Source: Bacteroidota bacterium (GTDB taxonomy: Bacteria > Bacteroidota > Bacteroidia > Flavobacteriales > Schleiferiaceae). Taken from it: a DNA stretch of 64,000 nucleotides. The stretch lies in the NCBI GenBank assembly GCA_024742495.1, contig JANSYJ010000002.1, forward strand, positions 1 through 64,000, written 5' to 3'. The notes under the pieces were generated by a model. It ran no database searches, was not told where the DNA came from, and saw nothing but the letters and a program-made list of their open reading frames with translations. How positions within the stretch are numbered: the stretch's first letter is position 1; each line of letters opens with the position of its first letter. This document shows, piece by piece, positions 1 to 64,000 of this stretch. The translations under genes and the position numbers were made by a program.

Positions 1-126
1 ATACTTAATAGTGAATCCTTTGGTGGCTAAATGCTGATGAGACTTAAATCGCTGAATAAGGTCGGAGGTGAAGCCAATATAAAGGCGATCGTAATTTTTG
101 GAATAAAGAACATAGGTGACGAACAT
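1..126 (-). CDS. GIY-YIG nuclease family protein, N-terminal part (cut by window edge)
   Basis: The reverse strand from the ATG at 126 reads MFVTYVLYSKNYDRLYIGFT and continues open to the window edge for 42 codons. The pattern TYVLYS-(x7)-YIGFTSDL, followed by an Arg and a His-rich stretch, is the N-terminal half of a GIY-YIG domain: the paired Tyr motifs, then the catalytic Arg helix. Small stand-alone Bacteroidota members of this family are usually 80-100 residues. The catalytic Glu and Asn lie beyond the window and cannot be checked. The same frame stays open upstream of the ATG to a TGA near 320, but without another ATG; that upstream part is made of repeat DNA. Function (repair-like or homing-like nuclease) is not known. 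Confidence 0.75.
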   Translation of the reverse strand, partial: MFVTYVLYSKNYDRLYIGFTSDLIQRFKSHQHLATKGFTIKY

Positions 127-369
127 AAATTGAGCATTATCCGAGAGGGTGCTCGTGTTGTATTCATAAAATTCATTTAAACCTTTCGCCAAAGCAAGCT
201 TGGGCTGAATATGGATTAAATGAGTAGGGCAGGATTGACCTTCGCTTTGCTCGGTCGGTCCTAAGGGGGGTGCTATACTTAGAAAGCCCAAACCGCGCTT
301 CGCTTGGTTTGCCTTTTTTCATTTAAACCTTTCGCCTAAGCAAGCTTGGCTCGGGTTCAAATGAAAAAA

Positions 370-393
370 GCCTCGAAGCAAATGCTTCAAGGC
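370..393 (-). terminator. Duplicated copy of the tRNA-fMet terminator hairpin (unit 1)
   Basis: GCCTTGAAGCATTTGCTTCGAGGC on the minus strand forms a stem followed by six T. It is nearly identical to the hairpin behind the intact tRNA (750-773). It is followed (401-420, plus coordinates) by a 3'-terminal tRNA scrap. Confidence 0.7.
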
Positions 394-550
394 TTTTCTA
401 GTAGCGGGGGCAGGATTGACCTTCGCTTTGCTCGGTCGGTCCTAAGGGGGGGGCTATACTAAGAAAGCCTAAACCGCGCTTCGCTTGGTTAGCCTTTTAT
501 CATTTAAACCTTTCGCCTAAGCAAGCTTGGCTCGGGTTCAAATGAAAAAA

Positions 551-574
551 GCCTCGAAACAAATGCTTCAAGGC
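551..574 (-). terminator. Duplicated copy of the tRNA-fMet terminator hairpin (unit 2)
   Basis: Same hairpin as at 370-393 and 750-773 with one changed stem base (GAAAC for GAAGC on the plus strand). The poly-T run on the minus strand is kept. Confidence 0.7.
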
Positions 575-581
575 TTTCTTA

Positions 582-656
582 GTAGCGGGGGCAGGACTCG
601 CTTGTCAGCCTCTAGCTGAAACCTACGTCCGCCTTGGGCGGATAAGAGCCCAACGA
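582..656 (-). pseudogene. tRNA-fMet 3' fragment with a 19-bp insertion
   Basis: Compared with the intact tRNA at 782-854, this copy keeps the 3' acceptor strand, the T-arm and part of the anticodon arm. It carries about 19 extra bases (601-619) inside the T-arm, has a changed anticodon-loop region without CAT, and stops before the D-arm and the 5' acceptor strand. It cannot fold as a tRNA and is read as a degenerate duplicate. Confidence 0.75.
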
Positions 657-749
657 TTAGAAGTATTGAGGTAAAATTTCATTTCGGAGATAAGCTCTTC
701 CTTGTAAGCCTTCGCCTAAGTAAGCTTGGCTCGGCTTTAAATGAAAAAA

Positions 750-773
750 GCCTCGAAGTATTTGCTTCAAGGC
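750..773 (-). terminator. Rho-independent terminator of tRNA-fMet
   Basis: Eight bases downstream of the tRNA 3' end on the minus strand, a GCCTTGAAGC...TACTTCGAGGC stem with one mismatch is followed by TTTTTT. Confidence 0.8.
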
Positions 774-781
774 TTTCTTAG

Positions 782-854
<73 letters not shown>

Positions 855-880
855 ATATGTTATTTCCCTGTTAGGGGCGG

Positions 881-911
881 CAAATATAAAAGCTTTTTAA
901 AAACTGACAAA
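881..911 (-). promoter_or_regulatory. Promoter of tRNA-fMet (TTTG-N19-TATATTTG)
   Basis: On the minus strand TTTG (908-911) lies 19 bp before TATATTTG (881-888). This matches the Bacteroidota -33/-7 consensus (TTTG and TAnnTTTG) and places the start about 20 bases before the tRNA. Confidence 0.8.
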
Positions 912-940
912 AGAATATCTAAAACTATTATTTTAGAGCC

Positions 941-2980
941 ATGACCCGAAGTCTCTCTGCCTTTATTAGCCTCCTTTTTTTGGGACTCAGCCTTTCCGCG
1001 CAGAAGGAATACACGGCTGAATACTGGGAGGAAAATTGGAGGGACTGGCCACGACCAGTTTTTGATTACAGCATCCAAGAATTTTCGGCGGTAGAGAATA
1101 TCGTTTTACGGGAGTATTTTCCCAGCAATAGCAATAGCACAGGAGAAAGGTATTATCACTACGCCCGCTTTCAATACCCTAGCTTAGAGTCTATTGAGAA
1201 TTGGTCGAAGCTGCTTTTTCAATTGCCTAACTACCGAAATTTAGTAGATATTGATTTTAGAATTTGGGATGGCGATATCTTGGCCTATGAGGCGAGAGCG
1301 TCCAGTTTAAAGGATCAGTTTTTAGATACCCTATCAGCTGATCCACATAGCGGTAAACTCTACGCATTTAGTATTCAGTTTCCCGACCTAAAGCCAGGGC
1401 AAATTGTGGAAGTCATGATTAGTGTTAATGGTGTTCCAATGCCCTATGAACTGGGGTTTCACCAAAGCTTCCCCATAAATAAATCAGTGCAGCGCCTAAA
1501 AATAACCTCGGCTTACCCCCTAAAATATTCGGCAAGCAAGGAGGTGGAAGCTTCGGAGAAAAAGGTCTTCGACAATTTGTTTTACAATTTTGAACTCTTA
1601 GAAATCCCAGCCATCAGCCCCGAGCTGGGCCTTAGCACCCTGCCAGCAGAATTCCCCCACGTTAAGGTCGATTGGTTGGATCAGGTTTTTATTTATGATC
1701 GTGAAGAAAACCTAAAGTGGGAAAATGTTCTCGAAAACCTTTTTTATGAAGGTGATCTTCGAGATTATGCGGTTTATAAAAATTCGCTGGACTATGAATT
1801 TGGAATTCAGCAATATTATGGCTCTTGGATTAGACCAGTACGCTATTTCCATGAACGACCAGAAAGCCTTTATCAGAATCAGAATTATGCGGAAGGTCGC
1901 TGGCGTTTAAGTCAGGTTTATGCCAACCGTTGGCTAAAAGTAGAGGAGAAGCTGGATTTGATTATTGAGGAGAATGCCGTTCCAGATTTCGATACTGCCC
2001 TGCAGATGATTTATAGAAGTCAGAAAAAGGCCTCCTTGGCTTATCTTAAACAAATGCCGGTTGCACCGCCACTCTTTGCCGAGTACGGCTTGCTTTGCTC
2101 GCATTATGAATCTCTTTTTAAGTACTTCAAAAAGGAATATCGTTTAGCGCTTTATTACCCTAAACGTGCAGGCCTACCCGATTTGGATTATGTATCACCT
2201 TGGCCGGCTTATGCTCGTGGTTTGGCCTATCGGGAGGGACCAGATGCAGCTTGGCAATTTGTTTTCCCAGGACCTTACTTTGGTCAGTTTTATCACATTA
2301 ACCAATGTCCTCCCGACTTACAAGGGGGTAGAGCCTTGCTTTTTGATCGGGATAGTGTCAATCCTAGTATTGTGTCTTTGCCAGCAGTGAATCGAGAAGA
2401 TCACGGTTTTTCGCATCACTATAAGGTGGAGTTCAAACCAATTTTAAAGCGCTTCGTATTGCGTGATACCCTTCACCTCAAGGGGGCCTTTCAATCCATC
2501 CTAGCTTCAGCTTATTTAAGAAGCGATTCTGCCAAGGATCAATTGAGTTTTACCAACAACCAGCTATTATACAATGGCTTACTTAATGACTCTATTCAGG
2601 TATACAAGAGTAAATCCCTGAAAATTGAAGACACCATTAATCTCGCTTTAAAGCTAAATGAAGCGCGGTCGATTATCGCTCAACCCTTTAACGACCGGAG
2701 CTTTGCTCTTCCCATGCCCTTTAATGCCAATTGGCAATTTCTTATTCAAGGACAGGACTCATTGAATTACAAATTAGAACTTCCTCTTAAAGAGGAGCTT
2801 TGGGATAATCCAGTTTTTAAGCTGAAGGTGGAATGGGAGCAAAGAGGGCCTAAGCTGTATCATTTGAACGTGGCGCTAGAGCTTAAAAGGAACTACCTCC
2901 CCAAAGAGGAAGTATATTTTTTCCTTTTGTATCAAAAGCTAGTTCAGGAGGCGGTTACCGTAAAGCTCTATAGGGAATAG
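941..2980 (+). CDS. Secreted protein, first of two tandem paralogues (DUF3857-like)
   Basis: The 679-residue product starts with a signal peptide (MTRSLSAFISLLFLGLSLSAQ). Residues about 60-300 contain a block with the phrase FPDLKPGQIVEV, reminiscent of the DUF3857 beta domain that often precedes transglutaminase-like domains in Bacteroidota. I see no convincing Cys-His-Asp triad, so enzymatic activity is not supported. It is clearly homologous along its length to the next gene: both have GPY-GxFY...GG-A--FD in the C-terminal third. The next gene starts 55 bp later. Likely periplasmic or surface; exact role unknown. Confidence 0.7.
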   Translation: MTRSLSAFISLLFLGLSLSAQKEYTAEYWEENWRDWPRPVFDYSIQEFSAVENIVLREYFPSNSNSTGERYYHYARFQYPSLESIENWSKLLFQLPNYRNLVDIDFRIWDGDILAYEARASSLKDQFLDTLSADPHSGKLYAFSIQFPDLKPGQIVEVMISVNGVPMPYELGFHQSFPINKSVQRLKITSAYPLKYSASKEVEASEKKVFDNLFYNFELLEIPAISPELGLSTLPAEFPHVKVDWLDQVFIYDREENLKWENVLENLFYEGDLRDYAVYKNSLDYEFGIQQYYGSWIRPVRYFHERPESLYQNQNYAEGRWRLSQVYANRWLKVEEKLDLIIEENAVPDFDTALQMIYRSQKKASLAYLKQMPVAPPLFAEYGLLCSHYESLFKYFKKEYRLALYYPKRAGLPDLDYVSPWPAYARGLAYREGPDAAWQFVFPGPYFGQFYHINQCPPDLQGGRALLFDRDSVNPSIVSLPAVNREDHGFSHHYKVEFKPILKRFVLRDTLHLKGAFQSILASAYLRSDSAKDQLSFTNNQLLYNGLLNDSIQVYKSKSLKIEDTINLALKLNEARSIIAQPFNDRSFALPMPFNANWQFLIQGQDSLNYKLELPLKEELWDNPVFKLKVEWEQRGPKLYHLNVALELKRNYLPKEEVYFFLLYQKLVQEAVTVKLYRE

Positions 2981-3012
2981 TTGAAATCCTTTGATCAGTC
3001 CTTTTATATTTG
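2981..3012 (+). promoter_or_regulatory. Putative promoter of the second paralogue
   Basis: TTG at 2981-2983, 21 bp, then TATATTTG at 3005-3012, ending 23 bases before the ATG at 3036. It lies directly behind the stop codon of the first paralogue, so the two genes may be transcribed separately. Confidence 0.5.
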
Positions 3013-3035
3013 CCAAGCAATTAACCGAACCAAAA

Positions 3036-5087
3036 ATGAAACGCTTCGCAACTTTTCTGCTGTTGCTGGGGGCTGTATGTGGCCTTCAGGCACAATCCTA
3101 TATCTTCGGCACTGTTTCTTGGGATGATAAGCCCTATCAACACATTCTAGAGTATCAAGAGTATAAAGACTCGGCGCACTTCCTTTTTCGTCGAGATCAC
3201 TTTGAATTTTTCCGCACTACAACCGGTCGTTCGGGAGAAACCCTAGAGCGACATTATGCCTTCCAAATTGGATCGCAAAAGGTTTTGGATCAAAATAGGA
3301 TATTGATGTGCCCATCAATTTTTGGCGGTAGAATCACCACCTTAGACTATCGAGTGTGGAAGGATGGTAAAGTGGTTTTCGAACCTAGTAAAAGGGATTT
3401 ATCCCAACAACTGATCAACGCCAATGCCTTGCTAGTTGTTCCAAAAGCGGCACCGGTGATGCATTTAGAGGGCGCTGAGCTTGGTTGTGTGGTAGAGGTG
3501 GTTTATCGTTTAGAAGGGGTGCATCTCCCTGAGTATGTTAAGCTTAATGATGCCTATTCTATTGGGGAATCTATACTAGAAGTTTCTTTTCGAAAGAATA
3601 GAAATTTGGTTTACCACCATAGTCCCGTGGTACAGGTAGCAGACAGTATAGGAAGGGGACGCCATACCTACCGTTTTTCGGCCAAGGGCTTAGGGCCCGA
3701 ACCTCAGTTTAATGGAATGGATGTTCGAATGGGAATCAATCCCTTTGTAGAGTTGGATTGGCGCCATGTTATGGATTATGATAAAGGGGAGGTTCATGAA
3801 GATTGGTTCGACTATGTAGGTTCTACTTTTTATAAGGGAGATATATATGATTACAGCGATTTTGAAAACTTTGATAACCTTTCCTTTGGTCTAAGAATCT
3901 ATTGGTCCTCACAAATGCAATTGGTGCAGCAGTTTGGAAATGAATACCTCTGGGACTATTTAATGGAGCTTCGCTCATTCTCAGCCATGGGAGCTCAAGA
4001 AGGGGTAATGGACAATGTGGAAAAACTGGAGAACTACATAGATAGCCTGGCCCAAGATACTAGTCTTTCGATTGTAGACGGAGTGATGAAGCTTAATGCT
4101 GGGGTTAATGATTTTGTGGTCAAGCAATTTCAATTCCTATACGCTCCCCCGATGGATTTTATGCATTATAGTTTACTTTCTAAGTTTTACTATGATTACT
4201 TCGCTAAGCGCAATTACCCAGTATTGCCGATGATGCTTAAAGTTAAGCGGATGGGGCCTTTTGCCGAGGATTTTATCTCTACCAAGCAATTTGGAGCTAT
4301 GGCCATGGGCTTCATGGACAAGAGCGGGAAGTTTCATTTTACTTTACTAGGCCCCTATTTAGGTAATTTCTATGAAGTAGATCATTTTCCCTCCGACTAT
4401 TCCGGTGGGCAAGCGGCCGTTTTCGATTTGGATAAGAAATCCATCCATACCCTTACGCTGCCTTATAATCCACCCAGCCAGGATGGTTTTAAGAAATTGG
4501 TTAGGATTGATCTGGACTTTGCTGAAAAAAGGATTAATACCAGGGAATCCTATGAGCTTTTTGGAGCTTTTAGAAATAAAATGTACCACGCTTATTTGCT
4601 GGAGCCAGATAGTGCCTTTGACGCCGTTAATGCCAGTGAAAATGTGAAACGCAATAATGGCGTCTTTAATAAACACGCTTTTAGTCGAGTGAATAAATCT
4701 TCTCATTGGCAGTTTTACCGCCACCTCGAGTTGAAGCTCAGCGACGCTCGAGCATTGCGATCTACCCATAATATATATCGGGGTAATGCAAAGAAAGAGG
4801 CACCGGTGTTCTATACTGCCTTACCTTTGCCCTACGAAGCAGAATTTCGTTTCGATATAAATTCAACTACTCCTTTTGATCTGGAGGTGGAGCTTTTAGA
4901 TCCATTTTTATCGAAAGTTGTAGATGTATCTTTTGAAAAAAAGCAAATTTCAGAAACACAGTATTACCTGAAAATTGTCTTTACCTTTAAGGAACATCTG
5001 ATTGGCTATCGAGATATAAAGCATTTTAACCGGGCCCTGGGATTAATCCAAAATGGTATAGCGGTTAAGGTTAAAGAAAAAACATGA
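3036..5087 (+). CDS. Secreted protein, second tandem paralogue (DUF3857-like)
   Basis: The 683-residue product begins at ATG 3036 with a signal peptide (MKRFATFLLLLGAVCGLQAQ). An in-frame upstream ATG at 2991 would put 15 non-signal residues first and would overlap the promoter, so it was rejected. It parallels the preceding gene: a beta-rich block around ELGCVVEVVYRLEG, a middle helical part and the shared C-terminal GPYLGNFYEVDHFPSDYSGG motif. No catalytic residues are recognisable. Its stop overlaps the start of era (ATGA at 5084-5087), so era is probably co-transcribed. Confidence 0.7.
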   Translation: MKRFATFLLLLGAVCGLQAQSYIFGTVSWDDKPYQHILEYQEYKDSAHFLFRRDHFEFFRTTTGRSGETLERHYAFQIGSQKVLDQNRILMCPSIFGGRITTLDYRVWKDGKVVFEPSKRDLSQQLINANALLVVPKAAPVMHLEGAELGCVVEVVYRLEGVHLPEYVKLNDAYSIGESILEVSFRKNRNLVYHHSPVVQVADSIGRGRHTYRFSAKGLGPEPQFNGMDVRMGINPFVELDWRHVMDYDKGEVHEDWFDYVGSTFYKGDIYDYSDFENFDNLSFGLRIYWSSQMQLVQQFGNEYLWDYLMELRSFSAMGAQEGVMDNVEKLENYIDSLAQDTSLSIVDGVMKLNAGVNDFVVKQFQFLYAPPMDFMHYSLLSKFYYDYFAKRNYPVLPMMLKVKRMGPFAEDFISTKQFGAMAMGFMDKSGKFHFTLLGPYLGNFYEVDHFPSDYSGGQAAVFDLDKKSIHTLTLPYNPPSQDGFKKLVRIDLDFAEKRINTRESYELFGAFRNKMYHAYLLEPDSAFDAVNASENVKRNNGVFNKHAFSRVNKSSHWQFYRHLELKLSDARALRSTHNIYRGNAKKEAPVFYTALPLPYEAEFRFDINSTTPFDLEVELLDPFLSKVVDVSFEKKQISETQYYLKIVFTFKEHLIGYRDIKHFNRALGLIQNGIAVKVKEKT

Positions 5088-5965
5088 AGCACCGCGCCGG
5101 TTACGTAAATATTATAGGGAACCCCAATGTGGGGAAATCTACCCTTTTAAACGCCCTCCTTGGAGAGCAACTATCCATTACCACACCAAAAGCGCAAACT
5201 ACACGGCACCGCATTTTGGGCCTGTTGAATGGTGAGGATTATCAAATTGTATTCTCGGATACACCTGGTATTATCCAGCCAGCCTATGCTTTGCAAGAAA
5301 GAATGATGGATTTCGTTCAATCCACTTTTGAGGATGCTGATGTATTCCTCTATCTGGTTGAGCCGGGAATCCGATCGTTAAAAGATGAACAGGTGTATCA
5401 AAAGCTTAAGCAGGTTAAGGAGCCGGTTTTTATTATTCTAAATAAGATCGATACCATTGATCAGCCTAAGCTGGAGGAAGAGGTGGCTTATTGGCATTCG
5501 GAATTCCCTAGTGCTGCCATTTTACCAATGTCGGCCCTTAAAGACTTTAATACCGATATGCTGCTCGATCGCCTAAAAGAGCTGCTTCCAGAAAGCCCTC
5601 CTTATTATGATAAATCGGATCTAAGCGATCGCAATGAACGTTTCTTTGTTGAAGAAATGGTACGCGAGCAAATCCTATTAAACTACTCTAAGGAAATACC
5701 CTATGCTGTAGAAGTTGAGGTGGAGGAATTTAAGGAAGAGGACAGTATTATTCGGATTCGCGCAAACATCTATGTTGAACGAAACACCCAAAAGGGAATT
5801 ATCGTTGGCGCCGGCGGGAAAATGATAAAGAAGACGGGTACTGGTGCGCGTAAGAAGATGGAATCCTTCTTTAAAAAGAAAATCTTTCTAGACTTATTTG
5901 TGAAAGTGCGTAAGGATTGGCGTAGTAGTGATCGCGATTTAAATCGATTTGGCTATCGCTCCTAA
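5084..5965 (+). CDS. era: GTPase Era, ribosome assembly factor
   Basis: Era binds 16S rRNA near its 3' end and helps 30S maturation. The 293-residue protein shows G1 GNPNVGKST (residues 12-20), the threonine-rich switch I (TTPKAQTTRHR), G3 DTPG and G4 NKID, then a C-terminal KH domain with GAGGKMIKK. Length is normal for the family. The start overlaps the previous stop by 4 bp. The 3' end overlaps the convergent LRR gene by 4 bp (CTAA). Confidence 0.97.
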   Translation: MKHRAGYVNIIGNPNVGKSTLLNALLGEQLSITTPKAQTTRHRILGLLNGEDYQIVFSDTPGIIQPAYALQERMMDFVQSTFEDADVFLYLVEPGIRSLKDEQVYQKLKQVKEPVFIILNKIDTIDQPKLEEEVAYWHSEFPSAAILPMSALKDFNTDMLLDRLKELLPESPPYYDKSDLSDRNERFFVEEMVREQILLNYSKEIPYAVEVEVEEFKEEDSIIRIRANIYVERNTQKGIIVGAGGKMIKKTGTGARKKMESFFKKKIFLDLFVKVRKDWRSSDRDLNRFGYRS

Positions 5966-6513
5966 TCGCAGTCGCAACCCCAAGTAGATTTTATCTCGGT
6001 ATTGCTTAGGCAATCAAATAGCCAGGTTAAATCCCGCGTTCCCAAGAAGTTCCTACGAATATCCAGCTCCTTCAAACTTTGATGCTGACAGATTTGAGGG
6101 CTGATGTATTTTATTTCACAATCCCATAAATCTAGAATTTCGAGCTTGCTAAAGGATAAAATACTAGCCGAAATGCTATCTATGGGGTTCTGATCAATAT
6201 GTAGCTCACGTAAATTTGGACAAAGACTCAGAATTTCGGGCACCGATGTAAGCTGGTTCTTACTGAGCCTTAAAATCTCCAAGCGCTTAAAATCTTTAAA
6301 AAAAAGCGGTAGCTCTTTTATGTCGTTTTTAGAAAGATCCAGCTCTCGAAGTTCAGTGCATTCTTTTAAAGCCGGTGGTACTTCGCTTAGCTTGCAGCGA
6401 CTGAGGTCGATACGTTCTAGGCTAGAGCGATCTTCCGAGGCTAAAAAAGCCTTTAGCCTCGACTGCCCATGCAGACTAGAGCTTAGCAAGAAAATCGCGA
6501 GCAGCAGCCTCAT
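5962..6513 (-). CDS. Small secreted leucine-rich-repeat protein
   Basis: The 183-residue product has a signal peptide (MRLLLAIFLLSSSLHGQ) followed by about five to six leucine-rich repeats of 23 residues (LRELDLSKNDIKELP, LEILRLSKNQLTSVP, LRELHIDQNPI and so on). It ends in a short Cys-containing tail (WGCDCD). It is probably a periplasmic or surface interaction module; no enzymatic part is present. Its start lies inside the 3' end of ribF (38-bp overlap, other frame), so it is likely translated from the ribF transcript. Confidence 0.75.
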   Translation of the reverse strand: MRLLLAIFLLSSSLHGQSRLKAFLASEDRSSLERIDLSRCKLSEVPPALKECTELRELDLSKNDIKELPLFFKDFKRLEILRLSKNQLTSVPEILSLCPNLRELHIDQNPIDSISASILSFSKLEILDLWDCEIKYISPQICQHQSLKELDIRRNFLGTRDLTWLFDCLSNTEIKSTWGCDCD

Positions 6514-7456
6514 CAGACTTTAATTGTTCTTTTAATTGTTCGGCGCCATTAAAGCGCATTTCCCTTCTTAGTAAGCGATGAAAATGAAGGCTTATTTCCT
6601 GACCGTAAAGGTCTGCTTGAAAATCGAATAGGTGGGCCTCAATAGTTTGGAATTTGCCGCCAAAAGTTGGTCGTATACCTATATTACACATGCCCTTTAC
6701 CATGCCCTGCTCACTTTGAGAGGGAAAGCTTGCGCTGATGGCATAAACCCCATTGGCCGGAACGATTTTTAGATTATCACGCAACCGAACATTGGCGGTG
6801 GGGAAGCCGATGGTGGAGCCAATTTTTTCACCTTCTACAACCATACCTGTTAAGGGGAAGGAGTAGCCTAAATACTGATTAGCAATTTCAATGGTACCGC
6901 TTTCAATGGCTTTGCGAATCTTAGTACTGCTCACGGTAATGTCATCCACATCCTGAGCCGAAATTTCGGCTACCTCGAAACCATAAAGTGGCCCGTATTC
7001 TTTAAGGTGCTCAAAGCTCCCTTCGCGATTGCGGCCAAAGTGATGATCATAGCCAATTACCAATTTTTTAGCTCCAATTTGATTGACCAGAATATTGCGA
7101 ACGAAATCTAAAGAACTGGTTCTGGAGAATTCCGTAGTGAAAGGGTGAATGATAAGATGATCAATTCCCGTTGATTTGAGCAATTCAATTTTTTCATTTT
7201 GCGAATTGATCAATTTTAAATCTAAATCCGGCTGCAGAACCATGCGCGGATGAGGGAAGAAAGTTAACAATACGCTTTCACCTCCAGAATTTTTAGCCAC
7301 ACGGTTTAATTGTGACAATATTTTTCGATGACCTTGGTGCACACCGTCGAAAGTTCCAGTGGTGACCACCGCCTTCTCCAGTTTCTGAAAGTCATCGATC
7401 GAATAGTAAACTTTCAAATTTTCAGTGTTTTTGACCAACTCAGAAGCGAAAATCAC
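6476..7456 (-). CDS. ribF: Bifunctional riboflavin kinase / FAD synthetase
   Basis: RibF phosphorylates riboflavin to FMN and adenylates FMN to FAD. The N-terminal nucleotidyltransferase part has GTFDGVHQGHRKI (nucleotide-binding, around residues 34-46) and SSTKIRKAI. The C-terminal riboflavin kinase part has the IGFPTANV motif and YAISA....GMCNIGIRPTF. Length (326) is normal. The start at 7456 fits a TAATTTTG element at 7476-7483 on the same strand; a TTG start 14 codons later (LKVYYSIDDF) is the alternative. Confidence 0.95.
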   Translation of the reverse strand: MIFASELVKNTENLKVYYSIDDFQKLEKAVVTTGTFDGVHQGHRKILSQLNRVAKNSGGESVLLTFFPHPRMVLQPDLDLKLINSQNEKIELLKSTGIDHLIIHPFTTEFSRTSSLDFVRNILVNQIGAKKLVIGYDHHFGRNREGSFEHLKEYGPLYGFEVAEISAQDVDDITVSSTKIRKAIESGTIEIANQYLGYSFPLTGMVVEGEKIGSTIGFPTANVRLRDNLKIVPANGVYAISASFPSQSEQGMVKGMCNIGIRPTFGGKFQTIEAHLFDFQADLYGQEISLHFHRLLRREMRFNGAEQLKEQLKSDEAAARDFLAKL

Positions 7457-7475
7457 CTCTTGTTAGTTAACTGTT

Positions 7476-7539
7476 CAAAATTAGCCAAATTAAAATTCTG
7501 TCGTGCTCCTTTTAATTAACAATAAATGGACTAATTTTG
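7476..7539. promoter_or_regulatory. Divergent -7 elements for ribF (minus) and atpD (plus)
   Basis: TAATTTTG occurs on the minus strand at 7476-7483 (ribF) and on the plus strand at 7532-7539 (atpD, 45 bases before ATG). Both match TAnnTTTG. No clear TTTG -33 element is seen for either. Confidence 0.5.
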
Positions 7540-7581
7540 CCGCAAATTAAGACAAAGGCTTAAGCCTGTTATAAATTGTAG

Positions 7582-9099
<1,518 letters not shown>

Positions 9100-9117
9100 T
9101 GCTTTAAGAGGATCATT

Positions 9118-9408
9118 ATGAATTTAGAAATCATTACGCCCGAATCTAAAATCTTTCAAGGTGAAGTGGATGCAGTTCGCTTACCGGGTAAAGAGGGATT
9201 GTTTCAAGTTCTAAATGGGCATGCTCCCATGATTAGCACCCTACAGGCGGGTGAGGTGAAAATTGATATTCCAAATTCATCGCAAAGCATCGATGGACTG
9301 CATGGTGCTATCGTTTCCGATAAGAGCAATGACAAAGTATTGCGAATGGAAGTGAAAGGCGGTGTTGTGGAAGTTCAAAAAGATCGCGTGATCATCTTAG
9401 CAGACTAG
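9118..9408 (+). CDS. atpC: F0F1 ATP synthase subunit epsilon (short form)
   Basis: The 96-residue protein has the epsilon beta-sandwich signature: MNLEIITPESKIFQGEVDAV, RLPGKEGLFQVLNGHAPMIS and VKGGVVEVQKDRVIILAD. It lacks the C-terminal helical hairpin that inhibits ATP hydrolysis in longer epsilon subunits, as is common in Bacteroidota. It forms an operon with atpD and is followed by a strong terminator. Confidence 0.95.
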   Translation: MNLEIITPESKIFQGEVDAVRLPGKEGLFQVLNGHAPMISTLQAGEVKIDIPNSSQSIDGLHGAIVSDKSNDKVLRMEVKGGVVEVQKDRVIILAD

Positions 9409-9432
9409 AGAAAAAAATAGTCCTATTATATG

Positions 9433-9467
9433 CCCTGATTGTTTACCATAAACAGTCAGGGTTTTTT
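9433..9467 (+). terminator. Terminator of atpDC
   Basis: A 12-bp stem CCCTGATTGTTT/AAACAGTCAGGG with a 5-nt loop (9433-9461), followed by TTTTTT. Confidence 0.85.
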
Positions 9468-9511
9468 TATGCCTTTCTAAGCGGAGTTCTATCTCGTGCT
9501 TAATAGAGCGA

Positions 9512-9946
9512 CTAATTCCGCGCCCGAATGAGGCTGCCATCAAAGGTACATTGATACTCCACCATGGAAATAACTGCATCTTCTCCAGGGGAGCCGTCAA
9601 ACAGCAGGTATTTTTCGCCGTGACAAGGGCATTCAGCAAATACGCGATCCTCACTTAATTCTAGTAAAGAACAGTCTTCCTCATAATGAGTAGGGCAGGC
9701 GCGGTCATAAGCGGCAAAGTCGCGCACATCATTATTTATAAAACGTCGGAAGATGATTAAACCACGATAGCCTCCAGACGTAATTACCGCTCCGCCAGGA
9801 TTTTGAAGTTCAATGTTCGAGGGGTTATTGAGATAGATATATTCATCGAAACTGATAAAAGGGAAATCTCTCTGGGTGTTTTTTTCACAAGCGGAGGCAA
9901 CCGATAATAAAATGATGGTCAAAAGAAGTAAGAAGCGCTTAAACAT
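9512..9946 (-). CDS. Rieske-like [2Fe-2S] lipoprotein
   Basis: From the ATG at 9946 the 144-residue protein begins with a lipoprotein signal (MFKRFLLLLTIILLSVASAC, Cys 20 as the lipidated residue). A nine-codon longer start is possible but puts polar residues before the signal. The C-terminal half has CPTHYEEDC and, 15 residues after it, CPCHGEKYLLFDG. These resemble the two Cys/His loops of Rieske domains, though the first loop is CxxH rather than the usual CxH. The GSP-like end (DGSPGEDAV) also fits Rieske folds. It is probably inner- or outer-membrane anchored and periplasmic; electron partner unknown. No cytochrome bc genes are near. Confidence 0.7.
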   Translation of the reverse strand: MFKRFLLLLTIILLSVASACEKNTQRDFPFISFDEYIYLNNPSNIELQNPGGAVITSGGYRGLIIFRRFINNDVRDFAAYDRACPTHYEEDCSLLELSEDRVFAECPCHGEKYLLFDGSPGEDAVISMVEYQCTFDGSLIRARN

Positions 9947-10095
9947 GATGCTAATTGAAGCTTTTTGAGACAATTAACTGATAACAAAGCAAAAAATTTT
10001 AGTGCTTACGAACTTATTCTTAAAATTATGTTAACACTTAAGGGTTCATTTTCAAGAAATTATTAATAAAGTAGACGATACCTCGGGTTAAGGGC

Positions 10096-10126
10096 TTTGC
10101 CGCAGTCCTCGATTAACTTATATTTA
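10096..10126 (+). promoter_or_regulatory. Promoter of the TonB receptor-PorV operon
   Basis: TTTG (10096-10099), 19 bp, TATATTTA (10119-10126), one base off TAnnTTTG, 45 bases before the ATG at 10172. Confidence 0.6.
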
Positions 10127-10171
10127 CGGCCCTTAAAACCCAAGGAGGGATCTCATTAACCGAAAAATAGT

Positions 10172-13100
10172 ATGGGAAAGAAACTACTCTTACTGCTATT
10201 CGTCACTTTTAGCACACTTGCTGTAGCACAGCAAAGACCCGGTTCATTACGGGGAACAGTGACAGATGCCATTTCTGGTGAAACAATACCATTTGCAAAC
10301 ATTGCAATTAAAGATGGTGGTGGCGCATTAGTCACAGGTGGAACCACTGACTTAGACGGTCAGTATAATATTAACCCTGTGAATGCGGGCTCTTATACGG
10401 TGGAAGTAACCTTTATTGGTTATTCGAAATCTACTAAGACCAATGTGGATGTGGCACCTAACAGCCCAACCTTCCTTAACTTTAAACTGAACTCAGAGTC
10501 TTCGATGCTCGGTGAGGTTGTAATTGAATATGAGGCTCCTCTTATTGATAGGAGTAAGAGTTCTAAAGTTACCACAGCCAAGGACATTCAGAATATGGCC
10601 GTTCGGGACATTACCTCTGTGGCTGGTCAGGCTGCAGGTGTAACCCAGGATGCCGCTGGTAATACCAGTATTCGTGGTGCTCGTGGTGAAGGTACGGTGT
10701 ACTTTATCGACGGGGTTAAAGTTCGTGGTAGCGTGAGTATTCCTCAAGCGGCAATTGCTCAAACCGAGGTTATTACTGGTGGATTACCGGCGCAATATGG
10801 TGATGCGATTGGTGGTGTAATTAACACCACTACTAAAGGTCCTTCTAGTGAGTTCTTTGGTACTGCAGAGATTCTTACCTCTATGCCATTTAAGTATATG
10901 ACTAAAGCTAACGGTGAACCCGTTATTGATGGTCAGAACTACAACTTGGGTGCCTTTACTATTGGTGGTCCAATTTGGATGCGTGAGAAAACGAATGCCA
11001 GCGGTGCGAAATCGAAAGAATCTGTAATCGGCTTCTTATTCAGTTCAGAGTTCTTATATATAGAAGAACCCCGTCCAGTACCATCGGATATTCCTTACTT
11101 ACAATTAGATCCAGATCTATTGGCGAGTTTGGAAAGAAATCCTATTAGTGTTGATCCCGGTGGTCGTACCATCATTATGAACTCCGAGTTCGTAACTGAA
11201 GACGATATTAGCAACATTTGGCAACGTCCAAATTCTTATGCTAATAGTATGAGATTTAACGGTAGCGTGCAGTTTAAAACTTCACAAAACACTACCCTTA
11301 CCGTAGGTGGTCGTTTGGTTTACAGCGATGATCGCAATGCGAGCTTCGGAAATCACGTATTCAACTTCTCTAATAATATGCGTCGTGTGGATTCGGACTG
11401 GCAAGCTTACGCTAGATTCCAGCAAACTTTCCGCAATCCGGATGAAGATGAGAATAACAGCAGCCTAATTAAGAATGCTTATTATACTGTTCAGGTGGAT
11501 TATACCCGAACCTTTGGTGAGACTTCGGATGTAGATCATGGCAAGAACTTCTTTAACTACGGTTATACTGGTAAGTACGACATTACTACTCTTCCTGCTT
11601 ATGTGTTTGGAACAGATAGTATTAACGGACAAACTATTGATGGTTTCCGTTATGTAGGTGATTTCGATTTAGGAATTAATTACACTCCTGGTGGCGTTAA
11701 TCCTATCCGCGATAACTACATGACTTCATTCTTCGATATCGCAGCTAATAATCCTGGAATTAACGCTTCTTCTATTGAAGAGGTACAAGGATATGGAATG
11801 CCTGTTAATGGTAGCAACCCTAGAAGCGTATACGGTTTGTGGAGCAATGTTGGTACTCAGCAAGGTAACTACAATGTGGGTCGCACCAGTCAGTTTAGGG
11901 TAACCGCTTCTACCAACTTCGATATTAAGGACCATTCCTTAATTATGGGATTTGAGTATGAGCAGCGTATTGACCGCGCCTATTCTCTTGGAGCTTCAGG
12001 ATTATGGAATAACATGCGTTTATTACAAAACCGTCCAAACTCACAGTTAGACTTGGAGAATCCTATTCCTGTTTATGATCAGTTTGGAAACTACCAGGAT
12101 ACTATTAATTATAACTACACCTACAATCCTCAGGAAGCTTCACAGTTTTCGGAAGAAGTACGACGTGCTTTAGGTTTGGATCCTCGCGGAGTAGATCAAA
12201 TCAATATTGATAATATAGACCCAAGCGTATTGCGTTTGGATATGTTCTCTGCCAATGAATTAGTAAACCCAGGTGCTACTCAGTATGTAAGCTACTATGG
12301 ATACGATTACTTAGGAAACATTTCTAGTGGTAACCCAAGTGTATCTGATTTCTTCACTGCTCGTGATGAGAATGGTCGTTACACTCGTCCAGTAGGAGCC
12401 TTCCAGCCAATTTATATTGCTGGTTATATTCAAGATCAGTTCGCTTTCCGTGACCTTACCTTTAATGTTGGTTTACGTGTTGACCGTTTTGACTTAAATC
12501 AGGATGTACTCAGAGACCCTTATATTCTGTATCCTTATTATACTGTTGCCGATTTACCTAACTCTCCGCTTGGCGCTGAGGAAAGAAGCAGCGTTCCTGC
12601 AAGTGTAGGTCAGGATTATGCAGTTTATGTAAGCAGCTTCGAGTATGGGAATGCTCAAATTGTTGGATACCGTAATGGTGATCAGTTCTTTAATGCCCAG
12701 GGTGAGCCTTTAACCGATCCAGGTGAATTGTCTGATGCAGCAGGTGGTGGTATCAAGCCTTTCTTAGTAAGCCCTCCAGGGGATGGAACTAGCGGAAGTC
12801 GCGATATTCCAGCTGAGTCATTTGTAGATTATGATCCTCAGGTAGTAGTAATGCCACGTATTGCATTCAACTTCCCAATTACGGATGAGGCGATCTTTAT
12901 TTTCCATTATGATGTTTTGGCGCAACGCCCAACTACTGGATTATCACGTTTAGATCCATTTGATTACTTAGGACTTAGTTTCTTAGATAATGGTGGAATC
13001 TTAAACAATCCTAACTTGAAGCCACAGCGTACCACTGAATACGAAATGGCCTTTAAGCAAATGCTTTCTAAAAAGTCGGCTTTAAAATTAGCGGCTTTCT

Positions 13101-13894
13101 ATCGTGAGCTTAGAGACTTACTACAAGCTATTAACTATCCAGAGGCTTATCCGATTACCTATATCGCTTATGGTAACCGTGACTTTGGTACCGTAAAAGG
13201 TTTCACCTTGGAGTATGAATTACGCAGAACTAAGAACATCAAGATTGATGCGAACTATACCTTACAGTTTGCTGATGGTACTGGTTCTAGTGCAACTACT
13301 GGTGCTAACTTAGCCCGTGCAGGTGCCGCTTCATTACGTACGCTTTTACCTTTCGATTACGATAATCGTCACCAAATTTTAGTACGTCTTGATTGGAGAT
13401 ATGGCCGTGGACCTCGTTACAAAGGACCTCGTTGGAATGGCAAGCCATTACTTGAGAACTTTGGTGTTAACGTTACTTGTAACGCTTTATCTGGTCGTCC
13501 TTATACTCGTCGTGATCGCGCTTATGCTGTAACCGCTTCTGCTTCTGGTTCTGCTCAAACTGAAGGACAGATTAACGGTTCTCGTTTGCCATGGCAAGTA
13601 ACTTTCGATGCTAGAATTAACAAGAGCTTTATGCTCGGTAAGAGCGCAACTAAAAGCGTTGATGTTTACTTACAGATCTTAAACCTTTTCGATACGCGTA
13701 ACGTAGTATCTGTATACCCATTTACCGGTAGCCCGGATGATGATGGCTTCTTAGCCTCCCAGGCTGGTCAGGCTCAAATTCAAGGTCAGGTAAGCGAGCA
13801 AGCTTATGTAGATCTTTACAACAGAGTAATGAACAGTCCTTTTAACTTTTCCCTACCTCGTCGCGTACGTTTGGGAGTTGCTTATAACTTTTAG
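10172..13894 (+). CDS. TonB-dependent outer-membrane receptor with carboxypeptidase-like N-terminal domain
   Basis: The 1240-residue protein has a signal peptide (MGKKLLLLLFVTFSTLAVAQ). A CarboxypepD_reg-like beta domain follows (LRGTVTDAISGETIPFANIAI, about residues 25-110), then a plug domain (SIRGARGEGTVYFIDGVKV, VITGGLPAQYGDAIGGVINTTT, about 130-230) and a long beta-barrel ending in RVRLGVAYNF with terminal Phe. No SusD homologue follows. Instead the next two genes encode a large exported protein and a PorV/PorQ-like barrel, 18 and 24 bp apart, as one operon. The receptor may move a peptide-like or other ligand, or act in surface assembly; the substrate is not readable from sequence. Confidence 0.85.
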   Translation: MGKKLLLLLFVTFSTLAVAQQRPGSLRGTVTDAISGETIPFANIAIKDGGGALVTGGTTDLDGQYNINPVNAGSYTVEVTFIGYSKSTKTNVDVAPNSPTFLNFKLNSESSMLGEVVIEYEAPLIDRSKSSKVTTAKDIQNMAVRDITSVAGQAAGVTQDAAGNTSIRGARGEGTVYFIDGVKVRGSVSIPQAAIAQTEVITGGLPAQYGDAIGGVINTTTKGPSSEFFGTAEILTSMPFKYMTKANGEPVIDGQNYNLGAFTIGGPIWMREKTNASGAKSKESVIGFLFSSEFLYIEEPRPVPSDIPYLQLDPDLLASLERNPISVDPGGRTIIMNSEFVTEDDISNIWQRPNSYANSMRFNGSVQFKTSQNTTLTVGGRLVYSDDRNASFGNHVFNFSNNMRRVDSDWQAYARFQQTFRNPDEDENNSSLIKNAYYTVQVDYTRTFGETSDVDHGKNFFNYGYTGKYDITTLPAYVFGTDSINGQTIDGFRYVGDFDLGINYTPGGVNPIRDNYMTSFFDIAANNPGINASSIEEVQGYGMPVNGSNPRSVYGLWSNVGTQQGNYNVGRTSQFRVTASTNFDIKDHSLIMGFEYEQRIDRAYSLGASGLWNNMRLLQNRPNSQLDLENPIPVYDQFGNYQDTINYNYTYNPQEASQFSEEVRRALGLDPRGVDQINIDNIDPSVLRLDMFSANELVNPGATQYVSYYGYDYLGNISSGNPSVSDFFTARDENGRYTRPVGAFQPIYIAGYIQDQFAFRDLTFNVGLRVDRFDLNQDVLRDPYILYPYYTVADLPNSPLGAEERSSVPASVGQDYAVYVSSFEYGNAQIVGYRNGDQFFNAQGEPLTDPGELSDAAGGGIKPFLVSPPGDGTSGSRDIPAESFVDYDPQVVVMPRIAFNFPITDEAIFIFHYDVLAQRPTTGLSRLDPFDYLGLSFLDNGGILNNPNLKPQRTTEYEMAFKQMLSKKSALKLAAFYRELRDLLQAINYPEAYPITYIAYGNRDFGTVKGFTLEYELRRTKNIKIDANYTLQFADGTGSSATTGANLARAGAASLRTLLPFDYDNRHQILVRLDWRYGRGPRYKGPRWNGKPLLENFGVNVTCNALSGRPYTRRDRAYAVTASASGSAQTEGQINGSRLPWQVTFDARINKSFMLGKSATKSVDVYLQILNLFDTRNVVSVYPFTGSPDDDGFLASQAGQAQIQGQVSEQAYVDLYNRVMNSPFNFSLPRRVRLGVAYNF

Positions 13895-13912
13895 AAATAA
13901 TTAAATAGCTGT

Positions 13913-16900
13913 ATGAAAATCAGAAGCTTTTTAACATTCGCCCTTGTGCTTGCGGTAGGAATTACCGGATTGGATGCAAAGGAAAAACCGGCGAAGAACA
14001 ACAAAAACAAATCGGCTTTGGAAGCCTTAGCAGAGGGTTGTGCCCCTGCTACTGCTCAAACCGACTTGAATATTAACAATGTACGGGCCCGTATCCTCGG
14101 TGGAGGAGATATGTGGTGGGATTTAAATGATGCCCAGTATGAGGTGCCAAAAGGATCCAATAGGCATTCAATGTTTGCGGGAGCACTTTGGCTTGGAGGT
14201 ATCGATGATGCCGACCAATTAAAGCTCGCAGCAATGACCTACCGTCAAGATGGTGTGGATTATTGGCCTGGACCTTTAGATGACAATGCTTCTATTGATG
14301 AAGGAACTTGTCAAGAGTATGACCGTCACTGGATGGTGTTCCGCAGCGAGGTGGAATTGCATGCCGCGTGGATTGCTTGTAAAGAAGATCCAACTTGTGA
14401 TCCAGAAGCAAGATATCCTGGTTACAGTGGTAATATTCCAGAAAGCATTCAGGATTGGCCAGGTAATGGTGTAAATGCTGAACTACCTTATAAATTAGCT
14501 CCTTTCGTAGAATCCGATACCAATGGTATCCCAGGCCTATATGATTATGAGTGGGATTACCCCGGTTATGATTTCACACGTGAAGCGGATTGTCAAGCTA
14601 AGGAAGTTGATCTACTTTATGGTGATCAAACCATCTGGTGGGTTTATAATGATAAAGGTAACATCCACACCGAAACTCAAGCGGCAGCTTTAGGTTTTGA
14701 AATTCGTGCTCAGGCCTTCGCTTTTACCGCGAATGATGAGGTGAATAACATGACCTTCAACAACTATAGAATCTTAAACCGTTCTACTTTCCGCTTAAGA
14801 GATACTTACTTCGGAACTTGGTTTGATGCGGATTTAGGAAACCCATTTGATGATATCATCGGATCCGACATTGCTCGTGGTTTGGGATATGTATATAATG
14901 GTGATAACGATGACGAAGGTGCATTAGGATACGGAGCCAATCCTCCAGCAGTGGGATTTGACTTCTTCCAAGGACCTTTCGCAGATTATTTTAATGGCCT
15001 TGATGATGATCGTGATGGTTGTGTTGATGGGGTGCGTATCGATGGTGTTTGTGTAGCGGAAGATCCTACCACAGGCGTTAATGAGCGTATCATCATGTCT
15101 GGTTTTATGTATTATAACAATGCCAGTAACTTTAACGGACCATCTGGAACAACTGATCCAAACACGGCTCAGGAATTTTACAATCTATTAAATAGTATTT
15201 GGAAGGACGGTCGTCCACTAGTAATTGAGAATCCTTCAGGTAAGGGCCAAACCGCAAATGGTGATGGTTACTCATTAGATCCTGCCTTAGTTCAAACTCG
15301 TTTTGCTTACCCAGGTTTATCTATTGATACGACTGGTTCTTATGAGCCATTTGCGCCGATTGATTGGTGGGAATCTCCAAACAATCAGGCGGATAAGCGT
15401 GGCTTGCACTGTGCAGGACCATTCTCATTAGCTCCGGGAGCGATTAACTTTATTACTACTGGTTCCGTTTGGGCTCGTAATTTCAATTCGCAAGATCTAT
15501 TTGCCTCGGTAAATGATGTAATCGTGGCTGATGATAAAGCACAACAATTATTTGATAACTGTTTCCAAGTGCTTGATGGACCATTTACCCCTAACTTGGA
15601 GATCATTTCTTTAGATCAGGAATTGGTTATCAATATCCTAAATCCATTTACACCAGGAACGGTTTACTATTCTCAGCGTGATCCACGTATTCCACCAGAA
15701 TCAAATTGGGATGCTACACAATTGGATAGTGCATTTAATGCGGGCTATTTCAATTATATCTTCGAAGGTTTCCAATTATTCCAAGTAGAAAATGGTGATG
15801 TTGGGGTAGATAATCTTTACGATATCTCTCAGTCTCGCTTAATTGCTCAATCGGATTTGAAGAATGGTATTGCTCAACTGGTTAATTACACCGAAACTCC
15901 AGACCTAGTGGGTAACCCATTAACGCCAACGGATATGACCCTGGAGGCCAATGACGATGGCATTGTATTAAGCTACCGCGTAACGGAAGATGCTTTCGCA
16001 GAAGGCGATCGTACCTTAATTAATAATAGGGACTATTTCTTCTACCTTATTGCTTACGCACACAACAACTATAAGACCTTTAATCCAGGTAATACGGGTG
16101 ATAATGCCAATGCGCAGAAAACGCCTTACCTAGCTGGTCGTCGTAATATTGGTAATGCTTCCAAGCCTTATTTAGGTACACCGAGTAAAACGGAGAATCG
16201 CAATAATGGTACTGCATTAAATGCGCAGTGGGGAGATTTAATTCCTGTAACGCGAATTAGCGGAAATGGTAATGGAAGTAATTTCCTAGCGGTTAATGCT
16301 GAGACGGAAGAAGAAATCCTAAGCACCTATGGAACGGAAAGAATCGTTTACGAAAGTGGCGCCGGTCCGGTTGAAGTGAAAATCGTAGATCCTTATTCCG
16401 TTGGGGATTTGTACAAAGGAAAGTATCAATTGCGCTTTAACGATCTCAGTGGGGAGCGCACTTGGACCCTACTTGATGAGGATAGCCAAGTCATCGCACA
16501 AAGTGCAACCAGCATAGACTTTAGAACAGAGCAGATTGTAATTGATTCTGCAAGTGGACAATCCTTAGGTTTCTCCATTAATGTTAATGATGCTATTGCT
16601 CCAGGTTTTGAGCGTGAAAACTCAACCAATAATGGTGTTGTTGGTGCAACATTAACCTTTGCAGATCCTACTAAACCTTGGTTCTCGGGTATTGCGGATA
16701 CTGATGCAGAAAACCCTACCAACTGGCTTCTGGCAGGTTCTAATGATATCACCGATAATGACAACCTACCTACGGTTTATTATAATGATCATACCGCAGG
16801 TGATAATAATGTTGATCCATTAGGAGAGTTCGAGAATGTGCTTGGCGGAACTTGGGGTCCTGTTGCTTTAGCAAGTAATGTGCCTTTAGCCGGAACACCA

Positions 16901-18007
16901 AGTACAGAGCCAGCCTTCCGTCAAAGCCCTGGCTACCCATTACGTGATGGAACTAACTTTAATCGCATGTATCCAATTTCGGAATTACCGAACATCGATA
17001 TCGTTCTTAGTCCAGACCCTAGCAAATGGTCACGTGTACCAGTAATTGAGATGGGGAACTTCCCGGATGCAAATGAAGGTGCTGTTCAAACCTTCCGCCT
17101 ACGCGCTGGAACTTCCTTAAACAAGGCTTCTGATGGTTCATTAGTGCCAGATCCAAGCTCAACTGGATGGAGTTTCTTCCCTGGTTATGCTTATAATGTG
17201 GAAACAGGAAATCGTTTGAACCTAGTAATTGCCGAGAACTCTTGGTTAAAGAGTGAGAATGGAGATGACATGCTTTGGAACCCAACTGCTAATTTCACGC
17301 AGAAGCTAGGAACCATCGCCTTAGGTGGAATGCATGTAATTTATGTTCTAGCAGATTCTGCCGACTTCCGCGGGACCATGAAGGATTTGACCTATCAAGG
17401 TGATGCGATTGATGATTACCCGATGAAAGAGGAAATTGAGAACATGAATAGTTCATTAACCCGTACAAGCGTTTGGGGTGCAATGACTTGGTGTTCTATC
17501 GGAATGCTTTCGAGTAATGAGTATATCTTTACCGACTATCGTGATATTCCTACTGAAGCGAAAGTTCAAATTCGTGTACAAAGCCCATTTGGTCAAACTG
17601 CTACCGCAGCGAACAATGGAAACCCTTTATATGAATTCGATATTACCGACTACTCTGTAGTGGATAATAATCTGGAAATTGCGCAAAGTGCTTTGGATAA
17701 TATTAGAGTGGTTCCTAATCCATATTATGGATCTTCTGCCTATGAAGATGGACAGCTTGACAATATTGTAAAGATTACTAATTTGCCAGAGCGTTGTGAG
17801 ATTAACATCTTCATGCCGAATGGTACCTTAGTACGGAACATTTCCAAAGACAATAGTGCTACTTTCATTGAATGGGATCTTAAGAATGATTTCAATGTTC
17901 CGATTGCCAGTGGTATCTATATGATCCATATTGATGCTGGACCAATTGGGCAAAAAGTTGTGAAATGGATGGGTAGTCTTCGTCCAGTTGACCTTAACGC
18001 ATTCTAA
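13913..18007 (+). CDS. Very large exported protein (1364 aa) partnered with TonB receptor and PorV-like protein
   Basis: A signal peptide (MKIRSFLTFALVLAVGITGLDA) is followed by a long Asp/Asn/Gly-rich extracytoplasmic chain. The N-terminal part has NNVRARILGGGDMWWDL and FAGALWLGGIDDADQLKLA; around residue 365 DDDRDGCVDG resembles a calcium-binding thrombospondin-type-3 loop. The last 110 residues (RVVPNPYYG..., NIFMPNGTLVRNI, ASGIYMIHID) resemble the FlgD/T9SS sorting-domain fold, but the C-terminus continues to MGSLRPVDLNAF rather than ending in the usual short basic strand. I infer surface or outer-membrane association through the T9SS or the PorV-like partner. No enzyme signature was found. 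Confidence 0.65.
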   Translation: MKIRSFLTFALVLAVGITGLDAKEKPAKNNKNKSALEALAEGCAPATAQTDLNINNVRARILGGGDMWWDLNDAQYEVPKGSNRHSMFAGALWLGGIDDADQLKLAAMTYRQDGVDYWPGPLDDNASIDEGTCQEYDRHWMVFRSEVELHAAWIACKEDPTCDPEARYPGYSGNIPESIQDWPGNGVNAELPYKLAPFVESDTNGIPGLYDYEWDYPGYDFTREADCQAKEVDLLYGDQTIWWVYNDKGNIHTETQAAALGFEIRAQAFAFTANDEVNNMTFNNYRILNRSTFRLRDTYFGTWFDADLGNPFDDIIGSDIARGLGYVYNGDNDDEGALGYGANPPAVGFDFFQGPFADYFNGLDDDRDGCVDGVRIDGVCVAEDPTTGVNERIIMSGFMYYNNASNFNGPSGTTDPNTAQEFYNLLNSIWKDGRPLVIENPSGKGQTANGDGYSLDPALVQTRFAYPGLSIDTTGSYEPFAPIDWWESPNNQADKRGLHCAGPFSLAPGAINFITTGSVWARNFNSQDLFASVNDVIVADDKAQQLFDNCFQVLDGPFTPNLEIISLDQELVINILNPFTPGTVYYSQRDPRIPPESNWDATQLDSAFNAGYFNYIFEGFQLFQVENGDVGVDNLYDISQSRLIAQSDLKNGIAQLVNYTETPDLVGNPLTPTDMTLEANDDGIVLSYRVTEDAFAEGDRTLINNRDYFFYLIAYAHNNYKTFNPGNTGDNANAQKTPYLAGRRNIGNASKPYLGTPSKTENRNNGTALNAQWGDLIPVTRISGNGNGSNFLAVNAETEEEILSTYGTERIVYESGAGPVEVKIVDPYSVGDLYKGKYQLRFNDLSGERTWTLLDEDSQVIAQSATSIDFRTEQIVIDSASGQSLGFSINVNDAIAPGFERENSTNNGVVGATLTFADPTKPWFSGIADTDAENPTNWLLAGSNDITDNDNLPTVYYNDHTAGDNNVDPLGEFENVLGGTWGPVALASNVPLAGTPSTEPAFRQSPGYPLRDGTNFNRMYPISELPNIDIVLSPDPSKWSRVPVIEMGNFPDANEGAVQTFRLRAGTSLNKASDGSLVPDPSSTGWSFFPGYAYNVETGNRLNLVIAENSWLKSENGDDMLWNPTANFTQKLGTIALGGMHVIYVLADSADFRGTMKDLTYQGDAIDDYPMKEEIENMNSSLTRTSVWGAMTWCSIGMLSSNEYIFTDYRDIPTEAKVQIRVQSPFGQTATAANNGNPLYEFDITDYSVVDNNLEIAQSALDNIRVVPNPYYGSSAYEDGQLDNIVKITNLPERCEINIFMPNGTLVRNISKDNSATFIEWDLKNDFNVPIASGIYMIHIDAGPIGQKVVKWMGSLRPVDLNAF

Positions 18008-18031
18008 GAACGAATTAACGATTATCAACCG

Positions 18032-19072
18032 ATGAAATATTTTCAAAAGATCGCAACCGCAATTTGCCTCCTTGGGATGGTAAGCGCGGCATATGCCGGA
18101 AACCCACAGCGTGCAGGACAAGCGGGTGCTCCAGAATTGTTAATTAATCCATGGGCAAGATCCGCGGGTTGGGGAGGAGTAAACATCGCCGGGGTTACTG
18201 GGGTGGAATCAAGCTTCATCAATATCGCAGGTATTGCTAATACCAATGGAACGGAAGTTAGCTTCGTAAATACTCAATGGCTCGTAGGAGCAGGTATCGG
18301 AATTAATGCCGCTGGATTCAACCAGTCTGTTGGCGACAATGGTGTTTTAGCTGCCAGTTTCGTTTCCTTCGATTATGGTTCTTGGGAACGTACTACAGTT
18401 TCTAGTCCCGAAGGTGGAATTGGAACGATTAGTCCTTCTACCGCCATTATTGGTTTGGGCTATGCACAGAAATTTACCGAAGCTATCCGAGGTGGAGTGA
18501 ATATTAAAATTTACTCAACCAGCATGGTGGATATGAATGTAACTTCAGCTAGTGTTGATGCGGGTGTTCAGTATATAACTGGGGCCAGGGATCAAATGAA
18601 GTTCGGAATTACCCTTAAGAATATTGGACCATCGGCTCAATATGAAGGAGAAGGTCAGTCCTTAACCCTTGTGGTTCCCCAGGGCGGTTATTCGCAAGAA
18701 TACAACGAGCGCAGCGAGGACTTCGAATTGCCAGCGACGCTAACCATTGGCGGTAGCTATGATTTCGAATTCGATCAGCAACGCCTTACCGTAGCAGGTG
18801 CCTTCCAGTCTAATTCCTTCGAGAAGGATATTTATACTGTTGGTGCCGAGTATTCTTGGAAAGAGATCGTATCGGTTAGAGCCGGTTACAATTTCTTCGA
18901 TAATCGTACTTATGCGGAAACTACTACTGTTTTTAATGGCCTAAATGCTGGTGTGTCTTTTGATGTGCCACTTTCTAAGGACAATGACAATTCCTTCCAA
19001 TTGGATTACGCTTATCGCAGTACCGACATGTTTAGCGGGGTGCATAGTATTGGCGTTTCTATCGTGCTCTAA
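18032..19072 (+). CDS. PorV/PorQ-family outer-membrane protein
   Basis: The 346-residue barrel protein has a signal peptide ending AAYAG. The family-typical start GAPELLINPWARSAGWGGVNIAG...SSFINIAGIAN follows, then alternating amphipathic strands and a C-terminal GVHSIGVSIVL strand. PorV proteins shuttle T9SS cargo from the translocon to the sortase or attachment complex. Family members outside the core por locus are often paired with particular cargo. Here it closes the operon after the 1364-residue protein, 24 bp apart, suggesting a dedicated partner. Confidence 0.75.
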   Translation: MKYFQKIATAICLLGMVSAAYAGNPQRAGQAGAPELLINPWARSAGWGGVNIAGVTGVESSFINIAGIANTNGTEVSFVNTQWLVGAGIGINAAGFNQSVGDNGVLAASFVSFDYGSWERTTVSSPEGGIGTISPSTAIIGLGYAQKFTEAIRGGVNIKIYSTSMVDMNVTSASVDAGVQYITGARDQMKFGITLKNIGPSAQYEGEGQSLTLVVPQGGYSQEYNERSEDFELPATLTIGGSYDFEFDQQRLTVAGAFQSNSFEKDIYTVGAEYSWKEIVSVRAGYNFFDNRTYAETTTVFNGLNAGVSFDVPLSKDNDNSFQLDYAYRSTDMFSGVHSIGVSIVL

Positions 19073-19076
19073 GCAC

Positions 19077-19108
19077 TTTGAAAGAATAGATATTATTAGG
19101 TATCTTTG
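19077..19108 (+). promoter_or_regulatory. Promoter of greA
   Basis: TTTG (19077-19080), 20 bp, TATCTTTG (19101-19108): a full match to the Bacteroidota consensus, starting 5 bases behind the stop of the PorV-like gene. The predicted start is at about 19113-19115. Confidence 0.75.
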
Positions 19109-19116
19109 CCTAGCAG

Positions 19117-19141
19117 AAAAGACCTCTTTGAGGTCTTTTTT
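19117..19141 (+). terminator. Intrinsic terminator-like hairpin between greA promoter and greA start
   Basis: A perfect 10-bp stem AAAAGACCTC/GAGGTCTTTT with a 3-nt loop, ending in a T run. It can end transcripts from the PorV operon, but it lies downstream of the greA -7 element and so within the greA leader. Confidence 0.75.
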
Positions 19142-19160
19142 GCGTTTAAACAATTACCGC

Positions 19161-19634
19161 ATGGGAGTAAGTTATTATAGTAAAGAAGGACTCGAAAAGT
19201 TAAAGAAGGACCTAGAACACATGAAGTCCGTGGAGCGTCCTAAAATTTCACAACAGATTGCTGAGGCAAGAGATAAAGGTGATCTCTCCGAAAATGCAGA
19301 GTACGATGCTGCCAAAGAAGCGCAGGGCTTGTTAGAAATGAAAATAAGCAAACTGGAAGAAACACTCTCCAATGCACGCTTAATGGATAGCTCTAAGCTT
19401 GATACAAGCAAGGTAATGGTATTGGCTACTGTCACCATTAAAAACACGCGCAATCAGGCTACAATGACTTATAAGTTGGTTAGCGAGAGTGAAGCTGATT
19501 TAAAGAATGGGAAGATTTCAATTAACAGTCCAATTGGGAAGGGACTAACCGGAAAGAAGGTTGGCGATGTTGCCGAAATTCAAACCCCTGCGGCTAAGAT
19601 GGAATTTGAAATAATGGACATCAAATTCGATTAA
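19161..19634 (+). CDS. greA: Transcription elongation factor GreA
   Basis: GreA enters the RNA polymerase secondary channel and stimulates cleavage of backtracked RNA. The 157-residue protein starts at ATG 19161 (MGVSYYSKEGLEKLKKDLEH); longer in-frame starts run through the promoter and hairpin. The coiled-coil tip carries the acidic DLSENAEYDAAKEAQG motif, and the C-terminal FKBP-like domain has SPIGKGLTGKKVGDVAEI. The HIT gene follows after a single base, so both are co-translated. Confidence 0.97.
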   Translation: MGVSYYSKEGLEKLKKDLEHMKSVERPKISQQIAEARDKGDLSENAEYDAAKEAQGLLEMKISKLEETLSNARLMDSSKLDTSKVMVLATVTIKNTRNQATMTYKLVSESEADLKNGKISINSPIGKGLTGKKVGDVAEIQTPAAKMEFEIMDIKFD

Positions 19635-19635
19635 G

Positions 19636-20031
19636 GTGTCGAGTATCTTTTCCAAAATAATTAAGGGTGAGATTCCTTCCTATAAAATAGGCGAAACGAA
19701 GACGGCCTATGCCTTTTTGGATATTTCGCCTTTGCACATCGGACATACCTTGGTTGTGCCCAAGCGGGAGGTAGACTATCTTTTTGATCTGCCCGAAGCC
19801 GACTATTTAAGTTTGATGAGTTTCAGTAAAGTAGTTGCTCAAGCAGTTGGAAAAGCAATTCCCTGTGAAAGAGTGGGGGTGGCCGTTATTGGTTTGGAGG
19901 TGCCGCATGCCCATGTTCACCTGGTGCCAATCAACAATGTGAGCGATATCGATTTCAGTCGAGCCAAAATGCAGTTTCCTGCAGAGGAAATGGAAGCGGT
20001 AGCATTAAAAATTGCCTCCTATATCAACTAA
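19636..20031 (+). CDS. HIT-family nucleotide hydrolase/transferase
   Basis: The 131-residue HIT protein (Hint-like) hydrolyses nucleoside phosphoramidates or related nucleotides. It has the FLDISPLHIGHTLVVPKREV core and the active-site triad motif HAHVHL near residue 95. Translation starts at GTG 19636, one base after the greA stop, so coupling is likely. Bacteroidota often keep greA and this HIT gene together. The end overlaps ruvC by 4 bp (CTAA). Confidence 0.92.
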   Translation: MSSIFSKIIKGEIPSYKIGETKTAYAFLDISPLHIGHTLVVPKREVDYLFDLPEADYLSLMSFSKVVAQAVGKAIPCERVGVAVIGLEVPHAHVHLVPINNVSDIDFSRAKMQFPAEEMEAVALKIASYIN

Positions 20032-20582
20032 GCCTTTCGGTCGGGATTCTGTTTTAAGTACTGATCCCAAGATTTTGCCTTGGCACCGCCTAGCAATGGA
20101 TTACTAGCTTGGTAATGATGACAAAGCGCTACCGCCAAGGCATCACTGGCATCTAGGTAACGGGTTTCGATTTTGTGACCGAAACTTCGCTCAAGCATAG
20201 CATAAACTTGTTCTTTACTGGCCCCGCCCTTACCGGTAATACTTTGCTTAATTTTCCGTGGAGAGTATTCCTCAACGGGAATGTCTTTAAAGAGAGCGGC
20301 AGCCATTATTACTCCTTGAGCGCGACCGAGCTTCAACATACTTTGAACATTCTTTCCAAAAAAGGGCGCCTCCACGGCCATTTCATCGGGCAGGTATTCG
20401 GCAATGATGTTTAAGGTGCCTTCAAAAATCTGCTTTAAGCGAAGAATAGGCGTGTCAGTTGGTTTAAAGCGAAGGCTATCAAGGTGAATCAAGCTGAAGT
20501 CTTTTCCTCGGGTTTGGATTAGCCCATAGCCCATAATTTTAGTCCCGGGGTCAATCCCTAGAATGATCTTTTCCTTTGCCAT
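20028..20582 (-). CDS. ruvC: Holliday junction resolvase RuvC
   Basis: RuvC cleaves four-way junctions after RuvAB branch migration. The 184-residue protein begins MAKEKIILGIDPGTKIMGYG, holding the first catalytic Asp (GIDPGT). It continues with the Glu of VEAPFF, the KQSITGKGGASKEQV DNA-binding segment and the final catalytic Asp pair in DASDALAVALCHHY. Length is normal. It is convergent with the HIT gene and divergent from the glycosyltransferase. Confidence 0.96.
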   Translation of the reverse strand: MAKEKIILGIDPGTKIMGYGLIQTRGKDFSLIHLDSLRFKPTDTPILRLKQIFEGTLNIIAEYLPDEMAVEAPFFGKNVQSMLKLGRAQGVIMAAALFKDIPVEEYSPRKIKQSITGKGGASKEQVYAMLERSFGHKIETRYLDASDALAVALCHHYQASNPLLGGAKAKSWDQYLKQNPDRKA

Positions 20583-20609
20583 TGAGCCAAAATTAATGCT
20601 TTACCTTTG
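20582..20609 (+). promoter_or_regulatory. Putative promoter of the GT2 gene
   Basis: TTG (20582-20584), 17 bp, TACCTTTG (20602-20609), 17 bases before the ATG at 20627. Confidence 0.55.
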
Positions 20610-20626
20610 AGCAGCGATCACTTTCT

Positions 20627-21718
20627 ATGCTATTGCTTGCCTACCTTTTATTTTTAAGTATTCTGTATCAATTCCAGATCCTGTTTTTACTAAGGGGTCT
20701 GCTAAAGCCGATTCAGAGTCCAAGATTAATCCAAAGTACCGAGCTCAAGCTTGGCCTCTTGATTGTACATAAAAACGATACCAGTCTCCTGGCCGAAACC
20801 CTAGCTTCCCTTCAAATCCAGAATAGGGAGGCTTATGATTGGCCAATTTATATTTTGGATGATTACAGCCATCCCAAGCAATTGGAAAGGCTTAGGGAGC
20901 TTGCAAAGGATTTCAATGCAAGAGTAATTAGCAATGAATCGGAAAGAGGAAAGAAGAGCGCCTTGCAATGGTTTTTACCACAGTTAAAGGAGGATTATAT
21001 AATTCAAGTCGACGCCGATTGTCGGCTAGGTCCATCTTTTCTAAAGCTTATGGCAGCTGCAATTAGTCAGAAGCCCGCATTGGTAGTTGCTCAAGTTAGA
21101 ATGAAGCCCAATGCTAATATTTGGTCTAGGCTTGCTGCTCTCGATCACCTGTCTTTGCAGTTAGTAAGCTTTAGTGCCTTGGCCCAGCAGAAAGTAATTA
21201 TGGCTGCCGGAGCGGCCATGGCTTATCAGCCAAGGCTATTTAAGGATTATATGAAGGTGGGTGAAAAATGGTCTGGCGGGGAGGATACTTTTGTAGCACA
21301 GGCCATGCATAATGATGGTTTGGAAGTGCTAGCCCAACCTTATGCCTATGTTGAAACAGATGCTCCTGCCAATTTCAAGCATTTCATCAAGCAGCGCCTT
21401 CGTTGGGGCGCCAAAAGTGTAGATTACCCAAAGGCGATTGCTAAGTTTTTAGCCTTCACGGTAGCCTTAATAAATTTGAGTTTGGTAATAGGGGTGCTGG
21501 CTTCACCATGGTTTTCACCACCGCCATTTTTTTGGATTTTTTGGCTCTATAAAATGTTTGGAGATGCCCTATTACTGCATCGCTATAGCCGCTTTTATGG
21601 TGGAGCACATCTCTTAAAGTCGTATCTCTTTTTAGCTTTACTCTACCCCTTTTACATCGGATTAGTAGTTTGCCTTATACCCTTTGCGAAGAAAGCCAAG
21701 TGGCAATTATCGCGCTAA
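20627..21718 (+). CDS. Membrane-bound family 2 glycosyltransferase
   Basis: The 363-residue protein has one N-terminal membrane segment (LLLAYLLFLSILYQFQILFL), a cytosolic GT-A domain (about 40-260) and two to three C-terminal membrane helices. The GT-A domain shows LIVHKND, LDDYSH, the metal-binding DXD-like QVDADCRLG, GGEDTFVA and the QRLRW motif typical of processive GT2 enzymes. Donor and product cannot be told. It is monocistronic; the last 12 bp overlap the convergent MscS gene. Confidence 0.85.
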   Translation: MLLLAYLLFLSILYQFQILFLLRGLLKPIQSPRLIQSTELKLGLLIVHKNDTSLLAETLASLQIQNREAYDWPIYILDDYSHPKQLERLRELAKDFNARVISNESERGKKSALQWFLPQLKEDYIIQVDADCRLGPSFLKLMAAAISQKPALVVAQVRMKPNANIWSRLAALDHLSLQLVSFSALAQQKVIMAAGAAMAYQPRLFKDYMKVGEKWSGGEDTFVAQAMHNDGLEVLAQPYAYVETDAPANFKHFIKQRLRWGAKSVDYPKAIAKFLAFTVALINLSLVIGVLASPWFSPPPFFWIFWLYKMFGDALLLHRYSRFYGGAHLLKSYLFLALLYPFYIGLVVCLIPFAKKAKWQLSR

Positions 21719-22969
21719 GCCACGAAAATCAGTTCCGGAAGGATTTTGGAAGATTTCCAATTCGAAGACCTTAACGGAAGCCAAAAGGTGATCCATTATA
21801 TCGCTTTGAATTTTCTCGTAGTTAAGCCATGCAATATCATTGCTAAAGCAATAAATCTCTAGCGGTATGCCAGTTTCAGTAGCTTGGAGTTGACGTACCA
21901 TTAAGGTCTGATCCTTAGAAACATTGGGATGTTCCTCTAAATAGGATTCAATATAAATCCTAAAAACACCGATATTGGTTAAATGGCGGCCATTAATCAA
22001 TACGCTTTTGTCCGCTTTCTTTTCTTGATTGGATTTGATGATTTCTTCATTCCGCTCCTTTAGATAGCCTGAAATCCTTTCTACTTTAAGGAGTTTTTGA
22101 TAGAGTTCTTCATCAATGAACTTAACACTTTGGATGTCGACATTTAGACTTTTCTTGATCCGACGTACCCCTTGAGATATCATGCCACGCCAGTTTTTAA
22201 AGCTATCGCTAATAAAGGCGTAGGTAGGAACAGTGGTGATGGTTTTATCCCAATTTCGGATTTTTACCGTGGTAAGGTTTATTTCAATAACATCACCGTC
22301 GGCTCCGTATTTGGGCATGCTTACCCAATCGCCAATGCGCACCATATCGTTTCCCGCGATTTGGATACTCGCCACTAAGCCAAGAATGGTATCCCGGAAA
22401 ATCAATAAAATCACTGCAGTGGCCGCACCAAAGGTGGTTAGGATAGTGGTGGCGCTTTTATCTAATAAATTGGATATAATAAATACACCGCCGGCAATGT
22501 ACATTACAATCATCCCCACTTGTATATAACTGCTTACCGGTTTACCTTCAAAGCGAGAGGAGTTTAATCCCATAAACTCCAAGGCCTTAAGGAATTTGTG
22601 GCCAACACTTAAAACCGTGAAGATCATGTAAACCACAATGAGCTTCTGGAGAATCTGAATTAAGTTCCCCGATTCGTCGAAGAGATAAGGAATAGCATAG
22701 TAAATAACTAAAGCTGGGAGCAGATGGGCTAAAGAGCGAAATACTCTCTTCTCTAGCAATATATCGTCGTACTGGTTTTTAGAGCGCTTAACGTAGCGAC
22801 CTACCATTCGGAGGATGAACTTCCTAGCAATGAAATCAACAATAAAGCTTAGTAAAACGACTATTACAATGTCCAAGGCCATCGTTAAATAATCGATCCA
22901 CTCTTCACTGAGATTAGAGTCTCGTAAGAATTTATGTGCCCAATGGTTGATGTTTATTTCGTCTTGCAT
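21707..22969 (-). CDS. Mechanosensitive ion channel, MscS family (YbdG/MscM-like)
   Basis: This is a stretch-activated channel that releases solutes on osmotic downshift. The 420-residue protein has about four to five N-terminal membrane helices, the pore helix region AATAVILLIFRDTILGLVASIQI, and the beta domain GDWVSMPKYGADGDVIEINLTTVKIRNWDKTITTVPT, diagnostic for the YbdG-like branch. The start is placed at ATG 22969 rather than the TTG at 22987, because a TAGCTTTG element (22985-22992, minus) overlaps the TTG. Confidence 0.92.
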   Translation of the reverse strand: MQDEININHWAHKFLRDSNLSEEWIDYLTMALDIVIVVLLSFIVDFIARKFILRMVGRYVKRSKNQYDDILLEKRVFRSLAHLLPALVIYYAIPYLFDESGNLIQILQKLIVVYMIFTVLSVGHKFLKALEFMGLNSSRFEGKPVSSYIQVGMIVMYIAGGVFIISNLLDKSATTILTTFGAATAVILLIFRDTILGLVASIQIAGNDMVRIGDWVSMPKYGADGDVIEINLTTVKIRNWDKTITTVPTYAFISDSFKNWRGMISQGVRRIKKSLNVDIQSVKFIDEELYQKLLKVERISGYLKERNEEIIKSNQEKKADKSVLINGRHLTNIGVFRIYIESYLEEHPNVSKDQTLMVRQLQATETGIPLEIYCFSNDIAWLNYEKIQSDIMDHLLASVKVFELEIFQNPSGTDFRGLAR

Positions 22970-22984
22970 GCTTGCGGCTTTGGG

Positions 22985-22992
22985 CAAAGCTA
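22985..22992 (-). promoter_or_regulatory. -7 element of the MscS gene
   Basis: TAGCTTTG on the minus strand, 15 bases before ATG 22969. It lies just before the end of the upstream DUF4249 gene on the same strand and decides the start choice. Confidence 0.45.
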
Positions 22993-22996
22993 CAAT

Positions 22997-23881
22997 TTAC
23001 GGGGTATATCGGATGCCGTTCTCGCTGGCGGCAACTACTCGGAAATAGCCAAATCCATAATCATTGGGGTTTCCGTCTCTGTAGATGTTTCCTAACACTA
23101 AAGCTGGAGGAGCATCAAAAGGAGATCCGGTTTGTACCTGCGTATTAAGCACCTGCATATAATCGAAAAATTCTTCGCTAACCGATTCCAATCGAACGCT
23201 TAAGCTATCGGCTTCTTCACCTACTTCTGGCTCTTCGAAAGGACCAAAAATAGCAATGGGAGGGAAGAGTCCACCCCCAAAATAGAAACCATCAAAGTTC
23301 TCATCGGTAATGAAAAAATTCTCTTGGGCAAATACGGAATCGTTAAGCATACGACTTACGCGGTAATAATCACCTACTCCTTCAAAATCGCCAAAGTACA
23401 TCACCGCATATTCGCCGGGGAAAAATGCCTGTGGAATAGTATTGCGATCGAGGGACATTTGACCTAAGGAATCAATTGTGGGAACGCGTTTCATGCTATC
23501 TGCAGTAGACCACCAAGTACCTAATATTTGCTCCGGTGCATTGTTGTTAATTTCAATGCGCAGCTGGTATTGGTTCCCAATGTTTCCTTTAAAATTGCTC
23601 CGGTAGGTTCCAGGCGTATCAGTACTTTCAGTAAGAATATCGGTTTCTTGACCATTCTCATAAATACTTACGCGTGCACCGCGAATCGGTTCAAAGGCGC
23701 TATTGTCAAAGAATCCAGAAGTTTGACTTAGCTTAATGTACAAGTCGCGATCATTCGATAAAAGGCCATCAACAACAAGCTCCGGTGGAGCCGCCTCCAC
23801 CTCTAAGTCTACTACGTCGGTGCAGGAAAACAAACTAATACCTAGTATTAGCAGGCCGAAATATTTGAAAGCTGATTTCAT
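22997..23881 (-). CDS. DUF4249 outer-membrane lipoprotein
   Basis: The 294-residue protein begins MKSAFKYFGLLILGISLFSC with the lipobox Cys at residue 20. TDVVDLEVEAAPPELVVDGLLSN and beta-rich repeats with YRVSRMLNDSVF and GYFRVVAASENG follow, the usual DUF4249 pattern. In Bacteroidota these lipoproteins sit directly behind a TonB receptor gene, as here (stop and start two bases apart), and are thought to form a SusD-like accessory. Ligand unknown. A GTG one codon upstream is possible but less likely. Confidence 0.8.
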   Translation of the reverse strand: MKSAFKYFGLLILGISLFSCTDVVDLEVEAAPPELVVDGLLSNDRDLYIKLSQTSGFFDNSAFEPIRGARVSIYENGQETDILTESTDTPGTYRSNFKGNIGNQYQLRIEINNNAPEQILGTWWSTADSMKRVPTIDSLGQMSLDRNTIPQAFFPGEYAVMYFGDFEGVGDYYRVSRMLNDSVFAQENFFITDENFDGFYFGGGLFPPIAIFGPFEEPEVGEEADSLSVRLESVSEEFFDYMQVLNTQVQTGSPFDAPPALVLGNIYRDGNPNDYGFGYFRVVAASENGIRYTP

Positions 23882-23883
23882 CA

Positions 23884-26259
23884 CTAAAAATTAAAGTTCC
23901 AGGTTACCGAAGGAATGATGGTACCGAATATAGAGAGCTGAACCGCCTGAGTATTAAGATTGGTGCTAATGGCACCTTCGGGATTATCTTGTTGCTCGAA
24001 GTAAATCGAATATGCATTGCGACGACCGTAAACATTGTATATCCCGATCGACCATGAAGAGTAAAATTTCTTTCCTTCAACCTTAGGCGGGGTGTAGTTT
24101 GCGGAAAGATCGAGTCGATGATAATCTGGAATGCGATAGGAATTGCGTTCGCGGTATATAGGCACTACATAATCTTCAATTTGGAATTTCCCTTCCGGAG
24201 GGGTGATGGGCCTTCCCGTTTGATAGGTGAAATTCATTCCAATATCCCACTTGGAAGTAAGTTTGTAGTTGAGTACTACAGAGATATCATGACGCTTGTC
24301 GTAGTTTGCAGGATACCATTCACCGGCGTTTATTGCCAAGCTCGGACTAACGCCATCTACCTTTAACTCGGTTTTACTTAAGGTATAGCTCACCCAACCG
24401 GTTAATTTACCTTCCTGTTTTCTTAAATATACCTCTAGTCCATAGGAGCGACCAATACCGGCGAGGATTTCTGTTTCGATGGTTTCGTTAAAGATCAATT
24501 CGGCCCCATTGCGGTAATCTACAATGTTTCGGAAGTCCTTGTAATAGCTTTCCAAAGACAATTCGTATTGATTATTTAAAAAGTTTTGGAAGTAACCTCC
24601 GGCAATTTGATTTACAGTGGCGGGCTTGATGTGCATACCTGCTGGTCGGTATAGATCCACCGGAGTAGGAGCGGTGGTATTACTAATCAAGTGGATATAC
24701 TGACGGGTACGGTTATAACTCAGTTTGATACTTTTCTCATCATCGAGGCGATAGTTTACCGCAAGTCGAGGCTCCAAACCTTCTAATCCATTATAGGCTT
24801 TGATAATTTCACCAGATTCGAAATTAACCGTTTCCTGAATTTCGCCTAGATCCGGCAACTCTTGATTTTGATAGATGTTCTTAGTTTGACTACCTAAATT
24901 GTAGAAAGAAGAGTAGCGCACGCCATACTGAACCGTTAGCAGTGGGCTAAATTTATATTCATGACTAAAATACAGCGATGGTTCTAGGGCGAACTCTTCT
25001 TGCAACTCAAGTTCGATGGAACCCGAAATGGTACCCGGCTTAAATCGATAGTAGATGCCTTCGATGCCAAAATCAAATTGACTTTTAGAACTGGCATACC
25101 AGGTGTATTGGTTTTTAAAATGATAATCTTGAATAGTTGACTCTAGTCTAAAATTAAAGGCATCATCTTCTGGCGTTCCTAGCTGATAGGTATAATCGCT
25201 AAAAATTGCGGTAAAATTTGAGAAGAGCTTATCGTTAAAAAGGTGATTCCACCTGAGAGAGGTAGTGGCATTTCCCCACTCAAAACCAAATAGATCATTA
25301 ATCTCAAATACATCTCTACCATAATAACCAGATAGATACAAGCGGTCGTTATCGCCTAAGATGTAATTGATTTTGCCATTGAAGTCGTAAAAGAAAAGGG
25401 TATTCTGAGATATAGCTTCATCAGGGCTTAGACCCAAAAAAATATCTGCATAAGAACGACGCCCGGCAAACATAAAGGCCGATTTCTCTTTTACGATCGG
25501 CCCTTCAAGCAATAAGCGCGAAGAAAGTAAACCAATACCACCCGTTCCCGAAAACTCTCGATTATTACCATCTTTCTGCCTAACATCAACCACGGAGCTC
25601 AAGCGACCGCCATATTGCGCAGGTATACCGCCTTTATAAAGTTTGACGTCCTTTACGGCATCAGCATTAAAAATGGAGAAGAATCCAAATAAGTGAGAAG
25701 AATTATAGATAGGCGCTTCATCTAATAAAATTAGGTTCTGATCAGAGTTTCCCCCGCGAACATTAAAACCATTAGAAGCCTCACCAACGGTGCTAATTCC
25801 CGGTAATAAGGTCAAGGTTCTGATGATATCAACTTCGCCTAAAAGGGCTGGCATCTTCTTAACATCCTTAACATCCAATTGCGCCACGCTCATTTCTACG
25901 CTGCTTACGTTTTGGTCAATCCTTTCCGATTTCACCACCACTTCATCCAGCTGGGTGCTATTCTCTTTTAACTCTAGGTTTAGTTTTAGGTCTTGGCTTA
26001 AGCTAAGCTCCTTTTCAATGGTTTGGAAGCCAATGTATTGGATGCTTAAGGTGTATTTCCCCGGGGGAAGACTAATGGAGTAATAGCCGTAATTGTTGGT
26101 GGTGGTACCCGTTTGAAGCTCCTTGATTACCACATTTACACCTATAAGCTCTTCGCCAGAACTGGCTTCTCGAACATAACCACTGATCGTATATTGATCA
26201 TTTTGCCCACTTAGTGCGTTACTTAACAGAAAGAGACAAAAGAGCAGGGCTCTTTTCAT
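23884..26259 (-). CDS. TonB-dependent receptor, partner of DUF4249 lipoprotein
   Basis: The 791-residue receptor has a signal peptide (MKRALLFCLFLLSNALSGQ), a CarboxypepD_reg-like domain (ISGYVREASSGEELIGVNVVI, about 24-105), a plug (about 115-225: LPGISTVGEASNGFNVRGGNSDQNLILLDEAPIYNSSHLFG) and a 22-strand-type barrel ending in IPSVTWNFNF. The gene is followed directly by the DUF4249 gene. Substrate unknown. Confidence 0.88.
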   Translation of the reverse strand: MKRALLFCLFLLSNALSGQNDQYTISGYVREASSGEELIGVNVVIKELQTGTTTNNYGYYSISLPPGKYTLSIQYIGFQTIEKELSLSQDLKLNLELKENSTQLDEVVVKSERIDQNVSSVEMSVAQLDVKDVKKMPALLGEVDIIRTLTLLPGISTVGEASNGFNVRGGNSDQNLILLDEAPIYNSSHLFGFFSIFNADAVKDVKLYKGGIPAQYGGRLSSVVDVRQKDGNNREFSGTGGIGLLSSRLLLEGPIVKEKSAFMFAGRRSYADIFLGLSPDEAISQNTLFFYDFNGKINYILGDNDRLYLSGYYGRDVFEINDLFGFEWGNATTSLRWNHLFNDKLFSNFTAIFSDYTYQLGTPEDDAFNFRLESTIQDYHFKNQYTWYASSKSQFDFGIEGIYYRFKPGTISGSIELELQEEFALEPSLYFSHEYKFSPLLTVQYGVRYSSFYNLGSQTKNIYQNQELPDLGEIQETVNFESGEIIKAYNGLEGLEPRLAVNYRLDDEKSIKLSYNRTRQYIHLISNTTAPTPVDLYRPAGMHIKPATVNQIAGGYFQNFLNNQYELSLESYYKDFRNIVDYRNGAELIFNETIETEILAGIGRSYGLEVYLRKQEGKLTGWVSYTLSKTELKVDGVSPSLAINAGEWYPANYDKRHDISVVLNYKLTSKWDIGMNFTYQTGRPITPPEGKFQIEDYVVPIYRERNSYRIPDYHRLDLSANYTPPKVEGKKFYSSWSIGIYNVYGRRNAYSIYFEQQDNPEGAISTNLNTQAVQLSIFGTIIPSVTWNFNF

Positions 26260-26338
26260 TTTAACTAATGTTTAGATGATGGACTAGCAACGACTTTTAA
26301 AAAAGAGTTTATTTTAGCCTGAATTCGTTTTCGCGCTG

Positions 26339-26363
26339 CAAAAGTAATCCGCTTTTAGTTTTG
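26339..26363. promoter_or_regulatory. Back-to-back -7 elements for TonB receptor (minus) and S41 protease (plus)
   Basis: TACTTTTG on the minus strand (26339-26346) and TAGTTTTG on the plus strand (26356-26363) are separated by 9 bp. The two transcripts would start divergently within a few tens of bases. No clear TTTG -33 partners were found. Confidence 0.45.
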
Positions 26364-26409
26364 TGTCTCTAAAACCACTCATTTAACATAGAATTAAGCT
26401 ATCATAAAT

Positions 26410-28521
26410 ATGACAATTCTTAAGAATATTAATAAATTCCGCATCCTTCTTTTAATCGCGGCCATTGGTCTTGGCTTAGCTTTCTATCCACCAGAGTCAA
26501 AGGCGGAAGAGAAGGATAAAGTGATAATGAATATCATTTATCAGGTGTTAAGAGCGAATCACTTTTCACCCCAGGAATTAGACGATAATTTTTCGGATAA
26601 GGCCTATGATTTATTCTTAGAAAACCTGGATTATAGCAAACGTTTTTTAATTGAGGAAGATCGCCAACTATTGGAACAATACCGTATGTTGATTGATGAT
26701 CAGATACGACGTTCTGATTTAACCTTCTTTAATGAGGCTTATGCGATTTATCAAGAACGGTATCACGCAGTAAAAACTTTCTACAAAGATATTTTAGCGC
26801 AACCCTTCGATTTGGAGAAAGATGAAAGTCTAGAAACAGATGATGAGAAGAAGGACTATGCTGCTAATATGGCGGATTTGCAAGATCGCTGGCGCAAGTA
26901 TTTAAAGTACCGAGTGCTTTTAAGAATGGACGAAATGATCATGGATCATGAAAAGGATAGCAGCACTACTGGTACGGAAATGAATTTGCTTGAAATGGAG
27001 CAAAAGGCACGCGCCAAGGAGTTAGAAACCCATGAGGATTGGTTTAAAGCATTGGATGATTTAGAAAGGATAGATTGGATTTCGGCTTATATGAATGCCA
27101 TAACCGCCCTCTATGATCCACATACTCAGTATTTTCCACCCGAGAAAAAAGAGGATTTTGAAATTAATATGACCGGCCAACTGCAAGGTATTGGCGCTCA
27201 GTTGCAACAGAAAGGTGACTATGTGACCATCTCTAAAGTAATTGTAGGTAGCCCTTGTTGGAAGCAAGGCGATTTGGAAGTTGGAGATAAGATTTTAAAG
27301 GTTGAACAAGAGGATGGCGAAACCGTGGACCTTGTCGGGATGAGTGTCCGTAAAGCAGTGAAACACATCCGTGGACCTAAAGAGACAGTGGTAAAGCTAA
27401 CGGTTCGCAAGCTCGATGGAACCAAAGCTGAAATTCCAATTACGCGAGATATAGTTGAATTGGAATCAACATTCGCTAAATCTACCGTTCTTGGGGAGGG
27501 CGATGATAAAGTAGGCTATATCCGTTTGCCTAAGTTTTATGTGAACTTCTATGGCGATCAGAATCATGATTGCGCCCAAGATGTAGCGGCGGAATTAGAA
27601 AAGCTCAAAGCAGAGGGTGTTAAAAGTGTGGTCCTCGATTTACGTAATAACGGAGGCGGTAGCTTGCAAGGAGTTATTGATATTGTAGGCCTGTTTATAG
27701 ATGAAGGTCCCGTTGTTCAGGTAAAAGCTTCTGGCTTAAAGCCAAAGGTGCTTTCTGATGAAAAGAAGGGAGTAGTATATGATGGACCTTTGGTTGTGAT
27801 GGTCAATAAGTTTAGCGCTTCGGCATCCGAGATTTTTGCCGCTGCCATTCAAGACTATAAGCGCGGAATTATCATTGGTGGTAATTCTACTTTTGGAAAA
27901 GGTACCGTACAGAATGTTGTTGATATGGATCGAGCGGTAAGTTTAGCCTACAGTGATTTAAAACCACTGGGAGCGCTAAAACTAACCATTCAGAAATACT
28001 ATCGCATTAATGGAGGTACCCCACAGCTAAAAGGGGTGCAGCCTGATATTGTTGCGCCAGATAATTATATGTACATCCCTTATGGGGAAAAAGAGCAGGA
28101 ATATGCTTTGCCTTATGATGAGATTGAAGCTGCAGATTTTGAAGTTTGGCAGAATGGGGTAAGTGCCTATATGGATATTGTGTCCAGAAGTGAGGCCCGC
28201 ATGGATACCAACTCCAAATTTGCGATGATTGAGGACTATGCCCGCTGGATAAAAAAGGAACAGGAGCAAACCACAGTGCCCCTTCAGTTGGCGGCTTTCC
28301 GCGCGTACCAAGAAGAGTATCGCACAGAAGCGAAAAAGTACAAAGGCATGCGTAAAAGTCGCAGTGACTTAGCAATTCGCTCAAATCGACTCGATATTGC
28401 CGAAATTGAATCTTCGGAAGAGAATAAGGAGAAGCGCGATAATTGGCACAAATCCTTGCGTAATGATTTGTATTTAAGTGAGGCCTATTTAGTAGCTTTA
28501 GACCTTAGCTCGAACTACTAA
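26410..28521 (+). CDS. prc: Carboxy-terminal processing peptidase, S41 Prc/Tsp type
   Basis: This periplasmic serine protease degrades or trims proteins from the C-terminus. The 703-residue protein has an N-terminal membrane/signal segment (FRILLLIAAIGLGLAFYPP), a long helical N domain, a PDZ domain (about 255-335: GIGAQLQQKGDYVTISKVIVGSPCWKQGDLEVGDKI) and the S41 core with VVLDLRNNGGGSLQG. The catalytic Ser/Lys are in VNKFSASASEIFAAA and STFGKGTVQ. The 160-residue C-terminal helical domain fits the long Prc type rather than the short CtpA type. The next gene starts three bases later. Confidence 0.93.
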   Translation: MTILKNINKFRILLLIAAIGLGLAFYPPESKAEEKDKVIMNIIYQVLRANHFSPQELDDNFSDKAYDLFLENLDYSKRFLIEEDRQLLEQYRMLIDDQIRRSDLTFFNEAYAIYQERYHAVKTFYKDILAQPFDLEKDESLETDDEKKDYAANMADLQDRWRKYLKYRVLLRMDEMIMDHEKDSSTTGTEMNLLEMEQKARAKELETHEDWFKALDDLERIDWISAYMNAITALYDPHTQYFPPEKKEDFEINMTGQLQGIGAQLQQKGDYVTISKVIVGSPCWKQGDLEVGDKILKVEQEDGETVDLVGMSVRKAVKHIRGPKETVVKLTVRKLDGTKAEIPITRDIVELESTFAKSTVLGEGDDKVGYIRLPKFYVNFYGDQNHDCAQDVAAELEKLKAEGVKSVVLDLRNNGGGSLQGVIDIVGLFIDEGPVVQVKASGLKPKVLSDEKKGVVYDGPLVVMVNKFSASASEIFAAAIQDYKRGIIIGGNSTFGKGTVQNVVDMDRAVSLAYSDLKPLGALKLTIQKYYRINGGTPQLKGVQPDIVAPDNYMYIPYGEKEQEYALPYDEIEAADFEVWQNGVSAYMDIVSRSEARMDTNSKFAMIEDYARWIKKEQEQTTVPLQLAAFRAYQEEYRTEAKKYKGMRKSRSDLAIRSNRLDIAEIESSEENKEKRDNWHKSLRNDLYLSEAYLVALDLSSNY

Positions 28522-28524
28522 GGA

Positions 28525-29598
28525 TTGAAGATATTTAAGGGTATTTGGTCTGACCCACTGGGGGCAGCAGGAATAATAACAATATGCATAAGCGCCCTAA
28601 TGGCGCTTTTTGCTTATACCTTTATTGAGGATAATAGTCCCAATGCCAATGAGATGCACCTTTCCTTGGCCAATAAAGCGCCGGGTTTCGAAGTAGATTT
28701 ACTGGTAATCCCCAAAAGTACAGCCGAGCAGTCATTGTGGGATCGATTTTGGCATGGGAAGGACCTAGCTTGGCAGCGCATACCATTGGCCTCATCCGAA
28801 TTGAGATGGGATAGCTTATACTATTATGAATACGGCTCCCTCCAGGCGGCCGAGCCCAAGTATGAGCTTCTATCTAAGCATTATAATTCCGAGCAAATTA
28901 AAGCTAAGCATTACCTACAAAAGAAGTACTTCTTGTTTGGCTCTGATCGATTTGGACGGGATATGTTTAGTAGGCTGGTCTTGGGTGCTCGAGTATCTTT
29001 TTCGGTTGGTTTTTTGGCGGTATTTATTTCTTTAATAATCGGGATTCCCTTAGGAGCCATTGCCGCCTATTACGGAGGCTGGGTTGATAAACTTATTCAG
29101 TGGTTAATCAATGTAGTTTGGTCTATTCCGGGCTTGCTGCTGGTTATAGCAATTACCTTAGCCCTAGGTAAGGGTTTGTGGCAAGTTTATGTAGCCATCG
29201 GATTTACGATGTGGGTAGAAGTGGCTAGGGTTATAAGAGGGCAAATACTGAGTATTAAAGAGAAGGAGTATGTGCAAGCAGCCAAGGTTTTGGCCTACTC
29301 GGATGCACGTATAATTTTTAAGCATATACTGCCCAATGCTATTGCGCCGCTAATTGTGATTTCGGCGGCTAACTTCGCGGCGGCTATTTTGGTAGAAAGT
29401 GGTTTAAGCTTTCTGGGTTTAGGTGCTCAACCGCCAACGCCTACTTGGGGAACCATGATTAAGGATCACTATGCCTATTTAATAGTTGATAAGGCTTACT
29501 TAGCTATTATCCCCGGTATTGCTATAATGATGCTCGTTTTGGCATTCATGTTCATTGGCAATGCCCTGCGAGATGTTCTGGATATTCGTAGAGCCTAG
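28525..29598 (+). CDS. ABC transporter permease, DppC/OppC type
   Basis: The 357-residue protein has a first membrane helix (AAGIITICISALMALFAYTF), then about 100 extracytoplasmic residues, then the five-helix BPD_transp_1 core with FGSDRFGRDMFSRLVLGARVS. The ATPase-coupling EAA-like loop reads EYVQAAKVLAYSDARIIFKH, followed by LPNAIAPLIV. Translation starts at TTG 28525, three bases behind the protease stop, so coupling is likely. No DppB, ATPase or binding protein lies nearby, so its partners must be encoded elsewhere. The 3' end overlaps the next gene by 4 bp (CTAG). Confidence 0.88.
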   Translation: MKIFKGIWSDPLGAAGIITICISALMALFAYTFIEDNSPNANEMHLSLANKAPGFEVDLLVIPKSTAEQSLWDRFWHGKDLAWQRIPLASSELRWDSLYYYEYGSLQAAEPKYELLSKHYNSEQIKAKHYLQKKYFLFGSDRFGRDMFSRLVLGARVSFSVGFLAVFISLIIGIPLGAIAAYYGGWVDKLIQWLINVVWSIPGLLLVIAITLALGKGLWQVYVAIGFTMWVEVARVIRGQILSIKEKEYVQAAKVLAYSDARIIFKHILPNAIAPLIVISAANFAAAILVESGLSFLGLGAQPPTPTWGTMIKDHYAYLIVDKAYLAIIPGIAIMMLVLAFMFIGNALRDVLDIRRA

Positions 29599-30188
29599 AA
29601 TCGGATTTGAAGACCAATGCCCTTGGGACCCATATTTAAACTTTCGAGTAGGGGTACTAAGATGGAGTTTTCGTGATTTTGATGCACCCAATACATTAAA
29701 ACATCAAAGCCAAAAAGAAAGGCGCCATTAAGGATTACCGCACGACCAAAACCCTCGTATCGCTTAAAGTTGGAACTTGATTTGGCATATTCTCTTAAGT
29801 AAAAACCTCCCGCTATATAAGCTAAATCCAAGGCTGCATTAACCGCCAGAATGCGTTTAATTTTCGCTTGTTCATCAAGGCTTTGCCAAAAGCTAAGTCC
29901 CATTTCTGGATTATAGGCTTGGTACATGCCAAATCCCGCGATCACAAGGTTAACCGCATTCCATCCCAAATTCATTTGATGATAGGATTGCTTTAAGATA
30001 ATAGACTGTGATAGTTGACTAGCGCTCCAGGCAATATTAGCAATAGACCAAGAGGCCAGAACAATCATGCCTTTGCGGTTAAGTTCATTTCGTTGTAGGT
30101 CGAAATCTTGCAATAATGGCGTGGCTTCTTGAGCAAGTAGGCTGAAACTTAGTAGGCAGAAAATAACAAGGAGAGTGCGGTTAAACAT
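29595..30188 (-). CDS. Small membrane protein of unknown function (DUF6992-like)
   Basis: The 197-residue protein has a signal peptide (MFNRTLLVIFCLLSFSLLAQ) followed by four probable membrane helices (about 40-60, 75-93, 115-130, 147-165). It contains NRKGMIVLASWSIANIAW, HQMNLGWNAVNLVIAGFGMYQ and VNAALDLAYIAGGFYLRE. This pattern (helices with small polar inserts, NLGWNAVN) matches my recollection of the DUF6992 family of Bacteroidota, but this is not verified. Function unknown. It stands alone between convergent and operon neighbours. Confidence 0.6.
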   Translation of the reverse strand: MFNRTLLVIFCLLSFSLLAQEATPLLQDFDLQRNELNRKGMIVLASWSIANIAWSASQLSQSIILKQSYHQMNLGWNAVNLVIAGFGMYQAYNPEMGLSFWQSLDEQAKIKRILAVNAALDLAYIAGGFYLREYAKSSSNFKRYEGFGRAVILNGAFLFGFDVLMYWVHQNHENSILVPLLESLNMGPKGIGLQIRF

Positions 30189-30255
30189 AGTCTTTTAATT
30201 ACAGGCTAGAATGGAGAGTACTCTGCAATTAATGAGTCTGGCTGGCATTTGTTCG

Positions 30256-30942
30256 CTAGCTGAAGATTTCCTCCCAATCAGGATGTTCCTCCTTACAGCG
30301 ATTTAGCTGCTGCACAAAACTCCTGCGGTTTATTCTGTAGGCTCCTAAACTGGCGAGGTAGGAATTATAAACTTGGCAGTCAATTAAGGGAATTCCCCAA
30401 TAGTCCAAACGCTTACACATTTCAATAAAGCAGATTTTGCCGGCATTACTTTTCTTCGAGAACATTGACTCCCCACAAAACATGGAGCCCGTTGTTATAC
30501 CGTATAGGCCGCCCACTAATTGATCATCTTGCCAGGCTTCCACACTGTAGCAAAATCCACGACGGTGTAATTCAATGAAACTGGCTTGATGCTCGGCGGT
30601 AATCCAGGTGCCCTCTTGTCCTGATCGCTCAACCATTCGACAGGCCTCAACCACTTCTTCAAAAGCCTTGTTGAAGGTAATTTTAAAACGCTTTTGATTG
30701 ATAAGGTTTCTACTGCTCTTAGAAATATTCACCTCTTTCGGTCTTAGAACCATACGCTCCAGCGGCTGCCACCATAGGATATCCGAATCAGGTTCATTCC
30801 AAGGGAAAATACCCAGCTTGTAAGCGGCTAATAATCGATCTGGGCTGAGATCTCCGCCAATGGCTACTATGCCATCTTCCTCTCCCCAGTATTCGAAAGG
30901 AGGGAACCAGTTTGAATCATTTTCCAGCTGGTAGATCGCCAT
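30256..30942 (-). CDS. aat: Leucyl/phenylalanyl-tRNA--protein transferase
   Basis: Aat adds Leu or Phe from tRNA to N-terminal Arg/Lys of proteins, marking them for ClpAP-type degradation. The 228-residue protein has WFPPFEYWGEEDGIVAIGGDLSPDRLLAAYKLGIFPW, WWQPLERMVL, GTWITAEHQASFIELHRRGF, GGLYGITTGSMFCGESMFS and LIDCQVYNSYLASLGAYRI, all hallmarks of the family. It is the last gene of the operon beginning at 33605; it begins directly behind the atoE-like stop. Confidence 0.96.
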   Translation of the reverse strand: MAIYQLENDSNWFPPFEYWGEEDGIVAIGGDLSPDRLLAAYKLGIFPWNEPDSDILWWQPLERMVLRPKEVNISKSSRNLINQKRFKITFNKAFEEVVEACRMVERSGQEGTWITAEHQASFIELHRRGFCYSVEAWQDDQLVGGLYGITTGSMFCGESMFSKKSNAGKICFIEMCKRLDYWGIPLIDCQVYNSYLASLGAYRINRRSFVQQLNRCKEEHPDWEEIFS

Positions 30943-32298
30943 TTAAAAAATTATAAGAAGACTTAAGAATATTAATCCACCCAAGCCCATTAAAGCTAAG
31001 GTGTAAGGTACAATTCTCCGTGCTTTTAATCCGGTAATTCCCAGCAAGGGCAATGCCCAGAAGGGCTGAAGCATATTGGTTAGTTGGTCACCATAAGCCA
31101 TAGCCATAATCGCCTTGCCATAGGGGATTCCCAATAGTTGTGCGGTTTCCAGAATTACCGGCCCTTGAATCGCCCATTGTCCGCCACCGCTGGGTACGAA
31201 AATATTAATGATTCCAGCGCTTAAAAAGGTCCATAATGGAAAGCTAAAGGCGCTGGCATTTTCCCCAAAGTAAGTGCTTAAGCCTTCTATTAGACCGCCA
31301 TCACGCATTAAGCCCATGATGCCAAAATACAGCGGAAATTGAAGGAGGATCCCACTAGCGCCGCGAATTGCATCGTCGAGAGCATCGGCAAAGGAATAAA
31401 GGCTACCGTGGAAAATTAGGGCAAAACCCAATAAACTTAAGTTGATGAAATTTGGGTTTAAAAATTGGAGACCTTCGCTGCCGAAAATCTGAAGGATGGC
31501 AACTACTAAAATTAGTGCACCAATGATTCTCCCAAATAAGGGAGAACGATCAATTTTCTCTGCGCCCGTGGCCCTTTCCAAATTTGGTAGTACTTGGGGA
31601 GGCTTTACCAGTTCCAGCTTTTTTGGCACTCTGCCCGCGATACTATAAAAGAAGGCCGGAACTAAAATGAGCAGCAGTAAACTGGCCCATAAATTCATAG
31701 AGCTAAAAATGGTTTCGCTCCATGCAATGCGTTCGGGCAAGCTTGGGATATGACCTTGACTGAGGCTAGCCAAATGTCCGTTTTCAGCAACTTTTATAGG
31801 GGCGCTTCCACTAATGCCGCCATGCCAAACCATTAAACCCGCATATCCCGCTGCTCCTAAAAGCCCATAATTGAAAGCTTGCTTTTTTGCGGAAAAATTC
31901 TCTGCCGCTTTGCGAGCCATCACCGCTCCAAATACTAGGGCTAATCCCCAATTTAGGAAAGCCAGAACTAGGGTGAAAAAAGCAATTAAGGCGGTGCTTG
32001 CAGCAGGGTCCTTGCTAAGGGTGAGTAAGAAGTTGATGAAATTAGCAACCGGCTTCGCCAAGGCTAAAATGTGACCTAGGACAAGGATGAGCATCATTTG
32101 CACCATGAAAACCAATAAGGGTGGATTCCATAGTCCTTTTTGCCAATGATTTGCGGAGTTTAAAAGACGATCACCTAAAGGGCCATCACCATAAATCCAA
32201 TAAAGGAAAAAACTTAGTAGGCTTAACAAAAGGGCAATCGCAAAGGGCGAGGGTAATAGTAACCTAAAGAGGTTTTCAAAGCGCTTTGCGAATGCCAT
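30943..32298 (-). CDS. Short-chain fatty acid transporter, AtoE family
   Basis: This integral membrane protein (451 residues, about 11-12 helices) has N-terminal FRLLLPSPFAIALLLSLLSFFLYW, TLVLAFLNWGLALVFGAVMA, GYAGLMVWHGGISGSAPIK and a conserved FVPSGGGQWAIQGP motif. This fits the AtoE/SCFA family, which takes up short-chain fatty acids such as acetoacetate or butyrate. It lies between DUF3127 and aat in one transcription unit. Confidence 0.9.
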   Translation of the reverse strand: MAFAKRFENLFRLLLPSPFAIALLLSLLSFFLYWIYGDGPLGDRLLNSANHWQKGLWNPPLLVFMVQMMLILVLGHILALAKPVANFINFLLTLSKDPAASTALIAFFTLVLAFLNWGLALVFGAVMARKAAENFSAKKQAFNYGLLGAAGYAGLMVWHGGISGSAPIKVAENGHLASLSQGHIPSLPERIAWSETIFSSMNLWASLLLLILVPAFFYSIAGRVPKKLELVKPPQVLPNLERATGAEKIDRSPLFGRIIGALILVVAILQIFGSEGLQFLNPNFINLSLLGFALIFHGSLYSFADALDDAIRGASGILLQFPLYFGIMGLMRDGGLIEGLSTYFGENASAFSFPLWTFLSAGIINIFVPSGGGQWAIQGPVILETAQLLGIPYGKAIMAMAYGDQLTNMLQPFWALPLLGITGLKARRIVPYTLALMGLGGLIFLSLLIIF

Positions 32299-32304
32299 GT
32301 TTAA

Positions 32305-32694
32305 TTAAAAGGGTAAGTCGTCATCGTCCTCTTCATAGGGAGCCATGCTGGGAGGAGTGCTGAAATTGCTATTGGTTTCGGTGCTTTCATTTCCGCTTGG
32401 TGCAGCAGGACTTGGAGCACTTTGTTGTTTTTCAATTCTCCATCCTTGAATAGAATTGAAGAATTTCACTTCACCCTGAGGGGAAGTCCATTCGCGACCT
32501 TTTAAATTGATTCCAATACTAACTTTTTCACCTTCCTGGAAATTATCCAACAAATCGGTTTTGTCTTGAACAAACTCAATGGCAAGATGCTGTGGATATT
32601 GTTCTTCGGTGGTTACTACGATTTCACGCTTCTTAAATTTGGCGCTGATATTTTGAGTGTCGCTAATGCGTTTTACGATGCCGCTTACTTCCAT
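32305..32694 (-). CDS. DUF3127 protein
   Basis: The 129-residue protein is an OB-fold-like beta domain (MEVSGIVKRISDTQNISAKFKKREIVVTTEEQYPQHLAIEF...GEKVSIGINLKGREW) with a Ser/Pro-rich linker and an acidic tail ending EDDDDLPF. The acidic DDLPF-like C-terminus resembles that of single-stranded DNA-binding proteins and may bind the same kind of partner; this is inference. Cytoplasmic. It sits in the operon between flavin reductase and atoE. Confidence 0.85.
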   Translation of the reverse strand: MEVSGIVKRISDTQNISAKFKKREIVVTTEEQYPQHLAIEFVQDKTDLLDNFQEGEKVSIGINLKGREWTSPQGEVKFFNSIQGWRIEKQQSAPSPAAPSGNESTETNSNFSTPPSMAPYEEDDDDLPF

Positions 32695-32702
32695 GTTTAT
32701 TT

Positions 32703-33605
32703 TTAAATGCGGTTTAACTTATCACAAAGCAGGACTTTCCAAGCTTCGTTTACTTTATTTTCTTCTAATAATTCTTTGGCAAACTCATGCAGTAATTCGC
32801 GAGCTTCCATGCCATTGTCCGAAGTTTCGAAGATGTTTTTAATTCGTTCTTCATTGGCGTAATTGGCTATTTCAGTATCATTTGGCAGGCGTTCTACATT
32901 GCCAAGTTTGCCAAGATCATTACCTGATAAAAGAACACTTTTACGAATACGTTCAGGGATTTGATCCACACCAATTCCTAAGGTCGCCAAGGGCTTTTCT
33001 ACTTCGAACATGGCGTCTTGATTTGCACGGCAATACCAGTTAGCTCCCATGCGTGCTACCAAATCTAATTTGGTGCTATCCGTAATCCCATTTTCATTGA
33101 GTACAGATTCATCAACATGCATGCGCACAACTTCGCAAATAATCATATTTCCGGCACCGCCATTTTCACCCAGGGCAATTATGTCGTTCACTTTGCACTC
33201 AAATTGAACCGGAGATTCCTTAACCCGATATGGTTTAACTATATCCGAGGGAATAGGGGTCAAGCCCGCTTTATGAAATTCATTAACCCCAGTGGCGTAC
33301 TCGGTTGAGGATAAACTCATTTGCTGAACGATTTCATAATTCACCACATTTATTACTACCTCCCCAGTGCTTTGGGCATTGTGTAAGGTGTCTTTGGTGG
33401 TGTTATTTCTAACCCTCCTTGCCGGGGAAAAAGCCAAAATGGGCGGATTGCTGCTAAAAACTCCGAAGTAGCTGAAAGGGCTCAAGTTAGCCTGGCCATC
33501 TTCGTCGATAGTGCTTGCAAATGCTATCGGTCTTGGTCCTACCGCCGATAAAAGATGTTGATGAGCATCCTTTCCTGATAGGGCGTTTAGATCAAATGAT
33601 TTCAT
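32703..33605 (-). CDS. Flavin reductase-like protein
   Basis: The 300-residue FMN-binding split-barrel protein has VGPRPIAFASTIDEDGQANLSPFSYFGVFSSNPPILAFSPAR, then NTTKDTLHNAQSTGEVVINVVNYE, the usual flavin-binding segments. A C-terminal helical extension of about 100 residues (from about 200 on) is typical for the Bacteroidota subgroup. The start is ATG 33605: the TACTTTTG element at 33624-33631 covers the alternative ATG at 33626. It is the first gene of the operon running to aat. Reaction partner unknown. Confidence 0.85.
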   Translation of the reverse strand: MKSFDLNALSGKDAHQHLLSAVGPRPIAFASTIDEDGQANLSPFSYFGVFSSNPPILAFSPARRVRNNTTKDTLHNAQSTGEVVINVVNYEIVQQMSLSSTEYATGVNEFHKAGLTPIPSDIVKPYRVKESPVQFECKVNDIIALGENGGAGNMIICEVVRMHVDESVLNENGITDSTKLDLVARMGANWYCRANQDAMFEVEKPLATLGIGVDQIPERIRKSVLLSGNDLGKLGNVERLPNDTEIANYANEERIKNIFETSDNGMEARELLHEFAKELLEENKVNEAWKVLLCDKLNRI

Positions 33606-33623
33606 AGATTGCTGAATAGGCGA

Positions 33624-33631
33624 CAAAAGTA
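33624..33631 (-). promoter_or_regulatory. -7 element of the flavin reductase-DUF3127-atoE-aat operon
   Basis: TACTTTTG on the minus strand, 18 bases before ATG 33605. It overlaps the alternative longer start and therefore decides the shorter one. Confidence 0.5.
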
Positions 33632-33725
33632 GTTATTTCAGTTTGGCCTGCACAGGTAAAAAGGCTTTGTGCAAACACTTAAAAATGTGCTGTAAAAAAT
33701 GGTTTATTCGAATAAATAATTTACA

Positions 33726-33733
33726 TATATTTG
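33726..33733 (+). promoter_or_regulatory. -7 element of tRNA-Leu
   Basis: TATATTTG, ending 17 bases before the tRNA 5' end. A TTTA about 20 bp upstream is a weak -33 candidate. Confidence 0.6.
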
Positions 33734-33750
33734 CCGCCCCATTCAAGCAC

Positions 33751-33832
33751 GCGGGCGTGGTGGAATTGGTAGACACGCTAGACTTAGGATCTAGTGCCGA
33801 GAGGTGTGAGAGTTCGAGTCTCTCCGCCCGCA
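33751..33832 (+). tRNA. tRNA-Leu (TAG)
   Basis: The 82-nt type II tRNA has acceptor GCGGGCG/CGCCCGC, anticodon arm CTAGA-CTTAGGA-TCTAG with anticodon UAG, a long variable arm (TGCCGAGAGGTGT region) and T-arm GAGAG-TTCGAGT-CTCTC. Discriminator A; CCA is not encoded. Confidence 0.95.
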
Positions 33833-33837
33833 CAAGT

Positions 33838-33869
33838 AAAAAAGCCGATCTAATTAGATTGGCTTTTTT
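33838..33869 (+). terminator. Terminator of tRNA-Leu
   Basis: Stem GCCGATCT/AGATTGGC (8 bp, one G-U) with loop AATT, flanked by A6 and T6, directly behind the tRNA. Confidence 0.85.
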
Positions 33870-33928
33870 GTTTTCGATATTCTGAAAGACTATGTGCACA
33901 AGGCTTTATCCCCTCAAGGCGTCAAAAC

Positions 33929-34690
33929 CTACTCTTTTAACTCGATCTTTATTGGAACTACAAAACTCATCCGAACGGGCTTTCCTCTTTGCTTAGCAGG
34001 TTCAATATTGGGTAGGCTACTTATTACGCGAAGGCCTTCTTCATCTAACCAAGGGTCAACACTGCGCAACAATTGCACACTGCTTACCTGACCGTTTTTC
34101 TCCACCACAAAGCTGATAATGATGCGCCCTTGTATTTTCAGTTGCCTTGCCGCTTCACTATACTCAAAATTCTCGCTTACATAAGTAAGGAGTTGGGTTT
34201 GGAAACAGTTCTTGCGGCCTTCATTGCTTGATTCGTTTTCGCAGCCTGGAAAAACGGGAACGCTCTCTACCACTGCAAATGGAATGGGATCTTCAAGTTC
34301 ATTTAAATCCTCTGCTTCTTGGCCGATAATTTCTACATCACCATCTACAAAGCGCGCATTGGGGTCACTAATTATATATTCGTCTTCATTGGTTTCGGTT
34401 GCGCTTATGTCCAGCTCATTCTCAACAATGGTATTGTCATCTACCACATTAAGTTCACTGGGTAGGTCTTTTGGCTGCTCAATAGTTACGGATTTTGGTG
34501 GCCTTACGGTAATGGGGATCACAATTTCGTCGCCATCAACAACAATTCGTTCGCGTTCTTTTACTTCCGGTTCAGCGAAGTTTAAACTAAAGATTTGAAT
34601 GACGATAAACAGCGCTAGCGCCACTCCGGCCAAGAGAAAATGGACACGGTAGCGCTCTAAATCTATGCGTGGGTTTTTTTTACGTTTCAT
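33929..34690 (-). CDS. TonB-family energy transducer
   Basis: The 253-residue protein has a basic N-terminus (MKRKKNPRIDLERYRVHF), one membrane helix (LLAGVALALFIVIQIFSL), an acidic periplasmic linker and a C-terminal TonB domain. This holds VFPGCENESSNEGRKNCFQTQLLTYV (Bacteroidota-typical Cys pair) and GRIIISFVVEKNGQVSSVQLLRSVDPWLDEEGLRVISSLP. It couples inner-membrane proton-motive force to outer-membrane receptors. No ExbB/ExbD genes are in the window. Confidence 0.92.
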   Translation of the reverse strand: MKRKKNPRIDLERYRVHFLLAGVALALFIVIQIFSLNFAEPEVKERERIVVDGDEIVIPITVRPPKSVTIEQPKDLPSELNVVDDNTIVENELDISATETNEDEYIISDPNARFVDGDVEIIGQEAEDLNELEDPIPFAVVESVPVFPGCENESSNEGRKNCFQTQLLTYVSENFEYSEAARQLKIQGRIIISFVVEKNGQVSSVQLLRSVDPWLDEEGLRVISSLPNIEPAKQRGKPVRMSFVVPIKIELKE

Positions 34691-34757
34691 GCGAGCTTTT
34701 GAGCAATTTACTTTTTCTTATTTAATTAAATGCTAACAAAAGTCACGTCAAAAAAAA

Positions 34758-34786
34758 GCCTGGTCTTTCATTTCGAAAGGCCAGGC
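34758..34786 (-). terminator. Terminator of the adhesin-like gene
   Basis: A 12-bp stem GCCTGGCCTTTC/GAAAGACCAGGC (minus strand) with a 5-nt loop, followed by a T run (34750-34757). It lies 8 bases behind the stop codon. Confidence 0.85.
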
Positions 34787-34794
34787 CAAATTCT

Positions 34795-37700
34795 TTATTT
34801 CTTAATGAAGCTATAATGCAGCTCTCCGAAATCGCCAGTAATCATCAATTGGTACAAGCCCGGACTAAGTCGACTAACTTCAATTTGTCGCTGATCAGTG
34901 AAATCCTCTTTTAAGACCAATTTACCTGAACTGCTGTAGATAAGAAGTGAACTTGCTTTAGGCTTTTCGTCGCTCCAATTTAGATAGAGTACATCGCTCA
35001 CTGGATTAGGGTAAATGTCCAATTGTGGTAATTCAATATCATCAAGACCTAATTGATTAAGCCTAAACTTTCGAGTTGATTGTCCACAGACCCCAGTGAT
35101 AGTAAGCTCCACTTCATAAAATAGGCCCGGTGTGCTGTAGATGTGAATAGGAGTAGGGCCAGTTCCCGAGTTGCCGTCGCCAAAATCCCAGGAGTAGGTG
35201 GCTGCGCCAACGGATGAGGTACCATCAAATTGTACTCGCAGACCCGAGTTAATAGGACTTAAAATGGTGTAGGTCCAATCCGCTCGTGGTGGATCGCAAG
35301 CTTCTACTCTTCTGGTATTTCGAACCGTGTCTCCGCAGGCATTCCAGCTTATTAGGGTTACAAATTTGTCTAGGGTATCGCTGTAAAAGGCCGATGCGGT
35401 ATTTCCTGTTGCGGTAGTTCCATTGCCAAGTTCCCAAGCGTAACCGGAGGCTTTGTTTCCAGGATCGGCTGTAAAGAAGGTACTATCGGCTGTTTGTTGC
35501 CAGCTAAAGTTTGCTCGAAGAGTGTCGCATACCTCAATTACCTGGGTGATGGTATCACTGTTCCCACAATCATTCGCGGCAATTAATACTACGGTATAGG
35601 TTCCCGGATTGGTATAAGGGTATATAGGATTAGTAGCAGAGCTGCTATCTCCCGTACCAAAATCCCAAATTAAAGTGTCTGCATTTGTTGAGGTAGAAGT
35701 AAAGTCTCTCCTTAAAAATCTAGCGTTTAATGTAAAGCCTGCACTTACCGGTGGACAGAAAAGGGTTGCTAATGTGTCGGTTAAAACATCACTAACTAGG
35801 GCGCCACAGCTGTCGAATAGCTCGATGACATAATTGCTTGAGGCATTTAAGTTTGAAAGAGTGTAAGGGCTGGTGGCATTCGGAGCCACGGTGGCGCTGC
35901 CTGGTCCCGCTGCGGCATCATACCAACGTAAGGTGGTGATGCTTGGACCAGTATTGCTATTTTGCCATCCAAAGCTTAAACTATTGTAGGTAGTATTTTG
36001 AACCTGCAAGTTGAAGGGAACACCACAATCTGGGCCTGAGGAGCTTACCGATACTTCATCTACGGCAATATCACCTTGACCACCTTGAGCAGTTGCTCGG
36101 AATATCACTTGAATGGTGTCGCCAATATAGGGGCCTAAATCAATGGAGTCTAATTTCCAAGAGGCGGCACTACTATTTTGTTGCTGGCCGGTCCATGTTT
36201 TTAAAACAATGGCATTTCCATTTTGGCGGGTATTAATCCGAACTTGTAAAGAGGAAATGTTATTGCCAAACATATGGTAGCTATAAAATAGCTTGGGTTT
36301 AGAGGTGTTCACCAATGCAATCTCAGGAGAGCTTATGGTAGCCGCATTACTGGCCGAGGTAAAGTCGCTTTCAAAATAAATATACTTCCCAGATCCTTGC
36401 GCGTCTTCTAATGGGCCGGTATTAAAACTTGGTGTTGAACCTTGACCGGTGCCCCATTTGTCATTATTATTTTGCCGATTACGGGTCCAGCAACTGCTAA
36501 TTTGATCATTGGTATTAAAAAAGCCAATTCCCTCTTGCCAACTTGGGCCATCGAAATCCTCAACAAAAGGAAGGCTAACAATGCCACAGGCGGTATTGCC
36601 ATAAATGGGTCCTGTCCACCAACTTAAATCATTAGCTCCGCAGCTATCTCTAACCAGCACCTCGTAATTAGTGCTTGGGTTTAAACCAGAAATTGTAAAT
36701 GGATTGGTGGTGGCATTAACAATGGTGTATGGACTACCCGAACCGCTGGCGCGATATTGAATTTGCCAATTTGTAGCGCCACCGGAGGTCCAACTTACAT
36801 TAATGCTGTTGGGCGAAGTGCTACTCACATTAACATTGCTAGGTTGCGGGCATGTAGGTGTATTGTCTATCCGGATATCGTCGATAGCCATATTTACCCG
36901 AAAGGCGAAACTTGAATTCCGATAGCCCGCAAAGCGCAACCTAATGGTGTCTCCAACATAAGGGCTTAAGCTGGCAATCCTTTCATTCCAAGCGGCAGTT
37001 GAACTTGTTTGTTGCTGGCCATTAATGGTATTTAAATTGGTCCAACCGGAGCCATCGTTCACTTGAACAACAAGCTTATCGATATCACTACCGAACATGT
37101 GGTACCAAAAACGTAGTTCAGGATTGCTCAGGGTATCAAGGTCAATGGGCAGAGACTCTAAGTCGGTGTTTAGGGAATTGTTGCCAAAACCACCTTGTCT
37201 AATAGTGTAAACATAAGTTCCAGATCCAGTGGTATGATCCGCAGATGGGCCAGAGTTAAAGCCATCACTAGCTCCTTGGTTGGCCTGCCAGAAGTAAGAA
37301 GTACTATCGCTTCTTGTCCAACAAGGATCTATGTCACCGGGATCATTAAATAAAATAGGGTCAGTCCAAGATCCATTTTCGAAATCCTCAAAATAGGGCG
37401 CAGTGGCCACTGTACAGGAAGTTCGTGCATTAATAGGTCCGGTCCAAAAGCTTACATCATTAAGTCCGCAGCTATCCCGAACATAAAATTGATATGGTGT
37501 ATTGGGGCTTAAGCCGGTTACGGTAAAAGGATTGCTAGATGCATTTACAATGGTTCCTGATCCGGAACTAAAGCCGATTGGTCCATATTCAATTTGCCAA
37601 TTGCTAGCACCTCCGCTGGTCCAGCTAAGGTTTACGGTGCTGGGTCCTGCACTATTGAATACAATATTAACCGGCTCGGGACAACTGGGCTGCTCATCAA

Positions 37701-40230
37701 TTCTTAAGTCATCTATACTTATAGGCGCTTGATTGCTGAAGGGAGAATTGCGATAGGCTATAAATTTTACACTAATTGTATCGTTGATATAGTTGCTTAA
37801 AGGAACTATAGCTTCTAGCCATGGATCTGCAGAAGCAGTTTGTTGTTGTCCTGATTTGCTCCACACATGCGTAAAGCCCGAGCCATCATTTACAAGTACC
37901 GCTAAGCTATCCATAGCAAAGCCATACATGTGATACCAAAAACGCATTTCGGGTGCTGTTAATGGGCCAAGATCAAAAAGAGGTGTAACCACTTCTGTGC
38001 TGGTTACCTGGCTAAAGTTAGCACCGAAAAGGGCTTGTGAGAAAAGGTATTTACCAGTTCCAGTGGTGTGATCGGCATTGGGGCCAGCGTTGAAAGTTGT
38101 AGTAGGGCCGTCTTCTACCGACCATTGATAGTTAACTTGAGTTTCTGGAATCCAACAGGAGTTTAGGGTTCCTGGAACGGTAAAGGTTCCGGTGGTAAAA
38201 TCACTGCCATCGAAATTTTCGAAATAAGGTGTGCTTTGGGGAAGGCAGGTTGTTTTAATGGTGATGGGGCCAGCCCATACAGAAACATCGCCTGGTCCGC
38301 AACTATCTCGAATCCAAACATCATAGGAGGTATTTGGACTTAAACCGGTTAAATTAAAGGGATTGCTGGCGGCGTTAACGATGGTTCCCGCGTTTGCAGC
38401 AACTCCTACCGCGCCATAAGAAACATTCCAATTGGTGGCTCCTCCGGATAGCCAAGAAAGATTGGCATTATTGGGTCCAACCGCTAACACATTAATATTT
38501 TGCGGTTCAGGGCAGCTGGGGGCCTCGTCAATACTGAGATCGTCAATAGCCATATCGGCTGCAAAGCCAGCATTGCGGACCGCCACAAATTGCAGTTGAA
38601 CAGTATCATTAACATAAGAACTCAAGGAAATAATTATTTCTTTCCAAGCCTGCGTTTTTGAAGTCTGTTGCTGTCCTGTTTGCGTATTAATGATTTGCCA
38701 ACCGCTACCATTATTAATATATACTTGAAGTCTATTTATGTTAAAACCAAACATGTGCACGAAGTAGCGCAACTCAGGATTACTTAAGCCACCGAGATCA
38801 ATAAGAGGACTGGTGAGGACGGTGGAGTCTTGTGAAAAGCCTCCGCCAACAATTTCAGAATACATGTATTGCGCACTACCGGTAGTATTATCACCGCTGG
38901 GACCTGTATTGGTTGGACTGAAAAAGGGAGGTCCCGTTTTCCACACGTAGGGCGTTAATGGTGCCCTTTGCCAACAAGAATTTATATTCCCTATTCCATT
39001 GAAGGTGGAGCTAGTGGTGAATCCATTAGCATCAAAATTCTCACTGTAAGGTGTTGCAATTGGGGTGCAAGCTGTTTTAAATGCGATAGGGCCAACCCAA
39101 TCTGAAACATCAGCTAGTCCGCAGCTATCCCTAACATATACCTCATAATTTGTATTGGCGCTCAGGCCGGTAATTGTACCAGGGTTGGTACTGCTGTTGA
39201 CAATCGTTCCATTGTTGGCCGCAAATCCCGGACTTCCATAACTCAATTGCCAATTGCTCGCACCGCCAGAAAGCCAGCTCAAAGTTGCTCTATCGAAGCC
39301 AGCAAATTGTAAGCTTAAACTATTGGGCTTAGGGCAGGAAGGAGCTTCCTCGATGGCAACATCATCCAAACAAATGGCGTTTTGAAAACCGGTTGTTTGT
39401 TCAATAGATTGAAATTTAAGCCGAATGGTATCATTAGCATAGGCGCTCAAATTCAAATTACTCTCTTTCCAAGCATCGGTATTGGAAGTTTGCTGAGGCC
39501 CAACTATTGTTTGAAGTAAGGTGTAGGTCGCTCCAAAGTCATTGGAGATAAATACTTTCAATCGTTCTATGTCGGCCCCAAACATGTGATACCAAAAGGT
39601 AAGTTGAGGATTGGTTAAGGTTCCAAGGTCGTATAGTGGTGAAAAGAGACTTGTGGAGTCGGATGGATTGGTAGGAAAGCCCACTTGGTCAATTTGCATG
39701 TATTTCCCGTTTCCACTTTTATCGCTGCTTGCTCCGGTTAAGGTGCTTGTGAATTGCTGCGGTCCCGGCTTCCAAACATATCCGGTAGTGGCATCGCGTT
39801 GCCAGCAAACATTTATGATACCTGCGGTATTAAAGTTTCCGTTTTGCCAAGCAGCACCATTAAAGTTGGTGGTGAAAGGAGGGTTTACCACAGCGCAGCT
39901 AGTTGTACCAGAAGTGGAGGTAGGCCAAGGGTTGGTTCCAGTACAAACCTCCCGCACTTGAACAAAGTAGCTTGTTGCGGCGGCAAGGCCTGAGATTTTA
40001 AGAGGCTTGGAGGTGGTAGTGCTAACAGCGGCAGTAGCTAAGTTCCCACCTTGGGTAACAAATCGATATTGAAAACTAGTGGCAGTGGTATTATCCCAAT
40101 CCACCAAAATAAAATCTGGCCCATAAGCCGTAATCCTCAAGTTTGTTGGGGTATTACACTGCGCTTTTAAGTCTGTAATGACTGAAAGTGAAATGAATAT
40201 CGCAAAGAGGTAGAGTAGTTTGCTCTTCAT
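34795..40230 (-). CDS. Giant T9SS-exported modular protein (MAM-like, FN3 and PKD repeats)
   Basis: From ATG 40230 (signal peptide MKSKLLYLFAIFISLSVITDLKAQ; the longer start adds 17 unfit residues) the protein has 1811 residues. Modules in order: FN3 (25-110), then five repeats of a MAM-like jelly-roll domain (about 180 residues, with CW near the start, F/YHMFG, GQQQT and AIDD) each followed by FN3 (about 90 residues, with VRDSCG). Repeat starts are near 115, 393, 668, 944 and 1220. Three PKD-type domains (about 1490-1725, WDFGxG) follow, then a T9SS type A sorting domain (LDIYPNPVSDVLYL...SFIKK). A cell-surface or secreted adhesin/polymer-binding protein is inferred; no catalytic module is seen. 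Confidence 0.88.
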   Translation of the reverse strand: MKSKLLYLFAIFISLSVITDLKAQCNTPTNLRITAYGPDFILVDWDNTTATSFQYRFVTQGGNLATAAVSTTTSKPLKISGLAAATSYFVQVREVCTGTNPWPTSTSGTTSCAVVNPPFTTNFNGAAWQNGNFNTAGIINVCWQRDATTGYVWKPGPQQFTSTLTGASSDKSGNGKYMQIDQVGFPTNPSDSTSLFSPLYDLGTLTNPQLTFWYHMFGADIERLKVFISNDFGATYTLLQTIVGPQQTSNTDAWKESNLNLSAYANDTIRLKFQSIEQTTGFQNAICLDDVAIEEAPSCPKPNSLSLQFAGFDRATLSWLSGGASNWQLSYGSPGFAANNGTIVNSSTNPGTITGLSANTNYEVYVRDSCGLADVSDWVGPIAFKTACTPIATPYSENFDANGFTTSSTFNGIGNINSCWQRAPLTPYVWKTGPPFFSPTNTGPSGDNTTGSAQYMYSEIVGGGFSQDSTVLTSPLIDLGGLSNPELRYFVHMFGFNINRLQVYINNGSGWQIINTQTGQQQTSKTQAWKEIIISLSSYVNDTVQLQFVAVRNAGFAADMAIDDLSIDEAPSCPEPQNINVLAVGPNNANLSWLSGGATNWNVSYGAVGVAANAGTIVNAASNPFNLTGLSPNTSYDVWIRDSCGPGDVSVWAGPITIKTTCLPQSTPYFENFDGSDFTTGTFTVPGTLNSCWIPETQVNYQWSVEDGPTTTFNAGPNADHTTGTGKYLFSQALFGANFSQVTSTEVVTPLFDLGPLTAPEMRFWYHMYGFAMDSLAVLVNDGSGFTHVWSKSGQQQTASADPWLEAIVPLSNYINDTISVKFIAYRNSPFSNQAPISIDDLRIDEQPSCPEPVNIVFNSAGPSTVNLSWTSGGASNWQIEYGPIGFSSGSGTIVNASSNPFTVTGLSPNTPYQFYVRDSCGLNDVSFWTGPINARTSCTVATAPYFEDFENGSWTDPILFNDPGDIDPCWTRSDSTSYFWQANQGASDGFNSGPSADHTTGSGTYVYTIRQGGFGNNSLNTDLESLPIDLDTLSNPELRFWYHMFGSDIDKLVVQVNDGSGWTNLNTINGQQQTSSTAAWNERIASLSPYVGDTIRLRFAGYRNSSFAFRVNMAIDDIRIDNTPTCPQPSNVNVSSTSPNSINVSWTSGGATNWQIQYRASGSGSPYTIVNATTNPFTISGLNPSTNYEVLVRDSCGANDLSWWTGPIYGNTACGIVSLPFVEDFDGPSWQEGIGFFNTNDQISSCWTRNRQNNNDKWGTGQGSTPSFNTGPLEDAQGSGKYIYFESDFTSASNAATISSPEIALVNTSKPKLFYSYHMFGNNISSLQVRINTRQNGNAIVLKTWTGQQQNSSAASWKLDSIDLGPYIGDTIQVIFRATAQGGQGDIAVDEVSVSSSGPDCGVPFNLQVQNTTYNSLSFGWQNSNTGPSITTLRWYDAAAGPGSATVAPNATSPYTLSNLNASSNYVIELFDSCGALVSDVLTDTLATLFCPPVSAGFTLNARFLRRDFTSTSTNADTLIWDFGTGDSSSATNPIYPYTNPGTYTVVLIAANDCGNSDTITQVIEVCDTLRANFSWQQTADSTFFTADPGNKASGYAWELGNGTTATGNTASAFYSDTLDKFVTLISWNACGDTVRNTRRVEACDPPRADWTYTILSPINSGLRVQFDGTSSVGAATYSWDFGDGNSGTGPTPIHIYSTPGLFYEVELTITGVCGQSTRKFRLNQLGLDDIELPQLDIYPNPVSDVLYLNWSDEKPKASSLLIYSSSGKLVLKEDFTDQRQIEVSRLSPGLYQLMITGDFGELHYSFIKK

Positions 40231-40490
40231 AATTTGGCTTTCCTGTGGTTCTTCTGTTACGAATTTAACGCCTTTCAGCATTAAAAGGTTTGCTCTATCA
40301 ATCTGATTTATTGAAGGTTCGCTATTACTTATTCAGAGGTTTCAAATTTCGCAAATCATTGAGTTTTGCGGGCTTAATCCAAATTTTTAAGGCCTAGGGA
40401 AAGAAGAGGGAAACCATCGCTGTTGGCTTTAGAATTAATAAATTCGCTACGAGCCTAAATGAGCTAGTGGGGAAAAACAAATTTTTAGAA

Positions 40491-41144
40491 ATGACGGAAA
40501 ATTTACAGCAAACCAAGGAAATCTTAAAGCAGAACTTCCCCATCTTCAATAATGAAAGTCTTATTGATCGCATCGCAAACCATGCTCGTGTATTTAAGAA
40601 TGAAAAAGAAGAGCTTATTGTTGATTTGGGTGATTTCCCAAAATGGATTCCGCTGGTTACTAAAGGGGCTTTAAAAATAAGCCGAGCAGATTCAGATGGG
40701 GGTGAAATATTCCTCTACTATTTGTATCCCGGTCAAACTTGTGCCATGACTTTAAACTGCTGTATGATTGATAAGCCAAGTGAAATTAGAGCAGTAGCTG
40801 AAGCTGGTACAGAGTACATTGGGCTGCCGCGTAAAAGTCTGGCAGAGTGGATGATGGAATTTGAAGAGTGGCGCCAGTTTACGCTCGAATCATACAATGA
40901 TCGTTATGAGAACTTATTGGCAACGATTGATGCCATTGCCTTTCATAAATTAGATGAACGATTACTTGGATTGCTGCAGGATAAAAGCATTGCCTTGGGC
41001 AGTACCAAGGTTGAAATTACGCACAAAAAGTTGGCAGAAGAGCTGCATTCTTCGCGAGAGGTGGTTTCAAGATTGTTGAAGCAGTTAGAGAAGGTAGGAA
41101 AGGTTAGCCTGCAAAGGAATCAAATTGAACTAATTGATTTCTAG
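40491..41144 (+). CDS. Crp/Fnr-family transcriptional regulator
   Basis: The 217-residue protein has an N-terminal cyclic-nucleotide-type beta barrel (about 15-115), a dimer helix (115-150) and a winged helix-turn-helix (about 155-215). The recognition helix SSREVVSRLLKQLE carries Arg189, Glu190, Ser193 and Arg194, the positions used by Crp and Fnr to read TGTGA/TTGAT half-sites. Cys84, Cys90 and Cys91 (GQTCAMTLNCCM) could sense sulfur or redox state. The N-terminal [4Fe-4S] cluster of Fnr is absent. ATG 40491 is preferred over GTG 40467. Neighbours encode a CDO-like protein and a rhodanese. Confidence 0.88.
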   Translation: MTENLQQTKEILKQNFPIFNNESLIDRIANHARVFKNEKEELIVDLGDFPKWIPLVTKGALKISRADSDGGEIFLYYLYPGQTCAMTLNCCMIDKPSEIRAVAEAGTEYIGLPRKSLAEWMMEFEEWRQFTLESYNDRYENLLATIDAIAFHKLDERLLGLLQDKSIALGSTKVEITHKKLAEELHSSREVVSRLLKQLEKVGKVSLQRNQIELIDF

Positions 41145-41145
41145 C

Positions 41146-41157
41146 TGATAAATGTCA
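41146..41157. promoter_or_regulatory. Crp/Fnr-like dyad before the CDO-like gene
   Basis: TGA-N6-TCA (within GCTGATAAATGTCATT), 2 bases behind the regulator stop and about 30 bp before a possible -7 element TACATTCC (41181-41188). Its centre would lie near -40. The match is weak in the outer positions. Confidence 0.4.
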
Positions 41158-41206
41158 TTTTTTTTTCGGTGAATGCTGCCTACATTCCATTCTAAAATCA
41201 GAAGTA

Positions 41207-41731
41207 ATGGAAGCTATTAAAACGGTAGATCAACTGAAATACAATCTTACCCTCGGGCCAGGATACGGGGGCTATAGTGATTTGCTAAAAGCGGTAAAAT
41301 TTGACCCTAAGGCCCTTCAAGACTATCTACAGTTTAATTCAGAAACCTATCAACGCATTCGGATTTACGATTCGGATACGGTGGAAGCGGTAATCACCTG
41401 TTGGGAACCTGGACAAAAAGGAATGATCCACGATTTTCACCATTCTCTAGGATGGTTTAAAGTGCTAAAAGGAGCAGTAGGGGTGGAGCATTACAGCATG
41501 CAGAAGGACGAGCCGATATTGCGCTTTAATTATGATTATCCGGAGGATACTCAGGGTTTTTTAAATGATGACTTGGGTTTTCACCGCTTCTCTAATTTGA
41601 GCTTGGGAAGGAGTATAGTTCTTCATTTTTATGCGGATAAGATTAAACATTGGGAGGTGTATAATGAGAAACGCCATCAAGTGGAGGATATAGAAGCCAC
41701 AGTGCATCGTAATTTCGATAAGCCTGCCTAA
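41207..41731 (+). CDS. Cysteine dioxygenase-like cupin protein
   Basis: The 174-residue protein shows the CDO pattern: YQRIRIYDSDTVEAVITCWEPGQKGMIHDF, LGWFKVLKGAV and NDDLGFHRFSNLSLGRSIVLHFY. CDO oxidises cysteine to cysteine sulfinate with an Fe(II) bound by three His. Here His75 and His126 are present, but the second ligand (HDH in known enzymes) is Phe77, with His78 and His79 following; so activity is uncertain. His140 and Tyr142 of the usual triad are kept. The gene lies between a Crp-like regulator and a rhodanese gene, which supports a sulfur role. Confidence 0.75.
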   Translation: MEAIKTVDQLKYNLTLGPGYGGYSDLLKAVKFDPKALQDYLQFNSETYQRIRIYDSDTVEAVITCWEPGQKGMIHDFHHSLGWFKVLKGAVGVEHYSMQKDEPILRFNYDYPEDTQGFLNDDLGFHRFSNLSLGRSIVLHFYADKIKHWEVYNEKRHQVEDIEATVHRNFDKPA

Positions 41732-41754
41732 TCGTGTGATGGCTGTCACGATTA
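41729..41754. promoter_or_regulatory. Crp-like operator before the rhodanese gene
   Basis: A perfect inverted repeat TAATCGTG-N10-CACGATTA overlaps TGTGA-N6-TCACG (41735-41750), very close to the Crp consensus TGTGA-N6-TCACA. It lies at the CDO stop codon and about 25 bp before the -7 element TAAATTTG. Confidence 0.6.
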
Positions 41755-41766
41755 GAGTGAGGATTT

Positions 41767-41774
41767 TAAATTTG
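41767..41774 (+). promoter_or_regulatory. -7 element of the rhodanese gene
   Basis: TAAATTTG, 25 bases before ATG 41800. No TTTG lies at -33; the inverted repeat occupies that place, as in activator-dependent promoters. Confidence 0.6.
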
Positions 41775-41799
41775 CTTTGCGCCACAATTACAGAAACAC

Positions 41800-42105
41800 A
41801 TGGGTATCTTTTCTTTTCTCAACCGCAAAGGCGAAAAAATTAGTGACTTTAAAAGTCGCAATGCGCTTATAATAGACGTTCGCACAAAGGCTGAGTTTCA
41901 GCAGGGTCACATCAAGGGATCTAAAAACATTCCCTTAAACAACATTGCTTCCAAGACTGTGGAAATTAAAAAAATGGATAAGCCCATTATCTTTTGTTGT
42001 GCTTCTGGTATGCGCAGTGGTCAGGCTACCGCTTTGGCAAAGAGAGAAGGTATCGAGTGTATGAATGGAGGAGGCTGGTCCAGCTTAAAACGACACTGGT
42101 CTTAG
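41800..42105 (+). CDS. Single-domain rhodanese (sulfurtransferase)
   Basis: The 101-residue protein has IIDVRTKAEFQQGHIKGSKNIPL and an active-site loop CASGMRS with catalytic Cys67, preceded by Cys66. It transfers sulfane sulfur through a Cys persulfide. No signal peptide is seen, so it is cytoplasmic. Six-residue loops with a small second residue are typical of PspE/GlpE-size proteins. Neighbouring CDO-like and Crp genes suggest a role in cysteine or persulfide balance. Confidence 0.92.
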   Translation: MGIFSFLNRKGEKISDFKSRNALIIDVRTKAEFQQGHIKGSKNIPLNNIASKTVEIKKMDKPIIFCCASGMRSGQATALAKREGIECMNGGGWSSLKRHWS

Positions 42106-42128
42106 CACATTTATTCTAATACATAGTC

Positions 42129-42136
42129 TATTTTTG
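42129..42136 (+). promoter_or_regulatory. -7 element of the NdpA-like gene
   Basis: TATTTTTG, 16 bases before ATG 42153. Confidence 0.5.
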
Positions 42137-42152
42137 GCGCTTATAGATTTTT

Positions 42153-43190
42153 ATGTTCGATAAGACTTTAAGCAGCCTTAGTGATTTAGCGGTTCATTTT
42201 ATTGGTAATAAATCTAAGGAGGAAGAGCTTCGCCTTAGTGCCGCTCAAAGTGGATTAGATCACCCCACTCGGAATATTATCTGGCACTATCTGCAAAGTG
42301 CATTTCGGGATCCCGCATTTTATCAATTCAATCATCCTAGCGGTTTAGAGTTTAATAACCTTTTTAAGGTTTGCCAGTCGCTTTTTAGCAAAAATCAAGA
42401 TTTCTTAAGTGCCTCGCGACAAATGGCTCAACTGCTATTTGAGGTCTCCGACCATCCTCAAGTTAAGTCGGGGGAGCTCTTAGTTATCTATTTTGAAAAC
42501 CTACGTTATAGCGGAATAGAGGCGCCAGCCATAGCCCTTTTCAAATCAGAGCAGAAACATCCATTTCTATTTACGGAGGAAGAGGATGCCAATATTGAAC
42601 TTTACAGTTATCAAGGTATAAATCCCACTAAAGTGGATAAGGCGGCCTTAATTTTTAATACGGATGAAGAGGAGGGTTTCCAAATCTTGGCCGTAGATAA
42701 TATCAATAAAGGAGATGAGGCTAAGTTTTGGTTTGAATCCTTTCTGAAAATTCAAATGCGCAGTACCGAGTTTGTTAAAACTTCCGAGTTGATAAAGGTT
42801 ACAAAAAGCTTTGTTGATCAGGATCTAGGTGCTGATGCTCCCTTGGAAAGAACGGAAAGCTTGGAGTTTATGGGTCGCTCAAAAGAATATTTTGAGTTGG
42901 AGGAAGTCTATGATCCAGAAGCATACAGTAAGCAAGTTTTTCAGGATGAGGGCGTGGCCGATCGGTTTCAGGAATTTGTGAAGTCGCGCGACATACAAAA
43001 CCTAGAACTGGATAGTAATTTTGATATCTCCGATGAGGCCCTTAAAAAGAAAGGTCGCGTATTTAAATCGGTAATTAAGCTGGATAAAAACTTTCACGTA
43101 TATGTGCATGGCGATCGCAGCAAAATAGAAAAGGGCACAGACGATGATGGCCGCCAGTTTTACAAGTTGTATTTCGACGAGGAACACTAA
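42153..43190 (+). CDS. Nucleoid-associated protein (NdpA/YejK-like)
   Basis: The 345-residue cytoplasmic protein matches the 37-kDa nucleoid-associated family: SDLAVHFIGNKSKEEELRLS at the start, SGELLVIYFENL and IALFKSEQK in the middle, and NFDISDEALKKKGRVFKSVIKLDKNFHVYVHG near the end. E. coli YejK binds nucleoid DNA and topoisomerases. It is likely monocistronic. Confidence 0.85.
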   Translation: MFDKTLSSLSDLAVHFIGNKSKEEELRLSAAQSGLDHPTRNIIWHYLQSAFRDPAFYQFNHPSGLEFNNLFKVCQSLFSKNQDFLSASRQMAQLLFEVSDHPQVKSGELLVIYFENLRYSGIEAPAIALFKSEQKHPFLFTEEEDANIELYSYQGINPTKVDKAALIFNTDEEEGFQILAVDNINKGDEAKFWFESFLKIQMRSTEFVKTSELIKVTKSFVDQDLGADAPLERTESLEFMGRSKEYFELEEVYDPEAYSKQVFQDEGVADRFQEFVKSRDIQNLELDSNFDISDEALKKKGRVFKSVIKLDKNFHVYVHGDRSKIEKGTDDDGRQFYKLYFDEEH

Positions 43191-43191
43191 A

Positions 43192-43221
43192 AAGGCCTCC
43201 ACTTCTAAAAGCAGAGGCCTT
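43192..43221 (-). terminator. Terminator of the copper-receptor operon
   Basis: AAGGCCTC/GAGGCCTT (8 bp, 14-nt loop) with a T run on the minus strand. On the plus strand it may also end the NdpA transcript, but the T run there is poor. Confidence 0.75.
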
Positions 43222-43225
43222 GGTG

Positions 43226-45448
43226 TTATGGTAATCGATAATAAAGGCCGAGATAGATATTGCGACCGAAAATAGGCCCCCAAATAAAGTTGCTATCGAA
43301 ATAATCGCCAAAAGCTTGATTGGGATTTACGATAGGATTTTCTTGACGGTAGTCAAGCACATTATCAGCACCAACAAAGAATTCAAAATCCTTCCAGGTC
43401 CTATTAATTTGGAGGTTTAATGTGCTAAAGTCTGGTGACCAATCAAGCTGTTGAAATTCAGCCGGGCTTTCTTCCGTTTTGGGAAGACGTTTTTCGCCAA
43501 ACCAATTTAAGGTTGCGTCTATTTTCCAATCCTCTCGCCACTCATAAGCCACATTTAAAAAGGCGCGATGCAAGGGTACTTGGTAATTAATTGCAAGACC
43601 TTCTAAGAAATTCTCTTGACTATTCAAGTATTTGTAAGCCAGTCTAAAGTCGAGGTTTTCTATAGGACTGTAATCCAATTGACTTAAAATTGAAAGGGAG
43701 TTCGAGCCGCTGCGATTTACGATAAAAGCGCTTCGGGGATCATAATCTAAATCCAAAACCACCTTCGATTCGAACCAGGTATAAAAAAGGTCTGTGTTCC
43801 ATCGTATGAGTTGCTCGCCAATAACTAAGTTCTGACTCCAGCTAAAGCCAGTATTCCATGCTATTTCGGGGAAATTATAGTCATCTACAAAAACCAAATT
43901 ACGCGATGAAGCCAAGGCGCTGGCATTTTCCGCCAAACGGTTGGGGCTTCTTTGGCCTCGCCCACCACTAAGTCTTAGTGTTGTATTGCGATGGACTTGA
44001 TATCTAAATTGAAGTCTTGGACTTATATAGGTCTTTTGGAAAAAGCTATTATAATCTGCCCGGACTCCGGCCACAAGACTAAAATCATCATCGGGTAAAT
44101 AAGTGTATTCAAAATAAGCTCCAGGTACAATTTCTTGACGCTCATGGCGGTAGTCTTCAATGCCCAAAGTGCTTAGGTCTTCACTTATTTGATCGGCATT
44201 AAGTGATAAGCCTGTTTTAAATTGATGGGTAAGATTTCCAATGAAATCGTGGAAAATAGTGTTTAAGTAGAAATTTGCCTGCTGGCTATTTAGATCTCTC
44301 AATCCAAAGCTACTTCCACGTTCTTGATAGTTTGCGCCGTATATAATTCCGATGCTGCGCAATTCCTCCTCAGGAAAGATGTAGCCATTTTTGCCAAATA
44401 CTTCATAGCGCCTTTCTCTATTCGTAAAACCCCAGTTATTCGTTCCATTTTCATTAATGAAGTCTACTTGGCCACCTTCTCGAATATCATCTACGAAGAG
44501 TAATCCGAACTGACCTTCCCAATCGTCGCCAATATGATAATGAGCGCGATGCAGGGCATTTAATTGGCGACCCGTGGTGAGATCTGCAAAACCATCATTG
44601 TTGCGATCTTGGGCAAAAGGAATACTGCTAAAATGAAGCATGGTGGTATGATGCGCATGGCTCTCATCATCCCATCCGCTGCGAATGAGTGCATTAAGTT
44701 CATTTCTTCCTCCTGTATTGCCAAAGGCATTTAGAAGTAAACGAGGGGCATTTTCCGGTTTATAATACTCCACATTTATTTGGCCGGTTATGCTTTCATA
44801 GCCATTCATTACCGAGCTTAGGCCTTTTGTAACTTGAATGCTTTCAATAAATGGTCCGGGTACAAATGAAAGACCATTGCGGGCGTTTAAGCCTCTGGCG
44901 AATGGAATGTTTTCTCTTTGGATGAGAGCGTATTTACCGGCTAAACCCAGCATTTCAATCTGCTTGGTACCGGTAATTCCATCACTAAAAGAAACATCGA
45001 TACTGGCATTGGTTTCAAAGCTCTCAGAGAGGTTGCAGCATGCCGCCTTTCTTAATTCTTTGGTTCCTATTTCATAGTGTAGGCCCGCCGCTTCAAGGGC
45101 GATTCTCGTGGCCTCTGCCTCTCCAGTTACGGTTACGCCATCTAATTCCGTGGCGCTTGGAATAAGGATGAAATCGGTGGTTCCTTTGCGGGAGATGATC
45201 ACCTTCGATTGAGACTGAAAACCGGCGAAGTTTACAACAAGCTTGTTATAGCCCGCTATTTTATTAATGATGTAATAGCCATCATTAGAGGTGGTGGTGC
45301 CAATGTCGCTTCCTTCCCAGTAAACTTCTGCCAATGGAGCAGGCGTTTTTTGTCCGTTTTCGAAAAGGTAAACATGGCCCTCGATTTGAGCGCATAGATT
45401 TAATCCACCCCCAAGGATAAGGGTGAAAAGTAGAGTCCGAAATTTCAT
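43226..45448 (-). CDS. TonB-dependent receptor, probable copper/metal type
   Basis: The 740-residue receptor has a signal peptide (MKFRTLLFTLILGGGLNLCAQ), a CarboxypepD_reg-like domain (IEGHVYLFENGQKTPAPLAEVYW, about 22-100), a plug with KELRKAACCNLSESFETNASIDVSFSDG (about 135-160) and a beta-barrel ending in RNIYLGLYYRLP. The CC motif in the plug, the DDESHAHHTTMLHF loop and its operon with an HMA protein and a His/Cys-rich protein point to copper or a similar metal, by inference. It starts 5 bp behind the HMA gene. Confidence 0.8.
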   Translation of the reverse strand: MKFRTLLFTLILGGGLNLCAQIEGHVYLFENGQKTPAPLAEVYWEGSDIGTTTSNDGYYIINKIAGYNKLVVNFAGFQSQSKVIISRKGTTDFILIPSATELDGVTVTGEAEATRIALEAAGLHYEIGTKELRKAACCNLSESFETNASIDVSFSDGITGTKQIEMLGLAGKYALIQRENIPFARGLNARNGLSFVPGPFIESIQVTKGLSSVMNGYESITGQINVEYYKPENAPRLLLNAFGNTGGRNELNALIRSGWDDESHAHHTTMLHFSSIPFAQDRNNDGFADLTTGRQLNALHRAHYHIGDDWEGQFGLLFVDDIREGGQVDFINENGTNNWGFTNRERRYEVFGKNGYIFPEEELRSIGIIYGANYQERGSSFGLRDLNSQQANFYLNTIFHDFIGNLTHQFKTGLSLNADQISEDLSTLGIEDYRHERQEIVPGAYFEYTYLPDDDFSLVAGVRADYNSFFQKTYISPRLQFRYQVHRNTTLRLSGGRGQRSPNRLAENASALASSRNLVFVDDYNFPEIAWNTGFSWSQNLVIGEQLIRWNTDLFYTWFESKVVLDLDYDPRSAFIVNRSGSNSLSILSQLDYSPIENLDFRLAYKYLNSQENFLEGLAINYQVPLHRAFLNVAYEWREDWKIDATLNWFGEKRLPKTEESPAEFQQLDWSPDFSTLNLQINRTWKDFEFFVGADNVLDYRQENPIVNPNQAFGDYFDSNFIWGPIFGRNIYLGLYYRLP

Positions 45449-45453
45449 AAGCT

Positions 45454-45801
45454 TTACTTCTTCTTATGAAAATTATTCGGGTCGCGATAATAGCAACAAG
45501 GGTCTAGTTTGTAGTAAGCGGTATCAGAGGCTGTTTCAAATTCGGTATCGTAACCGGATTTAACGATAGAAGCGTTAATAGCCTTTAGGTCAACTTGTTC
45601 AGGGTCGAATTTCACGCGAAGGGTAAGGCTTTCTAATTCCCATTCTGCAAAGCTTACTCCTTCGAGCTTTGCCGCTTTTTCGATGGTGCTTTTACACATA
45701 TTACAAACACCATTAACAATGAGGGTGGTATCAGTACTAGCCTGGGCTTGCGCACTAAATGCGAATAATAGAAATGGAAGGGCTAAAATTATATTTTTCA
45801 T
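45454..45801 (-). CDS. Periplasmic heavy-metal-associated (HMA) domain protein
   Basis: The 115-residue protein has a signal peptide (MKNIILALPFLLFAFSAQAQ) and an HMA fold with the metal-binding CxxC at Cys33 and Cys36 (NGVCNMCKSTIEKAAK), YD near GYDTEFE, and a second cluster DPCCYY near the C-terminus (HKKK tail). It likely binds Cu(I) in the periplasm and hands it to or takes it from the TonB receptor route. It lies between the HYC gene and the receptor gene. Confidence 0.85.
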   Translation of the reverse strand: MKNIILALPFLLFAFSAQAQASTDTTLIVNGVCNMCKSTIEKAAKLEGVSFAEWELESLTLRVKFDPEQVDLKAINASIVKSGYDTEFETASDTAYYKLDPCCYYRDPNNFHKKK

Positions 45802-45851
45802 GATTTAAGACTTTTATTAATTAATAGACGACGGAGGAATCTATTAGTAGC

Positions 45852-46304
45852 CTAAATCAAATAGCGTTGTATTTCTGCTAAATATTGTTGGACTGCCTTA
45901 CTTCGTTCGAGAAAAACAAAGTCAATTAAGGGTATAGTTTGCTTGAGCCCTATGTTTATAGGAAGAAGCTTTGAGAAACTTGTTTGTGCCTTAAATTCAT
46001 TTTGCTTGGCGGAAAAAGCCAGTTTTTCGTCGGCAAAACCTAAAACGTCAATGCCTTCGATTTGCAGCCAGATGTTCTCACAGCAACCTTTGGTTTCACT
46101 TTGGCAATGGCTGGCTTTGTTTTGACTATGTGATTCCGAATGGCATGAAGACATTGTGGGTTTAGACTCACAAACCTCAGTGCTGTGGTAAAGATGCTCC
46201 TCTACAAGCATGCCGAGGCAATAGTGCCTGCTGATGGAAAAGCCCATACTCGCCCAGAGTAAGGCGGGTACTAAACCAAATGCTATGAGTTTGCGTAAAA
46301 TCAC
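45852..46304 (-). CDS. HYC_CC_PP-like His/Cys-rich exported protein
   Basis: The 150-residue protein has an N-terminal hydrophobic segment (LIAFGLVPALLWASMGFSI), directly followed by the HYC motif (residues 27-29), then a Cys/His-rich stretch (C45, C54, C67, C74, C75, several His and Met) and a hydrophilic tail. This is the pattern of HYC_CC_PP proteins that precede copper receptors in Bacteroidota. Translation is predicted from GTG 46304. A TATTTTTG element at 46309-46316 lies only 4 bases upstream, which would make the message nearly leaderless. Confidence 0.65.
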   Translation of the reverse strand: MILRKLIAFGLVPALLWASMGFSISRHYCLGMLVEEHLYHSTEVCESKPTMSSCHSESHSQNKASHCQSETKGCCENIWLQIEGIDVLGFADEKLAFSAKQNEFKAQTSFSKLLPINIGLKQTIPLIDFVFLERSKAVQQYLAEIQRYLI

Positions 46305-46308
46305 AATG

Positions 46309-46316
46309 CAAAAATA
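46309..46316 (-). promoter_or_regulatory. -7 element directly before the HYC gene
   Basis: TATTTTTG on the minus strand, 4 bases before the GTG start; predicted to give a leaderless or near-leaderless message. Confidence 0.35.
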
Positions 46317-46339
46317 GACTTAAGTTTTGAGAATAAAAA

Positions 46340-46360
46340 AAGGCCCTCATCGAGGGCCTT
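46340..46360 (-). terminator. Terminator of the barrel/SPOR-like gene
   Basis: AAGGCCCTC-ATC-GAGGGCCTT, a 9-bp stem, with a T run on the minus strand (46333-46339). Confidence 0.8.
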
Positions 46361-46380
46361 TAAAAGATTCTTGTGAATGC

Positions 46381-47568
46381 TTAGAATTTTGTAATCCAAG
46401 CATCGGAGTAAAACTTGCGGGCTTCGCCACGTGCTTTGCGCGCTGCTTCAATACTGTCTGTCGATTTATAGATTACACGATAAGTGTCTAATCTTTCGAT
46501 ATAGGCAATCATCATTTCATCCGTGTTTAGGCGTGTGCGATCAATAAAACGTTGTGCTCCTGCTCTAGTGGGTGAGGATACTACAATTACTCTGTAACGT
46601 GCAGGGCCAAGATCGGTATCACCTGCAGAAGCACCTTCACTGCCTGCATTATCACCCGATGTGTTTGTTTGCTCGCCACGTATAACCAGGTTTTCTCCTT
46701 TACCTGGACGAACTTCCTTGCTTACAACAACTGGATTCGCCTTAAGGCTGTCCATTTCAGTTTTTAGAATTTCCATTTGCATGTCTTTCTCTTGATTGCT
46801 CATTTCAAGACGTGCAACTTTTTCGGTAGTACGTGATAATTTACTCGCAAAAGCATCGCTACTATCTGCTTTCATTTTTAAGGCATTGTATTTTTTAGGA
46901 TCTACCTCCATCTTAGTTGGATCCTTATCGGATTGTAAGAAATAAGTTAAACCAACAGTAACATAGCCATAGGTGTCAAAGGACTCTGAGTTGAAAGCAT
47001 CTACCCATGGTTGGAACCATAAGATACGATGGGCGTAGCCTAGGTTTAAATCCATTTTTTTATTCAATGGAATACCCGCATTTAAACCGGCCAATACAAA
47101 AGTTTGCACCGAAAAGGAGCTACCGTCTCTGGGGTCGGGCACTTCCGCTAGTCTTTGGCGTGTATTGATATCATATAAATAAGAATTCATCATTCCAGCG
47201 CCAATACCTACTCTTCCATTTAATTTGAAATTATTGCTTACCGGGCCAAACAGGTGCAATAGGTTGTATTCGTATGAAATGCTTCCTTCATAAGACTGCG
47301 ATTGGAAATAAAATTGGGTGTTATTTCCATTAAACTGTCCAGCCATAATGTCGCCTCTTAAGCGAGAGGCCTTATCAAATTGATAGCCAATACCCGCATT
47401 AATTCCCAAGTTAGGCTTGTACCCGGTGTAGCTGTTTTGGTTTAGTTCCACAAAAGGAATTCCTAAGCCGATTTCAACATTAGCAGAGAATTTGTTTACG
47501 CGATCTTGGGCATTTAGGGATAAGCCTCCAAAAAGGGCAAGGAATAAAAGGCTGGTAATCTTTTTCAT
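46381..47568 (-). CDS. Outer-membrane barrel protein with coiled coil and SPOR-like C-terminus
   Basis: The 395-residue protein has a signal peptide (MKKITSLLFLALFGGLSLNAQ), an OmpA-like eight-strand region (about 22-215), a helical coiled-coil stretch (about 225-275) and a Gly/Ser-rich linker. The C-terminal domain of about 70 residues (YRVIVVSSPTRAGAQRFIDRT...IERLDTYRVIYKSTDSIEAARKAR) resembles SPOR domains. SPOR binds denuded peptidoglycan at division sites. An outer-membrane-to-cell-wall link is inferred. Confidence 0.7.
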   Translation of the reverse strand: MKKITSLLFLALFGGLSLNAQDRVNKFSANVEIGLGIPFVELNQNSYTGYKPNLGINAGIGYQFDKASRLRGDIMAGQFNGNNTQFYFQSQSYEGSISYEYNLLHLFGPVSNNFKLNGRVGIGAGMMNSYLYDINTRQRLAEVPDPRDGSSFSVQTFVLAGLNAGIPLNKKMDLNLGYAHRILWFQPWVDAFNSESFDTYGYVTVGLTYFLQSDKDPTKMEVDPKKYNALKMKADSSDAFASKLSRTTEKVARLEMSNQEKDMQMEILKTEMDSLKANPVVVSKEVRPGKGENLVIRGEQTNTSGDNAGSEGASAGDTDLGPARYRVIVVSSPTRAGAQRFIDRTRLNTDEMMIAYIERLDTYRVIYKSTDSIEAARKARGEARKFYSDAWITKF

Positions 47569-47685
47569 GAAGCAATGGGTGTTAGTGTAAATCCTTTCGT
47601 TTCAATTTGTTGTAAAAATAGGATAATAAATTTTTTCAATCCTAATAAAGACTTGATTTTGCTAACGTTTCTTTTTTAATAAAAA

Positions 47686-47701
47686 GAATGAGTGCTCATT
47701 C
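47686..47701. promoter_or_regulatory. Palindrome GAATGAG-TG-CTCATTC before tig
   Basis: Inverted repeat with 7-bp arms and a 2-bp spacer, 25 bp before the tig -7 element TACTTTTG (47727-47734). Its form resembles operators of TetR-family regulators such as B. subtilis FadR (TGAATGA...TCATTCA). No such regulator is encoded in the window. Confidence 0.45.
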
Positions 47702-47726
47702 CATTTTTCAACTGAGGAATAATAGC

Positions 47727-47734
47727 TACTTTTG
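47727..47734 (+). promoter_or_regulatory. -7 element of tig
   Basis: TACTTTTG, 40 bases before ATG 47775; a TTTC 17 bp upstream is a weak -33. Confidence 0.55.
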
Positions 47735-47774
47735 CGCTCCCTTTTTTAAAGAATATACTGAATAGAAGGAATTT

Positions 47775-49115
47775 ATGAAGGTTAATGTCCAAAAGAAAGA
47801 TGACCTAAACGCGGTGTTAACCGTGGCTATTGAAGAGTCTGATTACCGCGAGAAGTTAGATAAGAAGCTAAAAGATTACCGCAAGCAAGCTAATATCCCA
47901 GGTTTTCGTCCTGGTCATGTGCCCGCAGGCCTCATCAAAAAGCAGTTTGGAAAATCCGCGCTCATCGAGGAAGTGAATCACATTTTGCAGCATGCAGTTT
48001 ACGATCACATTCAGGAAGAGAAGCTTGATATTCTAGGAAATCCTTTACCAGTGGAACAAACTGATATCGATTGGGATGCTCAGTCGGAGTTTACTTTTGA
48101 TTATGAGTTAGGATTAGCTCCAGAGTTTGAGCTCAAAATAAATGCACGTACCAAAGTTCCCTTTCACAAGGTGGTTGCCGAAGCGGAAATGGTAGATCGA
48201 TATATCAACGATTATGCCCGTCGCTTTGGATCTATGTCTTATCCTGAGGCAGTTGAGGAAAACGCTATCCTAAAAGGAAGATTCACTGAGGTGGATAAAA
48301 AAGGAGCAGCGGTGGAAAATGGAATCTCTACAGAGAGCACTATTGCCTTGGATGCCTTAACAGATAAAGCAGCCAAAGCCATTCACGGTACCAAAGTTGG
48401 AGATACTTTCACTTTAGATAAGAAGTCTTTTAAAGATGATTTCCGTTTAGCCGGGGTACTTCAAATTGAAGAGGATGTATTAAACAACTCTAGCTACCGT
48501 TTTGAGGTAGAATTAACCGAGTTAAGTAAATTAGATCCGGCCGAAATCAATCAAGATTTATTTGATAAAGTTTTTGGTGAAGGAACAATTACTTCGGAGG
48601 AAGAGTTTCGTGCTAAGATTAAGGATGATGCCGAACGCGTGTTTGTAGGCGATTCAGATCGCAAGTTTTACCAAGATGTTCGGGATAAATTGCTGGATAA
48701 GCTCAAGTTTGATCTTCCCGAAACCTTCTTGAAGAAGTGGATGACCACCGCATCGGAGCAACCTATGCCAGCGGATGAGATTGAAGAGAAATTCCCAGAG
48801 ATGAAAGATGATATGCGTTGGCAAATCATTGAGAATAGGGTGATTCGCGAAAATGATATTAAAGTTGAGCACGAGGAATTGGTAGAGTTTACCAAGCAAA
48901 TCGTTTTGCAGCAAATGGCACAGTATGGCCAAATGCCTGAAGGTTTGGATTTAGATAAAATCGCTCATAATGTCTTGGGGAACCAAGAAGAGGCGCAGAG
49001 AATCAATGATCAATTATTTCAGCAAAAACTTCTCGAATTTTTCAAAAACACTTTTAAAGTGGAAGAAAAAGAGGTGACTTATGAGGAGTTTGTTAAGGCT
49101 GTAAATAAGAATTAA
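47775..49115 (+). CDS. tig: Trigger factor, ribosome-associated chaperone
   Basis: The 446-residue protein binds nascent chains at the ribosome exit. The N-terminal ribosome-binding domain ends with the GFRPGHVPAGLIKKQFGK signature (about residues 44-61). The middle FKBP-like PPIase segment is weakly conserved (VEENAILKGRFTEVDKKG), as usual in Bacteroidota, and the C-terminal helical arms follow. It precedes clpP and clpX, the classic order. Confidence 0.96.
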   Translation: MKVNVQKKDDLNAVLTVAIEESDYREKLDKKLKDYRKQANIPGFRPGHVPAGLIKKQFGKSALIEEVNHILQHAVYDHIQEEKLDILGNPLPVEQTDIDWDAQSEFTFDYELGLAPEFELKINARTKVPFHKVVAEAEMVDRYINDYARRFGSMSYPEAVEENAILKGRFTEVDKKGAAVENGISTESTIALDALTDKAAKAIHGTKVGDTFTLDKKSFKDDFRLAGVLQIEEDVLNNSSYRFEVELTELSKLDPAEINQDLFDKVFGEGTITSEEEFRAKIKDDAERVFVGDSDRKFYQDVRDKLLDKLKFDLPETFLKKWMTTASEQPMPADEIEEKFPEMKDDMRWQIIENRVIRENDIKVEHEELVEFTKQIVLQQMAQYGQMPEGLDLDKIAHNVLGNQEEAQRINDQLFQQKLLEFFKNTFKVEEKEVTYEEFVKAVNKN

Positions 49116-49142
49116 CTGCAATACTGTCATAAAACTCAAAAA

Positions 49143-49169
49143 GGCTCGATCATTGTCGAGCCTTTTTTT
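49143..49169 (+). terminator. Terminator of tig
   Basis: GGCTCGA/TCGAGCC (7 bp plus flanking A-T pairs), 6-nt loop, then TTTTTTT. It separates tig from clpP. Confidence 0.85.
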
Positions 49170-49181
49170 GTTAATATTAAC
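49170..49181. promoter_or_regulatory. 12-bp perfect palindrome GTTAATATTAAC before clpP
   Basis: It lies between the tig terminator and the clpP ATG (20 bases upstream). No clear TAnnTTTG element exists here, so the role is open (operator or AT-rich chance). Confidence 0.3.
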
Positions 49182-49200
49182 TCGTCTTAAAATATAAATA

Positions 49201-49875
49201 ATGGATTTCGGAAAAGAATTTATGCAATATGCCGTGAAAGATCACGGTCTAAACTCCATGCACGTTGGAGATTACCTGCAATCCTCATTAACGCCATATA
49301 TCATCGAAGAACGTCAAATGAATGTCGCTCAGATGGATGTGTTTTCTCGTTTAATGATGGATCGCATTATCTTTTTGGGTACAGGAATAAATGATCAGGT
49401 TGCCAATATTGTGCAGGCCCAGTTATTATTCCTCGAATCGGCAGACTCCTCGAAGGATATTCAAATTTACCTTAATAGCCCAGGAGGTTCTGTTTATGCA
49501 GGGCTTGGTATTTATGATACCATGCAATTAGTTAAACCGGATGTGGCCACTATCTGTACCGGTATGGCCGCCTCAATGGGAGCGGTTCTTCTTTGTGCTG
49601 GCGCAGATGGTAAACGATCGGCTTTAAAGCACAGTAGAGTTATGATTCATCAGCCAATGAGCGGGGCACAAGGCCAGGCTAGCGACATGGAAATTGCCGT
49701 TAAGGAGGTGCTGAAGATGAAGGAAGAGCTATACCGCATTATTGCTAATCATAGCCGCCAGGAGTTTGAAAAAGTAGAGCAGGACTCTGATCGTGACTAC
49801 TGGATGAACGCGGTTGAAGCGAAAGAATACGGTATGATTGATGAGGTTTTAGACACCAAACGAAACCCTGCCTAA
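49201..49875 (+). CDS. clpP: ATP-dependent Clp protease proteolytic subunit
   Basis: The 224-residue serine peptidase forms the tetradecameric barrel served by ClpX or ClpA/C. Catalytic Ser125 lies in GMAASMGAVLL and His150 in RVMIHQP; Asp follows in the C-terminal region. YLNSPGGSVYAGLGIYDTM is the conserved substrate-channel part. The first 25 residues include a short propeptide-like segment. The gene is followed by clpX after 88 bp that hold a long palindrome. Confidence 0.97.
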   Translation: MDFGKEFMQYAVKDHGLNSMHVGDYLQSSLTPYIIEERQMNVAQMDVFSRLMMDRIIFLGTGINDQVANIVQAQLLFLESADSSKDIQIYLNSPGGSVYAGLGIYDTMQLVKPDVATICTGMAASMGAVLLCAGADGKRSALKHSRVMIHQPMSGAQGQASDMEIAVKEVLKMKEELYRIIANHSRQEFEKVEQDSDRDYWMNAVEAKEYGMIDEVLDTKRNPA

Positions 49876-49905
49876 ACGCGTTAGTAAAGCAAGAGTCTAT
49901 AATTG

Positions 49906-49939
49906 GGAATCCGTTTCAGAGCGCTCTGAAACGGATTCC
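49906..49939. promoter_or_regulatory. Perfect 34-bp palindrome between clpP and clpX
   Basis: Each half of 17 bases (GGAATCCGTTTCAGAGC) is exactly complementary to the other, without a spacer. It ends one base before the clpX -7 element (49941-49948). It could be an operator covering -33 or a hairpin ending clpP transcripts; the T tract (GTATTTTTG) is only moderate. Confidence 0.75.
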
Positions 49940-49940
49940 G

Positions 49941-49948
49941 TATTTTTG
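49941..49948 (+). promoter_or_regulatory. -7 element of clpX
   Basis: TATTTTTG, 15 bases before ATG 49964, immediately behind the palindrome. Confidence 0.55.
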
Positions 49949-49963
49949 CAGCAGAATTAGTTT

Positions 49964-51220
49964 ATGAGTTCCAGTAATAAAGAGAGTTTAAGTTGTTCAT
50001 TTTGTGGCCGTGAGAAAAAGGATACCAATGTTCTAATCGCGGGCATCAACGGACATATTTGCGACCATTGTATTCGCCAAGCCTATGGTATTGTGGTGGA
50101 AGAAATGGATAGCAAAGAACGCAAGGAGTTGAGTCGTTCCATGAGGATTGTAAAACCTCGCGAGATAAAAAAATTCCTCGATCAGTATGTGATCGGTCAA
50201 GATGAGGCAAAGCGTATTCTATCGGTAGCGGTTTATAACCATTATAAGCGTCTTAGTACGGATGGTACTGAGATTAAGGAGGATGCGGTTGAGATTGATA
50301 AATCGAACATCATGATGGTGGGGGAAACAGGTACGGGAAAAACCTTACTTGCGAGAACCATCGCCAAAATGCTAAATGTACCATTCACTATAGTCGACGC
50401 CACGGTATTAACAGAGGCAGGTTATGTAGGTGAAGATGTAGAAAGCATTTTAACCCGATTATTGCAAGCCGCTAATTACGATCAGAAAGCAGCGGAGCGC
50501 GGCATCATTTTCATCGATGAGATTGATAAAATTGCCCGTAAAAGTGATAACCCTTCAATTACTAGAGATGTAAGTGGAGAGGGCGTTCAACAGGCTTTAC
50601 TAAAGCTTCTGGAAGGCACTAAGGTTAATGTACCACCGCAAGGAGGTCGCAAACATCCCGATCAAAAATTCATTGAAGTAGATACCCGCAACATCTTATT
50701 CGTGGCCGGTGGTGCTTTTGATGGAATAAAAAGAAATATTTCCAATCGTTTAAATACCCAATCAGTGGGTTTCCATTCTTCTAAGGATCGAGAGGCCTTG
50801 GATAAGGATAATATGTTGCAGTATGTAGCGCCTCAAGATTTAAAAAGCTTTGGTTTAATACCAGAGTTAATCGGTAGAATCCCGGTTCTTACACATTTAA
50901 ATCCATTAGACGCCAGTACTTTAAAGCAAATTCTTACCGAACCAAAAAATGCCATCATCAAGCAATATGAACAATTGCTAAAAATGGATGACATTGTTTT
51001 GGACTTTAAGGAAGAGGCTATCGACTACGTTGTGGATAAGGCCATGGAATTCAAATTAGGTGCGCGTGGATTGCGTTCCATCATCGAAACGATTTTAACT
51101 GACGCGATGTTTGAACTACCGGGCGAAGTAGAAGGTGACCACAAATTAGTGGTAGATGAGCCTTATGCTAAAAAGCGAATTGACAAAATGTCTATGAATG
51201 CCCTTAAGGCAGTGAGCTAG
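49964..51220 (+). CDS. clpX: ATP-dependent Clp protease ATPase ClpX
   Basis: This AAA+ unfoldase feeds ClpP. The 418-residue protein has the N-terminal zinc-binding domain (CSFC at the start and CDHC about 25 residues later), Walker A GETGTGKT, Walker [12 protein letters not shown], the pore loop region GYVGEDVES, sensor 2 GARGLRSI and the C-terminal small domain. Length is normal. The 3' end overlaps folA by 4 bp (CTAG). Confidence 0.98.
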
Positions 51221-51708
51221 CGATCGATATTTTTATAAGTAAGATACTCAAAGGGGTGGGCGTGTTTTTCGTCCGCCTCTTTTTTTTCGGCCCTAGCCAA
51301 TTTCCAAATGCTAGTATCAAATTCTGGGAAGAAAGTATCTCCCTGATAATCGCCATGGATTAAAGTGAGCTCCATGGTATCAGCGTGTTTTAAACCAAGC
51401 TTGTAAATTTCTGCCCCACCAATAATAAAGGGTTGCTCATCGTCTTTCACAAGAGCTAAAGCATCTTCCATATTGCTGGCTATTAAACAACCCTCTGCTT
51501 TATAATCACCTTGTCTTGTAATCACAATATTCACCCGGTTTGGTAGCGGGCGATTCATGCTTTCATAGGTCTTGCGGCCCATGATAACATGATGGCCACT
51601 GGTGAGCTTTTTAAAATGTTTTAGGTCATCGGGGAAATGCCAAATCAATTGATTGTCTTTGCCAATAACACGGTTTTCGGCCATTGCGGCGATAAGAGTA
51701 ATATTCAT
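51217..51708 (-). CDS. folA: Dihydrofolate reductase
   Basis: FolA reduces dihydrofolate to tetrahydrofolate with NADPH. The 163-residue protein has [32 protein letters not shown] (active-site Asp in PDD), [10 protein letters not shown] and [11 protein letters not shown]. It ends the operon thyA - TonB_C protein - folA. This placement is typical, as ThyA makes the dihydrofolate that FolA reduces. Confidence 0.97.
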
Positions 51709-51729
51709 TATTGGATAAATGTATTAGTG

Positions 51730-53022
51730 CTATTCTAGCTTGGCGTTAATGGGGAGGGTAAATGACATTCGTACTGGTTGATCATCTAAAAAGGCAGGCT
51801 CAACGCAAGGTTTAATCTCACTTACAACCCTAATAGCTTCTATGTCTAATAGCAGTGACGCTCCTCTTACAATTTTAATTCTGTCAATAACACCGTTTTT
51901 TTCAACTACAAAGTTCACATATATCATCCCCTCCTCGCCCTGTTGCCTCGATTTCACAGGATATTTGAAGGTGCTTGAAACATGCGCAAGGATTTCTTCT
52001 TGAAAGCATCGTTGCAGCAATTCATTATCCTCTGCTTTTGCACAGCCTCGAAAAATGGGTACTTTTCCCACCGATATGAAATCCTCAACGGGAATTAATT
52101 TTTCACCTTCGTTTGAGGGTTTTATTTGCCACCAAGGATTCTTTATTCGACCTGCTTTTAGTTCTTTTTCTAAAAATATGTAAAGCTGTTGCTGTCTTCT
52201 ATTTTCGGAGGTGTCTAATTCAACCGCGATTCCTGGTTGGTAATGTCCACCTGCGGTTATCCTTTTTAAGGGCTTCCATAGATTGTTATTAATGTAAAAC
52301 TCAAGCCGGTCAAAAGGGTTTTCGTCAGGATCATCTGAATACGAAATGGTGGTAAAACGAATTTTATAGTCCTGAATTCCTCTGAACTTTGAAGCGCTGA
52401 AAAAACGCTCTTCGATATTTTTGATGTATTGAGCAAATTTGAAGCCCTGTTTGTCTTCTAAAGGGGGAAATATATAATGAATACTAGTGAGCTTCCCGTT
52501 GGTCATTATGAGTTCCAGATCCAAATTTCCTGCAAAATCGAGATCACCAAGATAATTATACAGCAGGTTAGAGTAAACGTATTTGTAGGCTGCTGTTTGT
52601 CCTCTTGTGTTAAAGTTTTCGGCTATTTCGGGAACCGGTAAAAGCTTCACTTCATCAAGCTGGATAAGCGATACTTCTTTTGGCTTTTGGACCCAAATTA
52701 TGGGGTAGTAGTAATGCTTTTTTAAGCGCGTAAAGTCAATTTGTGCTTTTATTACGCCTCCATAATAAGCTAAGGCTTTCTCATTTACCCAAGCATAAGG
52801 CTTTTCAATAATTACGCTATCACCACTCGGTTTAATTTCAAAGTAAATGCTGTCGTTATAGCTAAAATTATAAAAGGCATAGAGCGCTTGTTCTGTGGAA
52901 GATAATAGCTCTTTAAGGCTGCTTTTGTCGCAATTGGCATCACTGCAGCCTTTTAGAGGTAAGACTTCAGCAAAGCTGAGGCTGCTAGAAAGAAGTAGAA
53001 GAAGGCTAAAATATTTTCGCAT
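51730..53022 (-). CDS. Exported protein with C-terminal TonB_C domain
   Basis: The 430-residue protein begins with a signal peptide (MRKYFSLLLLLSSSLSFA), has about 300 residues of unidentified beta-rich sequence and ends in a TonB C-terminal domain. The latter has VPIFRGCAKAEDNELLQRCFQEEILAHV, MIYVNFVVEKNGVIDRIKIVRGASLLLDIEAIRVV and RMSFTLPINAKLE. Unlike the TonB protein at 33929 it lacks an N-terminal membrane anchor by appearance, so classic energy transduction is doubtful. It sits 5 bp behind thyA and 21 bp before folA, hence co-transcribed. Confidence 0.75.
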   Translation of the reverse strand: MRKYFSLLLLLSSSLSFAEVLPLKGCSDANCDKSSLKELLSSTEQALYAFYNFSYNDSIYFEIKPSGDSVIIEKPYAWVNEKALAYYGGVIKAQIDFTRLKKHYYYPIIWVQKPKEVSLIQLDEVKLLPVPEIAENFNTRGQTAAYKYVYSNLLYNYLGDLDFAGNLDLELIMTNGKLTSIHYIFPPLEDKQGFKFAQYIKNIEERFFSASKFRGIQDYKIRFTTISYSDDPDENPFDRLEFYINNNLWKPLKRITAGGHYQPGIAVELDTSENRRQQQLYIFLEKELKAGRIKNPWWQIKPSNEGEKLIPVEDFISVGKVPIFRGCAKAEDNELLQRCFQEEILAHVSSTFKYPVKSRQQGEEGMIYVNFVVEKNGVIDRIKIVRGASLLLDIEAIRVVSEIKPCVEPAFLDDQPVRMSFTLPINAKLE

Positions 53023-53027
53023 AATTT

Positions 53028-53933
53028 CTATACCGCAACTTGGGCTTTAATAGCCGGATGAGCTTGGTAGTTTAAAAGTTCAAAATCAGCATACTCAAAA
53101 GCAAACAAATCCTTAACCTCGGCATTAATTTTTAGTTGGGGTAGGGGAAAGAAGTCCCGGCTCAATTGCTCCTTGGTTTGGGCAAGGTGATTTTCATAAA
53201 GGTGAGCATCACCAAAGGTATGCACGAAATCTCCCGGTTCCAGTCCGGTTACCTGCGCAACCATCAGCGTAAGCAAAGCATAAGAGGCAATGTTAAAGGG
53301 CACTCCCAGGAAAACATCTGCCGACCTTTGATACAATTGACAACTAAGTTTATTATCCGCTACATAAAATTGAAAGAGGGTATGGCAGGGTGGTAAACCA
53401 GATTTTGCCATTACGGGAATGTCTTTAGGGTTCCAAGCGGAAACAATGTGACGTCTGCTATTGGGATTGTTCTTTAAGTCATTAACAAGTTGGCGCATTT
53501 GGTCAACGCCTTCAAAATTCCGCCATTGTCTTCCGTACACCGGGCCTAGTTCTCCCCATTTTTCAGCAAAGGCGGCATCTTCGATTATTCTGCTTTTAAA
53601 GCTATTTAGCTCCGCTTTCCAAGCATCACTGTATTTAACAAGCTTCTCATCCAGACCATTTTCTTTCAGGTAATTCTGAAAAGGCCATTCATTCCAAATG
53701 TTAACGCCATTTTGAACGAGGTATCGAATATTGGTGTCACCAGCGATAAACCAGAGTAATTCGTGGATAATCGACTTCATGTGCACCTTTTTAGTGGTAA
53801 GCAGTGGAAATCCTTCTGCTAAATTGAAGCGCATTTGGTAGCCAAATACCGAAATGGTATTAATGCCCGTACGATTTTCTTTAAGGCTGCCATGATCGAG
53901 GATATGTTGCATCAAATGATGATACTGCTGCAT
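53028..53933 (-). CDS. thyA: Thymidylate synthase
   Basis: ThyA methylates dUMP to dTMP with methylenetetrahydrofolate. The 301-residue protein has [62 protein letters not shown], the catalytic Cys in [33 protein letters not shown] and GDAHLYENH. Length is normal for the family. First gene of the folate operon. Confidence 0.98.
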
Positions 53934-54074
53934 AAATAGCTTTTTCGTAAAAATAAGTGAGTACTAAGAAAGAAGCCCCAGAGCTGTGTATAAAATTAAA
54001 TCTTCTTTAATTTCTTTTTTTTACGGGCTAGGAGAAGTTAATATTTCTCATTTTTAGGGTGTAAAATTACTAGC

Positions 54075-55883
54075 ATGTTAAATCAGAATATGCCCATTGT
54101 TGAATGCAGTTGGGAAGTGTGTAATCAAATTGGCGGTATTTACACCGTCTTGCGTTCTAAGGTGCCGGCGATGGTAGATCGTTTTGGCGATAATTATACG
54201 CTTCTTGGCCCATTAGTAAGTAAGGGAATTGATGCGGAACTGGAGGAGATAACTGCTGTAAAAGGCGATCCTATTGCGGAAGCGGTGAAGGAGCTGCGAA
54301 AAGAAGGTGTAGAGGTCCGCTACGCAAGATGGCTGGTTACCGGCCGGCCAAAGGTAGTTCTCATCGATCCTGATTTTGGCAAGCAAAAACTAAGTAAACA
54401 TCAGGCCCACTATTTAAAAAACTTCGGCTTGGAAGTAGATGAGTCCAATGACCTTTTAAACCGGATGTTAATTTGGGCCCGCTTGAACGTTCGCTTTTTA
54501 GAGTTGATGCATGAAAAGAATGGAAGGCAGCATAAAATGATTGCCCATTTTCATGAATGGATGGCTTCCTTGCCCATATTAGATTTGCATAAACATGAAC
54601 CCAATATTCGGACGGTTTTTACAACCCATGCTACTTTACTAGGTCGATACTTAGCTTCTAATTATGCTTCTTTCTATAAAAATTTAGAACAGTTTAATTG
54701 GGAGAAGGAAGCCAAGAATTTCGGCATTTTGCCAATGGCTCAAATTGAGAGGCTCAGCGCTCGATATTGCAATAGTTTTAGCACCGTAAGTGAAATTACC
54801 GCTAAAGAATGTGAGTTTTTGCTCGGCAAGGTTCCAGATGTTATAACGCCTAATGGATTGAATATTAAGCGTTATGTTGCCATGCATGAGGTGCAAGTGA
54901 AGCATCAGAAGTTTAAGGAGGTTTTGCACGATTTTACAATCGGCCATTTTTTCCCGAGCTATCATTTCGATCTCGATAAAACCCTTTACATTTTTACCTC
55001 TGGCCGTTACGAGTTTCAAAACAAGGGTTATGATATTACCTTGAAAGCCTTGGCCTTATTGAATGAAAGAATGAAAAAGGCTGGACTGGATATTACCGTG
55101 GTGATGTTTTTTATAACCAATAAAGAAACTTGGTCCATTAATCCTAAGGTTCTGCAGTCGAATGGAGTGTTGCGCGAAATCCAAAAAAGTGTAGAGGAAA
55201 TTCAGAAACAGATTGGGAAGCGATTGTACGAGTCAGCGGTAAGCTCTGAAATCGATCACCGTTTACCGGATACTTCGGCCATGGTGGATGACTATTGGAA
55301 GTTGCGCTACCGCAGGACTATCCAATCTTGGAAAAGCGAGGAGTGGCCCTATATTACCACCCATAATTTGAAGGATGATAATAATGATGAAATTCTAAAT
55401 TCCATGCGCAGCCTAAAGCTCTTTAATAGCCCAAAGGATCGCGTTAAGGTAGTTTATCATCCAGAGTTTATAAGCAGTACAAACCCTCTATTTGGCATAG
55501 ATTACGGCGATTTTGTACGCGCTTGTCACTTAGGCGTTTTCCCAAGTTATTATGAACCTTGGGGCTATACCCCATTAGAATGCATTGCGAGAGGTGTGGC
55601 AACCGTAACCTCAGACTTGTCGGGTTTTGGGAATTATGTCTTGGGGCAGGAGAACACCAGTGGCTTAGATCATGGTGTACACGTTTTACGCCGCGAAGGG
55701 AGAAGCGAAGATCAGTCGGTGGAAGACTTAGCCACTTACTTATTGGACTATGTGAAATTAAGCCGTCGCTATCGCATTATTCAGCGTTCACGAGCAGAAG
55801 ATTTTTCAGAGCGATTTGATTGGAAGCAATTGCTGCCGCATTATGAGGAAGCTTATAAAAAGGCTCAATCGGATAAGAAGTAG
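54075..55883 (+). CDS. Glycogen synthase, GT3 (eukaryote-like) family
   Basis: The 602-residue enzyme belongs to the GT3 type found in fungi, animals and Bacteroidota, not the bacterial GT5 GlgA. It starts ECSWEVCNQIGGIYTVLRSK (the GGIYT donor-binding loop), carries HFHEWM and FTTHATLLGRYLA, and near the C-terminus YYEPWGYTPLECIARGVATVTS with the conserved Glu-x7-Glu pair. It elongates alpha-1,4-glucan from a nucleotide sugar, likely UDP-glucose. It is monocistronic; no other glycogen gene is near. Confidence 0.95.
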   Translation: MLNQNMPIVECSWEVCNQIGGIYTVLRSKVPAMVDRFGDNYTLLGPLVSKGIDAELEEITAVKGDPIAEAVKELRKEGVEVRYARWLVTGRPKVVLIDPDFGKQKLSKHQAHYLKNFGLEVDESNDLLNRMLIWARLNVRFLELMHEKNGRQHKMIAHFHEWMASLPILDLHKHEPNIRTVFTTHATLLGRYLASNYASFYKNLEQFNWEKEAKNFGILPMAQIERLSARYCNSFSTVSEITAKECEFLLGKVPDVITPNGLNIKRYVAMHEVQVKHQKFKEVLHDFTIGHFFPSYHFDLDKTLYIFTSGRYEFQNKGYDITLKALALLNERMKKAGLDITVVMFFITNKETWSINPKVLQSNGVLREIQKSVEEIQKQIGKRLYESAVSSEIDHRLPDTSAMVDDYWKLRYRRTIQSWKSEEWPYITTHNLKDDNNDEILNSMRSLKLFNSPKDRVKVVYHPEFISSTNPLFGIDYGDFVRACHLGVFPSYYEPWGYTPLECIARGVATVTSDLSGFGNYVLGQENTSGLDHGVHVLRREGRSEDQSVEDLATYLLDYVKLSRRYRIIQRSRAEDFSERFDWKQLLPHYEEAYKKAQSDKK

Positions 55884-55913
55884 ATAGGGACTTTACAGAA
55901 ATCAATAAAGGAA

Positions 55914-57659
55914 TTAAATAAGCATTCCTACAATTACCGCGGTAAAAAGGCTAGCCATGGTTCCGGCAATTAATGCTTTAAAACCAAGTTTGGATAGCTC
56001 GCTGCGGCGCGAAGGAGCCAAGGATCCAATGCCACCTATTTGGATTCCAATACTCGCGAAATTGGAAAAACCACAGAGGATATAAGTTGCAATAATGATG
56101 GATTTCTGAGAGCTGAATTTCTGTCCATCCATTAAATCTCCTAATGAAACGTAGGCGACAAATTCGTTGAGTATTGTTTTTTCGCCTAAGAGTTGGCCAA
56201 CTAAAAAGATGTCTTCTTTCGCTACGCCCATCAACCAAGTGATTGGGGCTAAGGTATAGCCGAGAATAAACTCCATGGAGAAACCTTCATATTGACCATT
56301 GGTGAAATCCATTACCCAAGCGTTTAATCCGGTAAAGTCGCCAATGAAATCCCTAAGCAAGGAATTCACCAGAGCCACTAAGGCGATAAATACCAGTAGC
56401 ATTGCCCCTACATTAACCGCAAGTTTTAATCCTTCGGTAGTTCCGTTGGTAATAGCTTCTAAGGCATTGCCCCCTATTTTAGTGGGTTCAATGTGCATTT
56501 CATCGTCGAATTCTTTGGTCTCAGGCAATAGTATTTTGGCGGCAACAACCGCTGCTGGTGCACTCATTACCGAAGCGGCTAAAAGATGCTTGGCAAAGAA
56601 GGTTTGCTGCACCACATCGCTTCCACCCAAAAAGCCGATATAGGCCGCAAGCACCCCGCCTGCAATGGTTGCCATGCCACCACTCATTACACAGAGTAGC
56701 TCGCTTTTGGTCATCTTATTCAAATAAGGCTTTACCAATAAAGGAGATTCGGTTTGGCCTAAAAATATATTTCCCGCCGCCGATAAACTCTCCGCGCCAC
56801 TTAATCCCAGGCTACGTTTCATAATCCAGGCAAAGGCATATACAATCTTTTGCATTACCCCATAATAGAAAAGGAGGGAGGTTAGGGCCGAAAAGAAGAT
56901 TACCGTGGGAAGCACTTTGAAGGCAAAAATATAACCCCAAGAAGATCGATCATTGATGAGGGCACCAAATAGAAATTCCGCTCCCTGGTCGGTAAAGCTG
57001 AGCAGAACCACAAATAGTTCACTTAAATAATCAAAGCCCATTCTAATGAAGGGTACTTTGAGTATGGCGATGGCAAAAATAATTTGGATTAAAAGTCCAC
57101 TAAATACTTGTCGCCAATTGATAGATTTCCGCTTGGACGACATCAAGAAAGTAAGGCAAAGTAGTACGGATAAGCCTAACAAGCCTCTGGCCAAGGAGGC
57201 TAGGTTAAAACCACCTTGAGTGAAATCGTAATTAAGGGGTATATTTTCACTTAAGCCTCCCTTAGATTCGGTGTTCTGATTGCTAATTAGTTCTAATGAG
57301 TCTTTTACCGGATTACGCTGAAAAGTATAGTGAACTCCATTTTCGCTAAAGTCCAAAAGACTGTCATTGATGAGGTTTAAACGGTAAACTCTTACGGTGT
57401 CTTTTGGTAAGGTGTAATTAAACGCTAAATGACCTGTATCTAAATGATAAGAACCTTGGGCGCTTAAGTTTTTAGCGGCTAATCGGTAGCTAAAAGTATT
57501 GGCTTTTAAATGCAGAGAATCGCTGGAAGAAATGGAGAAGAGATTTTCGCCATTTGAATTTTGTATGGATTTAAAGGCCCAAGCGCCCTCAAGCATTGTG
57601 CTTTGGCCAAACAGCGCATGGCTTAAAAACAAGCTAAGCAATATAGATAGGTAACGCAT
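55914..57659 (-). CDS. CNT-family nucleoside transporter with N-terminal extracytoplasmic domain
   Basis: The 581-residue protein has a signal peptide (MRYLSILLSLFLSHALFGQ), about 130 residues of lipocalin-like beta sequence (LEGAWAFKSIQNSNGENLF...HYTFQRNP) and then a full concentrative nucleoside transporter (about 155-581, 9-10 helices) with NIFLGQTESPLLVKPYLNKMTKSELLCVMSGGMATIAGGVLAAY and GFSNFASIGIQIGGIG. Ordinary NupC is about 400 residues; the extra domain would lie outside the cytoplasm. The substrate is nucleosides, coupled to H+ or Na+. Confidence 0.9.
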   Translation of the reverse strand: MRYLSILLSLFLSHALFGQSTMLEGAWAFKSIQNSNGENLFSISSSDSLHLKANTFSYRLAAKNLSAQGSYHLDTGHLAFNYTLPKDTVRVYRLNLINDSLLDFSENGVHYTFQRNPVKDSLELISNQNTESKGGLSENIPLNYDFTQGGFNLASLARGLLGLSVLLCLTFLMSSKRKSINWRQVFSGLLIQIIFAIAILKVPFIRMGFDYLSELFVVLLSFTDQGAEFLFGALINDRSSWGYIFAFKVLPTVIFFSALTSLLFYYGVMQKIVYAFAWIMKRSLGLSGAESLSAAGNIFLGQTESPLLVKPYLNKMTKSELLCVMSGGMATIAGGVLAAYIGFLGGSDVVQQTFFAKHLLAASVMSAPAAVVAAKILLPETKEFDDEMHIEPTKIGGNALEAITNGTTEGLKLAVNVGAMLLVFIALVALVNSLLRDFIGDFTGLNAWVMDFTNGQYEGFSMEFILGYTLAPITWLMGVAKEDIFLVGQLLGEKTILNEFVAYVSLGDLMDGQKFSSQKSIIIATYILCGFSNFASIGIQIGGIGSLAPSRRSELSKLGFKALIAGTMASLFTAVIVGMLI

Positions 57660-57700
57660 TGTTGCTGTTTGGTTTTGGTTAGGTGTAAAGGAAATTGGGA

Positions 57701-58318
57701 TTAAGAGCCTTCTCTTTTATCGATTTCGTCCCTTAAGCGTGCCGCTCGCTCATAGTCTTCATTGCGAACCGCCTCATCCATTTGTTTTTTTAAGCTTTCT
57801 AAGCTTTGGCCTTTTATAGATTCGGCTCCCGGGTTTTCGGTGGAGCTCGTTTTGGTAAGGCTAACAGTTGACTTGGTATCGGTACTTTCTTCTTTACCCG
57901 TAGATTCCCCTAAAATGACACCGGCCTTATCAAGAATCTCCTGATAGGTGAAGATGGGCGTTTTAAAGCGTATGGCCAGTGCCACGGCATCTGAAGTTCT
58001 GGCGTCTAAACTGTGGCTTTCCCCATCACGTTCACAAACCAGGGTGGAGTAAAATACTCCATCCTGTAATTTGTGAATCAATACTTCTTTGAGGCCAATA
58101 TGAAATTGATCTGCAAAGTTCTTAAACAAATCATGCGTTAGTGGTCGAGGAGGATTCATGTCCTTCTCTAGGGCAATTGCGATACTTTGGGCTTCAAAAC
58201 CACCAATGATAATTGGTAATCGCCGTTCCCCATTTTCTTCGCCCAAAACCAAAGCATAAGCACCGCTCTGAGTTTGACTGTAAGAAAGACCTTTAACGTA
58301 TAATCGTATTTGCTGCAT
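57701..58318 (-). CDS. Bifunctional nuclease (BFN/DUF151) with UVR motif
   Basis: The 205-residue protein has the DUF151 domain (RLPIIIGGFEAQSIAIALEKDMNPPRPLTHDLF, LDARTSDAVALAIRFKTPIF) shown in plants and bacteria to have DNase/RNase activity. A Ser/Thr-rich linker follows, then a C-terminal UvrB/UvrC (UVR) motif (LKKQMDEAVRNEDYERAARLRDEIDKRE). It shares one base with the stop of etfA (TAATG), so it is co-translated with the etf operon. Confidence 0.88.
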   Translation of the reverse strand: MQQIRLYVKGLSYSQTQSGAYALVLGEENGERRLPIIIGGFEAQSIAIALEKDMNPPRPLTHDLFKNFADQFHIGLKEVLIHKLQDGVFYSTLVCERDGESHSLDARTSDAVALAIRFKTPIFTYQEILDKAGVILGESTGKEESTDTKSTVSLTKTSSTENPGAESIKGQSLESLKKQMDEAVRNEDYERAARLRDEIDKREGS

Positions 58319-59286
58319 TAATTGGCCGCCTTGAATTTCTGAATTTCCTCGGTTAATTTAGGAACAATATCAAAGGCATCACCAACAATTCCGTAATCGG
58401 CCGCCTTAAAGAAAGGGGCCTCAGGATCTTTGTTAATTACCACTATAGTTTTTGAAGCGCTCACTCCAGCAAGGTGTTGAATAGCGCCGGAAATTCCAAT
58501 TGCAATGTAAAGATTAGGCTTAATCGCAATTCCAGTTTGTCCAACGTGCTCGCTATGCGGGCGCCAGTCCATATCAGAAACAGGCTTGCTGCAAGCTGTT
58601 CCCGCGTCTAAAACCTCGGCAAGTTCTTCTACCATGCCCCAGTTTTCTGGACCTTTAAGTCCGCGACCGGCACTCACAACGCGCTCAGCTTCTGGTAAAG
58701 GAATTTTACCTTTTACGCGGTCAACCTCTAAAACCTGCACTACTTTAATACCACTGGCATCTGCATTTGTAGATTCTACGCTTGCGCTACCCTCGCTTGC
58801 TTCCGGAGCAATTGAGTTTGGCACAAAGGCCACAACGCGTTTTGCCGCATCTGAATGCAGTACATTAAAGCCTTTACCTGAATAAACGCCTCTCTTTACA
58901 GAAAAAGGACTACTGCTTTCTGGTAGAGCAATAACATTACTTAAAAGGGCGGCATCTAAGTGAATGCTTAAAGCCGGAGCTAATGCTTTCCCATTAAAAG
59001 TGCTGCTAATAATAAGCGTATCTGCATTTTGAGCAGCGGCAATATCTGCAATTGCTTTCCCATAACTATTTGCGTCGAAATTTGCATAAGCCTCGGCGCT
59101 TAGGGTAAGAACTTTACTGATGCCGTATTGACCGGCCAGTGAAGGGTCGTCCTCAAGGTTGCCAATGCAAACACCAATTGCTTCCGTGCCTAACATTTCG
59201 GCAGTTTTAGAAGCATAAAATGCCGACTCCCAAGTGTTTTTCTTGAACTTGCCTTCCCAGGCTTCTAGATATACTAAAACAGACAT
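58318..59286 (-). CDS. etfA: Electron transfer flavoprotein subunit alpha
   Basis: EtfA carries FAD and passes electrons from acyl-CoA dehydrogenases to the quinone pool. The 322-residue protein has EAWEGKFKKNTWESAFYASK at the start, and in the C-terminal FAD domain RVVSAGRGLKGPENWGMVEELAEVLDAG, GQTGIAIKPNLYIAIGISGAIQHLAGVSASKTIVVINKDPEAPFF. Length is normal. It follows etfB (16 bp). Confidence 0.97.
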   Translation of the reverse strand: MSVLVYLEAWEGKFKKNTWESAFYASKTAEMLGTEAIGVCIGNLEDDPSLAGQYGISKVLTLSAEAYANFDANSYGKAIADIAAAQNADTLIISSTFNGKALAPALSIHLDAALLSNVIALPESSSPFSVKRGVYSGKGFNVLHSDAAKRVVAFVPNSIAPEASEGSASVESTNADASGIKVVQVLEVDRVKGKIPLPEAERVVSAGRGLKGPENWGMVEELAEVLDAGTACSKPVSDMDWRPHSEHVGQTGIAIKPNLYIAIGISGAIQHLAGVSASKTIVVINKDPEAPFFKAADYGIVGDAFDIVPKLTEEIQKFKAAN

Positions 59287-59302
59287 AATTTCAATTTTTT
59301 AT

Positions 59303-60049
59303 TTAGATAACCTTCGCATCTTCATGCAGCATACGCACCAAGTCGGAGATGTTTTCTGCATCTACCATTTTCACGGTGCTTTTCGGAGCAGGCTTGCTGT
59401 ACATACCCGCATGCGTTTTTGAGTCAGCCTCAACCGGTGCTTTCACTTCCAAAGGCTTAGATCGTGCTTGCATAATACCGCGCATATTAGGAATGCGTAG
59501 GTCTTTTTCTTCTACTAAACCTTTTTGGCCAGCTACCACAAAAGGTAAGCTGGTGCTGATTTTTTCCTTGCCACCGTCAATTTCACGGGTCATGGTATAA
59601 GCCTCTCCTTCACCTTCCATACCTACACAGGCATTAACAAAAGGCCAGTCTAAAAGAGCCGCTAGCATACCAGGAACCTGACCGCCATTATAGTCGATTG
59701 ATTCGCGACCAGCAATGATTAAATCATATTGCCCTTCTTTAGCTACAGCGGCAATTTGCTTGGCTACATTAAAGGAATCCGTAGGGTCAATGTCAACGCG
59801 CACCGCATTGTCAGCCCCAATGGCTAATGCTTTTCGCAGGGTTGGCTCGGTTTCTTTCCCTCCTACATTTACTACCGTAATGGTAGCGCCTTGCTTCTCT
59901 TTTAACCAAACAGCGCGTGTTAGGCCAAACTCATCATAGGGATTGATCACGTACTGCACACCATTTTTATCAAAGGCACTGCCATCGGCGGTGAAATTGA
60001 TTTTTGATGTGGTGTCGGGTACATGACTAATGCAAACTAGTACCTTCAT
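59303..60049 (-). CDS. etfB: Electron transfer flavoprotein subunit beta
   Basis: The 248-residue partner of EtfA starts at ATG 60049 (MKVLVCISHVPDTTSKINF); an upstream in-frame ATG at 60160 gives 37 extra unrelated residues over the promoter region and was rejected. Motifs: VQYVINPYDEFGLTRAVWLKE, DLIIAGRESIDYNGGQVPGMLAALL and the C-terminal KPLEVK segment. First gene of etfB-etfA-bfn. Confidence 0.97.
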   Translation of the reverse strand: MKVLVCISHVPDTTSKINFTADGSAFDKNGVQYVINPYDEFGLTRAVWLKEKQGATITVVNVGGKETEPTLRKALAIGADNAVRVDIDPTDSFNVAKQIAAVAKEGQYDLIIAGRESIDYNGGQVPGMLAALLDWPFVNACVGMEGEGEAYTMTREIDGGKEKISTSLPFVVAGQKGLVEEKDLRIPNMRGIMQARSKPLEVKAPVEADSKTHAGMYSKPAPKSTVKMVDAENISDLVRMLHEDAKVI

Positions 60050-60132
60050 ATTAAGATTTTCTGAGATGTGATTTTGTCTATGCCGCGAAAATAACCTAAA
60101 AAAGGCCGCGGACAAAATGTTATGCACGCATA

Positions 60133-60140
60133 CAAAAGTA
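60133..60140 (-). promoter_or_regulatory. Candidate -7 element of etfB
   Basis: TACTTTTG on the minus strand, 83 bases before ATG 60049. A closer alternative is TTTG (60113-60116) 19 bp before TATTTTCG (60086-60093) on the same strand. Confidence 0.4.
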
Positions 60141-60188
60141 CTTTTCAGGCATTCGCCCATAAAAGATTAGAGATTGGCTACACTTTAG

Positions 60189-60196
60189 TACTTTTG
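60189..60196 (+). promoter_or_regulatory. -7 element of the E1-beta gene
   Basis: TACTTTTG, 19 bases before ATG 60216. Confidence 0.5.
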
Positions 60197-60215
60197 CCGC
60201 TGCAAAATCAATAGG

Positions 60216-61199
60216 ATGGCGAGAGTAATACAATTCAGAGAGGCGATAGCCGAGGCGATGAGCGAAGAAATGCGTCGTGACGAACGTGTTTATTTAATGG
60301 GAGAAGAAGTGGCCGAATACAATGGGGCCTATAAGGCTTCCAAAGGCATGTTAGATGAGTTTGGCCCAAAACGGGTTCTGGATACTCCCATTGCGGAGCT
60401 TGGCTTTGCGGGAATTGGCGTAGGCTCTGCTATGAATGGTTTAAGACCGATTGTGGAGTTTATGACCTTTAACTTTTCCATGGTGGCCATCGATCAAATT
60501 ATTAATAATGCGGCCAAAATGTATCAGATGAGTGGTGGGCAATTTAATGTGCCAATCGTTTTTCGTGGTCCTACGGCCTCCGCTGGTCAACTAGGTGCAA
60601 CCCACAGTCAGGCTTTTGAAAGCTGGTATGCCAATACTCCAGGATTAAAAGTGGTAGTGCCCAGTAATCCATACGATGCTAAGGGATTATTGAAGGCATC
60701 CATTCGCGATAATGACCCAGTGATTTTCATGGAGAGCGAGCAGATGTATGGCGATAAGATGGAAGTTCCTGAGGAAGAGTATCTCATCGAAATAGGAAAG
60801 GCCAGCATTCGTCGTGAAGGTACGGATGTAACTATAGTTTCCTTTGGTAAAATCATCAAGGAAGCAGACAAAGCCGGGGATGAATTAGCCAAGGACGGTA
60901 TCTCCTGCGAGATTATTGATTTACGAACTGTGCGACCAATCGATTATGAGGCGGTGGTGAATTCACTGAAGAAAACCAATAGAATGGTAATCTTGGAAGA
61001 AGCATGGCCATTAGGGAATATCTCCACTGAAATTATCACCCACTGTCAAGAAAATGCATTTGACTACCTCGATGCACCAATACTTCGTATAAACACTGCG
61101 GATACACCAATGGCTTACGCTCCAACTTTAGTTGAAGAGTTTTTACCGAATGCAGGCCGGGTAATTAAGGCAGTAAAAAAAGTTTTATATAAAGATTAA
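60216..61199 (+). CDS. pdhB: Pyruvate dehydrogenase complex E1 component, beta subunit
   Basis: E1 decarboxylates pyruvate with thiamine diphosphate. The 327-residue beta subunit has REAIAEAMSEEMRRDERVYLMGEEV, FGPKRVLDTPIAELGFAGIGVGSAMNGLRPIVEFMTFNF, VFRGPTASAGQLGATHSQAFESWYANTPGLKVVVPSNPYDAKGLL and the C-terminal transketolase domain (VILEEAWPLGNISTEI). The alpha subunit and E2 are not in the window. A branched-chain 2-oxoacid E1-beta is less likely given the close match to PdhB. Confidence 0.93.
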   Translation: MARVIQFREAIAEAMSEEMRRDERVYLMGEEVAEYNGAYKASKGMLDEFGPKRVLDTPIAELGFAGIGVGSAMNGLRPIVEFMTFNFSMVAIDQIINNAAKMYQMSGGQFNVPIVFRGPTASAGQLGATHSQAFESWYANTPGLKVVVPSNPYDAKGLLKASIRDNDPVIFMESEQMYGDKMEVPEEEYLIEIGKASIRREGTDVTIVSFGKIIKEADKAGDELAKDGISCEIIDLRTVRPIDYEAVVNSLKKTNRMVILEEAWPLGNISTEIITHCQENAFDYLDAPILRINTADTPMAYAPTLVEEFLPNAGRVIKAVKKVLYKD

Positions 61200-61268
61200 A
61201 TTTTAAGCGAACATCGCTCCCCAAAGTATCCATTAATTCTAGCAATTTGGTATTCAGGTAAATCGATT

Positions 61269-61299
61269 TTTGGTCGATGAGCTTTTTCGTTTACTTTTG
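61269..61299 (+). promoter_or_regulatory. Promoter of hppA
   Basis: TTTG (61269-61272), 19 bp, TACTTTTG (61292-61299): full consensus, 40 bases before ATG 61340. It supports that start over the in-frame ATG at 61277. Confidence 0.75.
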
Positions 61300-61339
61300 C
61301 GCCCCTTCAAATAAATTAGAAATCAATCAATACACAACT

Positions 61340-63871
61340 ATGAACGACTGGTTAATGTATGCGGTTCCTGCCTTAGGGCTTGTTGGAATCCTCATCATGT
61401 TGGTAAAGTCATCTTGGGTTAATAAACAAAGCTCAGGTGATACCAAAATGTCAGAATTGGCAGGACATATCGCCGATGGTGCAATGTCATTCCTGAAAGC
61501 GGAGTGGAAAGTAATGAGCTACTTTGTAATCATTGCAGCTATTTTACTAGGTTTTTCTGGAACCATGGTAGAGCATTCTCACCCAATTATTGCCGGTGCT
61601 TTCGTACTTGGAGCAGTTCTTTCTGCTTTGGCAGGTTATATCGGTATGCGCATTGCTACTAAAGCAAATGTTCGAACTACCGAAGCTGCTCGTACTAGTT
61701 TAGTTGCAGCCTTAAAAGTTTCTTTCACCGGAGGTTCAGTTATGGGCTTAGGTGTTGCTGGCTTAGCCGTTCTTGGTTTAGGTAGCTTGTTTATAGTATT
61801 CTTTAATATGTTCGTGCCTGAGGGTGCAGCCATTACTGGTCACGAAATGAAAACGGCTATCGAAGTATTAGCTGGTTTTTCTTTAGGTGCGGAGTCTATT
61901 GCACTTTTTGCCCGTGTAGGCGGTGGTATTTATACTAAAGCAGCGGATGTTGGCGCCGACCTTGTTGGTAAGGTAGAAGCTGGTATTCCCGAAGATGATC
62001 CTCGTAACCCGGCAACAATCGCCGATAATGTTGGTGACAATGTAGGTGATGTAGCGGGTATGGGTGCCGACCTTTTCGGTTCTTATGTTGCTACCATCTT
62101 GGCTACCATGGTATTGGGTCAGGAAATAGATAGCATGGATGATTTTGGCGGTATGGCCCCAATTTTACTTCCAATGGTAATTGCTGGTTTAGGCCTAATC
62201 TTCTCGATTATCTCGATGGCATTTGTGCGCATTAGTAATGAAAATAGCTCCGTGCAAAATGCCTTGAATATTGGAAACTGGTCCTCTATGATTTTAGTAG
62301 TGATCGCCTCTTTACCACTTTGTATGTGGATGTTACCAGATAGTATGGTTCTTCGCGGCTATGAGTTTAGCTCAATGGATGTATTCTACTCGATTTTAGT
62401 AGGTACTGGTGTTGGTGCTTTAATGAGTTGGATAACGGAGTTTTATACCGCCATGGGTAAGAAACCAGTTAATTCTATTGTTCAGCAGTCTTCTACCGGT
62501 CATGCAACCAACATTATTGGAGGTTTAGCAATGGGTATGCAGTCTACTGTTATTCCTATTATTATTCTAGCGGCTGGAATTATTCTTTCTTACACCTTTG
62601 CAGGTCTTTACGGTGTGGCTATTGCTGCCGCTGGAATGATGGCAACTACAGCAATGCAGTTAGCTATTGATGCATTTGGACCTATTGCGGATAATGCTGG
62701 TGGTATTGCCGAAATGAGTGGTTTACCCGATGAGGTGCGTGGACGTACCGATAATTTGGATGCAGTAGGAAACACTACCGCTGCTACTGGTAAAGGTTTT
62801 GCAATTGCTTCTGCCGCCTTAACGGCTTTAGCGCTTTTTGCAGCTTTTGTGGGTATCGCTGGAATTGACTCTATTGATATTTACAAAGCGCCAGTATTAG
62901 CAATGCTATTTATTGGTGGTATGATTCCATTCATATTCTCTTCATTGGCAATCTCGGCAGTAGGCCGTGCCGCTATGGCAATGGTGCATGAAGTACGTCG
63001 CCAGTTTAAAGAGATTCCAGGTATTATGGAGTACAAAGCTGAGCCAGAATATGAAAAGTGTGTTGAAATCTCAACCGCTGCTTCTATTCGCGAAATGATG
63101 CTTCCAGGAGCTATCGCTTTAATTACTCCAGTTTTAGTTGGTTTTGGTTTCAACGGTGTGTTTGAAGAAACTTCCTCAGCAGAAATGCTTGGTGGATTAT
63201 TAGCCGGTGTAACGGTTAGTGGTGTACTGATGGGTATCTTCCAGAACAATGCTGGTGGTGCTTGGGATAATGCTAAAAAATCTTTTGAGGCCGGCGTTGA
63301 GATTGACGGTAAAATGGAATACAAGGGTTCTGAAGCGCATAAAGCTTCTGTAACTGGAGACACTGTGGGTGATCCATTTAAAGATACTTCAGGGCCTTCT
63401 ATGAATATCTTAATCAAATTAATGTCTATCGTTTCCTTAGTAATTGCCCCACATATTCACGTTGAGAATGGAATGAGCAGTCATGCTGATGCGACTATGA
63501 GTCGTGATTCTATCACCGCGATGACTGGCGACTATGTAACAGTAGAAACAGGAAAGGCTGGATCAGTAGATTTCTTAGGACCAGAAAACCTTGGCGGAAC
63601 CTTAGAGGTTCAGGCTTTTCGTTTTGACTTTCCTGTGGAAGAAACCATCATCGACTTTCAAATGTTATTGGACAGCGATGACGCGGCGGCTATTTTAGGA
63701 ACATCATTTAGTGAAGTAGCTGTTTTTGCGGCAGAATTACACCGAAATGAAGACGGTCGCTATAGCGGTCAAGGAGAGATTACCTTAGATGGCAATGCTC
63801 GCCCAGCTCAAATCCGAATTAAATTAGTAGCAGAAGATAAGGTTGAAGCAACCGTAGCCATGAAAGGCTAA
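61340..63871 (+). CDS. hppA: Membrane-bound ion-pumping pyrophosphatase with C-terminal extension
   Basis: This enzyme couples PPi hydrolysis to Na+ or H+ export. From ATG 61340 (MNDWLMYAVPALGL) it has 843 residues. The core (about 1-704) holds about 16 membrane helices with DDPRNPATIADNVGDNVGDVAGMGADLFGSY, GNTTAATGKGFAIASAALTALALF (the Ala and Gly typical of K+-dependent forms) and EAHKASVTGDTVGDPFKDTSGPS. The last about 139 residues form a soluble extension of beta type (FRFDFPVEETIIDFQMLL, GQGEITLDGNARPAQIRIKLV), vaguely YceI-like. K+-dependent enzymes are often Na+ pumps. A terminator follows. Confidence 0.95.
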   Translation: MNDWLMYAVPALGLVGILIMLVKSSWVNKQSSGDTKMSELAGHIADGAMSFLKAEWKVMSYFVIIAAILLGFSGTMVEHSHPIIAGAFVLGAVLSALAGYIGMRIATKANVRTTEAARTSLVAALKVSFTGGSVMGLGVAGLAVLGLGSLFIVFFNMFVPEGAAITGHEMKTAIEVLAGFSLGAESIALFARVGGGIYTKAADVGADLVGKVEAGIPEDDPRNPATIADNVGDNVGDVAGMGADLFGSYVATILATMVLGQEIDSMDDFGGMAPILLPMVIAGLGLIFSIISMAFVRISNENSSVQNALNIGNWSSMILVVIASLPLCMWMLPDSMVLRGYEFSSMDVFYSILVGTGVGALMSWITEFYTAMGKKPVNSIVQQSSTGHATNIIGGLAMGMQSTVIPIIILAAGIILSYTFAGLYGVAIAAAGMMATTAMQLAIDAFGPIADNAGGIAEMSGLPDEVRGRTDNLDAVGNTTAATGKGFAIASAALTALALFAAFVGIAGIDSIDIYKAPVLAMLFIGGMIPFIFSSLAISAVGRAAMAMVHEVRRQFKEIPGIMEYKAEPEYEKCVEISTAASIREMMLPGAIALITPVLVGFGFNGVFEETSSAEMLGGLLAGVTVSGVLMGIFQNNAGGAWDNAKKSFEAGVEIDGKMEYKGSEAHKASVTGDTVGDPFKDTSGPSMNILIKLMSIVSLVIAPHIHVENGMSSHADATMSRDSITAMTGDYVTVETGKAGSVDFLGPENLGGTLEVQAFRFDFPVEETIIDFQMLLDSDDAAAILGTSFSEVAVFAAELHRNEDGRYSGQGEITLDGNARPAQIRIKLVAEDKVEATVAMKG

Positions 63872-63902
63872 GTCGAAAGCGCTAATATTAGCATACTAAA
63901 AA

Positions 63903-63930
63903 GCCCCTTGGAAATTCCAAGGGGCTTTTT
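63903..63930 (+). terminator. Terminator of hppA
   Basis: An 11-bp perfect stem GCCCCTTGGAA/TTCCAAGGGGC with a single-base loop, flanked by A5 and T5. Confidence 0.85.
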
Positions 63931-64000
63931 AATTGCAGTAAAACTGCTTTAATATTATTTATAGAAGGGCGCTTATCAAAGCGATGCTTTAAAACAGCCC
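63931..64000. other. Unassigned window end
   Basis: Seventy bases behind the hppA terminator. Short open frames run to the edge on both strands, but none has a recognisable motif, so the next gene cannot be named. Confidence 0.5.

Follow-up and report, generated by a model that had tools for sequence, protein, structure and literature searches.

A Crp-type regulator and its putative class II site at sulfane-sulfur genes in a Schleiferiaceae genome and its relatives

A Crp-type regulator encoded in the window, a stretch of 64,000 nucleotides from a Schleiferiaceae genome (a marine lineage of Bacteroidota), is well supported by sequence comparison as a class II activator of sulfane-sulfur genes. 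We propose that it activates transcription of a regulon for sulfane-sulfur (persulfide) oxidation. The regulator dimer would bind GTGAY-N4-RTYAC about 41 bases 5' of the transcription start, replacing a −33 element, and would thereby activate a rhodanese gene, a rhodanese-rhodanese-thioredoxin (RRT) operon, and a TauE/MBL-rhodanese (TauE-MBL) operon. The trigger would most likely be a persulfide or polysulfide that reacts with Cys84, a residue at the place where cyclic-nucleotide sensors hold the ligand phosphate. The adjoining CDO-like gene carries an Fnr-class dyad and would probably be driven mainly by a second, Fnr-like Crp protein. Taken as a whole (persulfide regulon, class II site, Cys84 trigger, and CDO-like gene under the Fnr-like protein), this model is considered moderately probable.

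The three genes described in an earlier note on this DNA were present and intact in the window on the + strand, and their assignment was supported by Pfam. They encode the regulator (40491–41144, 217 aa, with a PF13545 HTH_Crp_2 match), the CDO-like cupin protein (41207–41731, 174 aa; PF05995 CDO_I, 46.8 bits with a cut-off of 23), and a single-domain rhodanese (41800–42105, 101 aa; PF00581, 60.7 bits), in which the rhodanese domain is accompanied by an active-site Cys loop (CASGMR). The genome of the window (G000) comprised 3.6 Mb in 32 contigs. The gene order of regulator, CDO-like gene, rhodanese, and a 345-aa NA37-type gene was kept in all seven genomes of the genus, where the NA37 identity was based on a Pfam test for the window and G015 and on sequence likeness in the rest. 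In G013 and G015, which represent two other genera of the same family, the regulator and CDO-like genes are separated by an MBL-double-rhodanese gene, and in G009, MBL, CDO-like, and rhodanese genes were clustered with the regulator absent from their side. The MBL gene of the window's own genome lies away from the locus, in a TauE-MBL-methyltransferase cluster on contig C30. All 11 related CDO-like loci that have named records came from MAGs (Flavobacteriales, Bacteroidetes, Bacteroidia, Cryomorphaceae, or Owenweeksia). The NA37 (37-kD nucleoid-associated) gene lies 3' of the rhodanese at 42153–43190 and has a counterpart in each of the six other genus genomes. A cluster on the − strand (43226–46304) adjoins the locus and recurs across the genus; its genes, which point to metal handling, encode an HMA-domain protein, what looks by eye like a TonB receptor, and a small protein rich in Cys and His that matched no Pfam family.

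The MBL proteins of G015 and G013 combine PF00753 with two PF00581 stretches, the MBL plus rhodanese arrangement of the CstB/ETHE1 type, and the copy in the window's genome (C30:24779) shared 56% identity with that of G015 across residues 1–460. A PDB search with the G015 protein placed 3r2u and 3tp9, both MBL-rhodanese proteins, at the top, ahead of BpPRF and the persulfide dioxygenase ETHE1. CstB-type persulfide dioxygenase-sulfurtransferases such as these two (3r2u being, we assume, CstB itself) have an MBL and two rhodanese domains, as does the MBL gene of the regulon. The MBL-rhodanese protein is predicted to be persulfide-dioxygenase-like.

The TGTGA-N6-TCACG dyad noted earlier upstream of the rhodanese gene was found as TGTGATGGCTGTCACG at 41735–41750 (+ strand, centre at 41742/41743) and is the putative site of the regulator. 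Aligned upstream regions of the rhodanese, RRT, and TauE-MBL operons gave the consensus GTGAY-N4-RTYAC, referred to here as class A. The orthologous rhodanese dyad was found in all seven genus genomes, and in G015 and G013 (one mismatch). Downstream of the class A dyads, every genus genome read had a TTTG whose G is 37 or 38 bases away from the dyad centre; at the rhodanese gene, it stood at offset 37 in G013, G015, and all seven genus genomes. TTGCTTTG (41772–41779, + strand), which ends 37 bases past the dyad centre, is probably the −7 element of the rhodanese gene. The −7 element of Bacteroidota is TAnnTTTG; assuming that it applies here, the dyad centre falls near −41.5, the place of a class II activator, where the −33 element would be. 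The activator-like place assigned to the dyad in the earlier note thus stands, and the −7 element was reassigned. A perfect TAnnTTTG at offset 32 (41767–41774) occurs in the window's genome only (TTTG at that place in G002, CTTG in G001 and G005), and TAAATTTG was ruled out as the −7 element because the offset-37 element alone kept its register throughout the genus. A class II position near −41.5 is also found in the E. coli Fnr and Crp regulons, whose half-sites are TGTGA (Crp-like) and TGAT (Fnr-like); the class A sites differ from these regulons in their Bacteroidota −7 element and their sulfane-sulfur targets.

For the genome-wide counts, the frequency of the dyad alone was dropped as evidence, because the exact GTGAYN4RTCAC matched 11 times in the window's genome and 10 times in the reversed control, indicating no enrichment. 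The exact dyad gave 11, 3, 4, 3, and 4 matches in G000, G001, G002, G003, and G004 vs 10, 14, 12, 9, and 13 control matches, respectively, and two of the matches in each of these genomes were the rhodanese and RRT dyads. A composite pattern (dyad plus TTTG at 37–38 bases), with the reversed pattern as the control, was used to search 59 whole genomes. It matched three times in the 3.6 Mb of the window's genome, at the rhodanese (C12:41736), the RRT operon (C22:696181), and the TauE-MBL operon (C30:23881), vs no control match. Across the seven genus genomes, 20 of the 21 matches were at these three operons (rhodanese 7/7, RRT 7/7, and TauE-MBL 6/7), compared with five control matches, three in G003 and two in G004. 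The third composite match of G003 was elsewhere, and its TauE dyad had one mismatch. All 59 genomes together gave 107 matches (control, 31), of which 86 were outside the genus, with gene assignment covering a minority of these 86; 13 had a family regulator no more than 1.2 kb away. The motif search proposed earlier for this genome and its relatives was not above the control for the dyad alone in the five genomes counted and was above it for the dyad with the TTTG spacing. A looser pattern over the genus matched 26–43 times in each genome and exceeded its control in all except G006 (26 vs 26), with gene assignment covering a minority of the matches listed. The class A site, its promoter spacing, the genes downstream, and their conservation follow from comparison of these genomes. 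The circuit had been described as local; its tie between regulator and sulfur genes is supported, and its local extent is not, as the site-promoter unit recurs at two more operons elsewhere.

Several genes lacked the unit. The composite-pattern search found no class A site upstream of the NA37 gene of the window. The sqr genes of G001, G003, and G005 had weak sites with wrong spacing and no TTTG at 37, and no good class A site was found 5' of the MBL or rhodanese gene of G009 despite the MBL-CDO-rhodanese cluster there. Inspection by eye of the 200 bases preceding the regulator gene revealed no site indicating autoregulation.

To relate the sites to a protein, 54 family regulators (match E < 1e-20) and 19 remoter Crp proteins from the 59 genomes were compared. 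A composite site lay within 1.2 kb of 20 of the 54 family regulators vs none of the 19 remoter proteins. These 20 sites were always on the 3' side of the regulator, 13 of them outside the genus, and no composite site was found within 1.2 kb on the 5' side of any of the 54. The other 34 family regulators, including the rhodanese-adjoining ones of G045 and G057, had no composite site within 1.2 kb, and G032 (84% complete) had two composite matches and no family regulator. The neighbourhoods of 41 of the 54 family regulators were read, and 22 of these had rhodanese, MBL, TauE, or SulP as a neighbour no farther than 2.5 kb away (7/7 in the genus and 15/34 outside); the remaining 19 had no such neighbour, and in seven of these the sequence ran for less than 2.5 kb to one side or both. 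The window's genome encodes two Crp-HTH proteins, the regulator and an Fnr-like protein (C22:59638), whose best NCBIfam match was Fnr at 113.6 bits, below the cut-off of 228. The recognition helix, given earlier as Arg-Glu-xx-Ser-Arg, reads SREVVSR in the regulator and ATESVIR in the Fnr-like protein, and only the regulator has the Arg-Glu-x-x-x-Arg helix. Judging by E. coli Crp and Fnr, Arg at the first of these helix positions accompanies the outer G of TGTGA. On account of the adjacency, the class A sites were tied to the regulator family, and we infer that the regulator binds the class A dyad and controls transcription from it.

Second family regulators were observed in G053 (C1:2135515) and G040 (C3:212404), both with Cys84 and without Cys90. 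The class A composite site 3' of each precedes cytochrome-like and YceI-like genes (by eye), which are not sulfane-sulfur genes, so the regulator family may have a wider role.

The HTH domain of the regulator matched PF13545 at 36.2 bits (cut-off, 27) and is of the CRP/FNR type. Its sensor domain scored 25.5 bits with PF00027, below the cut-off of 27.5, and was recognized as cNMP-binding type by fold: the AF2 model (pLDDT 86.8, pTM 0.63) had Crp-family proteins as its best PDB folds, the domain orientation being unsure at this pTM. The best PDB sequence match and nearest solved sequence was 3dv8 of Eubacterium rectale, which has the Crp fold and HTH and shares Cys84 and Cys90 with the regulator. 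Cys84, Cys90, and Cys91 are the only cysteines of the regulator, as had been noted. Their segment (PGQTCAMTLNCCM) sits at the place of the phosphate-binding cassette of cNMP-domain regulators and, in the phmmer alignment, pairs with NSVFG-VLSLLTGNKSDR of NtcA, which corresponds to the ligand-phosphate cassette region of Crp. In the AF2 model, it forms a short helix (87–93) and its approach, at lower confidence.

Among 30 aligned regulators, Cys84 was present in all, Cys90 in 27, and Cys91 in 22, and Cys84 was found at all 41 family regulator loci read. Cys90 was missing in five of the 22 regulators with a sulfur-gene neighbour (G019, G024, G035, G049, and G053), all 22 of which have Cys84. These five make it impossible for a disulfide or polysulfide bridge between Cys84 and Cys90 to be a general feature, and the Cys84–Cys90 dithiol was ruled out as a generally required sensor. 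Of the cysteine set proposed earlier, the invariant Cys84 is retained, and the need for the whole set is not. We infer that activation of the sulfane-sulfur genes follows from persulfide or polysulfide chemistry at Cys84, the signal being sensed through this residue. In the excerpts of PMC7315123, a Crp-like protein of Acinetobacter is reported to be highly persulfidated under sulfide.

A different role for Cys84 is suggested by PgRsp of Porphyromonas gingivalis, probably the nearest described relative of the regulator and apparently a distant one, set beside it here by description only. The template of the PgRsp model was 3DV8, to which the regulator likewise had its best sequence match in the PDB, and PgRsp is described in the excerpts of PMC6955866 as heme-binding. 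The Cys76/Met78 spacing named for PgRsp equals that of Cys84/Met86, and only Cys84 is invariant while Cys90 and Cys91 vary; Cys84 might thus serve heme, as a ligand or structurally, in a sensor of oxygen, NO, or redox state and not of persulfide, with the sulfane-sulfur genes still as its targets. According to the same excerpts, however, single replacement of Cys76, Met78, or His85 left the PgRsp spectra unchanged. The 21-row alignment (A2) contained no invariant histidine in the sensor domain. PgRsp is described as a redox sensor of other genes, whereas the recognized neighbours of our regulator are sulfane-sulfur genes. A heme sensor is accordingly judged unlikely.

The TGA-N6-TCA dyad noted earlier 5' of the CDO-like gene was located at 41144–41159 (+ strand), with the core TGATAAATGTCA at 41146–41157, an A/T spacer, and a TCAT end. 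A weak, possible −7 element (TACATTC, 41181–41187, + strand) ends 36 bases from the dyad centre; [TC]TT[GC] at offset 36–37 was found in nine of 14 CDO orthologues, the window's genome not being among them. The CDO-gene dyads had the TCAT end in all 14 scored orthologues and A/T at all 56 bases of the four-base spacer, whereas the class A sites had both outer G and outer C in 25 of 25 and A/T at 41 of 100 spacer bases. The right outer C was found in 0/14 CDO dyads vs 25/25 class A sites, in a scoring that gave half a point each for outer G and outer C. The left outer G was present in six of the 14 CDO dyads, and the dyad of the window's genome had neither outer base. The RRT site of this genome was found with a pattern holding the outer G/C, while orthologous genes were picked by homology and not by site. 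The scored sets left out the G009 rhodanese, with its poor dyad, and the G048 CDO-like gene, upstream of which no clear dyad was found; none was scored for G059.

Sites of the CDO type were also present at ccoN (cbb3 oxidase; three), hemN (three), and ccoI-like P-type ATPase (two) genes of G000, G003, and G005, with the TCAT end in 8/8 and A/T at 32/32 spacer bases; these eight were chosen near the Fnr-like gene among the matches listed, with the outer bases ignored. Since the genes concerned lie near the Fnr-like Crp protein and the CDO dyad matches their class, the CDO-like gene is probably driven mainly by the Fnr-like protein, and its control by the regulator was dropped. The earlier view that the two genes have a dyad in common is thus not supported, as T was found in 14/14 CDO dyads at the position of the class A outer C (25/25), and the tie of the regulator to sulfane-sulfur genes is kept. 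With its two dyad classes, the locus would join sulfane sulfur as one input with oxygen or redox state as the other.

Joint control of the CDO-like gene and the rhodanese by one regulator reading both dyads would fit the TGAYN4RTCA that they share, the −7 position at 36–37 bases in both, the left outer G of the six CDO dyads, and the gene order kept in 7/7 genus genomes. Against this, the two sets differ in the right outer C (0/14 vs 25/25) and the A/T spacer (56/56 vs 41/100), the CDO dyads match all eight ccoN/hemN/ccoI-like sites, and the dyad of the window's genome lacks both outer bases. Such joint control is improbable to the same degree as the heme sensor; given the left outer G in 6/14, partial use of the CDO dyad by both Crp proteins is possible.

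An exact GTGAYN4RTCAC dyad was also observed 5' of a YceI-family gene near the Fnr-like crp gene (G000:C22:55849-55862, G001:C69:48683-48696, and G003:C1:2282275-2282288), the family being Pfam-tested for the G000 gene. In G001, it overlaps a promoter with a TCAT-class site, the first base of the dyad being the final G of the TTTG there, and a protein bound at this place could block transcription start.

The CDO-like protein has the CDO cupin fold by both its PF05995 match (46.8 bits) and its AF2 model (pLDDT 91.8), for which the top Foldseek matches in the PDB were cysteine dioxygenases. The fold agrees with that of cysteine dioxygenase type I (rat 2b5h and human 2ic1; TM ~0.8), and R50, H75, H126, and Y142 are kept as counterparts of rat R60, H86, H140, and Y157. 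F77 and G82 stand in place of His88 and Cys93, and with Phe77 the three-histidine iron site (His86, His88, and His140) is incomplete. In the residue table, which drew on 35 of 51 matches (16 weaker ones with E > 1e-20 being left out) less row G013p, the 18 members of the CDO-like clade had Phe/Tyr for His88 and Gly/Ala for Cys93, unlike type I enzymes, and the other 16 proteins all had both His88 and Cys93. Arg60, His140, and Tyr157 were kept in 18/18 clade members and His86 in 17/18 (Gln in G024). In the tree, which kept the two columns concerned (His88 and Cys93), the 18 members formed one side of a branch with support of 98/95, and the His88 change was counted once. No conserved substitute histidine was found in the clade next to the lost position. 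The CDO-like protein may oxidize persulfides or thiols at a two-histidine site, or it may bind thiols without catalysis.

An active cysteine dioxygenase feeding taurine or sulfite metabolism would be in line with the fold, the PF05995 match, and the four retained residues. It is quite improbable in view of the third iron ligand, which is Phe/Tyr in 18/18 members with no conserved substitute histidine adjacent, and of a separate canonical paralogue with all three histidines in six genus genomes (6/6 read). The control of cysteine oxidation proposed earlier for the circuit is therefore doubtful. Two CDO-like relatives, in G022 and G024 (L221, 5193–6615, −; L222, 6748–8187, +), were seen by eye beside universal-stress-type proteins with no sulfur gene recognized nearby; the G024 protein lacks both His86 and His88.

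Service of both dyads by the Fnr-like protein alone, with incidental regulator adjacency, could appeal to the common core with nearly equal spacing and to the better match of that protein to known Crp/Fnr models, but is very improbable given the 20/54 vs 0/19 adjacency and the outer bases, which split by class without exception in the scored set.

Overall, the genes, cysteines, and dyad positions of the earlier observation stand, its −7 element and the sameness of its dyads do not, and its central idea, a cysteine-bearing regulator of sulfane-sulfur genes, was largely borne out and reaches past the locus. The regulator would work like the CsoR/ArsR/FisR persulfide sensors and is not a member of their families: it has Crp domains and a Crp fold and not a CsoR, ArsR, or sigma-54-activator fold. 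CstR (CsoR family), SqrR/BigR (ArsR family), and FisR belong to other protein families and control genes of the same kind (rhodanese, MBL persulfide dioxygenase, and TauE). Regulators of the CstR/SqrR type are repressors, whereas ours would be an activator by its site geometry, with cysteine sensing proposed for it.

Bacterial persulfide regulators mentioned in the literature excerpts include CstR, SqrR, BigR, FisR, MarR-type proteins, OxyR, and others, all of other families. The excerpts of the open-licence literature searched (including PMC9774590, PMC9603854, and PMC12040651) contained no Crp-type regulator of persulfide genes and named no Bacteroidota regulator of such genes.

More tentatively, and with somewhat less than even confidence, we suggest a Crp/Fnr subfamily in which the phosphate cassette has given way to a cysteine segment in a dedicated persulfide-activated activator, together with a two-histidine CDO clade under oxygen (Fnr) control that acts on persulfides or binds thiols. 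The CDO-like clade without His88 raises the question of how a thiol-dioxygenase scaffold would use two iron-binding histidines. If the proposed model is true, a Crp-type activator with one site and one promoter spacing would extend persulfide control to Bacteroidota and would offer a ready test of a Crp protein that swaps its nucleotide pocket for a thiol switch.
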